This document shows, one piece after another, positions 1 to 60,165 of a DNA stretch of 60,165 bases. The stretch is taken from IMG/VR virus record IMGVR_UViG_3300018405_000021, positions 1 through 60,165 of that record. One strand, written 5' to 3'. Under the pieces are notes generated by a model. The model was given only the letters and a program-made list of their open reading frames with translations. It was not told where the DNA came from and did not search any database. The DNA is from a virus. Each line of letters starts with the position of its first letter. Within the stretch, counting starts at the first letter, position 1. Position numbers and translations under genes: made by a program.

Positions 1-281
1 CTCTGATGTTGATCGGCGGATTCACCGAGAAGCCAATTGTGAAAACCAGACGTGTTGCTGGTGAACCTGTCCTCTATCGACCATGGAAGCTTGATTTCAT
101 CGCTGCCGTCGAAGAAACGAACCGTAAGCACTTCCGGCGTCGGCTCCTCTTCCGGCCCGTTGATGGAAGCCTTGCAGCCAGGGTTTACCTTGAAGGTAAC
201 GACCATCTTCAATTCGATCTCAGTCCCGCATTCGAAACCGTTGATGGAAATGTCTTGCTCTGCTCGATACTGTTGCGTCAC
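1..281 (-). CDS. hypothetical protein, cut by the window edge
   Basis: A GTG start at 281 follows a GGGAGA ribosome-binding site on the minus strand, just after the stop of the Ref-like gene. About 93 codons are visible without a stop before the edge. The protein is acidic with no motif I recognise. If the window is circular, the frame continues into the fragment at 60102-60165, giving a protein of about 113-115 residues. Function unknown. Confidence 0.7.
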   Translation of the reverse strand, partial: MTQQYRAEQDISINGFECGTEIELKMVVTFKVNPGCKASINGPEEEPTPEVLTVRFFDGSDEIKLPWSIEDRFTSNTSGFHNWLLGESADQHQ

Positions 282-282
282 T

Positions 283-690
283 TCATTCTCCCTTTGCTGT
301 TGCAATCGCGACCCCGGATAAAATCCGCGATGTCGCCCTTACTGTTGCCTCATACCCGTCGAAGTCTGAATAAATGCCCCACAATGTCAGGGCCAGTTCG
401 TGCGGGTTGATACCTGTTCGCGCCCAAAAATCGCGCTCATTCATGCCGTGCTGACGGCGGTGCTGGACCGGCGACAGCGGAAGCGCCCATCGATCTGGCG
501 CTTTCTTCCCTCTTGCCCTGCCGTAATGACCGTAGCGCGGTGCGGAATACGACAGGTGTGCGGCTTCTACCCCTAATCCGCCCGTAACGGCGCAAGGAAG
601 CGTGTGAAGCCACGCTAGGTAGTCTGGCCGCTTTTCTGTCTTAACGCGCGCTGGCGGGGCATTGTCGGGCTTTACGATACGCATTGCCAT
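283..690 (-). CDS. Ref-like/DUF968-type HNH protein
   Basis: A 135-residue protein that resembles the phage Ref (RecA-dependent nuclease) and DUF968 families: a core with LPC near residue 31, a VEAAH segment, an RYGHYG-like loop, a PDRWALPL stretch and an HRRQH segment followed by MNERDFW, which is the pattern of these HNH-type zinc-binding proteins. In the family such proteins act on DNA during recombination; activity here is inferred. It overlaps the end of the upstream small gene by 19 bases and has GAGG seven bases before its ATG. It belongs to the leftward operon that starts near 1736. Confidence 0.75.
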   Translation of the reverse strand: MAMRIVKPDNAPPARVKTEKRPDYLAWLHTLPCAVTGGLGVEAAHLSYSAPRYGHYGRARGKKAPDRWALPLSPVQHRRQHGMNERDFWARTGINPHELALTLWGIYSDFDGYEATVRATSRILSGVAIATAKGE

Positions 691-893
691 TTGTCGGCCT
701 CCTGCTTCAGCGCTTCATCGTCTTCACTTCCTTCGTAAATGACGATGGCATAAATTCCGGACGATGATCCATCTTTCGGCGTGACCACGTGCGTCCTGAA
801 ATAGCCGCCTTCTAACTCTTCATGCTCGTCAATGACGTGTGACGCAATTGCGTGACAAATTTCCTTGTAGTCTAGCTTCCATGCCTGTTTCAT
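672..893 (-). CDS. small hypothetical protein
   Basis: Encodes 73 residues, starting three bases downstream of the stop of the GIY-YIG/RepL-like fusion gene and overlapping the Ref-like gene. No domain recognised; it is acidic at its C-terminal end. Gene spacing and direction support that it is real. Confidence 0.65.
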   Translation of the reverse strand: MKQAWKLDYKEICHAIASHVIDEHEELEGGYFRTHVVTPKDGSSSGIYAIVIYEGSEDDEALKQEADKWQCVS

Positions 894-896
894 GGC

Positions 897-1592
897 TCAC
901 GACCCTTTCCGTTCGTCAAGGCGGCGCTTGAGTTCGTAGCTGACTTTCGAGTTCATGGCCGGCACGTGATCCTTAGCCTTGCCCTTCCACGCAAATTCAG
1001 GATTGAGGCAATACATCTTGCTAACGCCGCGATCCGGCTTCTTCTCGAGGATGATGCCCAATTCAACAAGGCGCTTGATCGACCGGCTGACGTTACTCCG
1101 CTTCATCCCCAGTTGATCCGCCATCTCGCTTTGGTTGACAACGGCGAATTCGTTGTTGAATTTTGCATCAACCGTCAGGGCCAGCAATATGGCCAAACCA
1201 TCACCGCCAATGCGCTTCCTATTGCAGGCTATAGACATGATGATATCTTGGTTCATTATGATCCATCGCTCTCCGAACTCTTCAAGGATAACTGATTTGT
1301 TGCTGGCTTCCTTGAAAAGGTGAATTTCCGGCGGGAGGATTGTTTCCATTTCTTCCGAAAACTTAAACCACTCTCCACGTATTCTGAGATGGCTGAAGTG
1401 CTTGTGCAGCCATTTCTCCTCGGCAATTCCTCCTGGAATAGTTCTGAACACATGAAGGTCATGTGGAGAGCCGATTTTCAATTGCGATAGGCGCTTACTT
1501 ACGTTTGTTGCCTTGCCGATTTTCACTTCTCCATATCGATTTTTAATGAAATAGACGACGCTCCTATTTCTTCCCGTTTCGGTAATGCTCAT
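897..1592 (-). CDS. fusion of GIY-YIG-like (T5orf172/MUG113) domain with RepL-like winged helix
   Basis: The N-terminal 90 residues (VVYFIKN, then KIGKA, later EKWLHKHF and GEWF) match the GIY-YIG-like T5orf172/MUG113 fold. The C-terminal part (about 110-215) looks like a winged-helix replication or regulatory protein of RepL type, with a recognition region near SEMADQLGMKRSNVSRSIKRL and a LNPEFAWKG segment typical of RepL-like proteins. I chose the ATG at 1592 (AGAAGGA upstream); a TTG at 1598 is possible. It overlaps the small RHH gene by 29 bases. It could be a replication initiator, a regulator or a nuclease with a DNA-binding tail; the domain pairing is visible, the function is inferred. 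Confidence 0.75.
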   Translation of the reverse strand: MSITETGRNRSVVYFIKNRYGEVKIGKATNVSKRLSQLKIGSPHDLHVFRTIPGGIAEEKWLHKHFSHLRIRGEWFKFSEEMETILPPEIHLFKEASNKSVILEEFGERWIIMNQDIIMSIACNRKRIGGDGLAILLALTVDAKFNNEFAVVNQSEMADQLGMKRSNVSRSIKRLVELGIILEKKPDRGVSKMYCLNPEFAWKGKAKDHVPAMNSKVSYELKRRLDERKGS

Positions 1593-1701
1593 CAACAATC
1601 CTTCTCAGAAGTTCAGCCATGGTCATTTCGAGCGCCTCAGCCTCCTCTTTGAGGAGACTAATCTGGCGCTCAGACAAAAATACGGTTGTTCGCTTTTGCA
1701 T
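1564..1701 (-). CDS. small ribbon-helix-helix DNA-binding protein
   Basis: Encodes 45 residues: a basic beta strand (KRTTVFLS) followed by two helices rich in E and L, ending in ELLRRIVDEHY, the pattern of Arc/CopG-type ribbon-helix-helix repressors. It is the first gene after the promoter at 1708-1736 and overlaps the next gene, so it may autoregulate that operon. It is a paralogue of the RHH protein at 3051-3185 (both have an EEA-x5-L-T-x-AEL-RR pattern). Confidence 0.8.
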   Translation of the reverse strand: MQKRTTVFLSERQISLLKEEAEALEMTMAELLRRIVDEHYRNGKK

Positions 1702-1707
1702 GTATAT

Positions 1708-1736
1708 ATCCTATGTTCCTTGTATTCACTTGTCAA
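1708..1736 (-). promoter_or_regulatory. sigma70-type promoter, possibly leaderless
   Basis: On the minus strand TTGACA (1736-1731), a 17-base spacer, then TAGGAT (1713-1708). Only six bases separate the -10 from the ATG at 1701, so the transcript may begin at or next to the start codon. AGGA inside the -10 could act as a ribosome-binding site only if another promoter is used. Confidence 0.65.
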
Positions 1737-1761
1737 GAGGCCTACGCGGCCCAAACCCGCG

Positions 1762-1780
1762 CCAGACGCCGCGCGTCTGG
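1762..1780. repeat. perfect inverted repeat (8-base arms)
   Basis: CCAGACGC, three bases, then GCGTCTGG. It lies in the gap between the end of the 1842-2009 gene and the promoter at 1736. There is no T run on either side, so it is either a weak terminator hairpin for the upstream leftward operon or a protein-binding site. Confidence 0.5.
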
Positions 1781-1841
1781 ACTGCACACTTTGACGCATC
1801 GCCCGCTATCTGGGGAAGTGCATTTTTTGCTTTGGAATGGG

Positions 1842-2009
1842 TTAAACAAACCCGCGATCCTTATGCAGAGCCGACCATGCCCGTTCAAGACGTGCAGCGG
1901 CTTCATCCGGCCAGCGCAACGCAAGGCGGCGCGTCAACGTCGCCATTTCAGCCTGTGCGGCTTCGACAACCCACTTCGGCTTTGCTTCTTTCCAATCGCG
2001 CTCCATCAT
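1842..2009 (-). CDS. small hypothetical protein
   Basis: A 55-residue protein, rich in W, A and R and mostly helical, whose ATG overlaps the stop of the upstream gene (ATGA) and follows a GAGGG ribosome-binding site. No known domain. It is the last gene of the leftward set that begins at 3226. Confidence 0.6.
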   Translation of the reverse strand: MMERDWKEAKPKWVVEAAQAEMATLTRRLALRWPDEAAARLERAWSALHKDRGFV

Positions 2010-2197
2010 TTTCCCTCTTTCAAAGCCCGCGTCATCGCATCGCGCCGACGCTTCCTGATTTCCTTCACAGGCCGGTGTGCGCGTATCGCCTCACGTTCGG
2101 CCCGGTTGATCTCGTCCAGTTCCGGCATAGCCCGTGCCATCCGCCGGTTACGCCACCACGCGCATATCGTGAAGATGATGCGGTCTAGGCGGGTCAT
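2006..2197 (-). CDS. small basic hypothetical protein
   Basis: Encodes 63 residues, very rich in arginine with a hydrophobic N-terminal stretch (IIFTICAWW). The start overlaps the preceding stop by ATGA and the end overlaps the next gene the same way, consistent with translational coupling. Not recognised; the N-terminal stretch could be a membrane-associated helix. Confidence 0.6.
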   Translation of the reverse strand: MTRLDRIIFTICAWWRNRRMARAMPELDEINRAEREAIRAHRPVKEIRKRRRDAMTRALKEGK

Positions 2198-2436
2198 GGC
2201 TCATCCCCTTCGATCTGGGCGACACTCCGCGCCCTGCGTTCAAGCGTCTGCATGGCTTGCAGATAAATACGGACGCCGTTGAAAAGCTGCTTGGCAACCG
2301 CTGCCCGCGCTAGGCCGTCTTGCGCGCTGATTTTCTTCTCGCGCATGTCGGTCAAGTCCTGAGACAGACCGCGAATGACGCTTTGCAAATCCAGGCTGTC
2401 ACTCACGGGTGATGTTTCGTAATCTCTGGGCGTCAT
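2194..2436 (-). CDS. small hypothetical protein, mostly helical
   Basis: An 80-residue product from the ATG at 2436, preceded by GGAG; a GTG four codons upstream is an alternative. Predicted largely helical, with no motif I recognise. It is coupled to both neighbours by short overlaps. Confidence 0.6.
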   Translation of the reverse strand: MTPRDYETSPVSDSLDLQSVIRGLSQDLTDMREKKISAQDGLARAAVAKQLFNGVRIYLQAMQTLERRARSVAQIEGDEP

Positions 2437-2438
2437 GT

Positions 2439-2675
2439 CTATCTCCACGGGTGCGCTTGACGGTATGCTTCATGGTCGAGCGCAGCGGCCAGAGCGCTTA
2501 TCTGTGTGGCGATACGCCGGTCACGAAATGCGCCTTGCGTCGGCGGGGTAGCGCCGTAGTTCCGTTCGCAGTTCTTGCATACCGGAGCGATTTCTCTGTG
2601 CCGACCATTGTCCCACCATACAGGGGAAATCTCGCGCTGGCATATAACGCATGTGAATGAAGGCTTGCCGCTCAC
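2439..2675 (-). CDS. small zinc-ribbon protein
   Basis: A CVIC pair near residue 10 and a CKNC pair about 25 residues later form a four-cysteine zinc knuckle, with two tryptophans between them. I prefer the GTG at 2675, which overlaps the upstream stop and follows GGAGAA; an ATG at 2708 would add 11 residues. The fold resembles HNH-linked or other small phage zinc ribbons, but no catalytic histidines are evident, so a structural or DNA-binding role is more likely than cleavage. Confidence 0.65.
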   Translation of the reverse strand: MSGKPSFTCVICQREISPVWWDNGRHREIAPVCKNCERNYGATPPTQGAFRDRRIATQISALAAALDHEAYRQAHPWR

Positions 2676-2854
2676 TTCTCCATCCTCGCGATTTGATCGT
2701 TTACCCATGCCATGCGGACAGGATTGCGGTGATGAGTGCCTTCTTCTGCATCGATATCGTAGCGACCACCTTCATCAAAAGGGGTAATGGTGGATGGAAG
2801 GGACCTCTCAAAAGCAATCAGTATGGGGCGAATATCATCATCTTCCCGTGTCAT
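2672..2854 (-). CDS. small acidic hypothetical protein
   Basis: A 60-residue protein coupled by four-base overlaps to both neighbours. Acidic N-terminal half; no domain recognised. Confidence 0.6.
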   Translation of the reverse strand: MTREDDDIRPILIAFERSLPSTITPFDEGGRYDIDAEEGTHHRNPVRMAWVNDQIARMEK

Positions 2855-3054
2855 TTCGATTTCTCCCTGTCTTTCTCGTGCATGTAGGCACGAACCACGT
2901 TGCGAAGGCCGAAGACAACGCCAGCAGCTTTATCTACCGATGCCTCTTTGTGGACGGACGCAAACCGTTCCATCTTTGCGACGAGGCGATCCATTTCCAG
3001 ATCGAGTTGGTCAGCGTCTTTCTGCTTGAACGTTCTGTATCCGCTATGCGTCAT
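2851..3054 (-). CDS. small hypothetical protein
   Basis: Encodes 67 residues with many charged residues and a predicted helical middle. Its ATG overlaps the stop of the RHH gene upstream. Not recognised. Confidence 0.6.
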   Translation of the reverse strand: MTHSGYRTFKQKDADQLDLEMDRLVAKMERFASVHKEASVDKAAGVVFGLRNVVRAYMHEKDREKSK

Positions 3055-3185
3055 TTGCCGCCCATCTTCTCGTCAATCCACCGGCGTATTAGCTCGGCAA
3101 CGGTGATTTGCAGCCTTGCCGCCTCTTCCCGCAGGTAGTTGCGGCGCTCATCTGTTAGGAAAACTTCCAGTTTGGTCTTTTTCAT
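3051..3185 (-). CDS. ribbon-helix-helix DNA-binding protein
   Basis: A 44-residue protein with a basic strand (KTKLEVFL), then two helices ending in VAELIRRWIDEKM, as in Arc/CopG/MetJ-type dimeric regulators. The start overlaps the stop of a 14-residue upstream peptide, so translation is probably coupled. It likely binds an operator near its own promoter. Related to the RHH protein at 1564-1701. Confidence 0.8.
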   Translation of the reverse strand: MKKTKLEVFLTDERRNYLREEAARLQITVAELIRRWIDEKMGGK

Positions 3186-3226
3186 TCGGCTCTCTTCCGC
3201 CTGTAATTCCGCATGTAAGATTTCAT
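3182..3226 (-). CDS. 14-residue basic leader peptide
   Basis: MKSYMRNYRRKRAE from an ATG at 3226 with a strong AGGAAGG site upstream; its TGA overlaps the ATG of the RHH gene. It may simply carry ribosomes into the RHH gene, or be a short basic peptide in its own right. TTGACA at 3245-3240 on the minus strand could be a -35 element for this small operon, but no good -10 is visible. Confidence 0.5.
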   Translation of the reverse strand: MKSYMRNYRRKRAE

Positions 3227-3249
3227 GGCAACCTTCCTGTGTCAATAAC

Positions 3250-3281
3250 AAAAAAGCCCCGCATGAATTAACATGCAGGGC
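3250..3281 (-). terminator. rho-independent terminator
   Basis: On the minus strand a ten-pair stem (GCCC-GCATG/CATGC-GGGC with one T-G pair) with a six-base loop is followed by TTTTTT. It sits six bases after the stop of the DUF5131 gene and ends the leftward recombination operon. Confidence 0.85.
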
Positions 3282-3286
3282 GTCGG

Positions 3287-4096
3287 TCATGGCATTTCGT
3301 CCCATGTTCTGCCGTCAAGTAATCGGCCGGCGGCTTTCTTCCCCACTCTCATGGATGGCGGCGGGCACTCACCCTTTGTGGATGTATACAGCAGCGCGTC
3401 GGCACTCCACTCCCCCCATTGTTTAAAATGGAACGCTTTTTTGCCCGCCACGCATTGGTCACGCAACTCTCTCGCCCAGTCTGGATGCATGGGCCGCGCT
3501 CCCTTGCCACTTTCCCCGCCGCATATGATGAGTTCCGGCATGATGTCGCTCGGTATCTCACCAAGGGGGGCGAGCATAGGCTCGACAGACCAGAACCTGA
3601 CTTTCGCGTCTATCGCCATAAGCTTGTGGCCGTCGCGAAGCATTTCATCACGATTGACAACCGTAGCGCCGATCCAGACATTCCGTGGAATTCCCAGCGG
3701 GAACATAAGGTCTAGGTAGCGCTTTGCGTTGCCGATGCGTTTTGTCAACAGCATCCAGTCAAGGCATGGGGTGGCGGTTATCAGCCTAGCCAGTTCATGC
3801 CGCCAATCGTCAATGATCGACGGGTGATTGTCGAACACATCGGCCAGCGATGCACAAAACACACGATGGCGCTCCCCGGCATAACTGGCGGCGCGGTTCC
3901 AAGCCCGTGGCTTATTCCAGTTCTGCACGCCGGTACGGGTTCTATCCGCTGCATGGCCCCATCGCGTTGCCGTTCCTTGCATACCTCTCGCATCCCACGT
4001 TTCGGCGTAGCAATGGTCGCATCCCGGCCCGACCTTCATGCATCCTATCCACGGGTTAAATGAAAAATCCGTCCACGAGATACTCGTTTCAGCCAC
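3287..4096 (-). CDS. DUF5131 (phage Gp37/Gp68) family protein
   Basis: A 269-residue protein with the family signature near the N-terminus: NPWIGC, then PGCDHCYAE, giving a cysteine cluster like that of radical-SAM-related enzymes, followed by RVFCASLADVFD and WMLLTKR segments and an ICGGESG stretch. The family is common in phages and is thought to be an iron-sulphur/SAM-type enzyme; the substrate is unknown. Starts with GTG at 4096 after GAAGGAG. It ends the recombination operon. Confidence 0.85.
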   Translation of the reverse strand: MAETSISWTDFSFNPWIGCMKVGPGCDHCYAETWDARGMQGTATRWGHAADRTRTGVQNWNKPRAWNRAASYAGERHRVFCASLADVFDNHPSIIDDWRHELARLITATPCLDWMLLTKRIGNAKRYLDLMFPLGIPRNVWIGATVVNRDEMLRDGHKLMAIDAKVRFWSVEPMLAPLGEIPSDIMPELIICGGESGKGARPMHPDWARELRDQCVAGKKAFHFKQWGEWSADALLYTSTKGECPPPSMRVGKKAAGRLLDGRTWDEMP

Positions 4097-4175
4097 GATT
4101 TCGTCTCCTTCTCTCTCGTCCTAATTGCTTAATGCGTCGGTGGACAGCCAAGTATGGGTTAGCCAAAACGGAGTT

Positions 4176-4982
4176 TCAGCCTCCTATATCACCAACTTCG
4201 CATTCAAACATTTCCGCGAAGTGCGCCAGATCGCTTTCCCTAAGTCGCGGGAATACAGTCGGATCGGCCTTGATCTGTGCATCGACCGAAAGAAAGATCG
4301 CCTTTAGCTGGTCGTGCAGTTCGGGCCGCAAGGTGTCTTTCCATCCGTCCTTAGCCGCGACCAGAGCGCGCCGTTTCGCATGTGCATCCAGGTCTTCATA
4401 AACGGGAATGGCCATAAGCTTCCGGCAACACTCGATCATCATTTCGCGGTCTACATCCGCTTGTAAATCGCGGCTTCCGGTTTCCTTGGTATCTATGGCC
4501 GGGCTGCCGCCATCTGCTTCTGTGACGGCTTCTCGTGCCGGTGTGTCGACATCTACGTCTTCTGCCGCCGCTTCACGTTTCAGCGTCGAAACGTCAACGC
4601 CGGTAATGCGCGAAAGCAGCGCGATCATCTGCTCCAGAGCGTCGGATAGTTCCGCGTCATCAAGGTCATTCAGAGAGCGCGGCCATTGCATCATGTTGCC
4701 ATGGGCCGACTTCCCCAGATTGACGATGCCGAGTGCCAGCTTGATGGCCTCATGCGCCTCCGTGCTGTTCTTCCACGGTGTTTTGCACTGCTTCATGACA
4801 AGACCGAGGATCGCCCACCAGCGCCTCACGTCTTTCCGGTTCTTCTCTTCCGTGAACTTTACCATGACAGTGGTGCCGTTCCGGTAACTGTCCAGACGCT
4901 CTTGGTCATAGGAAGAGGCCGGAACTAACCGGCCCCCTTCGATTTTCATTCTGAATGCTGGTTTGTCGTCTGCCTTAGCCAT
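4176..4982 (-). CDS. phage protein of the recombination operon, function unknown
   Basis: A 268-residue protein placed directly after SSB and RecT. The first 110 residues contain DVRRWWAILGLVMKQCKTPW, reminiscent of small NinB/DUF1367-like recombination accessory proteins; residues 120-180 are acidic and probably disordered; the C-terminal 90 residues are helical. A role with RecT/SSB is inferred from position only. Confidence 0.7.
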   Translation of the reverse strand: MAKADDKPAFRMKIEGGRLVPASSYDQERLDSYRNGTTVMVKFTEEKNRKDVRRWWAILGLVMKQCKTPWKNSTEAHEAIKLALGIVNLGKSAHGNMMQWPRSLNDLDDAELSDALEQMIALLSRITGVDVSTLKREAAAEDVDVDTPAREAVTEADGGSPAIDTKETGSRDLQADVDREMMIECCRKLMAIPVYEDLDAHAKRRALVAAKDGWKDTLRPELHDQLKAIFLSVDAQIKADPTVFPRLRESDLAHFAEMFECEVGDIGG

Positions 4983-4998
4983 CTATCTCCCCTGTGTT

Positions 4999-5445
4999 TC
5001 AGAACGGAATGTTGTCACCCATATCATCGCCCATGCTGGACGATGAACCGCCACCACGGGAAGCGCTACCGTTCCCGCCGCCATCACCATCGCGGCGACC
5101 ATCAAGCATGGTCAGGGTGCAATTGTAGCCTTGCAGAATGATCTCGGTTGAGTAGCGGTCGTTACCGTCCTTGTCCTGCCATTTTCTTGTCTGTAGCGAC
5201 CCCTCAATGTACAGCTTCGCGCCCTTCTTGACGTACTGTTCAACGACTTTGACGATGTTTTCGTTGAACACAACTACGCTGTTCCATTCCGTCTTTTCGC
5301 GACGTTCGCCGCTGGCCTTGTCGCGCCACGTCTCGGACGTAGCAATGCGCAGGTTGGCAATCGGCGCACCGGATTGTGTCCGTCTGATTTCGGGATCGGC
5401 CCCGACATTGCCTATCAGAAATACGCGGTTAACTGAACCTGCCAT
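4999..5445 (-). CDS. ssb: single-stranded DNA-binding protein
   Basis: An OB-fold SSB of 148 residues: N-terminal SVNRVFLIGNVGADPE, then LRIATSE and EWNSVVVF, followed by a glycine/serine-rich linker and the acidic tail ending in DDMGDNIPF, the usual protein-interaction tip. It coats single-stranded DNA during replication and RecT-mediated annealing. The ATG at 5445 overlaps the RecT stop and follows GGAGG. Confidence 0.95.
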   Translation of the reverse strand: MAGSVNRVFLIGNVGADPEIRRTQSGAPIANLRIATSETWRDKASGERREKTEWNSVVVFNENIVKVVEQYVKKGAKLYIEGSLQTRKWQDKDGNDRYSTEIILQGYNCTLTMLDGRRDGDGGGNGSASRGGGSSSSMGDDMGDNIPF

Positions 5446-6344
5446 CACTTCGCCTCCTGTGCGCGAATTCGACTTGCTGCGCGCCGCTTGATCGCCAGCG
5501 CGATGCCCTGATTTGTATCGCCGTTCGGCTTGCCGTCGAACCGCGCCATGGGGTCGGCATTGGCCCAGACTTCCTCAAGGCTTTCCATATCGGTCACTAC
5601 CGAAACTTCGTCTTCCAGACGGGTGAAAAATTCGTTGTCGTCTTCCGGCCACGTATCCACGTCGTGGGCGGCGTTTTCGTTTTCCGCTACCGTGGCGTCG
5701 ATAATCACGCCGTCCGCGTCTGCGATCTCTATATGGGCCGCGGTGTCTGCTTTAACGGGTGACGGCGGCATGGGCGGAACGGGCGGCGTTTTGGCCGGCG
5801 TCACGTCGCGCATCTCCGCGATTTTCGCGCCTTCGTCTTCGTCGTAAATTCCGCTCAGGCTGAACGCATAACGGGCGCACTGGATGAGCGCCTTGTGGCG
5901 GAGCATGCGGTGCTTCATCTTCCACGGCTCCGTGTTCCGAACGCATTCAGACAGGTATTCCGTGACAGTGACGGGTCGGCTTCTGTCCTTCCGGTACATG
6001 CGGCAGGTGCATGAAATAAGGTTGCCTTTTTCGTCATGGTCGAAGTCGAACTCGAAACCGTCGCACGCCGGGTTCGAGTTGATGAGGTTCGTCCATCCGT
6101 CAATGGACAGGATCGGCACGATGCCGCCGCCCTTCGCTGGAAACGCATAGATTTCCTTCGTCAACGGGTTGAGGTCGTATTCCTTCGCGACCATCATCAG
6201 GGCCGCGAACTGTTCCGTGGTGTGGTTCGCTGGCATGACCGTGGCGCGAACTGTCTGTTCGAATGCCTTCGGGTCCATGTTGAACTTTTGCGCCATCGAC
6301 GCGATGAGCGACGGCTTTGCCGTTTCAGTGGTGATTGCGTTCAT
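5445..6344 (-). CDS. recT: RecT/Bet-type single-strand annealing protein
   Basis: A 299-residue protein with the RecT core in residues 20-180: YDLNPLTKEIYAFP, IVPILSIDGW, EYLSECVRNTEPW and RHKALIQCARYAF, all hallmarks of the family. The proline-rich and acidic C-terminal third is likely flexible and may bind SSB. It anneals complementary single strands; no partner exonuclease is obvious beside it. ATGA overlap with the upstream gene. Confidence 0.93.
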   Translation of the reverse strand: MNAITTETAKPSLIASMAQKFNMDPKAFEQTVRATVMPANHTTEQFAALMMVAKEYDLNPLTKEIYAFPAKGGGIVPILSIDGWTNLINSNPACDGFEFDFDHDEKGNLISCTCRMYRKDRSRPVTVTEYLSECVRNTEPWKMKHRMLRHKALIQCARYAFSLSGIYDEDEGAKIAEMRDVTPAKTPPVPPMPPSPVKADTAAHIEIADADGVIIDATVAENENAAHDVDTWPEDDNEFFTRLEDEVSVVTDMESLEEVWANADPMARFDGKPNGDTNQGIALAIKRRAASRIRAQEAK

Positions 6345-6577
6345 CAGAAATCCATTTCCTCTTTCACTTCCGGCTGTTTCAGTTCGGCTTTGCGCACGAT
6401 TGTCGCGGTTGCCATTTCGCTTTCGTCTTTGATGGAGACGATCTCCACCTCCGTTTCGCCGCGCCGAGTTTCGACCACAACGCGATCACCGGTCGACAAG
6501 TCCATGCCGTCCGGGATGACATAATCGTATGTCTTGTCGTCTTTCTGCCATCGGAATTTCACGGATGCGTAGGCCAT
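6344..6577 (-). CDS. small hypothetical protein, beta-rich
   Basis: A 77-residue protein from an ATG preceded by AAGGGAGA. Alternating charged and hydrophobic residues (VVVETRRGETEVEIVSI) suggest a small beta barrel. Coupled to RecT by an overlap. Not recognised. Confidence 0.65.
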   Translation of the reverse strand: MAYASVKFRWQKDDKTYDYVIPDGMDLSTGDRVVVETRRGETEVEIVSIKDESEMATATIVRKAELKQPEVKEEMDF

Positions 6578-6578
6578 T

Positions 6579-6806
6579 TTATTCTCCCTTCGGTGCGTGT
6601 TCATTCATGATCAGTTGCATTCCTGACCGGATGGCCGGAGTGACCGGCTCCGCAGGAACGGCGGCAAACGCCGCTTCAAGGGCTACCTTCATGTTTTCCC
6701 GACCGATGCGAAGTTCTTCATCGGTAAACAAGCCGGGATACTTATACCCGCGCTTCTCGATAACCGCTCTGTTTGCCACTTCGATCATTTCATCAGTGAT
6801 TTTCAT
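6579..6806 (-). CDS. small hypothetical protein
   Basis: Encodes 75 residues, helical, with an N-terminal KITDEMIEVANRAV segment similar to other short phage proteins that begin with 'TDEMI-A', such as the one at 57454-58143. Function unknown. Confidence 0.65.
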   Translation of the reverse strand: MKITDEMIEVANRAVIEKRGYKYPGLFTDEELRIGRENMKVALEAAFAAVPAEPVTPAIRSGMQLIMNEHAPKGE

Positions 6807-7828
6807 CGGATTTTCGCCTCTTCCTTCGTGGTGATCCCCGGAACCGTGCGGCCCGCATCAACGGCGCGCTGGGCCAGCTTGAGAAGCAGTTCGCGGCATT
6901 CCGGGTGCGACGACATATAAACCGCCAGAGCGGGCCAGTCCGTCACTTCATCGACAACGGTCACAGCCTTGACGCTGGCAGACTTGCCGTATGTGGCCTT
7001 AACTTGCGCTGACGGCTCCGCTGGCGCGCGTTTCGCCTCTTCCGGCTCTACCGCAGCGGGATTGCCTTCGTCGCGTTCTGTGACGCTCTCTGTGGCGATA
7101 CGGGCCTGTTCTGCGGCGATACGTGCCGCTTCTGCCTCGCGCTCTTTCTTGCGCTGATCGGCCAGCTTCTTCGTTCCCCATGCGTCGATTGCGTCACGGA
7201 TTTTTACGGCTCCAGCTTTCGCCCCCTTTACCAGCGGGTTCCATTTCTTATCGACGGCCTTGCAAGCCTCAAGGTGCGGGTCCTTCTGCTTGACGCGGAC
7301 CTTTTCCGCCGCGTTCGAAAGCTCATTCAGCCGGTTGCGAAGTGACAACGCCTTGCTGGCCGTTTCGTCGTCATTGATCGTGGCGTACTTGTCCACGCCG
7401 AGAAGCGCCGCATCGATCTGGTCTTTCAGTTCTTCTGTTTCATCAGCCTTTTCGCTGTTGTCGCCAACGGTCGGCGGCGTGATCTGGGCCGAAACGGTTT
7501 CATCGTCATCGGGCCACCGCCCGGTTTCTACCGCCGCGTCATAGGCTTCACGCGACACGGGGTTCCGGCAGCACCACGTCCAGATATCGACCGCATCGAC
7601 TTCGCGTCCGCTACGCAACGCAACCCATGCGCCGCCATCATCCTTCCAGATAGCAACCGGCTCATATGGACCGCCCTTGCGCTTCGTCCGGTAAAACCCT
7701 TGCTGCGGGTGGCCTTCATGGATAGGCGCTGACTTACCGCCGATCTGCGACGGATCAGCGAGGGCCGTAACCCACCAATCCCACACGCCGACAACGCGAC
7801 CGGCTACTTCTCCAATGCTTTCTACCAT
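6803..7828 (-). CDS. 341-residue phage protein with GDNSEK motif
   Basis: The N-terminal 110 residues form a compact domain rich in W and G; a short VGDNSEK segment near residue 122 is also found at the start of the 13674-14213 product. Residues 130-270 form a long A/E/K/R helix, probably coiled coil, and the last 70 residues form a small helical domain. No enzymatic motif seen. Position beside RecT/SSB suggests a DNA-metabolism role. Overlaps the upstream membrane-protein gene by seven bases. Confidence 0.7.
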   Translation of the reverse strand: MVESIGEVAGRVVGVWDWWVTALADPSQIGGKSAPIHEGHPQQGFYRTKRKGGPYEPVAIWKDDGGAWVALRSGREVDAVDIWTWCCRNPVSREAYDAAVETGRWPDDDETVSAQITPPTVGDNSEKADETEELKDQIDAALLGVDKYATINDDETASKALSLRNRLNELSNAAEKVRVKQKDPHLEACKAVDKKWNPLVKGAKAGAVKIRDAIDAWGTKKLADQRKKEREAEAARIAAEQARIATESVTERDEGNPAAVEPEEAKRAPAEPSAQVKATYGKSASVKAVTVVDEVTDWPALAVYMSSHPECRELLLKLAQRAVDAGRTVPGITTKEEAKIR

Positions 7829-8046
7829 TTCACGGTTCTTTCCTGGTTGATCTTGTCCTGCAATGCGTAGTGGCTGTCAGCCCTTACAAGCGCCGCCGCC
7901 AGCGCGGCCAGAACGACAGCAGCGACCGTCATCACGACGATGATCCGCGACGATGTACGGCGATAATCATTCAGCGCCGCCATGTAGCGGCTATTCGCTT
8001 CATCAAGGCGGCGCTTTACTGCGATGTGGTCGAATTCGTTTGTCAT
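7822..8046 (-). CDS. small single-pass membrane protein
   Basis: A 74-residue protein with a charged N-terminal helix, one membrane segment (IIVVMTVAAVVLAALAAAL, about 35-53) and a short polar tail. Starts after ACGGAG. Function unknown. Confidence 0.65.
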   Translation of the reverse strand: MTNEFDHIAVKRRLDEANSRYMAALNDYRRTSSRIIVVMTVAAVVLAALAAALVRADSHYALQDKINQERTVKW

Positions 8047-8101
8047 GGCTATCTCCGTTTGTTGGATGAGAACACCATGACAGACGGGAGTTAATGGGCG
8101 G

Positions 8102-8374
8102 TTAAGATCGGCCCTCGGCTTTCGCCAGTGCGTCTCTGGCCATTTGCTTAAGGGCAGCGTTGTTGTTGCGTCCGTCGAATGACGCTATAGCTTTAACTAC
8201 TTCCAGCAATTCAGGAGCGGCGAGGATAAGACGCTTGTCTTCTTCCGATGTGGCCGATACGCATATGCTGAAGTACCGGCCACCCATCATAGGTGATTTT
8301 CCTCCTTTGGCCTGTAGCCATTGCCCGTCATCGCTTAGACCCCACGGCCCCGGCGTGTGCTTCACTTCGCTCAT
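8102..8374 (-). CDS. small phage protein of the HTPGPW type
   Basis: A 90-residue protein with the KHTPGPW N-terminal motif and a C-terminal LILAAPELLEV segment, both frequent in small phage proteins of unknown function (often found in Ea22-like or accessory clusters). I chose the ATG at 8374; one seven codons upstream is possible. Confidence 0.65.
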   Translation of the reverse strand: MSEVKHTPGPWGLSDDGQWLQAKGGKSPMMGGRYFSICVSATSEEDKRLILAAPELLEVVKAIASFDGRNNNAALKQMARDALAKAEGRS

Positions 8375-8384
8375 AGCCTCACCC

Positions 8385-8798
8385 TCACGCTGCATGGCCG
8401 TTGGCAGTCGAATACGTGCCGTACATCGCAGACACGCTCACCGGCTTCTCTGCCTGATGGTCATCCATCCAGCGCGCCCATGCCTTGGACTGCTTGACGT
8501 ACAGCGGCATGATGCTTTCGCACTGGTCACGGTCGTCGTAGTCGAGCGCATATTCTGCATCAGCCTCCATCAGCCATGCGTAAGCGCAGTCGTCGGTGAT
8601 ATCCTCGGCCTTTTCCCACGTCATAGTGTTGATGCGACGTACCTCGACCGTTTCATCCAGCAGGTAATGGCTGATGAAATCGAAGTTTCCGAACTCTCCG
8701 AAGAAAGCCGTCTCGCGGATGAAGCGCTTGCCATTGTACTGGTCGATAACTATCATCGCTTCGTCGGCCTCGATCATGTGCTTGCGGGTGGTTGCCAT
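8385..8798 (-). CDS. acidic hypothetical protein
   Basis: A 137-residue acidic protein (pattern DEAMIVIDQY, EKAEDITDD, EADAEYALDYDD). The ATG at 8798 has GGAGGG seven bases upstream. No family recognised; the strong acidity recalls DNA-mimic proteins, but there is no direct evidence. Confidence 0.65.
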   Translation of the reverse strand: MATTRKHMIEADEAMIVIDQYNGKRFIRETAFFGEFGNFDFISHYLLDETVEVRRINTMTWEKAEDITDDCAYAWLMEADAEYALDYDDRDQCESIMPLYVKQSKAWARWMDDHQAEKPVSVSAMYGTYSTANGHAA

Positions 8799-8873
8799 GT
8801 TCATGCCCTCCATTGTGGAACTCGTTTACCAATCCGGCCCCCGTAAGGGCCGGTGAAGTAAGCGGTTCTTTGG

Positions 8874-9191
8874 TCAGCCATCGCCATCGCCATCGCCATC
8901 GCCAGAGCCAGAGCCATAGCCAGAGCCAGAGCCATAGCCAGAGCCAGAGCCATAGCCAGAGCCATCGCCAGAGCCATCGCCATCGCCATTGCCATTGCCA
9001 TTGCCATTGCCATCGCCATCGCCAGAGCCAGAGCCATAGCCAGAGCCAGAGCCATAGCCAGAGCCATCGCCATCGCCATAGCCAGAGCCAGAGCCAGAGC
9101 CATAGCCAGAGCCATAGCCATCGCCATAGCCAGAGCCAGAGCCATAGCCAGAGCCAGAGCCATCGCTAATAGGCTTATTGAGCATCGACAT
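8874..9191 (-). CDS. glycine-rich low-complexity repeat protein
   Basis: A 105-residue protein: ten ordinary residues (MSMLNKPISD) then a run of Gly-X pairs with X = Ser, Tyr, Asp or Asn (for example GSGYGSGSGYGDG). The ATG at 9191 has AAGGAG six bases upstream, a strong reason to believe it is translated, and it overlaps the DUF6948 gene by 17 bases. Such Gly-X repeats may be disordered or bind ions through Asp; function is unknown. Confidence 0.65.
   Translation of the reverse strand: MSMLNKPISDGSGSGYGSGSGYGDGYGSGYGSGSGSGYGDGDGSGYGSGSGYGSGSGDGDGNGNGNGNGDGDGSGDGSGYGSGSGYGSGSGYGSGSGDGDGDGDG
8877..9164. repeat. 48 tandem copies of a degenerate 6-base repeat
   Basis: GCCAKM/GCCATT-type hexamers (on the plus strand GCCATC, GCCAGA, GCCATA, GCCATT), 288 bases with no interruption. 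They encode the Gly-X repeat protein on the minus strand. Copy number can change by slippage in steps that keep the frame. Confidence 0.9.
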
Positions 9192-9612
9192 GCGGTGCTC
9201 CTTCGATGCTCTTGATTGCGTCGTCCGTGGCCGGAATAATTTCGATAGCTTCAAGCCATACGCTTGAGACGGGCGCGGTGATTTTGCTGACCTTCTGGTC
9301 AACGCCGAAGTTAGCGACGGCGCTGAGAGAAATGGACTTCGCGGCTTTCCAGTACCACAGACGGCGCGCATCGGTGATGATGATCTCGTTGCCATCCTTT
9401 TCGGCCACCGTGCCGAACCACACACCAGCGGAATACGTGCGAATGATCGCCTTCTTTCCGATGAAGTGAGCGTCGATACACGACGGATGATTGCTGCCCG
9501 GGGACTGAGCCGCTTCACCGCCCACAGCAGCATCGGTCGAGTATGTTGCATTCATGATCGATGCAAGCTGTCGTGCTTGCCCGATGGTGAGATCGTTGAT
9601 GTTGATAGTCAT
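9175..9612 (-). CDS. DUF6948-like protein
   Basis: A 145-residue protein with the segment KKAIIRTYSAGVWFGTV followed by ARRLWYWKAAKSISL, which matches the DUF6948 family as I remember it. First gene of the leftward operon, starting after AGAGGGAAAACA; operator-like repeats lie upstream at 9697-9731. The family often precedes low-complexity repeat proteins, as it does here (from memory). Function unknown. Confidence 0.75.
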   Translation of the reverse strand: MTININDLTIGQARQLASIMNATYSTDAAVGGEAAQSPGSNHPSCIDAHFIGKKAIIRTYSAGVWFGTVAEKDGNEIIITDARRLWYWKAAKSISLSAVANFGVDQKVSKITAPVSSVWLEAIEIIPATDDAIKSIEGAPHVDAQ

Positions 9613-9696
9613 TGTTTTCCCTCTATTCCTGTTGCCAACTCCCCGCTTGCGAACTTTGGCGAACCAGCGCTTGGCGGTGTTGATGAATTGAACGTA

Positions 9697-9731
9697 CAAG
9701 GGAAAAATTCCATTTGCAAGGGATTAATTCC
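9697..9731. promoter_or_regulatory. two direct-repeat operator sites in the divergent control region
   Basis: CAAGGGAAAAATTCC (9697-9711) and CAAGGGATTAATTCC (9717-9731) are 20 bases apart, two helical turns. Both halves (GGGA/TTCC) make each site nearly palindromic. The region lies between the leftward gene starting at 9612 and the rightward gene at 9776. Inverted copies occur at 10447-10461 and 10470-10482. Confidence 0.65.
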
Positions 9732-9775
9732 GAATTTCTGTTGATTTTTAGGGACGCCTCCCGTAGTGATGCGGC

Positions 9776-10198
9776 ATGACGATAATCGATGCCAATGAGA
9801 GACTGACGGGGAAACGGAAATCTTTCGATGGGAAAGGTTCATCCCTTTTCCCTGAAAGATGGATGAGGACCGTAGACGAGCGAAGGGGCCAGGTGAACGA
9901 ATGGCGATACATCGCGATGCAAGTCATAACCAGAAACGGCGGAGGTTTCAGGATCATGGCGATCATAGACGCGGTTTTTGATATGTCGTCGTGCCAGATC
10001 ATTTCTACTGATGAAGAAATGGCTATTGAGGCTGGAGGGTGCAGCGTCAAGACGATATCGCGTGACATACGGGCCATGAAAGATATGGGGCTAATAATTG
10101 CCGAGGAGACGTGGATAGAAAAAAACGGGAAGATGGTCAAAGGCAGAAAAATCAGACTTTCGATACCGTCCGACTTGAGTGGGATTTTTATTAGATGA
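9776..10198 (+). CDS. winged-helix DNA-binding protein, likely regulator or replication protein
   Basis: A 140-residue protein. Residues 60-115 fit a winged helix: MAIIDAVFDM, then EEMAIEAGGCSVKTISRDIRAMKDMGLI as helix-turn-helix plus wing. First gene of the rightward operon, divergent from 9612, next to the operator repeats it may bind. Could also be a replication initiator of the RepL/DnaD-like kind. Confidence 0.75.
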   Translation: MTIIDANERLTGKRKSFDGKGSSLFPERWMRTVDERRGQVNEWRYIAMQVITRNGGGFRIMAIIDAVFDMSSCQIISTDEEMAIEAGGCSVKTISRDIRAMKDMGLIIAEETWIEKNGKMVKGRKIRLSIPSDLSGIFIR

Positions 10199-10395
10199 TT
10201 TTCTCTAGAGCAAAAAACTTAGAGTATCCACAAGCCGTGATGATGGCGATGAGTACGAAGTATGGTTACGGCGGCGGCGAAGCCGTAGCTATGGGTCAAG
10301 GGACGAAGTTCCTTGCGGGGTATGGGGTGGAACCCCATGAAGTATATACGCCGCGCGCGCGCACGCGTAAGGACGGACAACGTATGTCCATATGA
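10195..10395 (+). CDS. small hypothetical protein
   Basis: A 66-residue ORF coupled by ATGA to the winged-helix gene. Glycine-rich middle, basic end. Its last 20 bases run into the 25-base repeats at 10375-10435. No domain; moderate confidence that it is real. Confidence 0.45.
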   Translation: MIFSRAKNLEYPQAVMMAMSTKYGYGGGEAVAMGQGTKFLAGYGVEPHEVYTPRARTRKDGQRMSI

Positions 10396-10435
10396 ATTGG
10401 AAAATCATATGGACAACGTATGTCCATACGAATTG
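10375..10435 (+). repeat. two 25-base direct repeats with nested inverted repeat
   Basis: Copies at 10375-10399 and 10411-10435 differ at one base. Each has GGACA and TGTCC arms around ACGTA. Between them GTCCATATGA and TCATATGGAC form a ten-base perfect inverted repeat. This looks like an operator array upstream of the HTH gene at 10494. Confidence 0.75.
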
Positions 10436-10446
10436 ATGATTTCGGA

Positions 10447-10487
10447 GGGAATTTACCCTTGACAAGTGAGGAATTTATCCCGATGGT
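10447..10487 (+). promoter_or_regulatory. promoter overlapped by two operator copies
   Basis: TTGACA (10459-10464), 17 bases, GATGGT (10482-10487), six bases, ATG at 10494. Two inverted copies of the CAAGGGA..TTCC site (10447-10461 and 10470-10482) cover the -35 and the spacer, so binding would block the promoter. The -35 and the following bases (TTGACAAGTGA) are identical to those of the promoter at 1736. Confidence 0.55.
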
Positions 10488-10493
10488 AGGTGC

Positions 10494-10745
10494 ATGATGA
10501 CAGACAAGAAAATCATAACCGAGATTGAAATCAGGCGTTCTCTGATCGATAGGGCAGAGGCGTATCGCAAGGCTGCGAAGACAAGCTTTTCAGCCATGTC
10601 GATAGCGGCTGTTAACGACAGCAAGTTTCTCAGCCGAGTTGAGAACCAAGATGTTGGGTTCAACATCAAGACGTTCCAGCGCATGGTTGAGTGGCTTGAC
10701 AAAGCAGAGGCCGGTATGGCCGTGACAAAATCGATGGAAGAATAA
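10494..10745 (+). CDS. small helix-turn-helix protein
   Basis: An 83-residue protein. The middle (FSAMSIAAVNDSKFLSRVEN) resembles short phage HTH proteins in which a recognition helix follows 'A-NDS-F'. It has its own promoter within operator sites, so a Cro- or repressor-like role in the switch with the 9776 gene is possible. Confidence 0.65.
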   Translation: MMTDKKIITEIEIRRSLIDRAEAYRKAAKTSFSAMSIAAVNDSKFLSRVENQDVGFNIKTFQRMVEWLDKAEAGMAVTKSMEE

Positions 10746-10748
10746 TCC

Positions 10749-10844
10749 ATGACCATTTTCATCGCGTTATCATCCGCCACGCTCGGCGCATGCTTTGGGT
10801 TTGTGATCGCTGTTGCGCTCCTTGGGGATCGCAATGACGACTGA
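10749..10844 (+). CDS. 31-residue single-pass membrane peptide
   Basis: One hydrophobic segment (IFIALSSATLGACFGFVIAV) and an acidic tail. Its TGA lies inside the start of the next gene, so the two overlap by 11 bases. No ribosome-binding site is obvious; translation may be coupled to the HTH gene. Confidence 0.5.
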   Translation: MTIFIALSSATLGACFGFVIAVALLGDRNDD

Positions 10845-11121
10845 GAAGCATGAAATTGAAGCCATGAAGTGCCAGTATTTGGAAGCTGGCGGAGAAATTC
10901 GAGTTTTCCCAGTCGGCATGTCAGCCACGGTTCACGGCATCGAATATGCGCTGCTGAGTATCGGCTACCGGGTGAAGAAATATCAGGGCCGCATGACGAT
11001 ATGGAAGGATGGCGGTGAACAACCCGCCATCAAGGTCAGGCGGAAAGGTTTCGCATATGCTGCTGACAAGATTTTTGCGGCACATGGGATGAGAACGGTA
11101 GGGGCGCGTGACGAACAATGA
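10834..11121 (+). CDS. small hypothetical protein
   Basis: A 95-residue protein: N-terminal helix (EKHEIEAMKCQYLEAGG), a beta-rich middle and a basic end. Not recognised. It sits between two tiny membrane peptides in a chain of overlapping genes. Confidence 0.6.
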   Translation: MTTEKHEIEAMKCQYLEAGGEIRVFPVGMSATVHGIEYALLSIGYRVKKYQGRMTIWKDGGEQPAIKVRRKGFAYAADKIFAAHGMRTVGARDEQ

Positions 11122-11231
11122 TGATGGTTATGATTTTCGTTTCTGGCGCTGTTTTCGCCACCGTAGGCATGTGTTTCGTCGCCGCCGTCGCTAAGGCCAG
11201 ATCGGGCCACCGTGACGATCTGCATCGTTAA
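11118..11231 (+). CDS. 37-residue single-pass membrane peptide
   Basis: Starts with repeated Met codons overlapping the stop upstream (ATGA), one hydrophobic segment (VMIFVSGAVFATVGMCFVAAV) and a basic tail. Similar in layout to the 10749 peptide. Confidence 0.5.
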   Translation: MMMVMIFVSGAVFATVGMCFVAAVAKARSGHRDDLHR

Positions 11232-11246
11232 TTTCGGGAGAATGGA

Positions 11247-11549
11247 ATGGAATGGAACCACGATATCACCGCCGCCCCGCGCGGGAAAATGGTGAAGAAA
11301 ACCAGTCATGTCCCGACCAAGACGGGAAAGAAAGAAATGGAAGTCGAGACGTTCGTTCGTGACAACATCCTGGCGGTGCACCCGGAAGGGCTTGTGTCGC
11401 AATCGTAATGGATACCGCCGATCTACACGAAGTCAGGCGAAGTTCTCGAAGGCGACCGATGGTCCGGTTTCAACCGTGGAACCGATCCGATCGCATGGGC
11501 ACCGTGGCCTACCTATGACGTAAAAGAGGCGGGTAATGGCGGCACATGA
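11247..11549 (+). pseudogene. small phage protein gene interrupted by an in-frame TAA
   Basis: From the ATG at 11247 (GGGAG upstream) 53 codons run to TAA at 11406-11408. The same frame continues for 46 more codons (WIPPIYTKSGEVLEGDRW, later DPIAWAPWP) to TGA at 11547. The front (WNHDITAAPRGK) and back halves together look like one protein related to DUF551-type phage proteins. So it is a nonsense mutant, or the stop is read through. The front piece may still be made. Confidence 0.65.
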
Positions 11550-11691
11550 CAACCGGCTTCGAAGCACTAACGGCGTCTCCTATCTTCGTTGTCCTCACTG
11601 CCGACGCGCATTGACCGCTGGGGAAATTATCGAAAAACACTGCGACGAATGCGACGTGTCTATAACGCCGGAGACGGCAAGGGAGAACTGA
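11536..11691 (+). CDS. 51-residue zinc-ribbon protein
   Basis: Two cysteine pairs (CPHC and CDEC, 17 residues apart) form a rubredoxin-like zinc ribbon. Starts inside the end of the preceding broken gene. Probably nucleic-acid or protein binding; function unknown. Confidence 0.6.
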   Translation: MAAHDNRLRSTNGVSYLRCPHCRRALTAGEIIEKHCDECDVSITPETAREN

Positions 11692-11695
11692 AATA

Positions 11696-12787
11696 ATGGC
11701 TAAAATCGAAAAACTCACGCCTGGGCAGGAAGCATATCTCCCGATCTTCCGGGAGGAATGGCTTCAAGTTGGCCTTTCGACCGAACGCGTTGACCGTGAC
11801 CGCGCCACCAAGGCCGTAAAGGCTCTGTATGCCGCCGCTGGTGAGGAAGAGCCATCCGTTATGCACTTCGATAGCCCATGGCAGTGCATCATGGCGATCA
11901 ATTTCTTTCGGCGTTTCAAGGCTGGCGCGGCGATTGAGGCCAACCTCAGGGACAACCTCGGTGCCAACCTCAGGGACAACCTCGGTGCCAACCTCGGGGA
12001 CAACCTCGGGGCCAACCTCGGGGCCAACCTCAGGGACAACCTCTGGGACAACCTCGGGGCCAACCTCAGGGACAACCTCTGGGACAACCTCGGGGCCAAC
12101 CTCAGGGCCAACCTCAGGGACAACCTCTGGGACAACCTCTGGGACAATGCCAAATTCGTAGGTACTTATTTCTGGGGAGGGCAGGACGCATACTGGGTGG
12201 CTTTCTACAAGTTCGGCCAGCATATTGGCGTGCCGTATCAAAAGCAGGATCACCTTGACGCCTACGTCGAGTTTTCGAAGTCATGCGGATGGATGTACGC
12301 GTACAAGGGTATTGCCTTTGTCAGTGACCGCCCGACGATCATCAAGAAAGATGATGAGGCGCGCCTTCACAATGAGACCGGCCCATCTCTGGCATTTGCC
12401 GATGGCTACGAAATGTATTCGTGGCATGGCGTCACTATCCCGGCTGAATGGATCAACGATAAATCCGGCATCACGCCTAAGATCGCGTTGACTTGGGAAA
12501 ACCTTGAGCAGCGTCGAGTGGCTATTGAGATCGTCGGATGGGCCAAGATCCTGCGAGAACTCGACGCCAAAGTGATTGACGCTGACGGAGATCCGCAGAT
12601 CGGAACGTTGGTTGAAGTCAAGCTTCCTGACCTTGACGTTCCGGCTCGCTTCTCTCGCGTCCAATGCGGGACAGGGCGAGAATTCGCCGTTGGCGTTCCA
12701 CCAACCATCAAAACAGCCATGGAGGCGCAGGCGTGGATGAGCGGCCTTGAACTCCATGAATTTGTCAAACCTGAGGTCAGGACATGA
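11696..12787 (+). CDS. DUF6745-like protein with tandem tetrapeptide repeats
   Basis: A 363-residue protein. Residues 82-149 are 17 four-residue units of the form (A/D)NL(R/G/W), encoded by 12-base DNA repeats. The following part has segments typical of DUF6745 (NETGPSLAFADGYEMYSWHG, then VTIPAEWI). Function is unknown; such repeats are known in relatives with other four-residue units. The end overlaps the endonuclease gene by ATGA. Confidence 0.75.
   Translation: MAKIEKLTPGQEAYLPIFREEWLQVGLSTERVDRDRATKAVKALYAAAGEEEPSVMHFDSPWQCIMAINFFRRFKAGAAIEANLRDNLGANLRDNLGANLGDNLGANLGANLRDNLWDNLGANLRDNLWDNLGANLRANLRDNLWDNLWDNAKFVGTYFWGGQDAYWVAFYKFGQHIGVPYQKQDHLDAYVEFSKSCGWMYAYKGIAFVSDRPTIIKKDDEARLHNETGPSLAFADGYEMYSWHGVTIPAEWINDKSGITPKIALTWENLEQRRVAIEIVGWAKILRELDAKVIDADGDPQIGTLVEVKLPDLDVPARFSRVQCGTGREFAVGVPPTIKTAMEAQAWMSGLELHEFVKPEVRT
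11939..12142 (+). repeat. 17 tandem 12-base repeats
   Basis: Units like GCCAACCTCAGG, GACAACCTCGGT and GACAACCTCTGG, 204 bases, all in the DUF6745-like gene. Copy number change keeps the frame. The near-identity at DNA level suggests recent expansion. Confidence 0.9.
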
Positions 12788-13287
12788 GGCCACTTGATTT
12801 GATGGGGCGACAATTTGGAAGGTTGTCTGTTGTTGGGATGTCTGAACCCAAATGTGACGGGGCAAGGTGGTGGAGATGCCAGTGCGAATGCGGGACTGAA
12901 AAAGAAGCCCGTGGTGCAGATCTGAAGCGTGGATTTGTTCAAAGCTGCGGTTGCTGGAGAGAAGAAATGCCGAAGACGAGGGCAACTCACGGCGCTTCTG
13001 GCACGCGCCTTTACCGTATTTGGCAAGCAATGAAAGACCGTACCGGAAATAGCAAGGCAAGTCGATACGCATACTACGGCGGCAGAGGGATATGCCTTTG
13101 CGACGAGTGGAGTGACTTTGAGACATTTCAGAAGTGGTCCCTTGAGAATGGGTACGCGGAAGACTTGTCAATCGACCGCATCAATAACAACGGAAACTAC
13201 GATCCTGGGAACTGTCGTTGGACAACACAAAAGGTCCAAGCTGGGAACAGGCGTTCAAGATCAGAAATGAAAGGACGACAGGCATGA
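12784..13287 (+). CDS. HNH homing-endonuclease-like protein with N-terminal zinc ribbon
   Basis: A 167-residue protein. The N-terminal 60 residues hold a zinc ribbon (CQCECG and SCGC). The rest has the pattern YRIWQAMKDR, YYGGRGI, CDEW..F, then IDRINNNGNY and GNCRW, typical of small phage HNH/AP2-linked homing endonucleases. It is linked by ATGA overlaps on both sides, so it sits neatly in the operon without disrupting a gene I can see. Same family as the gene at 53098-53679. Confidence 0.8.
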   Translation: MRPLDLMGRQFGRLSVVGMSEPKCDGARWWRCQCECGTEKEARGADLKRGFVQSCGCWREEMPKTRATHGASGTRLYRIWQAMKDRTGNSKASRYAYYGGRGICLCDEWSDFETFQKWSLENGYAEDLSIDRINNNGNYDPGNCRWTTQKVQAGNRRSRSEMKGRQA

Positions 13288-13637
13288 AGACGTTCTCAAT
13301 ATCAGCAGCTCAGGGTGAGATTTCTATTCGAAAGATTTCTGAGATCCCCTCGCACGTTCAGCCTCTAGAAAAGGAACGCGGCAAGTGGATCATCGGGAAG
13401 TCAGAAACGCACCATGATCATGTTCTCATTGCTGAGGAACCACGTGTTTTTATCAGCACAAAAACGCCCGATGGCATGCGTATTCTCTACGCCAACCTTG
13501 AGGCAGCCGCTGAGCTTGTTCACGAGCGTGGTCACGACACGCACGAAACGATTTCGTTCGAACCCGGCATCTACGAGTTCCGTATCGGTCGCGAGTACGA
13601 CCCTTACGCTGAACTCGCGCGCCAGCAGATGGACTGA
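13284..13637 (+). CDS. hypothetical phage protein
   Basis: A 117-residue protein with the segment ETHHDHVL near residue 45, and FEPGIYEFRIGREYDP near the end. I recall similar proteins in phages of Rhizobiales but no function. The start overlaps the endonuclease stop. Confidence 0.65.
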   Translation: MKTFSISAAQGEISIRKISEIPSHVQPLEKERGKWIIGKSETHHDHVLIAEEPRVFISTKTPDGMRILYANLEAAAELVHERGHDTHETISFEPGIYEFRIGREYDPYAELARQQMD

Positions 13638-13673
13638 CCAACGCCGAACGGCTCATCAGAAAAGGAACCAAGA

Positions 13674-14213
13674 ATGACGACTATCGGAGACAACAGCGAA
13701 AAGGCCGCGCGTGACCGCAGGGTATTGTTCGGCTATTACCACCGTATCGACCGCGACCTAGCGGCGAAGGTTCGCGAACTGAACGAGCAGAAAAAGTCGA
13801 ACCGCCAGAACGCAAAGGCGTCGGGTTTCCCGGCCCAGAAACTTGACCACTACCTGAAATCGTTCATGGCGGAAGACACGCAAAAGCCGGTGGACAAGCA
13901 TTTGAGCGAGGCCGAAAACCTTCAATGGCTTGGCCTCATCCCGGATACCCGTGGCGGAGATTTGCTCAAGCAGGCGGATCGCGTCGATCACGAAGGCATG
14001 GTACGCGCCAAAGGCTTCCATGCTGGCCTGAATGGCCTTGACCGCGTGTCTGGATATGACGCTGGCAGTTCCGACGATAAAATCTGGCTGGAAAGCTTCG
14101 ACGCTGGCAAGTCGGAATACGATACGAACATTCCCGACATTCTCGCCCGTATCGATGATGCGGCGAACAAGGAAGAGGCCAGCGCTTCCGAGTACGGTCA
14201 AGACCCGTTCTGA
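13674..14213 (+). CDS. GapR-like/DUF2312-related phage protein
   Basis: A 179-residue protein that begins with TIGDNSEK and continues with a helical segment (ELNEQKKSNRQNAKASGF) that recalls DUF2312/GapR-type DNA-binding coiled coils. The second half is an acidic, aromatic-rich domain. The GDNSEK motif is also in the 6803-7828 product. Role probably in DNA organisation; inferred. Confidence 0.6.
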   Translation: MTTIGDNSEKAARDRRVLFGYYHRIDRDLAAKVRELNEQKKSNRQNAKASGFPAQKLDHYLKSFMAEDTQKPVDKHLSEAENLQWLGLIPDTRGGDLLKQADRVDHEGMVRAKGFHAGLNGLDRVSGYDAGSSDDKIWLESFDAGKSEYDTNIPDILARIDDAANKEEASASEYGQDPF

Positions 14214-14269
14214 CATGAATAGCGGCGCTAGCTATTTCGCTGGCGCTGCAACTCTCCGAGGGAAGCGAC

Positions 14270-14593
14270 ATGCTGAAAATCACATGCCCGACATGCGGGC
14301 ATCACATGGGCCATGTGCCTGAACCTGCGAAGGTGAGGGGAGGGCTTTCGCCACAAGAGGCGCTTTTGTTTGATGCGCTCTTATCGGGCGGCGAGCCGGG
14401 GCTGTCCTATCAGAAAATGGGCGTCGTTCTTCACGGTCCGTTCGGTGGGGACAGACGCAACACCGTCACCGCTCACACAGTTTTCCGGCGCATGAAAGCC
14501 AAGATTGAACCGTTCGGCTATTTCATAAAAGCGCACAAAAACGGCACCCGTGAAAACTTCTACTCCATCATTCCCGCCGAGTATCCATCATGA
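14270..14593 (+). CDS. zinc-ribbon plus winged-helix-like protein
   Basis: A 107-residue protein with CPTCGHHMGH at the N-terminus (single CxxC plus histidines) and a winged-helix-like C-terminal half (LSPQEALLFDALLSGG then HTVFRRMKAKI). GAGGGAAG precedes the ATG. The next gene overlaps the stop. Probably DNA binding. Confidence 0.65.
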   Translation: MLKITCPTCGHHMGHVPEPAKVRGGLSPQEALLFDALLSGGEPGLSYQKMGVVLHGPFGGDRRNTVTAHTVFRRMKAKIEPFGYFIKAHKNGTRENFYSIIPAEYPS

Positions 14594-15387
14594 AGCTACC
14601 AAGATATTACCCCGGCGCGACCAATGGTCGGTTGAAACTGATTTCCGAGGATCGCGGACAATGGCTTTGCGAATGCTCATGCGGGAAAGACGCATATGTC
14701 GCGGAGGGTGATCTTTCGGAGGCGCGCTCTTGCGGCTGTATTGTCGTTCTAGGGCTCGATCTCGCGTCCAACAGTGGCTGGGCCGTTCGATATAGCTGGC
14801 GCTCGCCAGCGGCGATAAAATGCGGCGTATTTAACGTTTCAGAGGATGATGACGGCAATGATGTGGGATGGGAGACGAAGTACGCGATTACCGCTAACAT
14901 GGTCTACCGGCTCATCAAAGAACACCAGCCTGATTTCGTATGCATCGAAGAGCCGCAACACCGCGTTGCAGAGTTCGCCAAGGTCAAGGTAAACCCCCAG
15001 ACCGGCAGAACTGAAATGACGAAGACGATTAACCCAGCCGCGTTGCAGCTTACCGGGATCGCCGCCGCCGCCATCGGGGTTTGTATGAACATGAAAGTCC
15101 CGTGCGGCACGATCAGCGCCACGTCATGGCACTCGAAATACCACGGCAAAGGCAACAAGCCTGAACCTGGGAAGGACTGGAAAGACGTGGCTATCAAGTC
15201 GTGCGAGCGGGAGAAAATCGTCCTGCCTACGCGCAAGAAAGACAAAAAGGACGCTGCGGAAGCAGTATGCATTTCGGCCTGCTGGCATTGGTGCAACGTG
15301 CTGGAAATCGGATGGATGCAAAAGCGTTTCATGTCGTTGCGCACGGGCGCGGCGAAGGAGCTGGCGAGACGGAAGGCTATAGAATGA
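14590..15387 (+). CDS. RuvC-like resolvase with N-terminal zinc ribbon
   Basis: A 265-residue protein. From residue 53 a RuvC/RNase H fold: LGLDLASNSGWAV (first Asp), FVCIEEPQH (Glu), and KKDAAEAVCISA (last Asp), the expected acidic triad. The first 51 residues are an extra zinc ribbon (GRLKLI, CECSCG, SCGC) like that at the N-terminus of the HNH gene at 12784. It would cut branched DNA before packaging. The fusion is unusual and could be the remains of a homing gene or an added DNA-binding module. Confidence 0.85.
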   Translation: MKLPRYYPGATNGRLKLISEDRGQWLCECSCGKDAYVAEGDLSEARSCGCIVVLGLDLASNSGWAVRYSWRSPAAIKCGVFNVSEDDDGNDVGWETKYAITANMVYRLIKEHQPDFVCIEEPQHRVAEFAKVKVNPQTGRTEMTKTINPAALQLTGIAAAAIGVCMNMKVPCGTISATSWHSKYHGKGNKPEPGKDWKDVAIKSCEREKIVLPTRKKDKKDAAEAVCISACWHWCNVLEIGWMQKRFMSLRTGAAKELARRKAIE

Positions 15388-16778
15388 CAACGGACGCATA
15401 TCAGTTATTTCTTGAGAAAAAGAAGATCAACGACCCAATGACGGGCATTTCCCAAGAGCTTGAACTTCGGAATGTTCTTAAGCCCCATCAATGCGATATT
15501 GTGAAATGGGCATTGAAGAGAGGACGTGCTGCTATCTTCGCAGGCACGGGTCTTGGCAAGACGCTTATGGAATTATCATGGGCAGAAAAAGTCAACGCCC
15601 ATACAGGCAAGCCAGTTATCCTTTTCGCCCCTCTTGCCGTCGCGGAGCAGCATATGTCAGAAGCTGAGAAGTTCGGCATTCGCGCCAAGCTTGTTTCGTT
15701 TCACCCAGACGAGGGCATCGGCGTCACCAACTATCAAAAGATGGATCATTTTGACCTATCCAAGTTCGGCGGGGCAGTTCTTGATGAAAGCTCCATCCTC
15801 AAAAGCACTGACGGGAAATATAGGACGCGATTGATCAATGAGTGCGCGTCTATTCCTTTTCGTCTTGCTGCTACGGCTACGCCAGCCCCGAATGACTTTA
15901 TGGAACTCGGGAACCATGCGGAATTTCTAAGCGTCATGTCATACACCGATATGCTGGCAACGTTCTTTACCCATGACGGCGGCGACACACAAAAATGGCG
16001 TCTGAAAGGGCACGCTGAAACTGAGTTTTGGAAGTGGATGGCGTCGTGGTCTGTCATGCTACGCAATCCTTCTGATCTTGGATATCCGAACGATGGGTAC
16101 GACCTGCCACCACTGAATTACGTTCAACACACGGTCAGCGTTGACTACGCACCGAGCATGGACACCGGGCTTCTATTCCCAATGGAGGCTAGGACTTTGC
16201 AAGAGCGCATATCTGCCCGTAGGGATAGCGTGGATGAGCGCGTTGCGTTGGCGGCATCCATCACCCCAAAAGATCGCCCATTCGTGTGGTGGTGCAATCT
16301 CAACAGTGAGGCGGATGCGTTGTCGAAGGCAATACATGGGGCAGTGAATTTACAGGGGTCTGACAAAGATGATGACAAGCGCCGAAAGCTGGTTGATTTT
16401 TCAGAAGGACGCACTCGGGTCATGATCACAAAGCCATCTATCGCTGGATTTGGCATGAATTGGCAACATTGCGCAGATACAGGATTTGTCGGCCTTAACG
16501 ACAGTTTCGAACAAGTATATCAGGCCGTGCGCCGCTTCTGGCGGTTTGGGCAGACTAAGCCGGTCAACGTCCACTTCATCGCGTCAGAAATGGAAGGCGC
16601 AACCGTGGCGAACATCAGGCGCAAGGAGGCCGACGCGGATCGAATGGCCGCTTCCATGGTGATGCACATGGCCGATCTTTCTAGCGCAGAGATACGCGGT
16701 TCCGTTCGCGACAAACCAGACTATAACCCAACCATTCCGATGATAATGCCCAAATGGGTAGGGGAGAATGCCGCATGA
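15384..16778 (+). CDS. SNF2-type DNA helicase/ATPase
   Basis: A 464-residue superfamily 2 ATPase: Walker A GTGLGKT near residue 55, ILFAPLAV, a LDESS box in place of DEAH, ATATPAPND, and a C-terminal QAVRRFWRFGQTKPV arginine-finger motif. Typical of phage SNF2 helicases in replication clusters. ATGA overlaps on both sides link it to the resolvase and methyltransferase genes. Confidence 0.9.
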   Translation: MTTDAYQLFLEKKKINDPMTGISQELELRNVLKPHQCDIVKWALKRGRAAIFAGTGLGKTLMELSWAEKVNAHTGKPVILFAPLAVAEQHMSEAEKFGIRAKLVSFHPDEGIGVTNYQKMDHFDLSKFGGAVLDESSILKSTDGKYRTRLINECASIPFRLAATATPAPNDFMELGNHAEFLSVMSYTDMLATFFTHDGGDTQKWRLKGHAETEFWKWMASWSVMLRNPSDLGYPNDGYDLPPLNYVQHTVSVDYAPSMDTGLLFPMEARTLQERISARRDSVDERVALAASITPKDRPFVWWCNLNSEADALSKAIHGAVNLQGSDKDDDKRRKLVDFSEGRTRVMITKPSIAGFGMNWQHCADTGFVGLNDSFEQVYQAVRRFWRFGQTKPVNVHFIASEMEGATVANIRRKEADADRMAASMVMHMADLSSAEIRGSVRDKPDYNPTIPMIMPKWVGENAA

Positions 16779-17767
16779 CAATCAATTGCGTTAACCAAGT
16801 CGTTACGGATCGATACGCAATCTATGAAGGAGATGCTTGCGAGTTGATCAGAGAAGTCCCAGGAGACAGCGTCCATTTCGGCATTCACTCTCCTCCATTC
16901 GAAGGACTTTATAGGTTCAGCAACTACGACCGCGACATATCAAACAACGACGGAGAAAGCTTCTGGTCGCACTATGGATTTCTGATTTCGGAACTCCTAC
17001 GAGTTACGAAGCCGGGCCGCGTCCATAGCGTTCATTGCATGCAGTTGCCTACTAGCAAGACACGTCATGGGTTCATCGGCATGAGGGACTTTCGAGGTGA
17101 GATTGTACGGGCATACGAGGACGCAGGATGGATTTTCCATTCCGAGGTTTGCATTTGGAAAGACCCTGTTGTCGCGCAGCAACGCACGAAATCAATTCGT
17201 CTACTCCACAAGCAGATCGAGAAGGACAGCACGATCAGCGGCATGGGCCTTGCTGACTACATCGTCAGTTTCCGCAAGCCGGGGGATAACGAAAAGGCCG
17301 TATCTGGCATGTTCGAGCTGTGGTCTGGTGATGATAGCTTAGACGTAAGCCGTGAAGCGTATGACCGCCACAGAAAGCAGGTCGAAGCCGAAGGAAAGAG
17401 CGCGTGGCCGTTCGACAAATGGCGGTCCATCCTCATCTGGCAGCGATATGCATCCCCGGTATGGTCTGATATTGACCAGACGAACACTCTTCAATATCGC
17501 GGTGGTCGCGACGAGAAGGATGAACAGCACATTTCTCCGCTTCAACTCGACGTTATCGAGCGTTGCCTTAGCCTGTGGTCTTTGCCGGGCGAGACTGTCT
17601 TGACGCCGTTTCTTGGGATAGGAAGCGAGGTTTACTCTGCCGTTAAGATGGGTCGCAAGGGCGTCGGGTTTGAGCTAAAGCCGTCGTACTTCCGGCAGGC
17701 CGTGAAAAATATCAAAGAGCTTGACCGTGACGAACCTGCATTGCTTTTCGGGGCTGTTAACCAATGA
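16775..17767 (+). CDS. site-specific DNA methyltransferase (N4-cytosine or N6-adenine)
   Basis: A 330-residue protein with the beta-class order: catalytic HSPPFEGLY near residue 38, and AdoMet site TPFLGIGSEVYSAV near residue 275 followed by GVGFELKPSYF. The SPPF form fits N4-cytosine enzymes but N6-adenine is possible. It probably modifies phage DNA against host restriction; no partner nuclease is nearby. Confidence 0.88.
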   Translation: MTINCVNQVVTDRYAIYEGDACELIREVPGDSVHFGIHSPPFEGLYRFSNYDRDISNNDGESFWSHYGFLISELLRVTKPGRVHSVHCMQLPTSKTRHGFIGMRDFRGEIVRAYEDAGWIFHSEVCIWKDPVVAQQRTKSIRLLHKQIEKDSTISGMGLADYIVSFRKPGDNEKAVSGMFELWSGDDSLDVSREAYDRHRKQVEAEGKSAWPFDKWRSILIWQRYASPVWSDIDQTNTLQYRGGRDEKDEQHISPLQLDVIERCLSLWSLPGETVLTPFLGIGSEVYSAVKMGRKGVGFELKPSYFRQAVKNIKELDRDEPALLFGAVNQ

Positions 17768-19230
17768 ACGCGCACCAAAACTTCACTGCTGATCAGCGGC
17801 GCGACCTGCCGGGGAACATCGAAGCAGAACAAGCCGTCCTCGGCGCGGTTATGGTCAACAATGCCGTCCTTGGCGCGGTCATGTCCCGCGTCAATCTGAT
17901 GGCGGAACACTTCTACGAGCCGATCCACCGCGACATTTTCGCGGGGGTCATTGACTTAGCCGCGCATGGCAAGCCGGTAAACCCAATTACGCTCATGCCG
18001 TACTTGCCAAAGGGACAGATGGTTTCGGGCGACATGAGCGCGGCGCAGTACCTTGCTAGGCTGTCCATGGGCACGGTGTCTATTGCACAGGCCCCATTCA
18101 TCGCGGAGAGCATTGTCGCCGCTCACGCCGCCCGTGAGGCGATTTATGTGTCGGACGAAGTGGCAAACGAAGCATATAATCGCTGGCATGAGGCAGGCTT
18201 CATCGATGCCATCGGAAAGCTATCTACGCGGCTTGTAAACGCCGCTGAGAGCGCCAAGGCAACGGAGAGGCAAAGGCCCGGAGACGCTTATATCGAGCGC
18301 TACAGTGCCAGCGCGGGGGCCACTGGCGTCAATGGTGTTTCTATCGGCCTTGTTGCCTTGCAGAAAGTCCTGAACGAAACTGTGTTCGAAGCGGGAAACC
18401 TGTATGGCCTTCTTTCGTCGTCAGGCGAAGGAAAAACCAGTTTAACGCTGCAAATCATCTTCCATGCAATCACAACGGGTCACCCGGTTCTATTCCTTTC
18501 CTATGACCAATCTGCATCGCAATGCGTTGCCCAGATGGTCGCGCAGAACAAGGGGATCAGTACGGCGCAGCAGAAGACGCCAGAGCGCGGCATGAGCCAG
18601 CATGAACGGGATACTGCCCTTGAATTCGCTGTCTGGATCAATTCTCTTCCTCTGGATATCATCCGTTGCCAGCGCGAGGGGAATGCGCGCCTCATGAACT
18701 ACGCAAAACAGTTCATCACGAAATACCGGGCGAAATACAGCAAGACGCCGCTTGTCGTGATCGACCATATCAAGAAAATCCGGCCCCGCGATGACCGTAT
18801 GTCGCCTGACAAGATTGCCGGCGAGATCAACGTGGAATGGAAGTCATTCGCGGATGAACAGCAGAGCGCCGTTCTCATGCTGAACCAGCGTAACACGGAA
18901 GGCACGCGGCGCATGAACCCACGTCCCATCGGGAAAGACGTGTACGGTGGCGAGGGCGCAAAAGAAGATTATGACGGGATGATTTACCTCTATCGCCCCG
19001 CGAAGTACAAAAAAGACCTTCTGGACACGGCGTCCAGCGACCGGGAACGCGGACAGATCAATGCGATCTTCGCGGAATTCGGGGATGAAGACGCTATCAA
19101 GACAGTGGCGGAAATCGGCGCTATCAAGTTGCGGTTCGGTGACCCATCGATACGTGAGAGAATGCAATTTGAGGCGCGGTATACGCGCTACAAATGCGAA
19201 GAGGACGACGAAGAGAGGATGATGTTTTGA
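17764..19230 (+). CDS. dnaB: replicative DNA helicase, DnaB-type
   Basis: A 488-residue protein: N-terminal helical domain (LPGNIEAEQAVLGAV), linker, then RecA-like core with Walker A SSSGEGKTS (near residue 224), Walker B LVVIDH, and a LNQRN motif. It unwinds DNA at the replication fork. Its start overlaps the methyltransferase gene by ATGA. It lies with DnaA-like proteins at 22317 and 22822. Confidence 0.92.
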   Translation: MNAHQNFTADQRRDLPGNIEAEQAVLGAVMVNNAVLGAVMSRVNLMAEHFYEPIHRDIFAGVIDLAAHGKPVNPITLMPYLPKGQMVSGDMSAAQYLARLSMGTVSIAQAPFIAESIVAAHAAREAIYVSDEVANEAYNRWHEAGFIDAIGKLSTRLVNAAESAKATERQRPGDAYIERYSASAGATGVNGVSIGLVALQKVLNETVFEAGNLYGLLSSSGEGKTSLTLQIIFHAITTGHPVLFLSYDQSASQCVAQMVAQNKGISTAQQKTPERGMSQHERDTALEFAVWINSLPLDIIRCQREGNARLMNYAKQFITKYRAKYSKTPLVVIDHIKKIRPRDDRMSPDKIAGEINVEWKSFADEQQSAVLMLNQRNTEGTRRMNPRPIGKDVYGGEGAKEDYDGMIYLYRPAKYKKDLLDTASSDRERGQINAIFAEFGDEDAIKTVAEIGAIKLRFGDPSIRERMQFEARYTRYKCEEDDEERMMF

Positions 19231-19280
19231 AGGGGTGCATATTTCAATGAAATCGCGAACGACGCGGAGGACCTTTTCGG

Positions 19281-19724
19281 ATGACAGTTGAACAGCGATT
19301 TAGAGCGAAATTTATCGCCGATGAAGACACGGGCTGCTGGAACTGGACGGCATGCAAGCAGCCGACCGGCTACGGAAACATGTGGAACGGCCAGCGCGTC
19401 GAGCAGGCACACCGGATCGCGTACCGACTGTTCTGCGGCCCCATCCCTGAAGGCCGCGAGATTGATCACGTATGCCGTAATCGCGGCTGCGTTAACCCTG
19501 ATCATCTGCGCGCCGTGACGCACCGCGAGAATATGCGGGTCAGCGACACGGTAATGGGCAGGAACGCCGCGAAGCTATTCTGCAAACGCGGCCATCCTTT
19601 CAGTGGACAAAATCTATTCATCTCGAAGTCCGGCGCGCGACAATGCCGGACTTGCATAAACATGCACGCCAGAAACGCAAAACGCAGGAGAAAAGATGGT
19701 GGGCAGACCGCTGGCTTACTTTAA
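19281..19724 (+). CDS. HNH endonuclease
   Basis: A 147-residue protein with the HNH_3 layout: GCWNWTACKQPTGYG, AHRIAY, then the core IDHVCRNRGCVNPDHL and a C-terminal zinc-binding part (CKRGHPF, CRTC). A free-standing, probably mobile gene; it overlaps the 5' end of the cytosine methyltransferase gene by 29 bases. Confidence 0.88.
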   Translation: MTVEQRFRAKFIADEDTGCWNWTACKQPTGYGNMWNGQRVEQAHRIAYRLFCGPIPEGREIDHVCRNRGCVNPDHLRAVTHRENMRVSDTVMGRNAAKLFCKRGHPFSGQNLFISKSGARQCRTCINMHARNAKRRRKDGGQTAGLL

Positions 19725-20745
19725 TGAAATAGATCCATACGCCGCGCAATGGCTGAGAAACCTAATCGCTGCTGGTCATATCGCGCCAGGCGACGTTGAT
19801 GAACGGAGTATTGTTGATGTCCATCCAGACGACCTTAAAGGATACACACAGTGCCATTTCTTCGCCGGGATCGGAGGGTGGTCATATGCCTTGCGTCTCG
19901 CAGGATGGCCCGATGACCGACCTGTTTGGACAGGAAGTTGCCCATGCCAGCCGTTCAGTGTCGCAGGGAAAGGCGAAGGTAAAGCCGACGAAAGGCATCT
20001 CTGGCCGGTCTTCTTCGCACTCATCCGTGCCAGACGGCCCGCTGTCGTCATGGGAGAGCAAGTTGCGGCTGCGGTTGGAAAAGATTGGCTCGACGGAGTG
20101 CAATCTGACTTGGAAAGTATCGGCTACGCCTGCGGGGCGGCTGTTGTCCCGGCTTGTGCCGTCGACGCGCCCCACAGAAGAGATCGCCTCTGGTTTGTGG
20201 CCCACCCCGACACTCCCAAACGGCGGGAGGTCGATAGCCTGCGCGGACGAATGGAGGGGCAACACGCCATATCACAAGGGAAAGAAGCTGCAAGTGGACC
20301 TTTCTCAGACCGTCAGGATGGTCGAGGGGGTCTCATTCTGGCCAACACCGAGAGCTGTGGACGGGGACAAGGGGCAGAGAACCCCTGCGGGAGTGATGGC
20401 CGAACTGAAGAGAAAAGGTCGGCTGGACGATCTCCCCTCAACGGCGGTGGCGCTCTGGGCGACACCGAAGGCTTCGGACGGCAAGGGGAATATCTATCTT
20501 CCGGAACCGGATTGCAGGCGCACGGAGCTTCGGAAGCAGGTCGGCGGAATAGCACTGCATGGTCAGGAGCAGAGTTCATCGTCGGCGCAGACGGGAAAGC
20601 CCGGCGCGTTGAACCCGGAATTCGTCTGCTGGCTCATGGGGTTCCCGGCAGAGTGGGAAAGCTGCGCGCCTATGGCAACGCCATCGTCCCGCAGGTTGCG
20701 GCGGAAATCATAGGCGCATACATGGATATCAACGATGTCAAATAA
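19696..20745 (+). CDS. cytosine-C5 DNA methyltransferase
   Basis: A 349-residue protein with AdoMet motif I FAGIGGWSYALRLAG (near residue 55), the catalytic GSCPCQPFS (near residue 80), the GEQV motif, and RRDRLWFVAH; a late GNAIVPQVA closes the fold. The N-terminal AYFNEIDPYAAQWL is a common lead in phage homologues. Over most of its length a second frame is also open and looks conserved (see 19796-20713). Confidence 0.9.
   Translation: MVGRPLAYFNEIDPYAAQWLRNLIAAGHIAPGDVDERSIVDVHPDDLKGYTQCHFFAGIGGWSYALRLAGWPDDRPVWTGSCPCQPFSVAGKGEGKADERHLWPVFFALIRARRPAVVMGEQVAAAVGKDWLDGVQSDLESIGYACGAAVVPACAVDAPHRRDRLWFVAHPDTPKRREVDSLRGRMEGQHAISQGKEAASGPFSDRQDGRGGLILANTESCGRGQGAENPCGSDGRTEEKRSAGRSPLNGGGALGDTEGFGRQGEYLSSGTGLQAHGASEAGRRNSTAWSGAEFIVGADGKARRVEPGIRLLAHGVPGRVGKLRAYGNAIVPQVAAEIIGAYMDINDVK
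19796..20713 (+). CDS. overprinted alternate-frame protein inside the methyltransferase gene
   Basis: A 305-codon ORF in the +1 frame relative to the methyltransferase. Segments (TDLFGQEVAHASRSVSQGKA, later LWPTPTLPNGG, FWPTPRAVDGDKG, and GALNPEFVCWLMGFPAEWE) resemble phage proteins I know as separate hypothetical genes next to cytosine methyltransferases. Start could be TTG 19796, ATG 19799 or ATG 19913. Either both frames are used or this is a relic of a split; evidence for expression is lacking. Confidence 0.5.
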   Translation: MMNGVLLMSIQTTLKDTHSAISSPGSEGGHMPCVSQDGPMTDLFGQEVAHASRSVSQGKAKVKPTKGISGRSSSHSSVPDGPLSSWESKLRLRLEKIGSTECNLTWKVSATPAGRLLSRLVPSTRPTEEIASGLWPTPTLPNGGRSIACADEWRGNTPYHKGKKLQVDLSQTVRMVEGVSFWPTPRAVDGDKGQRTPAGVMAELKRKGRLDDLPSTAVALWATPKASDGKGNIYLPEPDCRRTELRKQVGGIALHGQEQSSSSAQTGKPGALNPEFVCWLMGFPAEWESCAPMATPSSRRLRRKS

Positions 20746-21046
20746 GTTCAGCTTCGGGGCCATCCCCGCGAAAGGCGGCTTCATCGCCTACTATCGCATG
20801 GTGCATCGATCCGATAACTTCGTTTTGCGATCTGGGCGGCACGATATAATTTTCGCCACGCATCACGAGGCATATAAGGCCGCTGGCGATGCGTTTGTTG
20901 CATACCTAAACAGCCCGATAAGCGGGATGCGATTTGCAGCGGAGGAAGCGATGAGCAAGGCAGACGCACTGTTTAACCTGCCGCCCACGGTCAAGCAGCG
21001 CGGCAAGACAAAGCCTGTATTGGTCGAAAGGAAGGTGAGCGCATGA
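20735..21046 (+). CDS. hypothetical protein
   Basis: A 103-residue protein starting within the end of the cytosine methyltransferase gene and overlapping the next gene by four bases. Beta-rich N-terminal half, basic C-terminus. Not recognised. Confidence 0.65.
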   Translation: MSNKFSFGAIPAKGGFIAYYRMVHRSDNFVLRSGRHDIIFATHHEAYKAAGDAFVAYLNSPISGMRFAAEEAMSKADALFNLPPTVKQRGKTKPVLVERKVSA

Positions 21047-21729
21047 GCCAGTTATCTATCCCTTTTGCTAATCCGCGAAAATCACTGACGAGAGAACTTC
21101 GTGTTCTTGTGGCGTGCGAATTTTCGGGGACTGTACGCAATGCATTTCTTGACAGAGGGCATGATGCATGGTCGTGCGACCTGTTGCCGGCGGAAGATGG
21201 AAGCAACCGCCATATCACTGGTGATGCGCGCGATATCCTGAATGATGGATGGGACATGCTCATCGTGGCGCATCCGCCATGCACACGGCTTTGCAATAGC
21301 GGTGTTCGGTGGCTGTCTGTCCCGCCGCCCGGCAAGACTGTTGATCAGATGCATGATGAGCTTCGAGAAGGGGCTGAACTGTTTTCGGCTTTCTGGAATG
21401 CGCCGATTGACCGCGTGTGCGTTGAGAACCCCGTCATGCATCGCCATGCAAAGGCGTTGATCGAAAACTACAATGAACCGGCGCAATCTGTGCAGCCTTG
21501 GCAGTTTGGCCATGGAGAGGTAAAGCGCACTTGCTTTTGGCTTCGTGGTCTCCCGGCGCTCACGCCAACGAACATTGTTGAAGGGCGTGAGGCGCGCGTT
21601 CACCGCATGCCCCCCGGCCCGGATCGACGGAAAGAGCGGAGCAGGTTCTTCACGGGAATTGCCGCAGCCATGGCCGACCAGTGGGGAGAATATGCAGTCA
21701 ATCAATTCCATGAGGAGATTGCAGCATGA
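21043..21729 (+). CDS. methyltransferase-like phage protein
   Basis: A 228-residue protein with a Rossmann-like start (RVLVACEFSGTVRNAF), a DARDIL acidic turn and HPPCTRLCNSG, which resembles the catalytic loop of cytosine-C5 methyltransferases, then VCVENPVMHRHA. The usual GSCPCQ form is absent, so enzyme activity is uncertain. Found near genuine methyltransferases in many phages. Confidence 0.75.
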   Translation: MSQLSIPFANPRKSLTRELRVLVACEFSGTVRNAFLDRGHDAWSCDLLPAEDGSNRHITGDARDILNDGWDMLIVAHPPCTRLCNSGVRWLSVPPPGKTVDQMHDELREGAELFSAFWNAPIDRVCVENPVMHRHAKALIENYNEPAQSVQPWQFGHGEVKRTCFWLRGLPALTPTNIVEGREARVHRMPPGPDRRKERSRFFTGIAAAMADQWGEYAVNQFHEEIAA

Positions 21730-21926
21730 AACCCGCCGCCCGTGATCTACCCTATCTCCGCGCTGCGGCGATGAACCCAACCGGGCGCACGTTCATCAGC
21801 TTCACGTCTGAGGTCTTCCTAAAGGCCAAGCAAGCAGGGTGGATGATCCCGACCCACTACGCGCACGTCGCGCAGATCACCGACAAGGGCCGGCAGGCGC
21901 TGGCGAAGCTGGAGGAAATGGAATGA
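21726..21926 (+). CDS. small hypothetical protein, winged-helix-like
   Basis: A 66-residue product; the C-terminal ITDKGRQALAKLEEME resembles the wing end of small winged-helix proteins. Coupled at both ends by ATGA overlaps. Function unknown. Confidence 0.6.
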   Translation: MKPAARDLPYLRAAAMNPTGRTFISFTSEVFLKAKQAGWMIPTHYAHVAQITDKGRQALAKLEEME

Positions 21927-22201
21927 AGCTGACATCCGTAAAAATAAGACACGCTCCATTGTCCAACCGCATTGTTTTGGCGCGGTTTGGCAAAGACCAG
22001 AACGTAGCATTGGATACGGTGGATGCCACAAGCGATTTTTGGCAGACGCTTGTATCTTACGCATTCGACGGGAAAATGCCGGCTGAAGGCTTTGCATCAG
22101 AAGTAAGCTTTGGAGGAGGCGATGAGCAATTTGTCGTCACTGTCAAGCGCAAGGAAAACGTCACCCGCGCCGCTCTTGCCAAGATGGAGGCGGGAGAATG
22201 A
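21923..22201 (+). CDS. small hypothetical protein
   Basis: A 92-residue protein, beta-rich at the N-terminus, preceded by GGAGGAAATGGA. No domain recognised. Confidence 0.6.
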   Translation: MKLTSVKIRHAPLSNRIVLARFGKDQNVALDTVDATSDFWQTLVSYAFDGKMPAEGFASEVSFGGGDEQFVVTVKRKENVTRAALAKMEAGE

Positions 22202-22353
22202 CACCAGCACAATCACTATGGCTACGCGACATGCAATACAAAGGCATCAACATCGCCCCGGATATGTGGTCTCATCAATGCCCGACAACGAAACATAAGT
22301 ATGAGGAGATGGCGAAGTGCCCGCCACCCCAGTTTACACGCAGTCACAGCTAA
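22198..22353 (+). CDS. small hypothetical protein
   Basis: Encodes 51 residues from an ATG overlapping the preceding stop. It overlaps the start of the DnaA-like gene by 37 bases. Could be real by coupling, but nothing in the sequence is recognised. Confidence 0.4.
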   Translation: MTPAQSLWLRDMQYKGINIAPDMWSHQCPTTKHKYEEMAKCPPPQFTRSHS

Positions 22354-22922
22354 ATGCGCATAAAGCTGCACAAGAGCGAGCCAGACGGCGAAACGAAGCC
22401 GCTAGGCGCGCAGCTAACGGGAATGTGGAAGCGCGCGTCAGTGATGCAGATAAGCCGAAAGAGTACGCATTCGACTTTGCATCATTCGCAACGTCGGTAT
22501 CATTCTCAATCAAGCCGCATAGCGACTATACGCCATACGGGATAGGCTTCGCTGGTGGGCAGAGTGAATGCCTGCGGACGATGGATCAGATTGCTAGGGG
22601 CGTTCTCAAGGCATATCCAGGCATTACGCTGGCTGACATCAAGGGGAGCCGCAGGACGGCAAATATCTATTGGCCGCGCCACCATATCGTTCATTCCATT
22701 CTAGCCGAGCGCCCAGACATTTCATCAACGATGCTCGGTAGGTGGATGGGGGGGCGCGATCACACGTCAATTCTGAATTCCAAGCGTCAATGGGAAAACA
22801 AACTGCAAAGGGAAAAGGACAATGCAAGCAAATCAAAACATGACGCCGACGCAAGCCGCACTTTACGAGGCGGCAAGGGCGAGAGCCGAAAGAAAGGCGA
22901 GACAGGTTCAATGGATCAATGA
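22317..22922 (+). CDS. DnaA domain IV-like DNA-binding protein
   Basis: A 201-residue protein starting with GTG (GGAG upstream). Residues 80-165 resemble DnaA domain IV: LADIKGSRRTANIYWPRH followed by LGRWMGGRDHTSILNS, the helix-turn-helix with the DHTS-like signature. No AAA+ part. A basic tail follows. It may recognise DnaA boxes at the phage origin or compete with host DnaA. Confidence 0.75.
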   Translation: MPATPVYTQSQLNAHKAAQERARRRNEAARRAANGNVEARVSDADKPKEYAFDFASFATSVSFSIKPHSDYTPYGIGFAGGQSECLRTMDQIARGVLKAYPGITLADIKGSRRTANIYWPRHHIVHSILAERPDISSTMLGRWMGGRDHTSILNSKRQWENKLQREKDNASKSKHDADASRTLRGGKGESRKKGETGSMDQ

Positions 22923-29900: not shown

Positions 29901-31451
29901 ATGGGCCTGAAATCATGGTTGCGCCGTTATCTGGGCGTTGTCGATCCTGTCGCTGCCGTGCATGTTGAAGCGCCGCAGCGACCGGGCATGTCTGTCGGCC
30001 TTGAGGCTCTTGCCCGTGCTAGGGCGAAGGGTGGGGCAGGCATCAGCCCGTTCAAGGTCGATCTGTCCACCATACACCCGCCGCAGGCCACGCCTAGCGC
30101 GGGAATGGCCATGGATAGCTACGAGATGCCCGCCTATGAATGGGCCGCGTCTGTGAGCGTGGAAAGTGCCATTGCAGAGGGGCAGGCGTTCCTAGGTTAT
30201 CCGCTCCTGTCAGAGTTGGCGCAGCGCCCGGAATACCGCCGCATATCGGAAACGATTGCCGGCGAGATGACTTCGAAATGGATCAAGTTCGTTGCGAAGG
30301 GCGAGGAGGACAAATCCGAGCGCATCGCGAAGATCGAAGAGGAGTTCGAACGGCTCTCTGTCCGTGACGTGTTCCGCGAAGTGGCCGAGCAAGATGGGTT
30401 CTTCGGTCGCGGTCATATCTTCATCGATCTGGGTGAGGAAATCGACGGCGAGTTGAAGACGCCTATCGCTGGCCGGTCTGGCAAGCCTATGCGGGCAAAG
30501 ATTGCGAAGGGGTCATTGAAGGCACTCAAGACGGTTGAGGCCGTGTGGTGCTACCCGATGGCTTACAATGCTATCAACCCGCTTTCTGACGACTGGTACA
30601 AGCCGTCAGAGTGGTACGTGATGGGGACCGGCGTTCACGCCTCCCGTCTGATTACTATCGTGGGCCGTGAAGTCCCTGACATGCTCAAGCCGTCCTATTC
30701 GTTCGGTGGCCTGTCCCTATCCCAGATGGCCCGACCATACGTGGACAACTGGCTGGAAACCCGTCAGGCCGTGAATGACATCATCCGCGCGTTTTCGGTC
30801 ATGGTGCTGAAAACGAACATGGCGGAAAAGCTGGCGACAAACCCGACCGGCGAAGAACTGTTTATCCGTGCCGAGTTCTTCAACAAGTTGCGAGACAATC
30901 GCGGCCTGATGATGATCGACAAGGAGCAGGAAGAGTTCGATAATGTGTCCGCGCCGCTGTCCAGCCTGGATGCGTTGCAGGCGCAGTCGCAGGAGCATTT
31001 GGCGTCCGTCAGCGGCATTCCGCTGGTCAAGCTTCTGGGTATCCAACCGGCAGGGCTTAACGCATCGTCGGAAGGGGAGTTGCAGTCCTTCTACGACTGG
31101 ATCAAGTCGCAACAGGAAAAGATATTCCGCAAGCCGCTGGAATACGTCCTGACGATTGTGCAGCTTTCGCTATTCGGTGACGCCGACGACCAGATCACTT
31201 TCGAATTCGAGAGCCTGTGGGATATGTCGGACAAGGAAAAAGCCGAGATCGAGAATATCGAAGCGCAGACGGACGTGTTGCTTGTCGGTGAGGGCATTAT
31301 CTCCACTGAGGAGAGCCGCCGCCGCATCGCGAACGACAAGCATTCATCGCATCAGGGCCTAGATCCGGATGATGCACCGGAACCGCCTATGCCGGAAGGG
31401 ATGGGTGAGAACGATGGGCCACCAGCGCCGCCAGAGGAGTTACCGGAGTGA
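29901..31451 (+). CDS. portal protein (DUF1073-like)
   Basis: A 516-residue protein of the DUF1073 portal type: YPLLSELAQRPEYRRISETI, VREVAEQDGFFGRGHIFID-like core, SASGIPLVKLLGIQPAGLNAS-like region (here VSGIPLVKLLGIQPAGLNAS) and an acidic, proline-rich tail. The portal ring is the DNA gate of the head. I chose ATG 29901 (GAGGT upstream). The end overlaps the next gene by GTGA. Confidence 0.88.
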   Translation: MGLKSWLRRYLGVVDPVAAVHVEAPQRPGMSVGLEALARARAKGGAGISPFKVDLSTIHPPQATPSAGMAMDSYEMPAYEWAASVSVESAIAEGQAFLGYPLLSELAQRPEYRRISETIAGEMTSKWIKFVAKGEEDKSERIAKIEEEFERLSVRDVFREVAEQDGFFGRGHIFIDLGEEIDGELKTPIAGRSGKPMRAKIAKGSLKALKTVEAVWCYPMAYNAINPLSDDWYKPSEWYVMGTGVHASRLITIVGREVPDMLKPSYSFGGLSLSQMARPYVDNWLETRQAVNDIIRAFSVMVLKTNMAEKLATNPTGEELFIRAEFFNKLRDNRGLMMIDKEQEEFDNVSAPLSSLDALQAQSQEHLASVSGIPLVKLLGIQPAGLNASSEGELQSFYDWIKSQQEKIFRKPLEYVLTIVQLSLFGDADDQITFEFESLWDMSDKEKAEIENIEAQTDVLLVGEGIISTEESRRRIANDKHSSHQGLDPDDAPEPPMPEGMGENDGPPAPPEELPE

Positions 31452-32257
31452 CATTCGTCTGTGTGTCGTGCACGCCGCATATGGCCTTCGACCGAAAGCG
31501 CGAGAAGGGCAACGCGGCACATTCCATGCTGATTAGGGCGCGCAAGGTAGAGCGCTCATATGATCGCCAGCTACGGAAGATCGCGCGATACATCGGCGAC
31601 GTTGTTTCCGGCCTGTATGATCCGACGAAGCCGTTTGACACGGCCCGCATCATCGACGTTCTGACGGCCTACGCCGGGACGCTTCATGACTGGGCCGTGT
31701 CGGTTGCAAGCCGGATGCTGGCCGAAGTCGATTTCCGAACGTCCGATAAGAAAGCGTGGATGGATATGTCCCGCCGCATCGGTCAGGGCATACGGGATGA
31801 GATCGATAACACGCCGGTCGGCGCGATCATGCGCGAACGTCTCGATGAACAAACGAAGCTTATCAAGTCTCTGCCAACGGAAGCCGCCGAGCGCGTGAGG
31901 CAAATCACGTTGCAAGGCATATCCGGCAGTAAGCGCGCCGATGTGGTGGCGAAAGAGATCATGGCTTCCGGTCAAGTATCGAAGTCACGGGCCATGCTGA
32001 TAGCGCGCACGGAAGTGTCTCGCACCGCTACGGAACTCACACGGGCCAGAGCGGAGGCCATTGGCTCCACAGAATTCATATGGCGAACGGTAGGCGATAG
32101 CGATGTGCGCCATGACCATCGTGTGTTGAACGGCAAAACGTTCCGATGGGACAGCCCGCCCGTTGCCGATCAACGGGCGGGGATAAGGGCGCTTCCCGGC
32201 GCTATCTGGAATTGCAGATGCATCCCGGAGGTTATCGTCCCCGATTTCGACCGTTAA
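31448..32257 (+). CDS. Mu F-like minor head protein
   Basis: A 269-residue protein. The C-terminal part has ISRTEVSRTATEL-like residues (IARTEVSRTATEL), then DHRVLNGKTFRWDSPP and PGAIWNCRCIPEVIV, the pattern of the Phage_Mu_F/SPP1 gp7 family. It sits in few copies near the portal and assists head assembly. GTG start within the portal stop. Confidence 0.88.
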   Translation: MTFVCVSCTPHMAFDRKREKGNAAHSMLIRARKVERSYDRQLRKIARYIGDVVSGLYDPTKPFDTARIIDVLTAYAGTLHDWAVSVASRMLAEVDFRTSDKKAWMDMSRRIGQGIRDEIDNTPVGAIMRERLDEQTKLIKSLPTEAAERVRQITLQGISGSKRADVVAKEIMASGQVSKSRAMLIARTEVSRTATELTRARAEAIGSTEFIWRTVGDSDVRHDHRVLNGKTFRWDSPPVADQRAGIRALPGAIWNCRCIPEVIVPDFDR

Positions 32258-32272
32258 GCGATAGGAAGAGAA

Positions 32273-34627
32273 ATGCCCGCAGTTTCAGAAAAGCAAGAGC
32301 GGTTCATGAATGCCGTGGCGCATAACCCGGAATTCGCCGCCAAGGTCGATGTGCCGCAAAGCGTCGGGAAAGAGTTCGTCGCCAAGGACGAAGTGAAATC
32401 AGCCGCTGGCGTCCTGTTCGTCGCACCTGACGGCGACGTGCTTTTACTCCTCCGCTCCCCGAATGAAGAGAACTTCGCATCGCATTGGGCGCTACCCGGT
32501 GGTGGAGCGGACGCCGGAGAAACGCCAGAGCAGGCCGCTAGGCGCGAAGTCAGTGAAGAGATAGGCAATGTGCCATGCGATGGCATGACGCCACTGTGTG
32601 AGCGCGTAACGCCGAAAGGAATGGTGTTTACAACGTTCATCTGCCCGGTAGCGGAGAAGTTCGTCCCGACGCTAAATGAAGAGCATTCCGGTTACGCATG
32701 GGTTCCGGTTGATAAGCCCCTCGCCCCGATCCACCCCGCCGTTGCAGATGTCCTGTCTGGGCCGTTCATGGGATGGCTGAGCCGGAAGGGTGGTATCGCC
32801 ACGGATGTGGATTTCGAAGAAAGCAAACACAAAAGGGACGATGGCGGCAAGTTCGCGTCATCCAGTGGGGGTGAGGCTTCAAAGCCGAAAACTGCGAATG
32901 CCGTCCATGAAGGCGCTGACGAAATCGTCAAGAAGCTAAGGGCGGCTGGCATCAGCGCATCCGAGCCGGATCATTCGATAAACCGCCATGGCGAAGCGTC
33001 GTCTTATTTCCGCGTCCCCGGCATTGGTGAGGTCAGATACTCCGACCACTCCAAAAATGAAAACTACGATATGTCTAACCTGTCTCTCGGCAAGACTGAC
33101 GATATCGATGATCTCGTGAGATATATCCAGAAGGTCAAGGAAAAAGCCGCCGCCGCATCTGAGGCCCGCAAAGCGGAGAAGGCAGCGGCAGCGGTTGAGG
33201 TCGAAAAAAAAGAGGCCGATAAACGCGCCATCCGTGAGCAGGACGCCAAGAATGCCGAGATCAAGCGCCAATTCATGATCGATAACGGCCTTCAAGACGC
33301 AAGCGATACCCAGAAGAAAAAAGCATGGGAGGCGCATAAAAAAGCCATGCGCGAAAAAGGCATCGCAAAAGACGATAGTTCACATGAGGTCATAGCCTTC
33401 GATAAAGCGTCCGTCCGGTCCTACGATCAAGACGGGCGAATGAAGGTCGAGCGGTCCACGATCAGCAAGGCGATTGTCTCGCCGTACATCGGTAGGGAAA
33501 TCGTCGGATGGAAGGCGTTGGGCCTAGACCCGAACAAGACATATCGCCTGTTGCGCGACCCGGAAGAACTCAAGGCCGCATCCGACACGTTCAATAATCT
33601 CCCCGTCCTGTCCGAACACGTCGCTGTTTCGGCAAGCGCGCCGCGCAAGGATTTGGTTATCGGGTCGACCGGAACGGACGCCGCGTTTGACGGCAGTCAC
33701 CTGACAAACAGTCTCGTGTTCTGGGATGGTTCCGCCATCCAAGACATCGAAGACGAAAAGGCGAAGGAACTGTCCTGCGCCTATCACTACCGCCCCGACA
33801 TGACGCCAGGAACCTACGAGGGCGAGGCTTATGACGGGGTGATGAGAGAGATCAAAGGCAACCACGTTGCCCTTGTCCCGCGCGGAAGGGTTGGCCCGGA
33901 TGCGTATGTAGCAGACAGCGCCCCTGTGGAGCTGGTCGGGGATGCCGCACCCCTCAATAGCGGCGCTCGAAACAGCCAGCAGGAGAAGAGAACTATGGCT
34001 CACAAAATCCCGAAGCGGGATAAGGTCACGGTTGTGAAGGCGCTGAATGCCATCAAGCCCGATCTCGCGCAGGACGCCGACATCAGCGACATCATCGCTC
34101 TTGTCGAAAAGCTTGAGAATGAAGGCCCGGAAGAAACCGTGGCCGTCACGGAAGACGCTGCCGACATCCACGAATTCCTCAAGGCCAAGCTTTCGGATGA
34201 AGACTACGCCGCCGCGTGTGAGCTTCTGAAGCCTGCCGCTGACGAGGAAGAAGAAGCCCCGGCCATCAAGCCGGATGAGGAAGTTGTCTCCAAGCCCGCC
34301 ATGGATGCCGCAATCGCCGCAGCTACGGCCAAGGCGACGAACGACGCTCTGTCCGCTGCAAAGGCCATCCGTGAAGCCGAGCGCGCTGTACGCCCGTATG
34401 TGGGCGAAATGAGCATGGCCCACGACAGCGCCGACGCTGTTTACCGTTCGGCCTTCGACATTCTCGGCGTGAAGCACAAGGATGTTCACCCGTCTGCATT
34501 CCCGGCGATCCTCGCCGCGCAGACCACGGCATCCCACAAGAAACCGGCACCGATGGCCATGGATGCGAAGGCGAAGGAAAACTTCTCCTCGCGCTTCCCG
34601 GACGCCAGCCGCATCGCAATCAAGTAA
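32273..34627 (+). CDS. Nudix-prohead protease-scaffold fusion protein
   Basis: A 784-residue protein with three parts. Residues 1-40 are a short KQERFMNAVAHNPEF motif region. A Nudix domain (44-180) has a complete Nudix box at 77-98 (G, x5, E, x7, REVSEEIG). Residues 180-360 form charged, probably coiled linkers. A DUF2213-like prohead protease region (365-570) contains LPVLSEHVAV and GNHVALVPRGRVGPDA. The last 210 residues (from 575) look like the scaffold, with an internal start at 33995. The Nudix part is unusual in capsid genes. Confidence 0.8.
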   Translation: MPAVSEKQERFMNAVAHNPEFAAKVDVPQSVGKEFVAKDEVKSAAGVLFVAPDGDVLLLLRSPNEENFASHWALPGGGADAGETPEQAARREVSEEIGNVPCDGMTPLCERVTPKGMVFTTFICPVAEKFVPTLNEEHSGYAWVPVDKPLAPIHPAVADVLSGPFMGWLSRKGGIATDVDFEESKHKRDDGGKFASSSGGEASKPKTANAVHEGADEIVKKLRAAGISASEPDHSINRHGEASSYFRVPGIGEVRYSDHSKNENYDMSNLSLGKTDDIDDLVRYIQKVKEKAAAASEARKAEKAAAAVEVEKKEADKRAIREQDAKNAEIKRQFMIDNGLQDASDTQKKKAWEAHKKAMREKGIAKDDSSHEVIAFDKASVRSYDQDGRMKVERSTISKAIVSPYIGREIVGWKALGLDPNKTYRLLRDPEELKAASDTFNNLPVLSEHVAVSASAPRKDLVIGSTGTDAAFDGSHLTNSLVFWDGSAIQDIEDEKAKELSCAYHYRPDMTPGTYEGEAYDGVMREIKGNHVALVPRGRVGPDAYVADSAPVELVGDAAPLNSGARNSQQEKRTMAHKIPKRDKVTVVKALNAIKPDLAQDADISDIIALVEKLENEGPEETVAVTEDAADIHEFLKAKLSDEDYAAACELLKPAADEEEEAPAIKPDEEVVSKPAMDAAIAAATAKATNDALSAAKAIREAERAVRPYVGEMSMAHDSADAVYRSAFDILGVKHKDVHPSAFPAILAAQTTASHKKPAPMAMDAKAKENFSSRFPDASRIAIK
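33995..34627 (+). CDS. internal-start scaffold product of the fusion gene
   Basis: AGGAGAAGAG (33981-33990) lies four bases before an in-frame ATG at 33995. The resulting 210-residue product is acidic and helical, the usual make-up of scaffold proteins. Lambda C/Nu3 is the classical example of such nested products. Expression is inferred from the strong ribosome-binding site. Confidence 0.65.
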   Translation: MAHKIPKRDKVTVVKALNAIKPDLAQDADISDIIALVEKLENEGPEETVAVTEDAADIHEFLKAKLSDEDYAAACELLKPAADEEEEAPAIKPDEEVVSKPAMDAAIAAATAKATNDALSAAKAIREAERAVRPYVGEMSMAHDSADAVYRSAFDILGVKHKDVHPSAFPAILAAQTTASHKKPAPMAMDAKAKENFSSRFPDASRIAIK

Positions 34628-34639
34628 GGAGGGCGGGTA

Positions 34640-35566
34640 ATGTCGTTCCAGACTTCTGTCAATGTCCAGCCCGCAAGCGCCGTCGCCGGCGACTTCGCGG
34701 ACACCAACCCCCGCGTGACGGTCAACGCCGGTCAGGGTGGCCTTGTATCCGGTTCTGCCGGTCTTTACGTGGGCCGCTTCGCGTGGATCACCACGCCCTA
34801 TGACAACAACTCGGCCCCTACCATCGCCAACAACCGTGGCTTTGGTGCCCCGACCGGTTTTGTCGCTCGGACCCAGCAGGCGCATATCACGACCTATCTT
34901 GCCGATAGCTCGATGATGATCGCCCCCGGCTTCCCGGTCACGCTGTTCTCGTCCGGTTCGTTCTGGGCCGTGAACTCCGGCTCCGGTATCGTCAAATGGG
35001 GTGATCCGGTCTACGTCAACTATGCGGATGGCCTCATCAGCAACGCCGCATCGTCCGGTTCCGTTACCGGCTCGATTGCCGCTGCCGCAACCACGTCGGT
35101 CACCGGTTCGATTGCTGACGGCATTCTGACGGTTACGGCTGTCGGCTCCGGCACTCTCGTTACGGGCGCTACGCTGTCCGGCACGAATGTCGCCACCGGC
35201 ACTACCATCATCAACCAGCTTTCCGGCACGGCTGGCGGCGTCGGCACCTACACCGTTTCCCCCGCCGAACAGACTGTGGCAAGCACGACGATCACCGCCG
35301 CTTACGGCGTTCTGACCGTTACTGCTGTCTCGTCTGGCACGCTGGGCGTCGGTCAGGTTCTGTCGGGTTCCGGCATCACCACCGGCACCTACATCACGCA
35401 GCTTGGCACCGGCACGGGCGGCACTGGCACCTATTACGTCAGTGTGTCGCAGACCGCATCGTCCACGACGGTCACCGCCGCCGCGAACTATCTCTCCAAG
35501 TATACGTTCCGCTCCGGCGCTCTGTCGGGTGAGATCGCCAAGATTTCCAGCCACTCGCTGGGCTAA
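34640..35566 (+). CDS. capsid decoration/cement protein with inserted repeats
   Basis: A 308-residue protein. The ends (residues 1-135 and 285-308) resemble phage structural cement proteins ([24 protein letters not shown]). Between them lie two related beta-rich repeats ([28 protein letters not shown] type) of about 50 residues, rich in G, S and T. They probably project from the capsid surface. GGAGGG before the ATG. It lies directly before the major capsid gene. Confidence 0.75.
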
Positions 35567-35587
35567 ACCTGACAAGGAGCACCGCAA

Positions 35588-36676
35588 ATGAACCGTACCG
35601 AAGCCGTCGCCAACTGGCAGGCTGACGTCCAGCAGCTTTCCGCGCTGGGCGTCAATCTTCCCGACGTGCAGGCATATGCCGCCGACGAATGGAAGCAGGA
35701 CTACACTCTCGCGATGGACGCCCATCCGTCGATCAACACCACGTCCAACGCTGGCGTCCCGGCGTTCCTCACCACGCTGATCGACCCGCAGGTCTTCAAG
35801 GTTCTGTTCTCCCCGAACAAGGCCGCGCAGATCCTCGGTGAAGTCCGCAAGGGCACTTGGCTGGATGAAACCGCCATGTTCCCGACTGTCGAGCATACCG
35901 GTGAAGTTTCGTCCTACGGCGACTTCAACGAGAACGGTCGTACCGGCGCGAACACCAACTGGCCGCAGCGTCAGGCGTACTTGTTCCAGACCGTCAAGGA
36001 ATATGGCGACCGCGAACTTGAACGCGCCGGCCTCGCCCGCATTTCGTGGGTATCGGAACTCGATGTAGCCGCCGCTACCGTGATGAACAAGTTTTCGAAC
36101 CTGACCTACTTCTTCGGGGTGTCCGGTTTGCAGAACTACGGCCTGCTGAACGATCCGAACCTATCCGCCTCCCTGACCCCGGCCACGAAGGCCGCAGGTG
36201 GCGCGAAGTGGATCACCAACGGTGCGATCACGGCAACGGCGAACGAAATCTACGCCGACGTTGAGGCTCTGTTCTACCAGCTTGTTACTCAGACCGGTGG
36301 TCTCGTGGAACAGACTGACGAACTGGTTCTCGCCATGTCGCCGGGTTCGGCTGTCGCTCTGACCGCAACGAACAGCTTCAACGTGAACGTGACGGACCTT
36401 CTCAAGAAGAACTTCCCGAACCTCCGCGTGGAAACTGCCGTCCAGTATGGCGCTACGTCTGCCACCAACCCGCAGGGCGTTGCGGCTGGCAATCTTGTCC
36501 AGCTTATCGCCACGAAGATCGAGGGCCAGGAAACCGGCTACTGCTCGTTCAACGAAAAGATGCGCGCCTTCCCGGTGGTTCGCGCCATGTCGAGCTACAA
36601 ACAGAAGGTAGTTGGCGGGACTTGGGGGGCGATCATCCGCCAGCCATTCGCCATTTCGTCCATGGTCGGCGTCTGA
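35588..36676 (+). CDS. major capsid protein (DUF2184-like)
   Basis: A 362-residue protein of the HK97 fold, DUF2184-like branch: ID PQVFKVLFSPNKAAQIL-type N-terminal part, GLQNYGLLNDPNL middle, ETGYCSFNEKMRAFPVVR near the end and a C-terminal WGAIIRQPFAI. It forms the head shell. AAGGAG precedes the start. Confidence 0.9.
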   Translation: MNRTEAVANWQADVQQLSALGVNLPDVQAYAADEWKQDYTLAMDAHPSINTTSNAGVPAFLTTLIDPQVFKVLFSPNKAAQILGEVRKGTWLDETAMFPTVEHTGEVSSYGDFNENGRTGANTNWPQRQAYLFQTVKEYGDRELERAGLARISWVSELDVAAATVMNKFSNLTYFFGVSGLQNYGLLNDPNLSASLTPATKAAGGAKWITNGAITATANEIYADVEALFYQLVTQTGGLVEQTDELVLAMSPGSAVALTATNSFNVNVTDLLKKNFPNLRVETAVQYGATSATNPQGVAAGNLVQLIATKIEGQETGYCSFNEKMRAFPVVRAMSSYKQKVVGGTWGAIIRQPFAISSMVGV

Positions 36677-36733
36677 CCATCAACGGGCGGGGCGTAAGTC
36701 CCGCCTATCCCTTTTCTTTCCTTGGAGAATAAC

Positions 36734-37153
36734 ATGGCTGATACCGTTACCGTTGCTTGCAAACTGCCGAATGGCCTTATTCTTCGCGCCTTCGAAATGA
36801 AGGAACGCGATGAGCCGGTCATGGGCGGCGGCTACAAGACTGTGAAATATGCGTCCCAGCGCGGGGAGCCGATCACGATCAATGGCCCTGCTGTTCCGTT
36901 TGGCGCGCCTCCGAAGGTCACTACGGCAGGCGGGTATGCCCTCACATCGAACGTCGATGCGTCGTTCTGGGATGCGTGGCTTGAGCAGAACGCCGAGCTT
37001 GATGTGGTCAGGAACGGCCTCATTTTCGCTATGCCGCGTCAGGACAGCGCCGCGAAGGAAGCCGAGAACCGCACGAAGGTGAAGAGCGGCCTTGAAGCCC
37101 TCGACCCTGAAAAGCCGATGCGTGGCATCCAGAAGGCCGACAAGGCCGCGTAA
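36734..37153 (+). CDS. hypothetical virion-region protein
   Basis: A 139-residue protein with PNGLILRAFEMKE at the start and an acidic-basic tail. Between capsid and head-tail connector genes, so likely a head or neck component. GGAGA precedes ATG 36734; an upstream TTG is unlikely. Confidence 0.7.
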   Translation: MADTVTVACKLPNGLILRAFEMKERDEPVMGGGYKTVKYASQRGEPITINGPAVPFGAPPKVTTAGGYALTSNVDASFWDAWLEQNAELDVVRNGLIFAMPRQDSAAKEAENRTKVKSGLEALDPEKPMRGIQKADKAA

Positions 37154-37163
37154 GGGGAACGTC

Positions 37164-37571
37164 ATGGCCGCAACCTATGCAACGATGATCGCGGCTTTCC
37201 CGGAGTTTTCGAACACGACGAATTATCCGCAAGTAACAATCGAGTTCTGGTTGTCGCAAGGGTACATCCAAGTCAGTGAGCGGCTTTTCCGGGATAGCTA
37301 TGACATGGCCGTCATGCTGTGGACCGCGCATCACGTCGCGATGGGGGCGGCCAATGCCCGCGCTGCTGCCCGTGGCGGCATACCCGGATCGGCAAGCGGC
37401 GTCCAGACTTCAAAGTCTGTCGATGGCGTTTCCGTGGGGTACAGCACGATTACCAGCCTCAACAATGCCGGGGCATGGAACGCCACGAGCTACGGTCAAC
37501 GCTTCCTGACGATGGCCCGTTCTTTCGCAACAATGCAATACGTCCCCGGCGTCCGCCGACAGTTCCTCTAG
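37164..37571 (+). CDS. head-tail connector (DUF4054-like)
   Basis: A 135-residue protein: FPEFSNTTNYPQVTIEFWL at the start and YGQRFLTMARSFATMQYVPG near the end, as in the DUF4054/gp15-like connector family. It joins portal and tail. AAGGGGA upstream. Confidence 0.8.
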   Translation: MAATYATMIAAFPEFSNTTNYPQVTIEFWLSQGYIQVSERLFRDSYDMAVMLWTAHHVAMGAANARAAARGGIPGSASGVQTSKSVDGVSVGYSTITSLNNAGAWNATSYGQRFLTMARSFATMQYVPGVRRQFL

Positions 37572-37581
37572 GAGATAGATC

Positions 37582-37743
37582 ATGGCCCTTGCTGGCGCTC
37601 ATTTCGAATTCGGCTACCAGAAAAAGGTCATGGCGAATTCTTCCCCGGTTCTCGGCCCTCTTCCGTCTTCTGAGACGCTGGCCACAGCCGGGACGACAAC
37701 CGCATCCGCCCCCCTACCGATCTTCAAGGCGATCCCGTGGTGA
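37582..37743 (+). CDS. front half of a split small head/neck protein
   Basis: A 53-residue frame with GGAG before its ATG; it ends at TGA 37741 just where the next frame begins. The continuing sense of the following frame suggests that both once formed one protein of about 104 residues. A run of six C (37709-37716 region) is a possible slip site. Confidence 0.55.
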   Translation: MALAGAHFEFGYQKKVMANSSPVLGPLPSSETLATAGTTTASAPLPIFKAIPW

Positions 37744-37895
37744 ACATCATCGTGGAAGCGGATGCATGGGTTTCGTTCGGCAACCCGCCGCCTGACCCGT
37801 CTATCGCCACGTCCGCGCGCCGGTTCATTTTCGGCGTCACCCCCACGCCTTGCCTTATTCCTCCGGGCGAGCATGTATGGTGGGTTATTGCCTAA
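37740..37895 (+). CDS. back half of a split small head/neck protein
   Basis: A 51-residue frame starting with GTG overlapping the preceding stop. Its content (VNIIVEADAWVSFG, then IPPGEHVWWVIA) fits the C-terminal half of small phage virion proteins of about 100 residues. Made either by reinitiation at the GTG or by -1 frameshifting. Confidence 0.55.
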   Translation: MNIIVEADAWVSFGNPPPDPSIATSARRFIFGVTPTPCLIPPGEHVWWVIA

Positions 37896-38410
37896 TGGCT
37901 ATCAAAGTCGGAGTGACGGTCACGCGGGACGCAACGGCTGACATTCTCCGGGCCGTCAAGGCGCTGGTGAAGCGTGAAGCGCTTGTCGGTATCCCCGCCG
38001 ACAACGCCAGCCGCGAACCGGATGAGGATGAGAAAGTCCCGCTTAACAACGCGGAAATCGGCTATCTCATGGAAAACGGTGTGCCGGAGAAGAATATCCC
38101 GGCGCGTCCGTTCCTCAACCCAGGCATCGCCAACGCGAAAGACAAGATCGTCCAAGTGATGGAGGCGGGAGCGAAAAAGGCTCTGTCTGGCGACAGTGAA
38201 GCCGCAGACCGCACGCTAAACACGGTCGGGATTATCGGCATGAACGCGGTTCAGGCCAAGATTACCGATGGACCGTTTGAGCCGCTTAGTGAAGTGACGC
38301 TTGCCAAACGTCGCGCCAAGGGGCGCACGGGTGAGAAGCCTTTGCTGGATACGGGCGCGCTTAGGCGCAGCATTTCCTATGCCGTCAGGCCGAAAGGTGA
38401 GAAGTCCTAG
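37895..38410 (+). CDS. HK97 gp10-like neck/tail completion protein
   Basis: A 171-residue protein: VPEKNIPARPFLNPGI and PLLDTGALRRSISYAV, patterns of the HK97 gp10/neck family. Start overlaps the preceding stop. It probably completes the head-tail joint. Confidence 0.8.
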   Translation: MAIKVGVTVTRDATADILRAVKALVKREALVGIPADNASREPDEDEKVPLNNAEIGYLMENGVPEKNIPARPFLNPGIANAKDKIVQVMEAGAKKALSGDSEAADRTLNTVGIIGMNAVQAKITDGPFEPLSEVTLAKRRAKGRTGEKPLLDTGALRRSISYAVRPKGEKS

Positions 38411-38412
38411 CC

Positions 38413-38790
38413 ATGGCCGAACTTGATGTTACCGAACTGCTTTATGATCCCGATTTTAGCGACACGTTTACGGTCCAGCGGGACACCGAAACAGTCGGTA
38501 GCAATGGCCGCGCCACGGTTGCCACGCAAACGTTTTCTGATTTGATCGGCGTCCTGACGGCTGGGCAAGGGTCTATTCTGAAACAGTTCCCCGAATTGAC
38601 GCGCGTGGAAGGGGCCATCCTCATCCACTGCATGTTCGAACTGAGGCCGGAGACTGACGCCACAAAGGCGGATCGCATCCTGTGGCGCGGCAACACGTAC
38701 CGCGTGACGATGGTCAACAATTGGATGAACTTCGGGGGCGGGTTCGTTTCTGCCGTCGCAACGCTCATTGAGCTTGTCGAGGATGCATAA
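38413..38790 (+). CDS. head-tail joining protein
   Basis: A 125-residue, beta-rich protein with FTVQRDTETVGSNGRA at the start and ADRILWRGNTYRV later, as in small phage head closure/tail completion proteins. Exact family not certain. Confidence 0.7.
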   Translation: MAELDVTELLYDPDFSDTFTVQRDTETVGSNGRATVATQTFSDLIGVLTAGQGSILKQFPELTRVEGAILIHCMFELRPETDATKADRILWRGNTYRVTMVNNWMNFGGGFVSAVATLIELVEDA

Positions 38791-39386
38791 TGGCAAACGA
38801 TAGCTCAACGGGTGGATACCTTGTTCCATCATCGCCAGCGCCGATAGAAGACGCCGCCCTTGAAGATGTCATTCAAGGCATTGTTGTCGGCATTACCGGA
38901 CTGCCAGGAACAATGGTGCGCCCACGGTGGCAACCGACACCACCGAAGCAGCCGCCACCGGCCACGAATTGGTGCGCCATCGGGATAACCCGGACATATG
39001 GCGAGACATACGCCTATATCAGCCATAGCGGGGCAGGGAATGGCTCCGACACATTGCAGCGCCACTACAGCCTAGATTTGCTCGCGTCGTTCTACGGCCC
39101 GTCTGGGCAGCTTTACGCGGGTCTATTCCGTGATGGCCTGTTGATCGAACAAAACCGCGAAGTGATGGCCGCTAACGGCATGGCGCTTTATGAGGCGCGC
39201 GAGATTATCGCCGCTCCCGAACTGACGAACACACAATGGATTAGGCGCTTCGATGTGCCGTTCACACTGAGGCGGCAGGTCAACCGCACATATCCGGTCC
39301 TCAACCTGCTTTCGGCAGAAGGGACAATCCACGCTGAAACCGAAACGCACGTCAACGAAAACGACTGGATCGTGCAGGAGAACTAA
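38790..39386 (+). CDS. tail terminator/neck protein (LIC_12616-like)
   Basis: A 198-residue protein: LEDVIQGIVVGITGLPGTMVR, WCAIGI, and RRFDVPFTLRRQVNRTYP, the order seen in the phage neck protein LIC_12616 family. It closes the tail tube at the neck. Overlaps its neighbours slightly. Confidence 0.8.
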   Translation: MANDSSTGGYLVPSSPAPIEDAALEDVIQGIVVGITGLPGTMVRPRWQPTPPKQPPPATNWCAIGITRTYGETYAYISHSGAGNGSDTLQRHYSLDLLASFYGPSGQLYAGLFRDGLLIEQNREVMAANGMALYEAREIIAAPELTNTQWIRRFDVPFTLRRQVNRTYPVLNLLSAEGTIHAETETHVNENDWIVQEN

Positions 39387-39389
39387 CCA

Positions 39390-40874
39390 ATGGCAACTGG
39401 TCTTAACGTCAACAATGTCGTGCGGGTTTCGATCAATCTCAGCCCGACCGCAGCCGCCACCCGTGACTTCGGCGCGCTTCTCATCATCGGCCCAACGGAC
39501 GTTATTGATGTGTCTCAGCGCATCCGGTCTTATTCCGATCTGGACGGCGTGGCGGCTGATTTCGGAACCACCGTCCCGGAATACTACGCGGCAAGCCTGT
39601 TCTTTTCGCAGTCGCCGCAGCCCGCAATCCTCTACATCGGTCGATGGGCGCAAACCGCTACCAAGGCAGTGCTTAACGGTGGCGTTCTGACCGCTGCCGA
39701 ACAGCTTATGCCCGCGTGGACCACGATCACGGCAGGCTCTTTCAAGATCACGGTTGATGGCACGGTCAAGACGCTGACGGCCCTCGATTTCAGCGCCCAG
39801 ACGAACCTCAATGGCGTTGCATCGGTCATCACTACGGCACTCGCCACGGCAACTTGCGTCTGGGATGCGACCAGCAACAAGTTCACGATCCGAAGCAACT
39901 CGACCGGCGCGACTTCGACGCTTAGCTACGCCACTCCGCACACGACGGGAACGGATATTTCGGGGCTTCTCAAGCTGACAGAAGCTACCGCGTCCGCTCC
40001 CGTCGCCGGTATCGCGGCTGAGACGCTTGCCAGCGCCATGGCGACGTTCGCGAATATCTCGTCTGACTGGTACGGCATCACCGTTGCCAGCGCCACGACG
40101 CCAGCCGATAACGAGATTATCGATGCCGCCGCGTTCATTGAGGGCGCGTCAGTCTCGCATATCTTCGGGATCACGCTGACCAGCACCACCGCCCTTGACG
40201 GCACGATCACGAATGACTTGCCGAGCCTGCTTAAAGCCGCTGGCTACAAGCGCACCACGACGCAATATTCATCGTCTTCGCGTTACGCCGTGGCCTCCAT
40301 GATCGGTCGAGCATTCACCGTCGATTTCACGGCGAACAACACCACGATCACGCTCAAGTTCAAGCAGGAACCGGGCGTCACCGCCGAAACGCTCACGCAG
40401 ACGCAGGCGAACGCGCTGGACGGCAAGAACGTCAACTATTTCGTCAACTATGCCAACGACACCGCGATCATCCAGCAGGGGGTCATGGCGAACGGGTACT
40501 TCTTTGACGAAGTGCACGGGACGGACTGGCTGCAAAACTACATCCAGACGGGGGTCTATAACCTCCTCTACCAGTCCACGACGAAAATCCCGCAGACCGA
40601 CGCGGGTGTGAACCAAATTGTGAACGCTATCGACGCTTGCCTGTCTCAAGCTGTGAACAATGGATTGGTGGCCCCCGGCGTATGGAACGCTGGCGGGTTT
40701 GGCGAACTGTCTCAGGGCGACACGCTGGAAACCGGCTACTACATCTATGCGCCGAAGGTCGCCACGCAGAGCCAGAGTGATCGTGAGGCCCGCAAGTCGC
40801 CCACGATCCAGGTTGCAGTCAAGCTCAGTGGAGCCGTCCACAGCGTTGACGTACAACTAGATGTCAACAGGTAG
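39390..40874 (+). CDS. contractile tail sheath (DUF3383-like)
   Basis: A 494-residue protein with VVRVSINLSPTAAATRDFGAL at the start, DEVHGTDWLQNYIQTGVYN in the middle and GYYIYAPKVATQS near the end, closing with SGAVHSVDVQLDVNR, matching DUF3383 sheath proteins. It wraps the tail tube and contracts on infection, which makes this phage a myovirus. Confidence 0.9.
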   Translation: MATGLNVNNVVRVSINLSPTAAATRDFGALLIIGPTDVIDVSQRIRSYSDLDGVAADFGTTVPEYYAASLFFSQSPQPAILYIGRWAQTATKAVLNGGVLTAAEQLMPAWTTITAGSFKITVDGTVKTLTALDFSAQTNLNGVASVITTALATATCVWDATSNKFTIRSNSTGATSTLSYATPHTTGTDISGLLKLTEATASAPVAGIAAETLASAMATFANISSDWYGITVASATTPADNEIIDAAAFIEGASVSHIFGITLTSTTALDGTITNDLPSLLKAAGYKRTTTQYSSSSRYAVASMIGRAFTVDFTANNTTITLKFKQEPGVTAETLTQTQANALDGKNVNYFVNYANDTAIIQQGVMANGYFFDEVHGTDWLQNYIQTGVYNLLYQSTTKIPQTDAGVNQIVNAIDACLSQAVNNGLVAPGVWNAGGFGELSQGDTLETGYYIYAPKVATQSQSDREARKSPTIQVAVKLSGAVHSVDVQLDVNR

Positions 40875-40957
40875 TCGGCGGCGCTCAAGCATACGTCAAC
40901 GCAACACTCCGGTATCACGGCGACTTCGCCTACGCCGCCAGCCGATAGGAGGCTACC

Positions 40958-41398
40958 ATTAGCACGTACTCTTTTCTCGACGTAACCGCTGCGATCAGCG
41001 GCCCCGGTGGGTCGATCAACATCGGCAATAGCGCCGGTCCTTCCGACGAAGGTATCACGGTGTCGATGATCGACAACAAGAACACCATGACCATCGGCGC
41101 GGACGGCTCCGGCATGCACAGCCTTCATGCCGGTAATGCGGGCACGATTACGATCCGCCTTCTGAAAACGTCCCCGACGAATAAGAAGCTCCAGCAGATG
41201 TATTCGTATCAGGTGACGAGTTCCGCCAACCATGGGCGGAATACGATCACGATCCGCGACGTTGCTCGTGGGGATTTCGTAACAGCGACCGGCGCTGCTT
41301 TCCGCAAAATGCCCGACAATGCGTGGGGCAAGGAAGGCAACATGATCGAATGGTCATGGGATTGCATCAAGGTCGCCCAGAAGCTGGGGGCTAACTGA
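40958..41398 (+). CDS. tail tube protein, apparent ATT start
   Basis: Homologues begin MSTYSFLDV; the same residues are encoded here but the first codon is ATT (40958), five bases after AGGAGG (40947-40952). An in-frame TAG at 40946-40948 excludes any longer start, and the first ATG (41060) would remove 34 conserved residues. Core segments NTMTIGADGSGMHSLHAG and NTITIRDVARGD fit myovirus tube proteins. 146 residues. Confidence 0.85.
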   Translation: MSTYSFLDVTAAISGPGGSINIGNSAGPSDEGITVSMIDNKNTMTIGADGSGMHSLHAGNAGTITIRLLKTSPTNKKLQQMYSYQVTSSANHGRNTITIRDVARGDFVTATGAAFRKMPDNAWGKEGNMIEWSWDCIKVAQKLGAN

Positions 41399-41799
41399 TG
41401 GCAGAGTTTGAGGTAGGCGGCCATACCTACCGCACCGGAAAACTGAGCGCCATGAAGCAAATTCATGTCGCCCGGAAGATCGCGCCATTGTTCGCCGCCG
41501 TCCCCGGCATTCTGTCCCGCCTCAATGAAGGCGTGGCGGCTCTAAAGCCCGTCCTTGAGGAAATGGCTGGCATGTCTTCCGACGATTTGGATTTCGTCGT
41601 TAAGGAATGCATGTTGACCGCATACCGCAAGGACGGAAGTGACTGGCAGCGCGTGTGGGTCGAAGGGTCTGATAGTCCGATGTATGAAGACATCGACGGG
41701 CCGCAAATCCTGCAAATCGTCCAGCGCGTGGTCATGGAAAACCTCGGCCCTTTTATGCGCGCCGTCCCGCAAAGTTCGAACGATATTCCGGGGCTGTAA
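41398..41799 (+). CDS. tail assembly chaperone, G-like product
   Basis: A 133-residue protein placed between the tube and tape measure genes, the usual site of tail chaperones: FEVGGHTYRTGKLSAMKQ, later SSDDLDFVVKECM. The downstream -1 frame (to 41990) continues in the same style, suggesting a frameshifted longer form. Confidence 0.8.
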   Translation: MAEFEVGGHTYRTGKLSAMKQIHVARKIAPLFAAVPGILSRLNEGVAALKPVLEEMAGMSSDDLDFVVKECMLTAYRKDGSDWQRVWVEGSDSPMYEDIDGPQILQIVQRVVMENLGPFMRAVPQSSNDIPGL

Positions 41800-41990
41800 A
41801 TTATCAGCCCGTAAGTCTGCCGGACGGCATGGATTGGCTTATGCGTCCCGTGCTTCGCGGGATGTGCAAATACGAGAGCCTGATAGACGGCACTGTTGAT
41901 CTTTGCGACGTGGCGTTGATGAACGAAGCGTTGGACGTGGCCGATACGAACGCAGCCCGTGCCCATGAGGCCATGACGAGGAAAGACTGA
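41793..41990 (+). CDS. tail assembly chaperone extension made by -1 frameshift
   Basis: The -1 frame is open from before 41760 through the end of the chaperone gene to TGA 41990 and reads VNYQPVSLPDGMDWLMRP and so on, a natural continuation. An ATG at 41829 has no ribosome-binding site. The likely shift is near CCGGGGCTG (41788-41796), where the GGG codon can re-pair in -1. The stop overlaps the tape measure start. Confidence 0.65.
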   Translation, partial: AVNYQPVSLPDGMDWLMRPVLRGMCKYESLIDGTVDLCDVALMNEALDVADTNAARAHEAMTRKD

Positions 41991-43891
41991 TGGCCGAGAC
42001 GATTAAGGAACTACTCGTCAGCATCGGGTTCGGAGTTGACGACCGATCTGAAAAGAAGTTCGAAAACTCCATTCGTCGGGCCACGCTGCAAGCGGAACTC
42101 CTGTCTAAAGCGCTCATAGAGACGGCTAAGAACGTCGCACAGGCGCTTGAGAGTGTCGCGAAGAACTTCGACGCCCTTTACTGGACTTCGCAGCGCACGG
42201 GCGCTTCGGTCCAGAATATACGCGCTCTGTCTTATGCTGTGTCGCAGTTGGGCGGCACGTATCAGGGCGCGATGGCGTCGATTGAAGCTTTCGGGCAGAA
42301 GCTTCGATCCAACCCCGGCTATGAAAGCATGGTTCGCGGGTTGGGCGTCCAGACCCGTGATGCACGCGGCCAGCTTCGCGACCAGATCACGGTCATGGAG
42401 GAGCTTGGCGGGCGTCTCAAAAAGATGCCGTACTACATCGCAAACCAGTACGCCGGGGCGCTGGGGATCGATGAGAACACGCTTCGGGCGCTGCAAAGCG
42501 GCGACATTCAGAAGTATCTCAAGCAGTACGAGGAAATCCAAAAGGCGGCGGGGCTAGACCCGGACAAGGCCGCACGGGCATCGCAGCAGTTCCAGACGCA
42601 AATCCGGGCGCTGCAACAGACCATTGAAGCCGTGGCGGCGAAAGCCCTCACGGACTACATGCCGAAAATTTCGGAATGGCTGGAAAAGTTCCAGAAATGG
42701 GTTGTCGACCACGGGCCGGAAATCACAGCGGCATTCGAGAAAATCGCCACGACGGTCGCGCAAGTCGCAACGGACATGGTGGAACTCGCGAAGCAGTTGG
42801 AGCCGGTATGGGATGGCTTTGTAAAGATCGCGGAGGCCATCACCGGGCGTGAAGGGCTTGTTGCCGCGATTGAAGTCCTAGTAGGGGCTGCGGTTCTCGG
42901 AAAATTGGTTTCGATGCTTTCCGTCTTGGTTGGCGCTGGTGGCAACATGGGTGGGCTTATGGGCCGTTTCCTTGGCTTCCTAGCGCCGGTCGCCCTCGCC
43001 ATGGGGATTGCTGGGTATGGCAGTTCTCAGATATTGAGCGATCCTGAAAAGGCGGCGGCAGCTACGCCGGAAGCCAATAAGGCCAGAATTGCAGAGCGCC
43101 GAGGAGCTATCGGCAAGCTGTGGGATAGAGCAAAATCCGCATTGGGTTTCACCGGCACGTCTGACACGACGATGACGCCTGAAAAGCGTGCATTGCTTGA
43201 TACCATCGCCGGACCTGAAAGCGGCGGTCGTTATGACATCCGTTACGGCGGCGGGCGGATCACTGACTTCTCTGATCACCCGCGCATCTATACCCCGATC
43301 ATGAATGGCCCTGATGTTGGGAAAAGATCGTCCGCCGCTGGCCGGTATCAGTTCATCGGCAGCACGTGGGACGATCAAGCACGGAAGCTCGGCCTCAAGG
43401 ACTTTTCTCCTGAAAGCCAGGATAAGGCCGCGTGGAACTTGGCGTGGGAAACGTACAAGAGGAACACGGGGCGTGATCTTGAGGAAGACTTGAAGGGCGG
43501 CGATCCTGCCAGAATGGCTTCTATCGCGCGCGCTCTCAGCGGGCAATGGGCAAGCCTGCCGGGAGGCCGTCAACCCGGCACCACGTCGAACAAGTTCACG
43601 CGAGACTATCTCGGCAATTTGGCGCGCAATGCCGCATCTATGGTCAAACCGCGTCAATCAACCCCGGCGACACCATACAAGGGTAACTTTTCTGTCGCGC
43701 ACCCATCGTTCTTGAGTGCTGGTGCGCCTCTGATGGCCACAAGCAGCGGCAGTTCGGTAAGCATGTCCCAAAACACCAATATCAACGTGGTCGGGTCTAC
43801 CAACCCCGTCGACACCGCGAATGCCATCGAGAAAAAACAGGACGGCGTGAATTCGCGCATGTTCAGAAACACGCAAGGGGCGTTCAGGTAA
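41990..43891 (+). CDS. tail tape measure protein with lambda-R-like lytic domain
   Basis: A 633-residue protein. Residues 1-390 are helical tape-measure type with a membrane-like segment near 290-345. Residues 394-535 match the lambda R/GH104 transglycosylase pattern: PESGGRYD, TDFSDHPRIY, AAGRYQFIGSTWD, LGLKDFSPESQDKAA, WASLPGG. It sets tail length and likely cuts peptidoglycan during DNA entry. The short length predicts a short tail, about 90-95 nm if the usual 1.5 Angstrom per residue holds. Confidence 0.85.
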   Translation: MAETIKELLVSIGFGVDDRSEKKFENSIRRATLQAELLSKALIETAKNVAQALESVAKNFDALYWTSQRTGASVQNIRALSYAVSQLGGTYQGAMASIEAFGQKLRSNPGYESMVRGLGVQTRDARGQLRDQITVMEELGGRLKKMPYYIANQYAGALGIDENTLRALQSGDIQKYLKQYEEIQKAAGLDPDKAARASQQFQTQIRALQQTIEAVAAKALTDYMPKISEWLEKFQKWVVDHGPEITAAFEKIATTVAQVATDMVELAKQLEPVWDGFVKIAEAITGREGLVAAIEVLVGAAVLGKLVSMLSVLVGAGGNMGGLMGRFLGFLAPVALAMGIAGYGSSQILSDPEKAAAATPEANKARIAERRGAIGKLWDRAKSALGFTGTSDTTMTPEKRALLDTIAGPESGGRYDIRYGGGRITDFSDHPRIYTPIMNGPDVGKRSSAAGRYQFIGSTWDDQARKLGLKDFSPESQDKAAWNLAWETYKRNTGRDLEEDLKGGDPARMASIARALSGQWASLPGGRQPGTTSNKFTRDYLGNLARNAASMVKPRQSTPATPYKGNFSVAHPSFLSAGAPLMATSSGSSVSMSQNTNINVVGSTNPVDTANAIEKKQDGVNSRMFRNTQGAFR

Positions 43892-44413
43892 ATGGCTATT
43901 CTTGATGACGCATATGCGTTGATTTCGTTTTCAACGCGGGCGATTGCCTTCCTTGTCCCGAATGCCGTCATTGAGGAAACCAGTCGCGACCAACTCGTGA
44001 TCACCAGCCATCCCGTCGAAAGCGGGGCGGCTATATCCGACCATGCGTTCAAAATGCCTGCGCAAGTGGAAATGCGATGCGCGTGGTCGGATAGTTCCGG
44101 TGGCTATGCCGGGTATTCGAAGCAGATGTATCTGGCGCTCCAAGTCCTGCAAGACATCCGCGTTCCGTTCACGGTGTTCACCGGCAAGCGGGCGTACACA
44201 AATATGCTTGTCTCCTCAATCGAGGTGACTACGAATGAGCAGACGGAATATTCGCTGTTCGCGACTATCGGCCTTCAAGAGGTCATCATAGCGAACACGA
44301 CGACAACGAGCGCCCCGAATTCGGCAATGGCGTCTGCACCCAAAACAGCAAGCGTAGCGGAGAGCGGCACGAAGCAGGTGGCGGAAACAACGCCATTCGT
44401 CGGCCCTCGATAA
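43892..44413 (+). CDS. Dit-like baseplate/tail protein
   Basis: A 173-residue protein: ITSHPVESGAAISDHAFKMP and TGKRAYTNMLVSSIEVTTNEQTE, typical of Dit-like proteins after the tape measure in contractile tails. The C-terminal 40 residues are low complexity. It links tube and baseplate. Confidence 0.75.
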   Translation: MAILDDAYALISFSTRAIAFLVPNAVIEETSRDQLVITSHPVESGAAISDHAFKMPAQVEMRCAWSDSSGGYAGYSKQMYLALQVLQDIRVPFTVFTGKRAYTNMLVSSIEVTTNEQTEYSLFATIGLQEVIIANTTTTSAPNSAMASAPKTASVAESGTKQVAETTPFVGPR

Positions 44414-44530
44414 TCACGGCATACGGACCATGACGATAAGGACGGCGACAAGGATCGCCCATCCTAGCACCCTGAATAGGCCGGGGAACGCGAGAAGCAG
44501 GACGATAAGGACTAGAAGCGCGATAATCAT
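44414..44530 (-). CDS. small antisense membrane protein
   Basis: A 38-residue, almost wholly hydrophobic frame (IIALLVLIVLLLAF then ILVAVLIVMV) on the minus strand, starting after GGGAGA. It sits in a 190-base gap of the tail operon. Two short membrane segments are possible. Reality is uncertain, but the hydrophobicity and ribosome-binding site are unusual for chance. Confidence 0.5.
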   Translation of the reverse strand: MIIALLVLIVLLLAFPGLFRVLGWAILVAVLIVMVRMP

Positions 44531-44546
44531 GATTTCTCCCTTTGAC

Positions 44547-44562
44547 GGCGGGGCATCCCGCC
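44547..44562. repeat. short perfect hairpin
   Basis: GGCGGG, GCAT, CCCGCC. It lies between the start of the antisense membrane gene and the 44607 gene; no T run follows in either direction. Confidence 0.45.
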
Positions 44563-44606
44563 TCACGCGCGAGTGAACCATAAATTTCAGGGAAGGCCAG
44601 CGAAAA

Positions 44607-44921
44607 ATGGCGACGACATACGAAATTCCTTTATCGCCATCGCCGCAACGCTTCTCTATCCAGCTTTCAGGCGTCACCTACTTTCTGACACTGACGTACC
44701 GTGATGCGATCATGGGCGGGTGGATAATCGACATAGCAGACGTTGACGAGGTGCCAATTGCCAGCGGCATTCCTCTCACGACTAGCCGCGATCTTCTGGA
44801 GCCGTTCGGCTATCTCGGAATAGGTGGGGAGTTGTGGGTCGCAACGGATGCGGATCAGTACGCAACGCCTACATTCGACAATCTAGGTGAAGCCTCTCAT
44901 CTTTATTTCGTGGTGCCGTAA
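44607..44921 (+). CDS. baseplate-region protein (DUF6983-like)
   Basis: A 104-residue beta protein: QRFSIQLSGVTYFLTLTYRDA and GGWIIDIADVDEVPI, typical of small proteins before the baseplate hub in myoviruses. Family name from memory. Overlaps the hub gene by one base. Confidence 0.75.
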   Translation: MATTYEIPLSPSPQRFSIQLSGVTYFLTLTYRDAIMGGWIIDIADVDEVPIASGIPLTTSRDLLEPFGYLGIGGELWVATDADQYATPTFDNLGEASHLYFVVP

Positions 44922-45859
44922 TGACGCAGCAATGGCTAAGGCAATGTAAACTGACGGTAGACGGCGGCGGTAGCGCCATCGATATGTCAGAGTTGCGCAT
45001 CCGGTTCAACGTGACGCAGCAGAATTTACAGTCGCCAGCAGCGGCAGACATAACCGTCACGAACCTTTCCCGCGAGACAGCGAACCGGGCGAAAAAAGAA
45101 GGGCTTAACGTCACTCTTGAGGCCGGTTATCAGTCCAATTCTGCCGTGATCTTTAAGGGGCAAGTGATCCAGGCCAGATATGGCCGGGAAACGCCGGTTG
45201 ACACCTACTTCAACATTATCGCGCAAGGCGGCGATCAGGCATACAATTTCGGCATGGTCAACAAGACGCTGGCGGCTGGGCATACCTACCGCGATCAAGT
45301 TGACGCGGTGTTTGAGGGACTGAAAAAGCACGGCATCACGTTGGGCAAGATTGCCGATCTGGGCACGAAGCAAATGCCACGCGCGCGAGTGATGTATGGC
45401 ATGGCCCGCGACGTTCTGCGCGTAATCTGCATGTCAACGAATACCAGTTGGTCAATTCACAACAATGAACTGACGATCACGAAGGACGATGAGCCGAATG
45501 AAGGCGGGGCGATTGTTCTCAATTCCCGTACCGGCCTTATCGGTTTCCCGACGCAAACGATTGACGGCATTCAGGCGCGTTGTCTGCTGAACCCGAAAAT
45601 CAGGCCGGGGACGTTGGTTCAAATCGATCAGGCCAGCGTTCAAGAGGTGAAGTTCTCGCCGGCTTACACGGCGGAGGTCAACAACGCCATGGCTCCCGGC
45701 ATCGCAGATGATGGCTTCTACAAAGTCCTCGTCGCGGAGCATGAGGGCGATACGCGGGACATACCTTGGTACACAAATATCATTTGCACCCGTGCTGACG
45801 GCAAAGGGCCGATACCTATCGGCTTGGCTGGCAAGGGCATCAACGTGGAGCCGCAATAA
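44921..45859 (+). CDS. baseplate hub protein
   Basis: A 312-residue protein of the gpD/Mu gp44 type: ITVTNLSRETANRAKKEG, VIFKGQVIQARYGRETPVDT, and AHEGDTRD-like end (AEHEGDTRDIPWYTNI). It forms the hub that holds the spike. Confidence 0.82.
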   Translation: MTQQWLRQCKLTVDGGGSAIDMSELRIRFNVTQQNLQSPAAADITVTNLSRETANRAKKEGLNVTLEAGYQSNSAVIFKGQVIQARYGRETPVDTYFNIIAQGGDQAYNFGMVNKTLAAGHTYRDQVDAVFEGLKKHGITLGKIADLGTKQMPRARVMYGMARDVLRVICMSTNTSWSIHNNELTITKDDEPNEGGAIVLNSRTGLIGFPTQTIDGIQARCLLNPKIRPGTLVQIDQASVQEVKFSPAYTAEVNNAMAPGIADDGFYKVLVAEHEGDTRDIPWYTNIICTRADGKGPIPIGLAGKGINVEPQ

Positions 45860-46500
45860 TGGATTATCGGCAGAGGACCGGCGATCAAGAGGAATATCTG
45901 CGGTCCATGATGGACAGCATGAGGTCATCCATGTGGACGGCGCTTCCGTGCGTTGTCACGAAGGTAAGCGGCTCTCACGCTGATTTGCAGCCATCTGTTA
46001 AGTCTCAGGAGCGCCAGCCGGACGGCACAGTAAAGGCCGTCGATCTTCCGCTGTTGAGCAATGTCCCTCTGCATTTCCCGTCCGGCGGCGGTGCAACGAT
46101 GACGTTCCCCGTCGCCGCTGGCGATGAAGCGCTTGTGGTGTTTTCGTCTCGGCCTATCGATGCATGGGAACAATCCGGGGGCGTACAAAGTCAGATTGAC
46201 GCGAGAACACACGATCTCTCTGACGGGTTCGCTTTCGTCGGGTTCAAGGCGCAGCCTTCCGCGCTGGATAACATTTCGTCAACATCGACGCAAATCAGGT
46301 CCAATGACGGGACGATGGTCATAGACTTCAACCCCGGCTCCGGCATGACATTTACCGCCGCTGGCGTAAGCATGGCGATCACAGACGGTGGCGTGGCAAT
46401 CACGGGCGGGACGGTGACGCACAACGGTGTCAACATCGGAAGCGATCACGTCCACGGCGGCGTTATCCCCGGTGGGGCGGATACAGCGGGGCCACACTGA
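45859..46500 (+). CDS. membrane-piercing spike protein (Gp138/gpV-like)
   Basis: A 213-residue protein: an OB-like N-terminal part (ALPCVVTKVSGSHADLQPSV, then RPIDAWEQSGG), a beta-helical stem, and a C-terminal DHVHGG whose HxH fits an iron-binding spike tip. It punctures the outer membrane. Overlaps its neighbours by one base. Confidence 0.88.
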   Translation: MDYRQRTGDQEEYLRSMMDSMRSSMWTALPCVVTKVSGSHADLQPSVKSQERQPDGTVKAVDLPLLSNVPLHFPSGGGATMTFPVAAGDEALVVFSSRPIDAWEQSGGVQSQIDARTHDLSDGFAFVGFKAQPSALDNISSTSTQIRSNDGTMVIDFNPGSGMTFTAAGVSMAITDGGVAITGGTVTHNGVNIGSDHVHGGVIPGGADTAGPH

Positions 46501-46853
46501 TGCGGTACCGTAAGCTTTCCTCGACGGGCGACTATACGTTCGGCCACGGTCAAGCCGATTTCTGGCGCGACGTACCGGACGCGGTGGCGCAATCGGTGCA
46601 GACCCGCCTTCGGCTGCAAACCGGGACATGGTTCCTTGATCTAAACGAGGGGATCGACTGGCGCACTAAGGTTCTGGGGAAGTACACCGCTGACGTTCGC
46701 GACACCACGATCCGCTCCCGCATTCTCGGCACAACCGGGGTGACGGAAATCACGGCCTATTCGTCATCCCTGAACCGAGAGACGCGAGGCTTTTCCGTCG
46801 CCACGACTATTTCGACGGTTTACGGCGCGACAACAGTCAATGAGGCTCTGTAA
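46500..46853 (+). CDS. baseplate wedge protein (gp46/W/gp25-like)
   Basis: A 117-residue protein: TGTWFLDLNEGIDWRTKVLG and DTTIRSRILGTTGVTEI, the form of Mu gp46/P2 W-like wedge components. It lies between spike and baseplate J, as usual. Confidence 0.82.
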   Translation: MRYRKLSSTGDYTFGHGQADFWRDVPDAVAQSVQTRLRLQTGTWFLDLNEGIDWRTKVLGKYTADVRDTTIRSRILGTTGVTEITAYSSSLNRETRGFSVATTISTVYGATTVNEAL

Positions 46854-48025
46854 TGGCAACTCCGGTTTGCGTTATCGATGGAAACGGGATCACAGCCCCG
46901 ACCTATGCGGACGTGAAAACGTATTTCGATGACGCATTCAAGGGCATTTACGGGCAAGATATCGTCATCGACCCTGACAGCCAGGATGGGCAGCTAATCG
47001 CGATCTTCTCCGCAGCGGTACATGATGCCAACTCTATGGCCGTCGCAGTCTACAACGCCTTCTCGCCCGTTTATGCGCAAGGTGTGGGCCTGTCTAGCGT
47101 GGTTAAGATCAATGGCATTGCCAGATCAGCCGCTTCGAACTCTGCCGTTGATCTGCGGATCATTGGCGTTGCCGGGACGCAAATCCTGAACGGCAAGGCG
47201 CAAGACAGCGCTGGTTATTATTGGTCGCTCCCTGTCGCGGTACTGATACCGGTCGGCGGCGAAGTGGTCGTAACGGCGACGTGCGACACGATAGGGGCGA
47301 TCACCGCTGCCATCGGCGGCGTCAATATCATCGCCACCCCGACACGCGGATGGCAAAGCGTCACCAATCTTGCGGAGGCAACGGTAGGCGCTGCTGTAGA
47401 GACAGACGCCGCACTTCGCATCCGGCAGAAAACGTCGGTCGCTATCCCGTCGAATTCAATCCTTGAAGGGATTGTAGGAGCGGTGGCCGATCTTCCCGGC
47501 GTCGAGCGATACAGGGCATACGAGAATGATACGGACGCCACCGATGCGAACGGTATTCCTAGCCACTCCATTTCGCTTGTGGTGGACGGCGGCGATGCGC
47601 TTCAAATCGCAACAACTATCGCGGACAAAAAGGGTCCGGGCTGCGGGACATACGGGACAACCTCACAAGTCGTGACTGACAAATACGGCGTCCCCCACAC
47701 AATACGGTTCTACCGGCCTACCGATGTGCCTATCACTGTTGAAATCGACCTGACGCCCCTACCCGGGTACACGACATCTATCCGGGACGAAATCGTCGCG
47801 GCAGTCGTGAGCTACATAAATGGCATGGGGATCGGGAATAAGCTGTACTTCACTCGGCTATATGTCCCGGCGAACTTGTCGAACTCATCCAGTGGGGCGA
47901 CCTTCGATCTTAACTCGGTAAAGGTGTCCCGCAACGGCGATCCTCTCGCGCTGGCCGACATCCCGATAGCGTTTAATGAGGCTGCGTCAACAAACGAAAC
48001 TCTGGTAACAATCGTGGTGAGTTAA
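46853..48025 (+). CDS. baseplate J-like protein
   Basis: A 390-residue protein: TYFDDAFKGIYGQDIVIDPDS, IPSNSILEGIVGAVADLPGV, VYENDT-like (AYENDTDATDANGIPSHS), and C-terminal NLSNSSSGATFDLNSVKV. It is the main wedge protein. Coding region starts one base before the previous stop. Confidence 0.9.
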   Translation: MATPVCVIDGNGITAPTYADVKTYFDDAFKGIYGQDIVIDPDSQDGQLIAIFSAAVHDANSMAVAVYNAFSPVYAQGVGLSSVVKINGIARSAASNSAVDLRIIGVAGTQILNGKAQDSAGYYWSLPVAVLIPVGGEVVVTATCDTIGAITAAIGGVNIIATPTRGWQSVTNLAEATVGAAVETDAALRIRQKTSVAIPSNSILEGIVGAVADLPGVERYRAYENDTDATDANGIPSHSISLVVDGGDALQIATTIADKKGPGCGTYGTTSQVVTDKYGVPHTIRFYRPTDVPITVEIDLTPLPGYTTSIRDEIVAAVVSYINGMGIGNKLYFTRLYVPANLSNSSSGATFDLNSVKVSRNGDPLALADIPIAFNEAASTNETLVTIVVS

Positions 48026-48793
48026 ATGGTGGAAGTCGCATCGGCCCCGGCCACGGTTGATGAATATCTTGGCCTCATCCCGCCATTTAACGCCACATTG
48101 CCTAAGTTTACGGCCACGATTGGCAAGTTGGTTGAGCCATTTGCCATCCTTCAAGGCGTGATTGGAAACTTTCCTGCCGATTATGACGTTGATACGGCTG
48201 TTGGGGCGCAACTTGATGTGGTCGGGATATGGGTAGGGTGGCCGCGCTACCTGCCTAAGCCGATTGAAGGTCTTTATTTCTCGCTCGACGTGCCGGAACT
48301 CGGGTTCGATAAAGGCATATGGAAAGGCCCGTTTGACCCCGACAACGGCATTGTTCGGCTTGATGACGACACATACCGCATGTTCATTAAGGCTAAAATC
48401 CTAGCGAATAGCTGGGATGGAACCATGGGGCAGGCGGTCGATATTCTCGACGTGATCACGGTCGGGGAGGCGTCCTCTAACTTCGCCATGTTCGATAATC
48501 AGGACGGGTCGATAACGATTGCCATCACTGGCGATTTCCCATCCACATTGTTCTTGGCGATGATTGACGAAGGGTACTTCCCGCTCAAGCCGTCAGGCTA
48601 TTGGATCAGGTGGGAAATGACTTCCGCTCCCGGAACGCCAATATTCGGGTTTGACATAAGCAATGACGTTATCGGCGGATTTGATGAAGGCTCATGGGGC
48701 ATAACCCCGGAATACTATCTCACATCTTATTCAGGAACCACGCCGGAACCTGAATTCCTGACCGGCCCCCTAATCCATCTACAGGTGATCTAA
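48026..48793 (+). CDS. DUF2612-like baseplate protein
   Basis: A 255-residue protein: VGAQLDVVGIWVGWPR, DDDTYRMFIKAKILANSWDG and QAVDILDVI, typical of DUF2612/gpI-like proteins after baseplate J. It links the wedge to fibres. Confidence 0.83.
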   Translation: MVEVASAPATVDEYLGLIPPFNATLPKFTATIGKLVEPFAILQGVIGNFPADYDVDTAVGAQLDVVGIWVGWPRYLPKPIEGLYFSLDVPELGFDKGIWKGPFDPDNGIVRLDDDTYRMFIKAKILANSWDGTMGQAVDILDVITVGEASSNFAMFDNQDGSITIAITGDFPSTLFLAMIDEGYFPLKPSGYWIRWEMTSAPGTPIFGFDISNDVIGGFDEGSWGITPEYYLTSYSGTTPEPEFLTGPLIHLQVI

Positions 48794-48794
48794 A

Positions 48795-49877
48795 ATGGCA
48801 GACAATGAATTCCTTCCCTTCGGCACGACTGCCGGGGCGAACGTGCTTGCTCAGGCTCTTTACTCCGGCCTGTCGGCGCGCTCGACCGGCTTCATGTCGG
48901 GTGTGGCGTCGTCTGCCCAGCTGAACAAGGTGTGGCGTCAATCGTCCTCTATGGCCGCGATGATCGGTCAGTTTATTGCCGATAACAGCGGCAACGACGC
49001 GGATGATGATGGAGACATCGCAACGCTTCTGTCCAATTTTGAATTGGCGGCTACATCGTTCGTCGGCGGTAACTTCGTCAATAAGGCTGGCGACACGATG
49101 ACGGGGGCACTTGTCCTCCCCGGCGCTCCCGTTGCCGATCTTCAAGCCACGACAAAGAAATATGTTGATGACAACTTCCTGTCGCTTCCGAATGGCGGCA
49201 CGGTCAACGATCAAGTTTACCTGCCAAATTCTCCGACGCAGGACACTTCGGCGGTAAACCGCGCCTACGTTGACCACCCTGGATACGTTGGCATCAGCGG
49301 GACCACTACACTGGTGCAAAGCCAACTTCGCAAGTATGTCGAGTGCACCGGCTCTGGATCATATACGGTCACGCTCCCAGTACCGACATCAGGCGGGGCC
49401 ACGCCCACAACAGGCGGCTATTACCTCATTTACAATGCAGGTTCGAGCGACAAGACCCTTTCGACACCGAGCGGCAATTTCGTCGGACCTAGCGGATCTG
49501 GCGCGTCTACCCTGACGCTCCCGCGCGGGGCCTTCACGTGGGTAATCGCCGGGTTCTCGAATTGGGTTGTCCTCTATCAAACGTATTCCTACTCCCTGAT
49601 TACCGGAGCGACAACGCTGTCAGCTTCGGCGCTGAATGGATACGTCCAGCTTAGCGGCGGCTCAACGTATACCGTCACGCTCCCGGACCCGTCGAACTTC
49701 TCTGGCGCATCGCTGGAAATCTACAATGCTGGGTCTATCGCATACACGCTATCAACGCCGGGCGGCAATTTCGTCGGGCCTAGTGGGTCGGGTGCGTCCA
49801 CGAAATCCATAGCCGCCGGGTCTTATCTTCATTTCCGTGCTGGCTCTGCGAACTGGATCACGGGATCATTCAGTTAA
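48795..49877 (+). CDS. tail fibre protein
   Basis: A 360-residue protein. N-terminal 140 residues attach to the baseplate (FLPFGTTAGANVLAQALY, KAGDTMTGAL). The rest has two related repeats of about 85 residues (each with a LSTPxGNFVGPSGSGAST segment). It probably binds the host surface. The repeats differ from those in the cement protein. Confidence 0.8.
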   Translation: MADNEFLPFGTTAGANVLAQALYSGLSARSTGFMSGVASSAQLNKVWRQSSSMAAMIGQFIADNSGNDADDDGDIATLLSNFELAATSFVGGNFVNKAGDTMTGALVLPGAPVADLQATTKKYVDDNFLSLPNGGTVNDQVYLPNSPTQDTSAVNRAYVDHPGYVGISGTTTLVQSQLRKYVECTGSGSYTVTLPVPTSGGATPTTGGYYLIYNAGSSDKTLSTPSGNFVGPSGSGASTLTLPRGAFTWVIAGFSNWVVLYQTYSYSLITGATTLSASALNGYVQLSGGSTYTVTLPDPSNFSGASLEIYNAGSIAYTLSTPGGNFVGPSGSGASTKSIAAGSYLHFRAGSANWITGSFS

Positions 49878-49887
49878 GGGAAACGCC

Positions 49888-50277
49888 ATGACAACGACAG
49901 CCGTTATCGTCCAGAATATTCCGTCGTCTACGGTCAATATCGAGGCTGACGTAGGATACAGCGGAGCTGTGCGGCCCGCATCCGCCGCGCACCTAAAGGT
50001 CAGCAATGACGATGTATCCACAAGCAATCCCGTGCCTATGCAGCTTCCGGCGGGTGGCGTAACGGCGTTCTACCTCCGTAGCGCGACGACAGGGACTGTT
50101 GCCAGCGGCGCTTACAATGCGACATTCGCGAATATTGGAGCCGTTGACGCCTCTCTTTTGGGGGGCGCGCTTCCTCCCGGATCAGTCGTTACGATCAGAG
50201 CGCCAGAAGGGAAAACCCTTGGCGACATGACCTATGACGGGACTAGCACCATTCTGCTTATTTCGGGGGTCAGGTAA
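49888..50277 (+). CDS. small tail fibre accessory protein
   Basis: A 129-residue beta-rich protein between fibre and tailspike genes, with AAGGGAAACGCC before its ATG. Not recognised; possibly a fibre adaptor or chaperone. Confidence 0.6.
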   Translation: MTTTAVIVQNIPSSTVNIEADVGYSGAVRPASAAHLKVSNDDVSTSNPVPMQLPAGGVTAFYLRSATTGTVASGAYNATFANIGAVDASLLGGALPPGSVVTIRAPEGKTLGDMTYDGTSTILLISGVR

Positions 50278-51803
50278 TGGCAGACATTTATATCAAGCCT
50301 ACGCCATCATCGATTGGGGCCGCTACAGCGGCACAGGGGGCTAAGGCGGATAGTGCGCTTCAACCGACGATGATTGGAACGTTTACAGGCGGCGGCTCGT
50401 ATCTATTCACCGACATCAATGAGCGCGAAGTTAACCTTCTGATGTTCGCGCCGTCACTCACGAATGGCGCAAACGTCTCCGTTGCTATGCAGGCGATGAT
50501 GACGGCCGCCGCTTTGACCGGAAAGCCTGCCAGAATTCCCGTTCATCCATTGGGTTTTTCGTGGACCATGACAGCGGGCGTCAATGTTCCCGGCGTGGCG
50601 GTCTTGTGCGATCCGACCGCAAAAATCTTCACGTCAGCCGATATCGATATGTTTGTCGCGACCGGCCATAGCTGCCTGTGGGATGGCGGCGCGATCACGC
50701 ATGATGGAGACGGCCGCTTTTTCGATAGTGGCGCATTCTCGTCTCACAACATTAGACACGCCGGGCTGACGGCCGGAGACACGGGCGCGACAACTGAGCT
50801 TATTCGAATGCTCGGGTCCAACATCTTTGTTGACGATAACGAGTTCACAACGTTCCGCGTGAACGCCTATTGCATCAACGTCAGCAAGCAAAGCGGCACT
50901 ATCAATATCAACTCCCGCATCTCCAATAACTATTTTGGCGGGACCGGAAAGGGATGGCTAATCCAGTCGGAGCACGTCGGGGAGCGGCCGGAAGGTCTGA
51001 CGATCGAAAGCAATAAGTGTATCTTGACTGGTACGACACACGTCGAAATTCAGGAAATCTTGTCCCTGAAGATGATAAACAATATGTTTGATCTGTCTTC
51101 CGGTGCAACGATCCTTCTGAATTCCGAAGGGCTTGGCATCGACAACGTTGAAATTAGCAGCAGCTACATCACGGCGGCGTCAAACCCGACTGGCGTTAGC
51201 GGTGGCGTTGCGATCAAAAGCCAAGGGTCGGTTGCGATCACTGGCCTAAAAATCCTTCACAATGAAATCAGACATTCCGCCTACGGGTGCGCTCTTTCCG
51301 ACAATCTCTCGGAAGTGAAGATCAAGGACAATACCTTCACGAACATCGATCAAGTCGCAATTGGTGGCCCGGCTGACAATTGGGACATGCAGGGCAACAC
51401 GTTCAACACGGTTGGAACAAACGTATCCATAACCGAAGGAGCGGGCGGCGGAAGCATCATCATCAAGGATGAGGTTTACTCATCCTCTGCCGCAGCGACG
51501 TTGACAATCGCGACGGCGGCAAGGTGGTCGATAGGCCAGACGTTCGGGAAAGTCCTGAAGTCCAGGCGCTCGAATTCCACAGCCGCAAGCCCCGAATCAG
51601 GCGTATACCTAGACGTTGCACACGGGCTTGCGGCCGCGCCAAGGCGAGAGACGATCTCTGTCGAAGCGTCGTTTTCGTCTGGCGCCTATACGAACATCAT
51701 CGCCAACATTGCGGCTATCGATGAAACCAACGTGACAGTTCAATTGTTCTTCACGACTGTCATAAATGGCGTAATCATGGTTGTTGTAGATTGCTCAATC
51801 TAG
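50277..51803 (+). CDS. tailspike protein with parallel beta-helix
   Basis: A 508-residue protein. After an N-terminal attachment part (100 residues), repeated short strands (NNYFGGTGKGW, IESNKCILTG, INNMFDLSSG, ILHNEIRHSAYGCAL, IKDNTFTNID, MQGNTFNTVG) form a right-handed parallel beta-helix of the pectate lyase type, followed by a beta C-terminal domain. It likely binds or cuts surface polysaccharide. A short relic of another spike follows it. Confidence 0.8.
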   Translation: MADIYIKPTPSSIGAATAAQGAKADSALQPTMIGTFTGGGSYLFTDINEREVNLLMFAPSLTNGANVSVAMQAMMTAAALTGKPARIPVHPLGFSWTMTAGVNVPGVAVLCDPTAKIFTSADIDMFVATGHSCLWDGGAITHDGDGRFFDSGAFSSHNIRHAGLTAGDTGATTELIRMLGSNIFVDDNEFTTFRVNAYCINVSKQSGTININSRISNNYFGGTGKGWLIQSEHVGERPEGLTIESNKCILTGTTHVEIQEILSLKMINNMFDLSSGATILLNSEGLGIDNVEISSSYITAASNPTGVSGGVAIKSQGSVAITGLKILHNEIRHSAYGCALSDNLSEVKIKDNTFTNIDQVAIGGPADNWDMQGNTFNTVGTNVSITEGAGGGSIIIKDEVYSSSAAATLTIATAARWSIGQTFGKVLKSRRSNSTAASPESGVYLDVAHGLAAAPRRETISVEASFSSGAYTNIIANIAAIDETNVTVQLFFTTVINGVIMVVVDCSI

Positions 51804-51805
51804 CC

Positions 51806-51901
51806 AGAGGCGTCATTGCCAACAATGTCGGAACGGGCTTCTCGTCCGGCATCGTTGCCAACCCCGGTCATGCAGGCGTGTCCAACAACATTGCTTACTG
51901 A
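51806..51901 (+). pseudogene. remnant 3' end of another tailspike gene
   Basis: In another frame, right after the tailspike stop, RGVIANNVGTGFSSGIVANP continues to a TGA at 51899. The NNVGTGFSSGI style is that of beta-helix turns. There is no start codon or ribosome-binding site, so it looks like the stranded end of a replaced tailspike. Confidence 0.6.
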
Positions 51902-51985
51902 CTGACTGTGCGCATATGAAGATCGCAGTGATGCGGATCCGTAAAGCGCGCACCTCCCATTTGACCGCGTAATCTTCGCCTTACC

Positions 51986-52242
51986 ATGGCTCCAGTCTCA
52001 AAAGCTGGAACCTTTTTCATGGCCAAGAAACTGCCCATTGCCGTGCCCGCGCCGGCGCGCCTCATTTTGGATTTCATCGGTACGGCGGAAGCGCCCAACG
52101 GTTATGTGACGATTTTCGGCAATCGGCAGAAGGCGCTGAAAAATCCGCTGACGACGATGACAATCGGGGAGAGATCGATGCGCAAGTTTCTGCTTCTGCC
52201 GCCGCTTTCCTGAACACGCTTGTGATTGAGGCTCTGAACTAA
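51986..52242 (+). pseudogene. decayed lysozyme-like gene fragment
   Basis: From 51986 (or ATG 52019) the frame reads LILDFIGTAEAPNGYVTIFG and KNPLTTMTIGE, which resembles the N-terminus of phage lysozyme-like hydrolases. It then shifts frame at GAGAGATC near 52170 and the other frame ends with AAAFLNTLVIEALN at 52242. The catalytic middle is missing. Probably the relic of an earlier endolysin. Confidence 0.55.
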
Positions 52243-52254
52243 GAGGCATACGTC

Positions 52255-52398
52255 ATGAAAGAAAACTTAGAGAAAACGGCAGGCACAGTTAGCTCCCCGC
52301 CGGTCCAAAAGCCAATGAGTTCGGCTGAGGCTATCGCGATGATCAACGAAGAGAGAGAGAAGTCTCAGATTAGCTTTCGGAGCGTCTATAAACCTTGA
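52255..52398 (+). CDS. small hypothetical protein
   Basis: A 47-residue product after AGAGG. Polar and proline-rich N-terminal half, helical rest. It lies between the decayed lysozyme and the holin-like gene. Not recognised. Confidence 0.5.
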   Translation: MKENLEKTAGTVSSPPVQKPMSSAEAIAMINEEREKSQISFRSVYKP

Positions 52399-52462
52399 AT
52401 ACGTCAGGTGGCGTTGGGCGCTCCGCATGGCTGCAATTTTATCGTAACAATAGGAGTTTCCC

Positions 52463-52678
52463 ATGCTTGTTTCGAACTGGCGTGACGTGGTGCGCAAAGC
52501 GTGGTCCGTCCGTCTTCTTTTGATCGCCGGAATTATGTCAGGGCTTGAGGTTTTCCTCCCCCTGATCGATGGCCTGTACGAAATACCGCGTGGCGTTTTC
52601 GCCGCGCTATCTGGCGTCACGGTTGCGGGCGCGTTTGTGGCGCGTATCGTCGCGCAGAAAGGACTTTCCGATGAGTAG
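52463..52678 (+). CDS. holin-like protein (DUF7940-like)
   Basis: A 71-residue protein with two membrane segments (about 18-36 and 43-63), beginning NWRDVVRKAWSVRL, a form I know from DUF7940 holin-like proteins in alphaproteobacterial phages. Immediately upstream of the lysozyme gene, which it overlaps by eight bases. It would open the inner membrane at lysis. Confidence 0.8.
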   Translation: MLVSNWRDVVRKAWSVRLLLIAGIMSGLEVFLPLIDGLYEIPRGVFAALSGVTVAGAFVARIVAQKGLSDE

Positions 52679-53135
52679 GCTGAAAAAGGGCGCGGCGGTC
52701 ACTGGGATTGCCGTAACGCTCATTGGCGGCTTCGAAGGCCTGCGAACGGTGGCTTATCCCGATCCGGCGACAAAAGGCCCGCCCTGGACCGTGTGCTACG
52801 GCGAAACTGATGGCGTCAAGCCGGGGGACCGCTATACCGTCGAGCAGTGCAAGGACATGCTCCAGAACTCGCTCCAGAAGTACGCGAAGGGCGTCGAGCG
52901 TTGCGTTATCGCCCCGTTGCCTGACAAGCGCTACGTGGCGCTCGTGTCGTTTGCCTACAATGTCGGGGTTGGCGCGGCCTGTAAGTCAAGCGTGGTGACG
53001 AACATCAATGCCGGTCGGACGCGTGAAGGCTGTGACGCGCTCCTGAAATGGGATAAGGCCGCTGGTGTCCGGTTCCCAGGTCTAACGAAGAGAAGGGTTA
53101 AGGAGCGTGAGTTTTGCCTCGACGGCTTAAGGTAG
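52671..53135 (+). CDS. endolysin, GH24 lysozyme
   Basis: A 154-residue muramidase of T4 lysozyme type: GGFEGLRTVAYPDPA with catalytic Glu, CYGET with the Thr, and VSFAYNVG. The N-terminal 20 residues (KKGAAVTGIAVTLIGG) are weakly hydrophobic and could be a signal-anchor-release segment. Residues 127-154 are repeated, diverged, at 53726-53807, because an endonuclease gene lies between the two ends. Confidence 0.9.
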   Translation: MSRLKKGAAVTGIAVTLIGGFEGLRTVAYPDPATKGPPWTVCYGETDGVKPGDRYTVEQCKDMLQNSLQKYAKGVERCVIAPLPDKRYVALVSFAYNVGVGAACKSSVVTNINAGRTREGCDALLKWDKAAGVRFPGLTKRRVKEREFCLDGLR

Positions 53136-53679
53136 GAGCATCGGCCCATCTCGCCTCTGGCCACCCGCTTTTCACGCGAAACTTGAGTGTGGCCCAATGA
53201 AGCCCAAGCTTTCTGGCCAAACCACTAAGGTGATAATCATCTCCTTGGTAGGAAACGACAACGTTATTTTTGAGGTGAGACGATTGCTGTAAAGGCGTTG
53301 CCCAAACGCAATTATCTTTTGAATAGCCGCGCTTGCCATCGGTCCTGTCTAGCGTCGTTCCTTCCGGTCTTTCACCCATGTCGGATAAAAAATTTTCGAA
53401 AGAATACCATTCGTCACAGACTGTAACCCCAGCCGCTCCATAGCGAGAATATTTCGGAGCAATCGGGTTGGTGCACCTCTGCAGCATCGTGGCCCACGAA
53501 TTGTATGTCTTACTTTGTCCCGTCTTCGTAGTGTGTCCGTGCTTCTTACTCGTTGTCTTTGCGTTGCAAGACCGAGAGCAAAACCGCCCTCTACCGCGGG
53601 CTATTTGCGGCTCTGTCGCCTTAAAATGATGGCCGCATGTTGGGCAGATTACGTCAATTCGTGGGATTCTAGCCGTCAT
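53098..53679 (-). CDS. HNH homing-endonuclease-like protein inserted in the lysozyme 3' end
   Basis: A 193-residue protein on the opposite strand. A zinc ribbon (CPTCGHHF, CSRSC) leads; then WATMLQRC, YSRYGAAGVTVCDEWYSFENF, TLDRTDGKRGYSKDNCVW, the HNH pattern shared with the 12784-13287 gene, and a helix-turn-helix at the C-terminus (LSGLARKLGLHWATLKFR). The ATG at 53679 follows GGAG. Its stop lies inside the lysozyme gene. Confidence 0.85.
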   Translation of the reverse strand: MTARIPRIDVICPTCGHHFKATEPQIARGRGRFCSRSCNAKTTSKKHGHTTKTGQSKTYNSWATMLQRCTNPIAPKYSRYGAAGVTVCDEWYSFENFLSDMGERPEGTTLDRTDGKRGYSKDNCVWATPLQQSSHLKNNVVVSYQGDDYHLSGLARKLGLHWATLKFRVKSGWPEARWADAPTLSRRGKTHAP

Positions 53680-53711
53680 CAATCGCTCCAATCTTTACAG
53701 GAGTTTATATC

Positions 53712-53807
53712 ATGACATGTGAACGAAATAAAGCCGCTGGCATCGTATTCCCCGGCCTGACGAAGCGCCGCGAGCGCGAGCGCCAGTTCTGCCTTGAGGG
53801 GTTGTGA
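53712..53807 (+). pseudogene. duplicated 3' end of the lysozyme gene
   Basis: A 31-codon frame whose last 26 residues match the end of the lysozyme (KAAG, FPGLTKRR, FCL-GL in both). It has a start codon, so a peptide could be made, but it lacks all catalytic parts. The DNA has diverged strongly from the first copy, so it is not a recent exact duplication. Confidence 0.8.
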
Positions 53808-53809
53808 TC

Positions 53810-54127
53810 ATGGCAGCGATTTCTTCAAAGCTCAGAAGCGTCGAAGGCGGTCACCTCATGTTCTGGTGTCCCGGATGCGACGGAGCGCACATGGTCGGGG
53901 TTGGCGAGGGGAGTGGCCCAAGATGGGGCTACAATGGTAACCCCGATGCGCCAACTTTCACACCTTCCATTCTCGTGACCTATAACGGCCCCGACGCTGG
54001 CATTGATGGCGCACCACCTGCTGTTTGCCATTCATTCGTTACGGATGGGAAAATTCAGTTTCTTGGTGATTGCACTCACCCGCTCGCAGGAAAGACTGTC
54101 GATATCCCAGATTGGGAGCGGGCATAA
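53810..54127 (+). CDS. DUF6527-like protein
   Basis: A 105-residue protein: LMFWCPGCDGAHMV near the N-terminus and a C-terminal HSFVTDGKIQFLGDCTHPLAG, the phage DUF6527 layout. It contains a CxxC plus histidines, so it may bind metal. Function unknown. GAGGGG lies upstream. Confidence 0.75.
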   Translation: MAAISSKLRSVEGGHLMFWCPGCDGAHMVGVGEGSGPRWGYNGNPDAPTFTPSILVTYNGPDAGIDGAPPAVCHSFVTDGKIQFLGDCTHPLAGKTVDIPDWERA

Positions 54128-54501
54128 TGATCGGCCTCTTCGACTACCTCAAAGCAGGCGTCGACGCTGTCCTCGGTGGCATGATCATGTGGCTGTTCGT
54201 CATCACAATCTACGCCCCGATGATCCGGCACGAGGCAACCGCCAAGGCTGTGGCGCAGTGTGAAGCCGACAAGTCCAACATGGTCAGCCGTGCCGTTGCC
54301 GACGCTCTAGCCGCTACGCTGGCTCAGGAACGACGTTACCGCGTTGCGGCCGACGTTGCCGCATCCGAAGCCGATAAGCGCGCCAGCGAGGCGCTACGGG
54401 CGAAAGAAGAGGCCGACGCGCAGATTGAAGCGCTCAAGGCCGAAGCGAAAGACCAGCCGACATGGACGGAACAGGAAATCGAATGGCTACGCGCGCATTG
54501 A
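54127..54501 (+). CDS. i-spanin (Rz-like)
   Basis: A 124-residue protein with an N-terminal membrane segment (MIMWLFVITIYAPMI, about 19-33) and a long charged coiled coil, the form of Rz. It works with the lipoprotein encoded at 54483 to disrupt the outer membrane. Confidence 0.8.
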   Translation: MIGLFDYLKAGVDAVLGGMIMWLFVITIYAPMIRHEATAKAVAQCEADKSNMVSRAVADALAATLAQERRYRVAADVAASEADKRASEALRAKEEADAQIEALKAEAKDQPTWTEQEIEWLRAH

Positions 54502-54788
54502 TCCTCATCGCCACCGTTCTGCTGGCCGGATGCAAAACGACCGACCACGCCGCCGCGCTATCTGCCGCCCGTCAGGCCGAAGCCGCCGCATCTGCAAAGA
54601 TCGATCTACCCAATCTCGACGCATCCTGCACGGCAAAGCTGGGCCGCGTCTACCCGACTACCGCAGAGGCCCGTGTGATCACGCAAAAGCGCTGGCTGTC
54701 TGTGGCTGATAACCGCGACCGGCAGGCGGATGATTGTGCCGCATGGTGGGCCGCTTTCAAAACGAACATCAACATGCAGGAACGATGA
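54483..54788 (+). CDS. o-spanin (Rz1-like lipoprotein)
   Basis: A 101-residue protein with signal peptide and lipobox ILIATVLLAGC, starting inside the end of the i-spanin gene in another frame. Outer-membrane spanin partner by position and form. Confidence 0.8.
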   Translation: MATRALILIATVLLAGCKTTDHAAALSAARQAEAAASAKIDLPNLDASCTAKLGRVYPTTAEARVITQKRWLSVADNRDRQADDCAAWWAAFKTNINMQER

Positions 54789-55108
54789 CGATGACAGAAG
54801 AGCAAGCCTTTGTAGAAGCCGTGACCGAAACCAACGCCCGCGTCGAGGCGGCATTGAATGACGCGGCACTTGGCATCGTCAAACTGATCGAACTCTATGA
54901 AAAGGGTGCCGGTCTGAAATTGAAGGGCGCGACCGGATCGTTCATCGTCAAGGAACGCGCTGCATTCCGTCGTGCCATCGGCCTCATCGGTGAAGCGGAA
55001 GAAATCATCTACCCGGCGCACATCAAAGCTACGGCCATCGCGAAGGCGACCGATACCGGTTATGCTGCCCCTGACGACTACGTGACACTTCTCGGCGGTG
55101 GCCGCTGA
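54785..55108 (+). CDS. hypothetical helical protein
   Basis: A 107-residue helical protein (EEQAFVEAVTETNARVEAALN, later ERAAFRRAIGLIGEAEEII). Start overlaps the o-spanin stop. Not recognised. Confidence 0.6.
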   Translation: MTMTEEQAFVEAVTETNARVEAALNDAALGIVKLIELYEKGAGLKLKGATGSFIVKERAAFRRAIGLIGEAEEIIYPAHIKATAIAKATDTGYAAPDDYVTLLGGGR

Positions 55109-55638
55109 TGCAGTGGTATCACCTCGCCATCCCGACAATGGCACTTCTTTCGGCTATTTTGGCTCGGAGAACGCCACGGGCGCGGCTATGGGTATCCGCC
55201 ATCATCGCGGCATGGATTGCGCCTGTGGCCTATCTCTATGCCGGTCGCCCCGACTTTCTGCCATGGTATCCGCCGCAGCCTGGAATTTCCTTCCTCTGCG
55301 ACGGCGCTGTGTACTGCCTCATCATCCATCTGCATCAAGAGCAATGGGAGCGATGGGGCCTCGGCTCCATCTTCATGGCGTCAGCTACAGTCGGTCTCAT
55401 TCAGTGCTTCGGTGTCATGACGGGCTACCCGCCACCGCTGGCCGGCCATTCATACGGTCTTGTTCTCGATGCGCTCAATGTCGCGGCGCTCATTCTCATC
55501 GGCGGCATAGGCATCGCAGACAGGCTTAAGGATGGCAGACGTGATCTTTCTGATTTTTATCAGCGTCATTTGGATCGCGCTCTCCGCTTTGCCCACGCGA
55601 AGACGCATGCCCCGAAACCGTTCCGAAAGGTCTGGTAA
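55108..55638 (+). CDS. membrane protein, about four segments
   Basis: A 176-residue protein with hydrophobic segments near 5-20, 28-45, 60-75, 90-110 and 120-140, and a basic tail. No family recognised. Position after the lysis genes suggests an accessory envelope role. Confidence 0.6.
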   Translation: MQWYHLAIPTMALLSAILARRTPRARLWVSAIIAAWIAPVAYLYAGRPDFLPWYPPQPGISFLCDGAVYCLIIHLHQEQWERWGLGSIFMASATVGLIQCFGVMTGYPPPLAGHSYGLVLDALNVAALILIGGIGIADRLKDGRRDLSDFYQRHLDRALRFAHAKTHAPKPFRKVW

Positions 55639-55922
55639 TGGAGACGCCTAGCAACCCTGAAAACTATCGATACGTCGGGGCTGCGCTTGGTGCCATTTCC
55701 GGCCTGATGTTCGTCCGGCCTAAGTCCATCATGGACGCGGTTATCCGACTGGTTTTCTCGTTTGTCGCAGGGGCCGTCCTGTATGTCGTGTTGCACGAAT
55801 ATATGGGATGGCCGCGCGATCCTGATCACATCGTAGCCGCCGCATGGGTGGTTGGCTTTGCAAGCTGGCCGCTGGCCGGAACCGCGCTATCCGCGATTAA
55901 ATCCCGCATGGGAAAGGAATGA
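55638..55922 (+). CDS. small membrane protein
   Basis: A 94-residue protein with three hydrophobic segments (about 12-25, 33-52, 66-85). Its start overlaps the preceding stop. Function unknown; last gene of the rightward region. Confidence 0.6.
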   Translation: METPSNPENYRYVGAALGAISGLMFVRPKSIMDAVIRLVFSFVAGAVLYVVLHEYMGWPRDPDHIVAAAWVVGFASWPLAGTALSAIKSRMGKE

Positions 55923-56109
55923 ACTATGGTGAGGGCTGGTGTACGCTGCATGTTCGCGCGACTGCTGAGATGGCAGGCAGTGTGACACTCAAGGTTTTGC
56001 GGTCGTTCATTCGTCGGCGCGTTCCGGTCGGCTAACCCCACCACTTCACCAAGGCCGCCGCCGCAATCAAAATGATGGGGTGCAGTTCTTTGCACTTTTT
56101 GCAAACAAA

Positions 56110-56143
56110 AGGCCCGCTGGAGCGATCCGGCGGGCCTCTTTTT
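56110..56143. terminator. strong bidirectional terminator
   Basis: A 12-pair stem (56110-56121/56126-56137, one G-T pair) with a GCGA loop, followed by CTTTTT on the plus strand and preceded by AAAA (TTTT on the minus strand). It ends both the rightward late region and the leftward genes beginning at 1701 and crossing the window join. The preceding gap (55923-56109) holds only very short frames. Confidence 0.88.
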
Positions 56144-56165
56144 GCGTTTATGGGGGCGATGTACG

Positions 56166-56345
56166 CTACGCCTTCAACCCCGCAGCCCTCGCTTTAGCGA
56201 ACAGTTCCGCATCGCTCTTGCATGCAAAATATGCGCATGTCCTGAGCCGATCCGTGACACGGAATTGCATCCGCGCGCCGTCGAGATATTCAGGCTGTCC
56301 GTAGTCTACGACGATTATCCCGCCTGGGTATTCTTTCTCGGTCAT
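56166..56345 (-). CDS. small hypothetical protein
   Basis: A 59-residue product (YPGGIIVVDYGQPEYLDGA, C-terminal ELFAKARAAG). The start overlaps the upstream stop by ATGA. Not recognised. Confidence 0.6.
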   Translation of the reverse strand: MTEKEYPGGIIVVDYGQPEYLDGARMQFRVTDRLRTCAYFACKSDAELFAKARAAGLKA

Positions 56346-56641
56346 TTCGCATCCTTTCCCGCGCTGATCGCTTCGGCAGCAAATTCTTGCAGCTCGGCAA
56401 TGTGATCGCCGGCTGAAAGGAGGCCACGTTCGCGCTTTCCATCATCGTTCGCGATATGCTCAAGCGCCTTACGCATCCGCCTAATCTCAGCTTCATAGGC
56501 TTTTTTTGCCCTCTCGCACCGCCCCCGCTCTGCCATGATGGCGCGGGTGATGATCTTCACGGCCTGAGCAGTACCACGTCCTATCGCCAATAGATGAGCG
56601 TCGTACGCCTCTTTCATCACGTCTTCCGGTATCTTGGTCAT
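56342..56641 (-). CDS. hypothetical helical protein
   Basis: A 99-residue protein of coiled-coil style: IITRAIMAERGRCERAKKAYE. Resembles small phage proteins of Ea22-like clusters. ATGA coupled. Confidence 0.6.
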   Translation of the reverse strand: MTKIPEDVMKEAYDAHLLAIGRGTAQAVKIITRAIMAERGRCERAKKAYEAEIRRMRKALEHIANDDGKRERGLLSAGDHIAELQEFAAEAISAGKDAK

Positions 56642-56892
56642 GGTGCAATCTTCATCTTTCTGATGGCGGAGGAAGCGTTGCGGTAGCAAGCACTTGCAAT
56701 ATCGCCTCTTCCTTGGCGCGACCGTTCATCCATTTCTTCCGCCGCCATTTCAAGCGCATCTATCTTTGCTTGGCGTATCGCATAAATGGCAATGTATTCT
56801 GCGTGAATGCGCATGTCAGAAGTTGGCGTGACCCCGCACATGTCGCACGCTTCCTTGGCCAACGCCTCATTACTCTTCCGTTTTCGCGTCAT
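56638..56892 (-). CDS. hypothetical helical protein
   Basis: An 84-residue helical protein with AIRQAKIDALEMAAEEMDER near the middle, the style of Ea22-like accessory proteins. Confidence 0.6.
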   Translation of the reverse strand: MTRKRKSNEALAKEACDMCGVTPTSDMRIHAEYIAIYAIRQAKIDALEMAAEEMDERSRQGRGDIASACYRNASSAIRKMKIAP

Positions 56893-57461
56893 GGTGCATC
56901 GTCCTTCAATGCTCGGATGGATGGAGGATCAGGGATAGGGAACCAGTGTGTTACGCGACGGTATGGGTCCATGTCCCAATCGCGCCATGTGGAAAGCCCG
57001 TTGTATTCCTTCCAACGAAGGATAAGCGGTTCGTCGTACTCATCTGTTGAGGCTAAGATGGGCGTCCCATTCTTCGGTGCCGTCTCTATTGGTTGCCAGC
57101 CAATCTCATCCAGTGCCTTGCCGCGCGTCTCTGCCAATTGCTGGCGTAGGGTGGCGTTCTCGGCCTGCAAGCGCTCGATCTCGCCGTCCTTTGCCACAAG
57201 GTTAGCGCATGCTTCATCCGTTCCGCATTCGCATCGTGACATGGCAAAGGCTGCGTCACGCTCTTTCGTTAGGCCATCGATCTCGGCCATTGCTTCGTCG
57301 TGGCGGCAGAGAGCCTGCACGTCCCTGACATCTGAACCATAATGTTTCGTCGGAGGATTTGCGCCGCCATCGGGCCGGTTCAGGACAATGCCCCGCCCCC
57401 AAACCTCAGCGAAATCGTGAAACTCGTAGGACCACGCCACGATCTTGAGTTCTTCAGTCAT
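56889..57461 (-). CDS. DUF551-containing protein
   Basis: A 190-residue protein. After a beta part (IVAWSYEFHDFAEVW) and a coiled coil (about 55-115), a C-terminal DUF551 domain: GWQPIETAPKNGTPILAS and THWFPIPDPP. Frequent in phage accessory clusters; function unknown. Confidence 0.75.
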   Translation of the reverse strand: MTEELKIVAWSYEFHDFAEVWGRGIVLNRPDGGANPPTKHYGSDVRDVQALCRHDEAMAEIDGLTKERDAAFAMSRCECGTDEACANLVAKDGEIERLQAENATLRQQLAETRGKALDEIGWQPIETAPKNGTPILASTDEYDEPLILRWKEYNGLSTWRDWDMDPYRRVTHWFPIPDPPSIRALKDDAP

Positions 57462-58143
57462 GGCGTGGGACCTCCGGTGCGGCGGCGAGCATGGCTTTCC
57501 ATGCGTGATCAACGAACGGGCCATTCACCGTTGGGTGAAAACCTGCCTCTAGCATGTCGAGCGTCGGCTCCACCGGCACCAACTGCCACCCTTTGGGGAC
57601 GGCTTTCGCGGCAGGCTCCGGCACCCGCTGAGAAGATTCGCCGCTGAACTCTTCGATAAGATCGTCGCACGCCTGCCGGTATTCGCTGCCCGGCAAGCTG
57701 TCCTGCCCGTAGTCCTCGATCTTCGCGATGATCTGTTCGACCGTGAAGACGGCAGGTTCCGGCGACGTGTTAAGGGCCGACACTGATAGCGCCTCAAGCC
57801 GCGTCAACTCGGCATCCACGTCATCGTCGAGATTGCCGTATTTGATACGAGCAAGCGCGCAGGCCGTTGCCAGTCCGCCAGCCAAACCCTTCACGCTCAC
57901 AGCAGGCGCGGGAGGGGCGGCGTAGAGCGGCGTCCCGACAGGCAGGTGATTGATAGCGTCAAGAGGGTATGGGGCAAGCATCCGGTAGCCGCCGGCGCCG
58001 ATCTCTGCCACGGTGCAAGCCGGCTCCGCATCGGACGCCGACAGCGCGGCCTCAAGGGCGGCGCGCATAGCAGCCGGGCGGCATTTGCCGTCGATACCGG
58101 CGTAAGCCTTGGTGGCAGCGATCATCTGCTCATCAGTTACCAT
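57454..58143 (-). CDS. Ea22-like accessory protein
   Basis: A 229-residue protein. N-terminal TDEQMIAATKAYAGIDGK..RAALEAALSA and C-terminal TLDMLEAGFHPTVNG..KAMLAAAPE are two related phage-type modules; the middle has a membrane-neutral helical part. AAGGAG precedes the ATG. Function unknown. Confidence 0.65.
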   Translation of the reverse strand: MVTDEQMIAATKAYAGIDGKCRPAAMRAALEAALSASDAEPACTVAEIGAGGYRMLAPYPLDAINHLPVGTPLYAAPPAPAVSVKGLAGGLATACALARIKYGNLDDDVDAELTRLEALSVSALNTSPEPAVFTVEQIIAKIEDYGQDSLPGSEYRQACDDLIEEFSGESSQRVPEPAAKAVPKGWQLVPVEPTLDMLEAGFHPTVNGPFVDHAWKAMLAAAPEVPRHD

Positions 58144-58585
58144 GTGTGTCTCCTTTGAGGGCGGCGCGGGCACGAAACCCGCAGCATACATTGTCCTTGT
58201 CTTCGTTGCCTTCTTTGCATTCGCATAGCGCTGGGCCATGGCAATCATAGAACTCCAGCGCCTCCCGCATCCGTTCATTCTCCGCTTTAAGCCGGTCGAT
58301 CTCGGCAAGGACGGCGGCCATGGCGACGGGGTTGCAGGAGGCAACCAAGGCAGCATTTGCATCCTGCATTCTGGCGGCGTCTTCGCGGATCATGCCGAGT
58401 GCGCCATGTCCGTTACCTGTCAAGTACCCCCATCCGCGAACGTCAAACAGTTTGGCAAGCCCACCAATCTTTTGGTTCTCGCACCCAATTCCAGAGGCGC
58501 TGTAGCCAACTCTCCATTCCCCCGGCGTCGGCCCCGCCTCAAGAGCCTTGCGGATGGCGGCGATGTGTTCTGCTGTGGTAATCAT
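58133..58585 (-). CDS. Ea22-like accessory protein
   Basis: A 150-residue protein: TTAEHIAAIRKALEAGPTPGEW, DAARMQDANAALVASCNP, then AEIDRLKAENERMREALEF and a C-terminal cysteine cluster (CECKEG, CCGF). Typical member of phage Ea22-like clusters. Confidence 0.7.
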   Translation of the reverse strand: MITTAEHIAAIRKALEAGPTPGEWRVGYSASGIGCENQKIGGLAKLFDVRGWGYLTGNGHGALGMIREDAARMQDANAALVASCNPVAMAAVLAEIDRLKAENERMREALEFYDCHGPALCECKEGNEDKDNVCCGFRARAALKGDTHGN

Positions 58586-58983
58586 AGCTTATCCTCTGCA
58601 ATTGCAGTGATCTTCCGGGCCTCACATCCCGCCTCTATGCACGCCTTGGCTGCGAGTGACGGCAGTAGAACCCTGATCCGCTCAAGTTCGGCGGCGATAG
58701 CGTTCAGAGCATCAACCCGCTCTAATTGGCCTTGCTCTTCGTATCGTGCGGCCATTTCTGCGCGAATGGCTTTCGCCGCTTCGATGTCTTCCGACTTTGC
58801 TTCCCTCGCCCACGATCCGTCTCGTGCCGAAATTGAGATGGCCTCAACTCTACGTCTCCAAAGCAGAGGAATGTTGTTGGCCTTCCCGACGGCGCCGTAT
58901 TCGCCGCTGTCGGTCAATTTTTGAATGCGCCGGATCAGTGACGAAAGCTCAACAATCGCGCTTATCTTCGTCGTTTCGCTCAT
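58582..58983 (-). CDS. hypothetical helical protein
   Basis: A 133-residue helical protein, ATGA coupled at both ends. No domain recognised. Confidence 0.6.
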   Translation of the reverse strand: MSETTKISAIVELSSLIRRIQKLTDSGEYGAVGKANNIPLLWRRRVEAISISARDGSWAREAKSEDIEAAKAIRAEMAARYEEQGQLERVDALNAIAAELERIRVLLPSLAAKACIEAGCEARKITAIAEDKL

Positions 58984-59531
58984 ACCTTCCCCTCCGCTTG
59001 CTTTGCCCGAAGGATGGCGATCACGAGGGCGATGGGAAGAGACGCATGTTCGGCATGAGTGTCCTCGCCAACTATGGGGTTTAATTCATCGTCTTCGTCA
59101 CTCTGATTTCCCCGCGCCTCAGACCACAGGTCAGCCGTGGCAATAGATGTTCCACTGCCAATCCCGAGAAGGCCTCCCCACCCCGGCAGAACGCGCTCGG
59201 CAAGCGCTACAGCGGCGTCGATGGACTTTGTGAATTCCTCAACCCTAATGCTATTCATCAGGACGTAAGCGCCATCGCGATAAATGACGAGCGTTTCGCC
59301 TTTGATCTGTTTCCGTGTTGCTGAGAACCATTCTCGATCTTTGCCGGGGAAGCGGATGCCAAGGTTCCACGATGGCTGGTCGTCAAGCCGAATATAGCCG
59401 ATAGGGCCACCGTCTGCCTGATGTTGCCCTACAGGAGATGCGAACATATCGAACATGATCTCCGCATCCAGTTCGCGATCGGGCGCAGTGGCGGCTTCCA
59501 GCCTTGCAATGAGCGTGGTGAGGTCGGTCAT
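58980..59531 (-). CDS. Ea22-like accessory protein
   Basis: A 183-residue protein: LIARLEAATAPDRELDAEIM at the start and LPIALVIAILRAKQA at the end, both frequent in phage accessory proteins of this kind. Function unknown. Confidence 0.65.
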   Translation of the reverse strand: MTDLTTLIARLEAATAPDRELDAEIMFDMFASPVGQHQADGGPIGYIRLDDQPSWNLGIRFPGKDREWFSATRKQIKGETLVIYRDGAYVLMNSIRVEEFTKSIDAAVALAERVLPGWGGLLGIGSGTSIATADLWSEARGNQSDEDDELNPIVGEDTHAEHASLPIALVIAILRAKQAEGKV

Positions 59532-59842
59532 GCTTCCACCCCGTAAATCCTGCGGTGCGCGTCGATCAGCGCCGTTTCCTTGTCAGAAAACAGAGGCTGA
59601 GAAACATCGGCGCCGATGAGAGAGTTAAGGCTGCACTGGAGCGCGTCACAAAGAGCCAGGATCATCCACAGCGTTGGGTTCTTAGACTGCCTATGCTCCA
59701 GTGCCCACAGATGCGCTTTCGAGCATCCTGCGCGCCTTGCTATGTCCTCAAGTGATAGGCCAAGCTCATGGCGCCGGACATGAATGTATGTCGCCATGTG
59801 GGCCGTGATTGTTGGCTGACGGTCTGAACGGCTCGCGGTCAT
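59528..59842 (-). CDS. XRE-family helix-turn-helix regulator
   Basis: A 104-residue protein. Residues 22-70 are a classical HTH_3: RRHELGLSLEDIARRAGCSKAHLWALEHRQSKNPTLWMILALCDALQ (pieces shown: LSLEDIARRAGCSKAHL, then PTLWMILALCDAL). Probably a regulator of the leftward operon or of the phage switch. ATG at 59842 overlaps the upstream stop; an ATG at 59797 is also possible. Confidence 0.82.
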   Translation of the reverse strand: MTASRSDRQPTITAHMATYIHVRRHELGLSLEDIARRAGCSKAHLWALEHRQSKNPTLWMILALCDALQCSLNSLIGADVSQPLFSDKETALIDAHRRIYGVEA

Positions 59843-60105
59843 TCTGCCCCGCCTTTCCGTGCCTTGAGCATGGCGTCGGCAACCTGATAAGACCGGCCTG
59901 CAATCTCATGAGGACCATAGCTGATGCCGGATGTGCCTGAGAATGCGGCCATGCCTGATGCGATCTGTGCTGCGAAATAATCGCGAATGCTGATGCCACC
60001 AGTCGCGCATGTATAGGCGTCAATAACGTCGCCGTGACCGTCTCTCTCTCCGGCGATAACATCGAATTGCGGAAATGCGAACCCACCGTTTTCAATCTTG
60101 CTCAT
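59839..60105 (-). CDS. small phage protein with GISIRDYFAA motif
   Basis: An 88-residue protein: ENGGFAFPQ, GGISIRDYFAAQIASGMAA, and YQVADAMLKARKG. The order matches a common phage protein (often GGMTLRDYFAA and YAIADAML) of unknown function. Confidence 0.75.
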   Translation of the reverse strand: MSKIENGGFAFPQFDVIAGERDGHGDVIDAYTCATGGISIRDYFAAQIASGMAAFSGTSGISYGPHEIAGRSYQVADAMLKARKGGAE

Positions 60106-60165
60106 TTCCGTTCCTCCCGCAGCATTTCGCGCCGAGCGTCGGCGGCATCTTCAACGGCGCTCTGA
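60102..60165 (-). CDS. C-terminal fragment of the gene cut by the window ends
   Basis: About 20 codons (QSAVEDAADARREMLREERK) ending in TGA, overlapping the ATG of the next gene. Joined to the fragment at 1-281 in frame, either end to end or over a six-base overlap, it forms one gene. Confidence 0.7.
   Translation of the reverse strand, partial: QSAVEDAADARREMLREERK

Follow-up and report, generated by a model that had tools for sequence, protein, structure and literature searches.

The tail-tube gene of the window, a virus contig of 60,165 bases analyzed as a whole (IMG/VR record IMGVR_UViG_3300018405_000021), probably begins with a genuine AUU start codon at 40958 of the infC/pcnB class, where fMet would be placed at AUU and a strong Shine-Dalgarno (SD) sequence followed by a weak codon would give the tube an independent and damped initiation. 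The observations behind this reading are the anatomy of the start, selection at the protein level, the recurrence of such starts among tube genes, their restriction to AUU, AUC, and AUA (AUH; ATH in the DNA), and a raw association with sheath-tube junctions that are widened or interrupted.

Gene neighborhood and anatomy of the start

The tube gene and its surroundings include the following features.

39390-40874, + strand: tail sheath gene (DUF3383), ATG start, stop TAG at 40872-40874; PF11863, E 7e-157; PHROG 205 tail sheath
40875-40957, + strand: sheath-tube junction of 83 nt, from the sequence; 18-19 nt in the nearest two relatives
40946-40948, + strand: in-frame TAG that forbids a start further upstream, from sequence and translation
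40947-40952, + strand: Shine-Dalgarno AGGAGG, 5-nt spacer to ATT, duplex energy -10.2 kcal/mol
40958-40960, + strand: ATT, probable start codon, from sequence, translation, relatives, and selection
40958-41398, + strand: tail-tube gene, 146 codons plus TGA; PF11681, E 1e-56
41060-41062, + strand: GTG, first canonical start in the tube frame; selection on the preceding codons rejects it as the gene start
41398-41799, + strand: tail assembly chaperone gene; PF21822, E 4e-21; PHROG 1688

The order of sheath, tube, tail chaperone, and tape measure is that of the PF11681 tail-tube family, and the tube stop and the chaperone ATG have one base in common (TGATG). The tube protein matched PF11681 (KPP10_Orf10, DUF3277) over its full length, with residues 1-143 on profile positions 2-144 and 191 bits against a cut-off (gathering score) of 25, and it also matched PHROG 280. 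The solved tube of phage Pam3 (8hdr, E 5e-8) was matched from residue 2 on; this match and conservation in the family were the basis for assessing what the N-terminal residues do. The 60,165-base record encodes no tRNA genes and no IF3 homologue; hence, a phage-encoded IF3 or tRNA was rejected as part of the system.

Positions 40940-40980 read AGCCGATAGGAGGCTACC ATT AGC ACG TAC TCT TTT CTC GAC, where the spacer between AGGAGG and ATT is CTACC (5 nt). After the TAG stop, the tube frame translates as EATISTYSFLDVTAAISGPGG..., given a second time as EATISTYSFLDVTAAISGPGGSINIGN... No in-frame ATG, GTG, or TTG occurs between the TAG at 40946-40948 and the GTG at 41060, and no such codon can therefore yield the conserved N-terminus. 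The initial annotation had confined the start to the stretch before 41060 on the basis of this TAG and the conserved N-terminus, with coordinates that proved exact, and the perfect AGGAGG that it placed five bases ahead of the ATT agrees with the sequence. Its description of the residues after ATT as the usual beginning of a tube protein was borne out by the PF11681 match from residue 1 and the presence of the conserved first residues.

Other signals were sought around the leader. Its folding was no better than that of shuffles (z 0.16, 0.42, 0.09, and -1.25) and it had no Rfam match, so that an RNA structure or known RNA element in the leader was rejected. No promoter-like site was recognized ahead of the tube, and no + strand terminator-like site was seen at the leader. 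The tube frame is also open upstream of the TAG, at 40877-40948 (GGAQAYVNATLRYHGDFAYAASR, then the stop), and the TAG overlaps the SD. In L104, a lineage with an ATA start, PAVNR and a stop lie at the same place and resemble a sheath C-terminus; the open frame in the window may be left over from a former gene end.

The 33 codons from the ATT to the GTG at 41060 have evolved as coding sequence. Compared with L003, a relative whose tube (86% protein identity) starts with ATG, 17 of them carried a synonymous and two a non-synonymous change (dN 0.11, dS 2.0), against a dN of 0.14 and a dS of 2.1 in the remainder of the gene, and the comparison with L064 over these codons was similar. The same codons hold the family-invariant residues Y3, S4, F5, D7, G22, and I32. 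This pattern of substitutions indicates that the segment is translated and that the tube gene begins before 41060. A start at the GTG, which would leave the tube without its first 34 codons, has in its favor that it is the first canonical in-frame start; it is nevertheless barely conceivable, as purifying selection acts on the 33 codons ahead of it, all six invariant residues lie before it, and the Pam3 match begins at residue 2. It was rejected on the selection on the preceding codons.

Recurrence of AUH starts among tube genes

The nearest relatives of the window, L003 and L064 (85-86% identical), have ATG at the homologous codon and the same N-terminus. Homology searches yielded 98 distinct tube genes whose N-termini could be read; five of these lacked a usable ATG, GTG, or TTG at the conserved start. 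All five had ATH, namely ATT in the window, ATA in L104/L108, and ATC in L008, L041, and L049. A pattern scan of the full IMG/VR for an SD, ATH, and the tube N-terminal motif added five lineages (L220, L221, L245, L252, and L255), and ATH-start tube genes were thus found in 12 contig stretches representing 10 distinct lineages, with ATT, ATC, or ATA behind a Shine-Dalgarno. No tube gene starting with CTG, AAG, ACG, or AGG was found by the same pattern scans. Since errors in or random mutations of ATG should give these four codons about as often as ATH, the probability of ten ATH out of ten is ~2e-4 under equal rates. In L104 and L108, 166 of 5,447 bases differ, while the ATA start codon and the 72-nt leader are identical.

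Genes without a canonical start were absent among the sheath genes (0 of 138) and chaperone genes (0 of 173) of the same loci. In the homology-gathered set, such starts occurred in 5 of 96 tube genes against 0 of 172 controls (p=0.006, treating related sequences as independent), although the sheath and chaperone genes are closely packed in the window, and these controls therefore cannot separate being a tube gene from being an uncoupled gene as the cause. The tube start was ATG in all 12 named phages examined, and PF11681 matches in bacterial genomes amounted to a handful among ~780, too few for rates. On a tree of 170 tube proteins, nine changes were needed to explain ATH, five of them forced by well-supported branches, indicating that the trait changed several times.

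The start at ATT put forward in the initial annotation is thus supported by the selection on the 33 codons, the conserved N-terminus, and the homologous codon of the relatives, for which the comparison it had called for returned ATG in L003 and L064 and AUH codons in other lineages. Its surprise at such a start in a virion gene is answered in part by the recurrence of AUU, AUC, and AUA in 10 distinct tube lineages.

Two further contigs, L002 and L004, came from separate assemblies of the IMG metagenomes 3300018412 and 3300018411, respectively. L002 had the same DNA including the ATT, with no differences in 3,557 nt, and L004 had the same ATT, with three differences in 6,435 nt. Both probably sample the same phage population as the window, so that their agreement is better evidence against a one-off base error than for evolutionary conservation. 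That nine other lineages have AUU, AUC, or AUA in this position likewise points to a genuine means of adjusting protein output rather than to a sequencing mistake. If the true ancestral codon were ATG and the ATT came from gene decay or from a mistake in sequencing or assembly, the ATG of both nearest relatives would fit, and L002 and L004, taken from sibling metagenomes, may have a single source. This explanation is highly improbable and was rejected, given that three contigs agree on ATT, that all ten lineages have ATH and none CTG, AAG, ACG, or AGG, and that the tube gene is intact and shows purifying selection.

Junction width, Shine-Dalgarno strength, and alternative readings

Most tube genes start with ATG, at a distance of ~8-20 nt from the sheath stop. 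Junctions of at least 25 nt were found in 8 of 9 ATH, 18 of 22 GTG/TTG, and 15 of 135 ATG genes, an excess over ATG with p=1e-6 for ATH and 3e-11 for GTG/TTG, where the p-values for junctions and for SD strength treat related sequences as independent. The homology-gathered set included 14 ATG, 15 GTG/TTG, and five ATH genes behind wide junctions, and 55 ATG, two GTG/TTG, and no ATH genes behind narrow ones. For example, the window combines ATT with an 83-nt junction, whereas its two nearest relatives have ATG and 18-19 nt. L104 has a 72-nt junction and ATA; the 17 bases CGATAGGAGGCTACCAT occur in both L104 and the window, despite a DNA identity of only 68% between the two phages. An exception is L245, where ATT follows a tight junction of 13 nt. 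Weaker starts were accompanied by stronger SDs: the median pairing energy was -6.4 kcal/mol for ATG and -10.2 kcal/mol for ATH, and start weakness correlated with SD energy among 96 genes (Spearman -0.57) as well as among the 34 decoupled genes with wide junctions alone (-0.49, p=0.003). Across well-supported branches, ~nine independent pairs were available for a weak start, of which 2.5 fit the junction trend, 0.3 opposed it, and ~6 showed no difference; with phylogeny controlled, the trend was not significant. The association of a weak start with a widened junction is no more than suggestive.

Part of the contigs with wide junctions carried inserted ORFs, named by eye. They included HNH-like ORFs antisense between sheath and tube (2242-2943 in L008, 2325-3017 in L041, and in L220; minus strand), proline-rich ORFs (L010, L011, L035, and L046), a GIY-YIG-like ORF (L137), and lysozyme-like ORFs (L036 and L043). 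The junction between sheath and tube appears to be a site of repeated insertion.

Because the tube protein is needed in quantity, a start codon with reduced initiation would be unexpected for it, except where its mRNA is abundant. In the AUU reading, the perfect SD five bases upstream would recruit 30S subunits to the near-cognate AUU, which would hold the initiator tRNA poorly. AUU and AUA starts with extended SDs gave ~10% of AUG output in S. aureus reporters (PMC13009471), and IF3 discriminates against AUU-type start codons (PMC5472188; PMC10158994). An intergenic distance near 20 nt nearly abolishes termination-reinitiation (PMC10666635). In the most economical reading, a tube gene without close coupling to the sheath stop may initiate independently from its strong SD, where the weak codon may keep the output down and the tube in proportion to the sheath; as a by-product, the gene is predicted to be IF3-sensitive. 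The broader proposal, that in this group of contractile-tail phages AUG was repeatedly replaced by AUU, AUC, or AUA with a near-perfect SD upon uncoupling from the sheath, and that this sets the tube-to-sheath stoichiometry and makes tube synthesis respond to host IF3, is unlikely.

The main rival is that the start codon makes little difference after a perfect SD, so that a weak one is neutrally tolerated; AUU would then be the true start, and ATG would have drifted to ATT with no role in dosage. Weak codons do accompany strong SDs, the window and L104 have a leader element in common with T and A, respectively, at the third base of the start, and the ATG of the nearest relatives implies that the change to ATT was recent. 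Neutral drift is harder to reconcile with the about tenfold cost of AUU and AUA in published reporters even with an extended SD (PMC13009471), with sheath and chaperone genes that never drift to AUH, and with the concentration of AUH starts in wide junctions, and it is considered rather unlikely. A coupling of the tube through a 33-codon leader ORF at 40861-40962 would also make the codon matter less, as a terminating ribosome would restart at the AUU. This ORF begins inside the sheath end, and its TAG overlaps the last base of the ATT, a one-base overlap being a common coupling geometry (PMC10666635); in L104, too, a short ORF ends over the ATA start, but its frame is a different one. Yet the ATG of the leader ORF has no clear SD ahead, its product is Arg-rich, its frame is not conserved, and a stop overlapping the start is absent in most ATH lineages, all of which make such coupling quite improbable.

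Comparison with known systems

Few genes are recognized with AUU, AUC, or AUA starts, partly because gene callers disallow them. Callers limited to ATG, GTG, and TTG would begin the tube at the GTG at 41060 or later and lose 34 codons. AUH-start tube genes would accordingly be annotated 34 codons short or missed, and they are probably mis-annotated elsewhere too. The tube family, with ATG, GTG, TTG, and AUH at one homologous codon, also forms a natural comparative set for studying the trade-offs among start codon, SD strength, and gene coupling. If confirmed, the AUU start would be an instance of a structural gene operating from a codon whose initiation is about tenfold lower in published reporters.

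AUU-type starts are already known from infC, pcnB, and cvfC1. A search of the open-access literature, with subscription papers outside its scope, found no tail-tube gene previously reported with an AUH start and no precedent for their repeated occurrence at one homologous position of a virion structural gene. In the window, features of this class are the lack of a canonical start for the conserved N-terminus and the SD at 5-nt spacing. The DUF3277/PF11681 (KPP10 Orf10) tube genes of named phages have the same family and gene order, but they lie close behind the sheath stop and start with ATG. In E. coli, AUU is read as fMet and limits initiation in infC, which encodes IF3 (PMC5472188), and pcnB is cited in PMC13009471 as an AUU-start gene in which the codon limits initiation. 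Both are host genes kept low or autoregulated, whereas the tube is a phage virion protein in a record without an IF3 gene. In Streptomyces sigR, a non-canonical GTC start, repressed by IF3, lowers translation (PMC5472188), but sigR is a regulator gene with another codon, and IF3 control has been demonstrated in it. The S. aureus genes cvfC1 (AUU), ccpN, and citZ (both AUA) have starts like those of the tube lineages, conserved and with strong extended SDs in cvfC1 and ccpN (PMC13009471). They differ in being Gram-positive chromosomal, non-virion genes for which no link to gene coupling has been described.

Follow-up and report, generated by a model that had tools for sequence, protein, structure and literature searches.

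How does a nuclease gene come to lie within the 3′ end of a phage lysozyme gene, with one version of that end on either side of it, and which of the two ends belonged to the lysozyme beforehand? The question is raised by a viral DNA of 60,165 nucleotides from an IMG/VR virus record (hereafter the window, meaning the whole stretch analysed), in which the locus is made up of the following features.

52463–52678, plus strand: DUF7940 gene of the lysis cassette, 5′ of the lysozyme gene and overlapping its start; PHROG 1356 'holin'
52671–53135, plus strand: lysozyme reading frame, 154 residues, a putative chimera of body and carried tail; Pfam Phage_lysozyme, E 8.9e-40
53049–53135, plus strand: first-copy tail, from W127 to the stop codon (WDKAAGVRFPGLTKRRVKEREFCLDGLR, then stop), the presumed carried replacement 3′ end, a role assigned from L266–L269
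53098–53679, minus strand: HNH endonuclease gene, 193 residues, its 3′ end overlapping the lysozyme tail by 38 nt; PHROG 3377
53680–53726, no strand: spacer of 47 nt, with AGGAG at 53699–53703 and an ATG at 53712–53714 in frame with the orphan tail
53727–53807, plus strand: orphan second tail (NKAAGIVFPGLTKRRERERQFCLEGL, then stop), the putative resident remnant, starting one codon after the Trp of LKW/NKAAG (the slash marks the breakpoint)
53712–53807, plus strand: mini-reading frame of 31 residues (spacer ATG plus orphan tail); a possible, speculative translational restart
53810–54127, plus strand: DUF6527 gene, starting 2 nt past the stop codon of the orphan tail

Two lysozyme ends flank an antisense HNH gene

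The lysozyme gene and the antisense HNH gene converge tail-to-tail, and the 38-base antisense overlap claimed in the initial annotation is confirmed at 53098–53135. A diverged repeat of the lysozyme end had also been placed at 53726–53807. The repeat is real, with 19 of 26 residues identical to lysozyme residues 128–153 and a stop codon at 53805–53807, but in frame it begins at 53727. A DNA-level repeat search of the window did not report this pair, because the copies have diverged and their similarity is clear at the protein level only. When the last 30 residues of each lysozyme were compared with its own downstream 3.5 kb, for 171 lysozyme placements, the window and the duplicate records L164, L165 and L245 gave E values of about 4e-12 and L246 gave 1e-7; all others were at 2.8e-4 or weaker. 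The IMG/VR record L165 is 100% identical to the window over 8,315 nt, and the two are probably the same virus.

The HNH protein matches PHROG 3377 ('HNH endonuclease', E 5.7e-42), PHROG 374 (E 1.5e-37) and PHROG 2081 (E 3.8e-33), while a Pfam search gave no match at 1e-3. It consists of an N-terminal CxxC...CxxxC segment, an HNH core and a predicted C-terminal helix pair. In the predicted fold (pLDDT 74, pTM 0.48), strands at residues 109–112 and 124–127 are followed by a helix at 129–138. A PDB search with this fold returned nothing significant, the best relevant match being PacI (3ldy, E 0.45).

The arrangement recurs in other viruses

An antisense HNH gene that overlaps the lysozyme 3′ end was found in nine distinct viruses, namely the window, L246, L261, L262, L263–265 (counted as one virus), L266, L267, L268 and L269. 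In the first scan, the HNH protein of L246 was the best relative outside the window's own virus, at 52% identity. Its lysozyme is 41% identical to that of the window, and the order is lysozyme, overlapping antisense HNH gene, second tail and next gene. L261–L269 were found with a profile of three HNH proteins. The orphan tail is kept in eight of the nine viruses, i.e., the window, L246, L261, L262 and L266–L269, and is partly decayed in L261. L263–265 have the HNH gene and the overlapping tail; an orphan tail was looked for there and not found.

In the eight, the breakpoint has much the same position in the lysozyme, immediately past the Trp of LKW/NKAAG. The orphan tails open at or near the codon that follows the Trp or Tyr of this conserved site: AAT AAA GCC GCT GG in the window, GAC AAA GCC GCT GG in L268, GTC AAA GCT GCC GG in L266, AAT AAA GCT GGT GG in L261 and GTG GCA GGT GGG in L262. 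Only in L246 does the similarity begin a few codons further on. In every case the HNH reading frame and the carried tail overlap, by 4–65 nt; the values for L263 and the first-copy lengths in L266–L269, in which a wrong start or a wrong Trp had been used, were set aside from the tail measurements. Base composition shows a strong contrast in L246, with a GC fraction of 0.58 in the body, 0.42 in the carried tail, 0.46 in the HNH gene and 0.61 in the orphan tail. The order is the same in the window and the contrast weaker (0.61, 0.55, 0.51 and 0.63, respectively).

The spacer also has recurring features. In the window and in L266–L269 it contains an AGGA(G) and an ATG that shares the reading frame of the orphan tail, and in the same viruses the stop codon of the orphan tail adjoins the start of the next gene. 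A short translated orphan tail could, speculatively, keep translational coupling to that gene. L246, L261 and L262 have no clear counterpart of the spacer AGGA(G) and ATG.

The flanks of 93 HNH loci were then compared for duplications, with same-strand pairs only and a single shuffle of partners as control. Some same-strand match was obtained at 83 of the 93 loci, and 25 rows among the matches listed reached at least 25.8 bits. Shuffled partners gave at most 25.4 bits, and the five lysozyme cases scored 45.4 (window), 39.7, 35.0, 33.1 and 28.9 bits. We take eight of the 25 listed rows as true gene-end duplications: L245, L246, L262, L266, L268, L335, L312 and L255. L334, L283 and L278 were rejected as low-complexity matches, and L305 as a repeat of the nuclease's own domain. 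Over-extended HNH frames caused this test to miss L261, L267 and L269, which came to light on reading the sequence.

In L335 (2622–4262), L312 (2934–3881, reverse view) and L255 (2761–3856), an N-terminal fragment of 26–38 residues is followed by an HNH gene and then by a full gene with its own 5′ end. The gene at this mirror-image site in L312 encodes, by eye, a holin-like protein. The three layouts suggest swaps of 5′ ends by the same trick.

Other nuclease genes were seen at or near such sites. An antisense gene for a nuclease that looks GIY-YIG-like by eye occupies the same lysozyme 3′ boundary in L353 (2981–3670) and L399 (2969–3658), and a same-strand gene for a protein that looks HNH-like by eye occupies it in L352 (2984–3559), in each case with no tail replacement. 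L354 has the same following sequence as L353 and L399. In the lysis cassette of L247, a related antisense HNH gene (2998–3456) has a holin-like gene on one side and a GH19-like endolysin gene on the other (both by eye), with no duplicated end seen. L366–L369 and L372 have an HNH homologue elsewhere in the locus, and their lysozymes are uninterrupted. HNH relatives in phiAH14a, D14O and PT11-V22 were considered as further cases of the layout and rejected, as they are located elsewhere.

The carried end is foreign in the L266–L269 family

The direction of the exchange is best seen in the family of L266–L269, in which the element is present or absent at one conserved site in close relatives (L269/L415, L268/L339 and L266/L409). 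The lysozyme bodies of L269, which is invaded, and L415, which is not, are 98.6% identical over 357 nt, and the last 166 nt before the junction are identical. Downstream of the junction, 540 of 540 nt are the same. Between these flanks, L415 has 25 nt where L269 has 656 nt, made up of a new tail, the HNH gene and the spacer (lengths counted by hand). The second empty-site pair, L268/L339, gives the same picture, with 96.9% identity in the body and 91.4% downstream, and the third, L266/L409, agrees at lower identity.

The inserts, moreover, are far more alike than the sequences around them. In an alignment of L266, L267 and L269 divided into blocks of 60 columns, 39–53 columns per block are identical in the lysozyme body and 20–40 from the next gene on, as against 54–60 in the stretch spanning the carried tail and the HNH gene as far as AAAGCTGCCGG. 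That is, inserts that are 90–100% identical per block reside in lysozyme bodies that are 65–88% identical, and the same element, with its converted flank, is found in diverged backgrounds. The carried tail, the HNH gene and the spacer move as one block.

A scan with the four lysozymes of this family listed 80 loci, of which L338 and L341 are invaded contigs again, leaving 78 uninvaded ones. All 78 of these listed lysozymes end in an orphan-type tail and none in the carried tail KRRREAEALLMK, and 76 of them have WN at the site. The carried tail and the HNH gene were sought in the 78 listed loci and not found, apart from 52 nt of L348 and L351 that match L268. We conclude that in the L266–L269 family the carried tail is foreign, and that the resident end was left behind as the orphan.

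The initial annotation had proposed, for the window, an element that arrives with a donor's 3′ end and displaces the resident one. The L269/L415 junctions and the near-identical inserts in diverged lysozymes support that proposal. The comparison with the ends of relatives without the HNH gene, which it had recommended, came out in its favor in a sister family, not among the closest relatives of the window. Its likening of the event to co-conversion of a flank during homing undersells the arrangement, since the carried tail, which shares bases with the nuclease gene, is itself part of the mobile unit.

Direction of the exchange in the window

For the window itself, the architecture that it has in common with the other viruses is our main ground for inferring the direction. 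Identity to its nearest relatives is only about 75%. Searches of viral contigs (80 listed), genome contigs (80 listed) and the 394 genomes of the G001 family returned no relative above about 76%, too distant to place the left boundary of the tract imported into the window. In those 394 genomes, a search for the HNH protein yielded eight weak matches, at 34–52% identity. Among 80 listed DUF6527 loci, L165 is the window's own virus, and the others have either no upstream lysozyme match or only a distant one (27–40%); no empty site for the window was found among them.

By lysozyme body, the window is closest to L084, L007, L004 and L086, with 94, 93, 92 and 90 of 127 residues identical, respectively. 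Two of the closest three, L084 and L004, are without the HNH gene and have tails closer to the first copy than to the second (21 of 26 residues vs 19 for L084, and 22 of 26 vs 19 for L004); for L007 the numbers are 17 vs 21. The tails of L084 and L004 are what favors the reverse direction, in which the window lysozyme would be resident up to and including its first tail, and the HNH gene would have brought 53727–53807 as a foreign scrap from a previous host. The initial annotation had named a match of the first copy to the single end of relatives as evidence against its account, and taken literally L084 and L004 provide one; most distinct tails, however, are closer to the second copy. Specifically, 27 distinct uninterrupted tails are closer to the second copy and 7 to the first, with 9 ties; the 7 include L101 and L023, which like L022 were misaligned in this comparison owing to C-terminal extensions. 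Furthermore, L004 and L084 share WD only near the cut site, and L004 goes on like L005; both tails could be scars of element loss, like those of L348 and L351 described below. The reverse direction is also at odds with the position of the second tail, which sits at the natural tail's place, 2 nt before the next gene, and with the clear opposite direction in the L266–L269 family. We thus regard it as improbable. The base composition of the window points, weakly, the same way as arrival of the HNH gene with a replacement end.

Recoding of the site and probable loss of the element

The carried tails read WD, WSG, YT, YC or WT at the site, and WN in L263 only. Counted over distinct lineages, Asn at the site is found in 1 of 6 carried tails and 50 of 84 uninterrupted ones, a difference that is not significant (p 0.08); 37 distinct strings, in which the pattern had matched an AYNVG motif, were dropped from this count, and 25 of the 251 loci did not parse. 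Recoding of the site is strong, and statistically clear, only within the L268 family.

In L348 and L351 the HNH gene is absent, and the lysozyme has the codons GCTACTGAATGCCTCAAGTGGACAAAGGCTAATGGCCGAGTT (GCT ACT GAA to CGA GTT) in common with the carried tail of L268, followed by the resident tail. This pattern is exactly what recombination between a carried and an orphan tail would leave, with the nuclease gone and the recoded site kept. The hybrid tails of these two contigs, which are possibly one virus, are probable scars of element loss.

A replacement end that travels with the nuclease gene

A second alternative is that simple recombination between the lysozymes of two phages duplicated the tail, and that the HNH gene entered the spacer later, as a passenger. 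Phage genomes are mosaic, with nuclease genes at exchange boundaries (as described in the available part of PMC10448857), and L352, L353 and L399 have other nucleases at this very boundary without a tail swap. A later passenger, however, accounts poorly for a carried tail that overlaps the HNH frame in all cases, that has passed together with this frame, as a single block, between diverged phages, and that ends none of the 78 uninvaded relatives among the matches listed. This makes an origin by simple recombination quite unlikely. Interruption of the lysozyme by an intein or by an intron of group I or II, with the second tail as 3′ exon, is less likely still: exon-like fragments do flank the HNH gene on both sides, and HNH genes often reside inside introns, but here a full homologous tail closes the lysozyme frame before the HNH gene, which is antisense, and an Rfam intron search of 52400–54400 gave no match even at E 1.

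We therefore favor, with considerable confidence, homing of the HNH gene into the lysozyme gene together with a replacement 3′ end. In other phages, the HNH endonuclease would cut the lysozyme gene at the conserved LKW/NKAAG codons, as the breakpoints suggest. The break would be repaired from the carrier phage, with the lysozyme body as left homology and the carrier's orphan tail as right homology. The unit copied would comprise the recoded lysozyme 3′ end, the overlapping antisense HNH gene and the short spacer, the overlap of 4–65 nt tying the replacement end to the nuclease. The interrupted lysozyme would in this way regain a complete 3′ end without splicing, and the chimeric enzyme, whose reading frame is intact, is probably functional. 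The new allele probably resists the nuclease, given that its carried tail is different at the cut site. The resident end would stay as an orphan fragment before the next gene, as seen in L266–L269 and presumed in the window. Recombination between the carried and orphan tails may later remove the element and leave a hybrid tail with the recoded site, as L348 and L351 indicate.

More tentatively, and with rather more doubt than conviction, we suggest that phages may have here a third, splicing-free way of housing homing endonucleases in essential genes. An antisense overlap would fuse the nuclease gene to an end of its target gene that is recoded and so resists cleavage, and the two would home together. 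Such units would replace 3′ ends, as in the lysozyme, or mirror-image 5′ ends, as in L335, L312 and L255, and would sometimes supply a start signal by which the orphaned end couples translation to the next gene.

If so, a spare gene end would be the price at which a selfish nuclease could reside in an essential phage gene with no need of splicing. An old question, namely how free-standing nucleases enter coding sequence and acquire immunity to their own cutting, would then be testable in phages, where the breakpoints predict both the cut site and the resistant allele. Some chimeric phage lysis enzymes would be products of homing and not of ordinary recombination, and orphan gene fragments beside nuclease genes could be taken as a fossil record of past invasions and losses.

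Comparison with known systems

Homing endonucleases encoded by introns and inteins are located inside essential genes at conserved sites, and their own cut site is interrupted. The element described here resembles them in its essential-gene site and, as far as the breakpoints indicate, in the interruption of its cut site; it differs from them in that no splicing element was found and that the carried tail closes the gene. In the intronless homing of SegF and SegG in T4, the donor allele is thought to be protected by divergence of the target sequence. Unlike in that case, the probable break point here is the point of insertion.

The available parts of the phage homing literature describe HNH genes that are free-standing, as well as co-conversion and resistance conferred by sequence replacement (PMC2988022, PMC12724721, PMC10448857, PMC2248197). 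Free-standing HNH and seg/mob endonucleases of T4 and Skunavirus lie beside a functionally critical gene, with co-conversion of the flank and resistance by replaced sequence (available parts of PMC2988022 and PMC12724721). The HNH gene studied here likewise lies beside a critical gene. The T4 and Skunavirus nucleases, however, are located between genes, and the available parts of these two papers do not present the converted flank as the new end of a gene whose old end survives as an orphan fragment. A literature search turned up no example of a carried gene end in a phage; subscription papers were mostly outside this search, and its result is not proof of absence.

The closest parallel is found in fungal mitochondria. 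As described in the available part of PMC3630166, a mobile endonuclease reading frame in atp6, atp9, cox2 and nad3 of Glomus sp. brings an in-phase foreign C-terminal end, and the native end stays downstream of the reading frame and fits close relatives better than the carried end does; the atp6 gene of Allomyces macrogynus is cited there as a mitochondrial gene hybrid. As in the hybrids so described, the carried end is in phase and the native end lies downstream in the window, L246, L261, L262 and L266–L269. The native end also matches that of uninvaded relatives, in 78 of 78 listed loci for the L268 family and equivocally for the window. The fungal hybrids reported in that source involve LAGLIDADG or GIY-YIG reading frames in mitochondria, whereas here an HNH gene is found in phages, at a lysis gene. 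Compared with what the available part of PMC3630166 reports, the phage element is further set apart by the antisense HNH gene that overlaps the carried tail, the empty-site pairs, the near-identical units in diverged hosts and the loss scars. Thus, the carried-end design is already known from fungal mitochondria, and its phage HNH version is a new variant.
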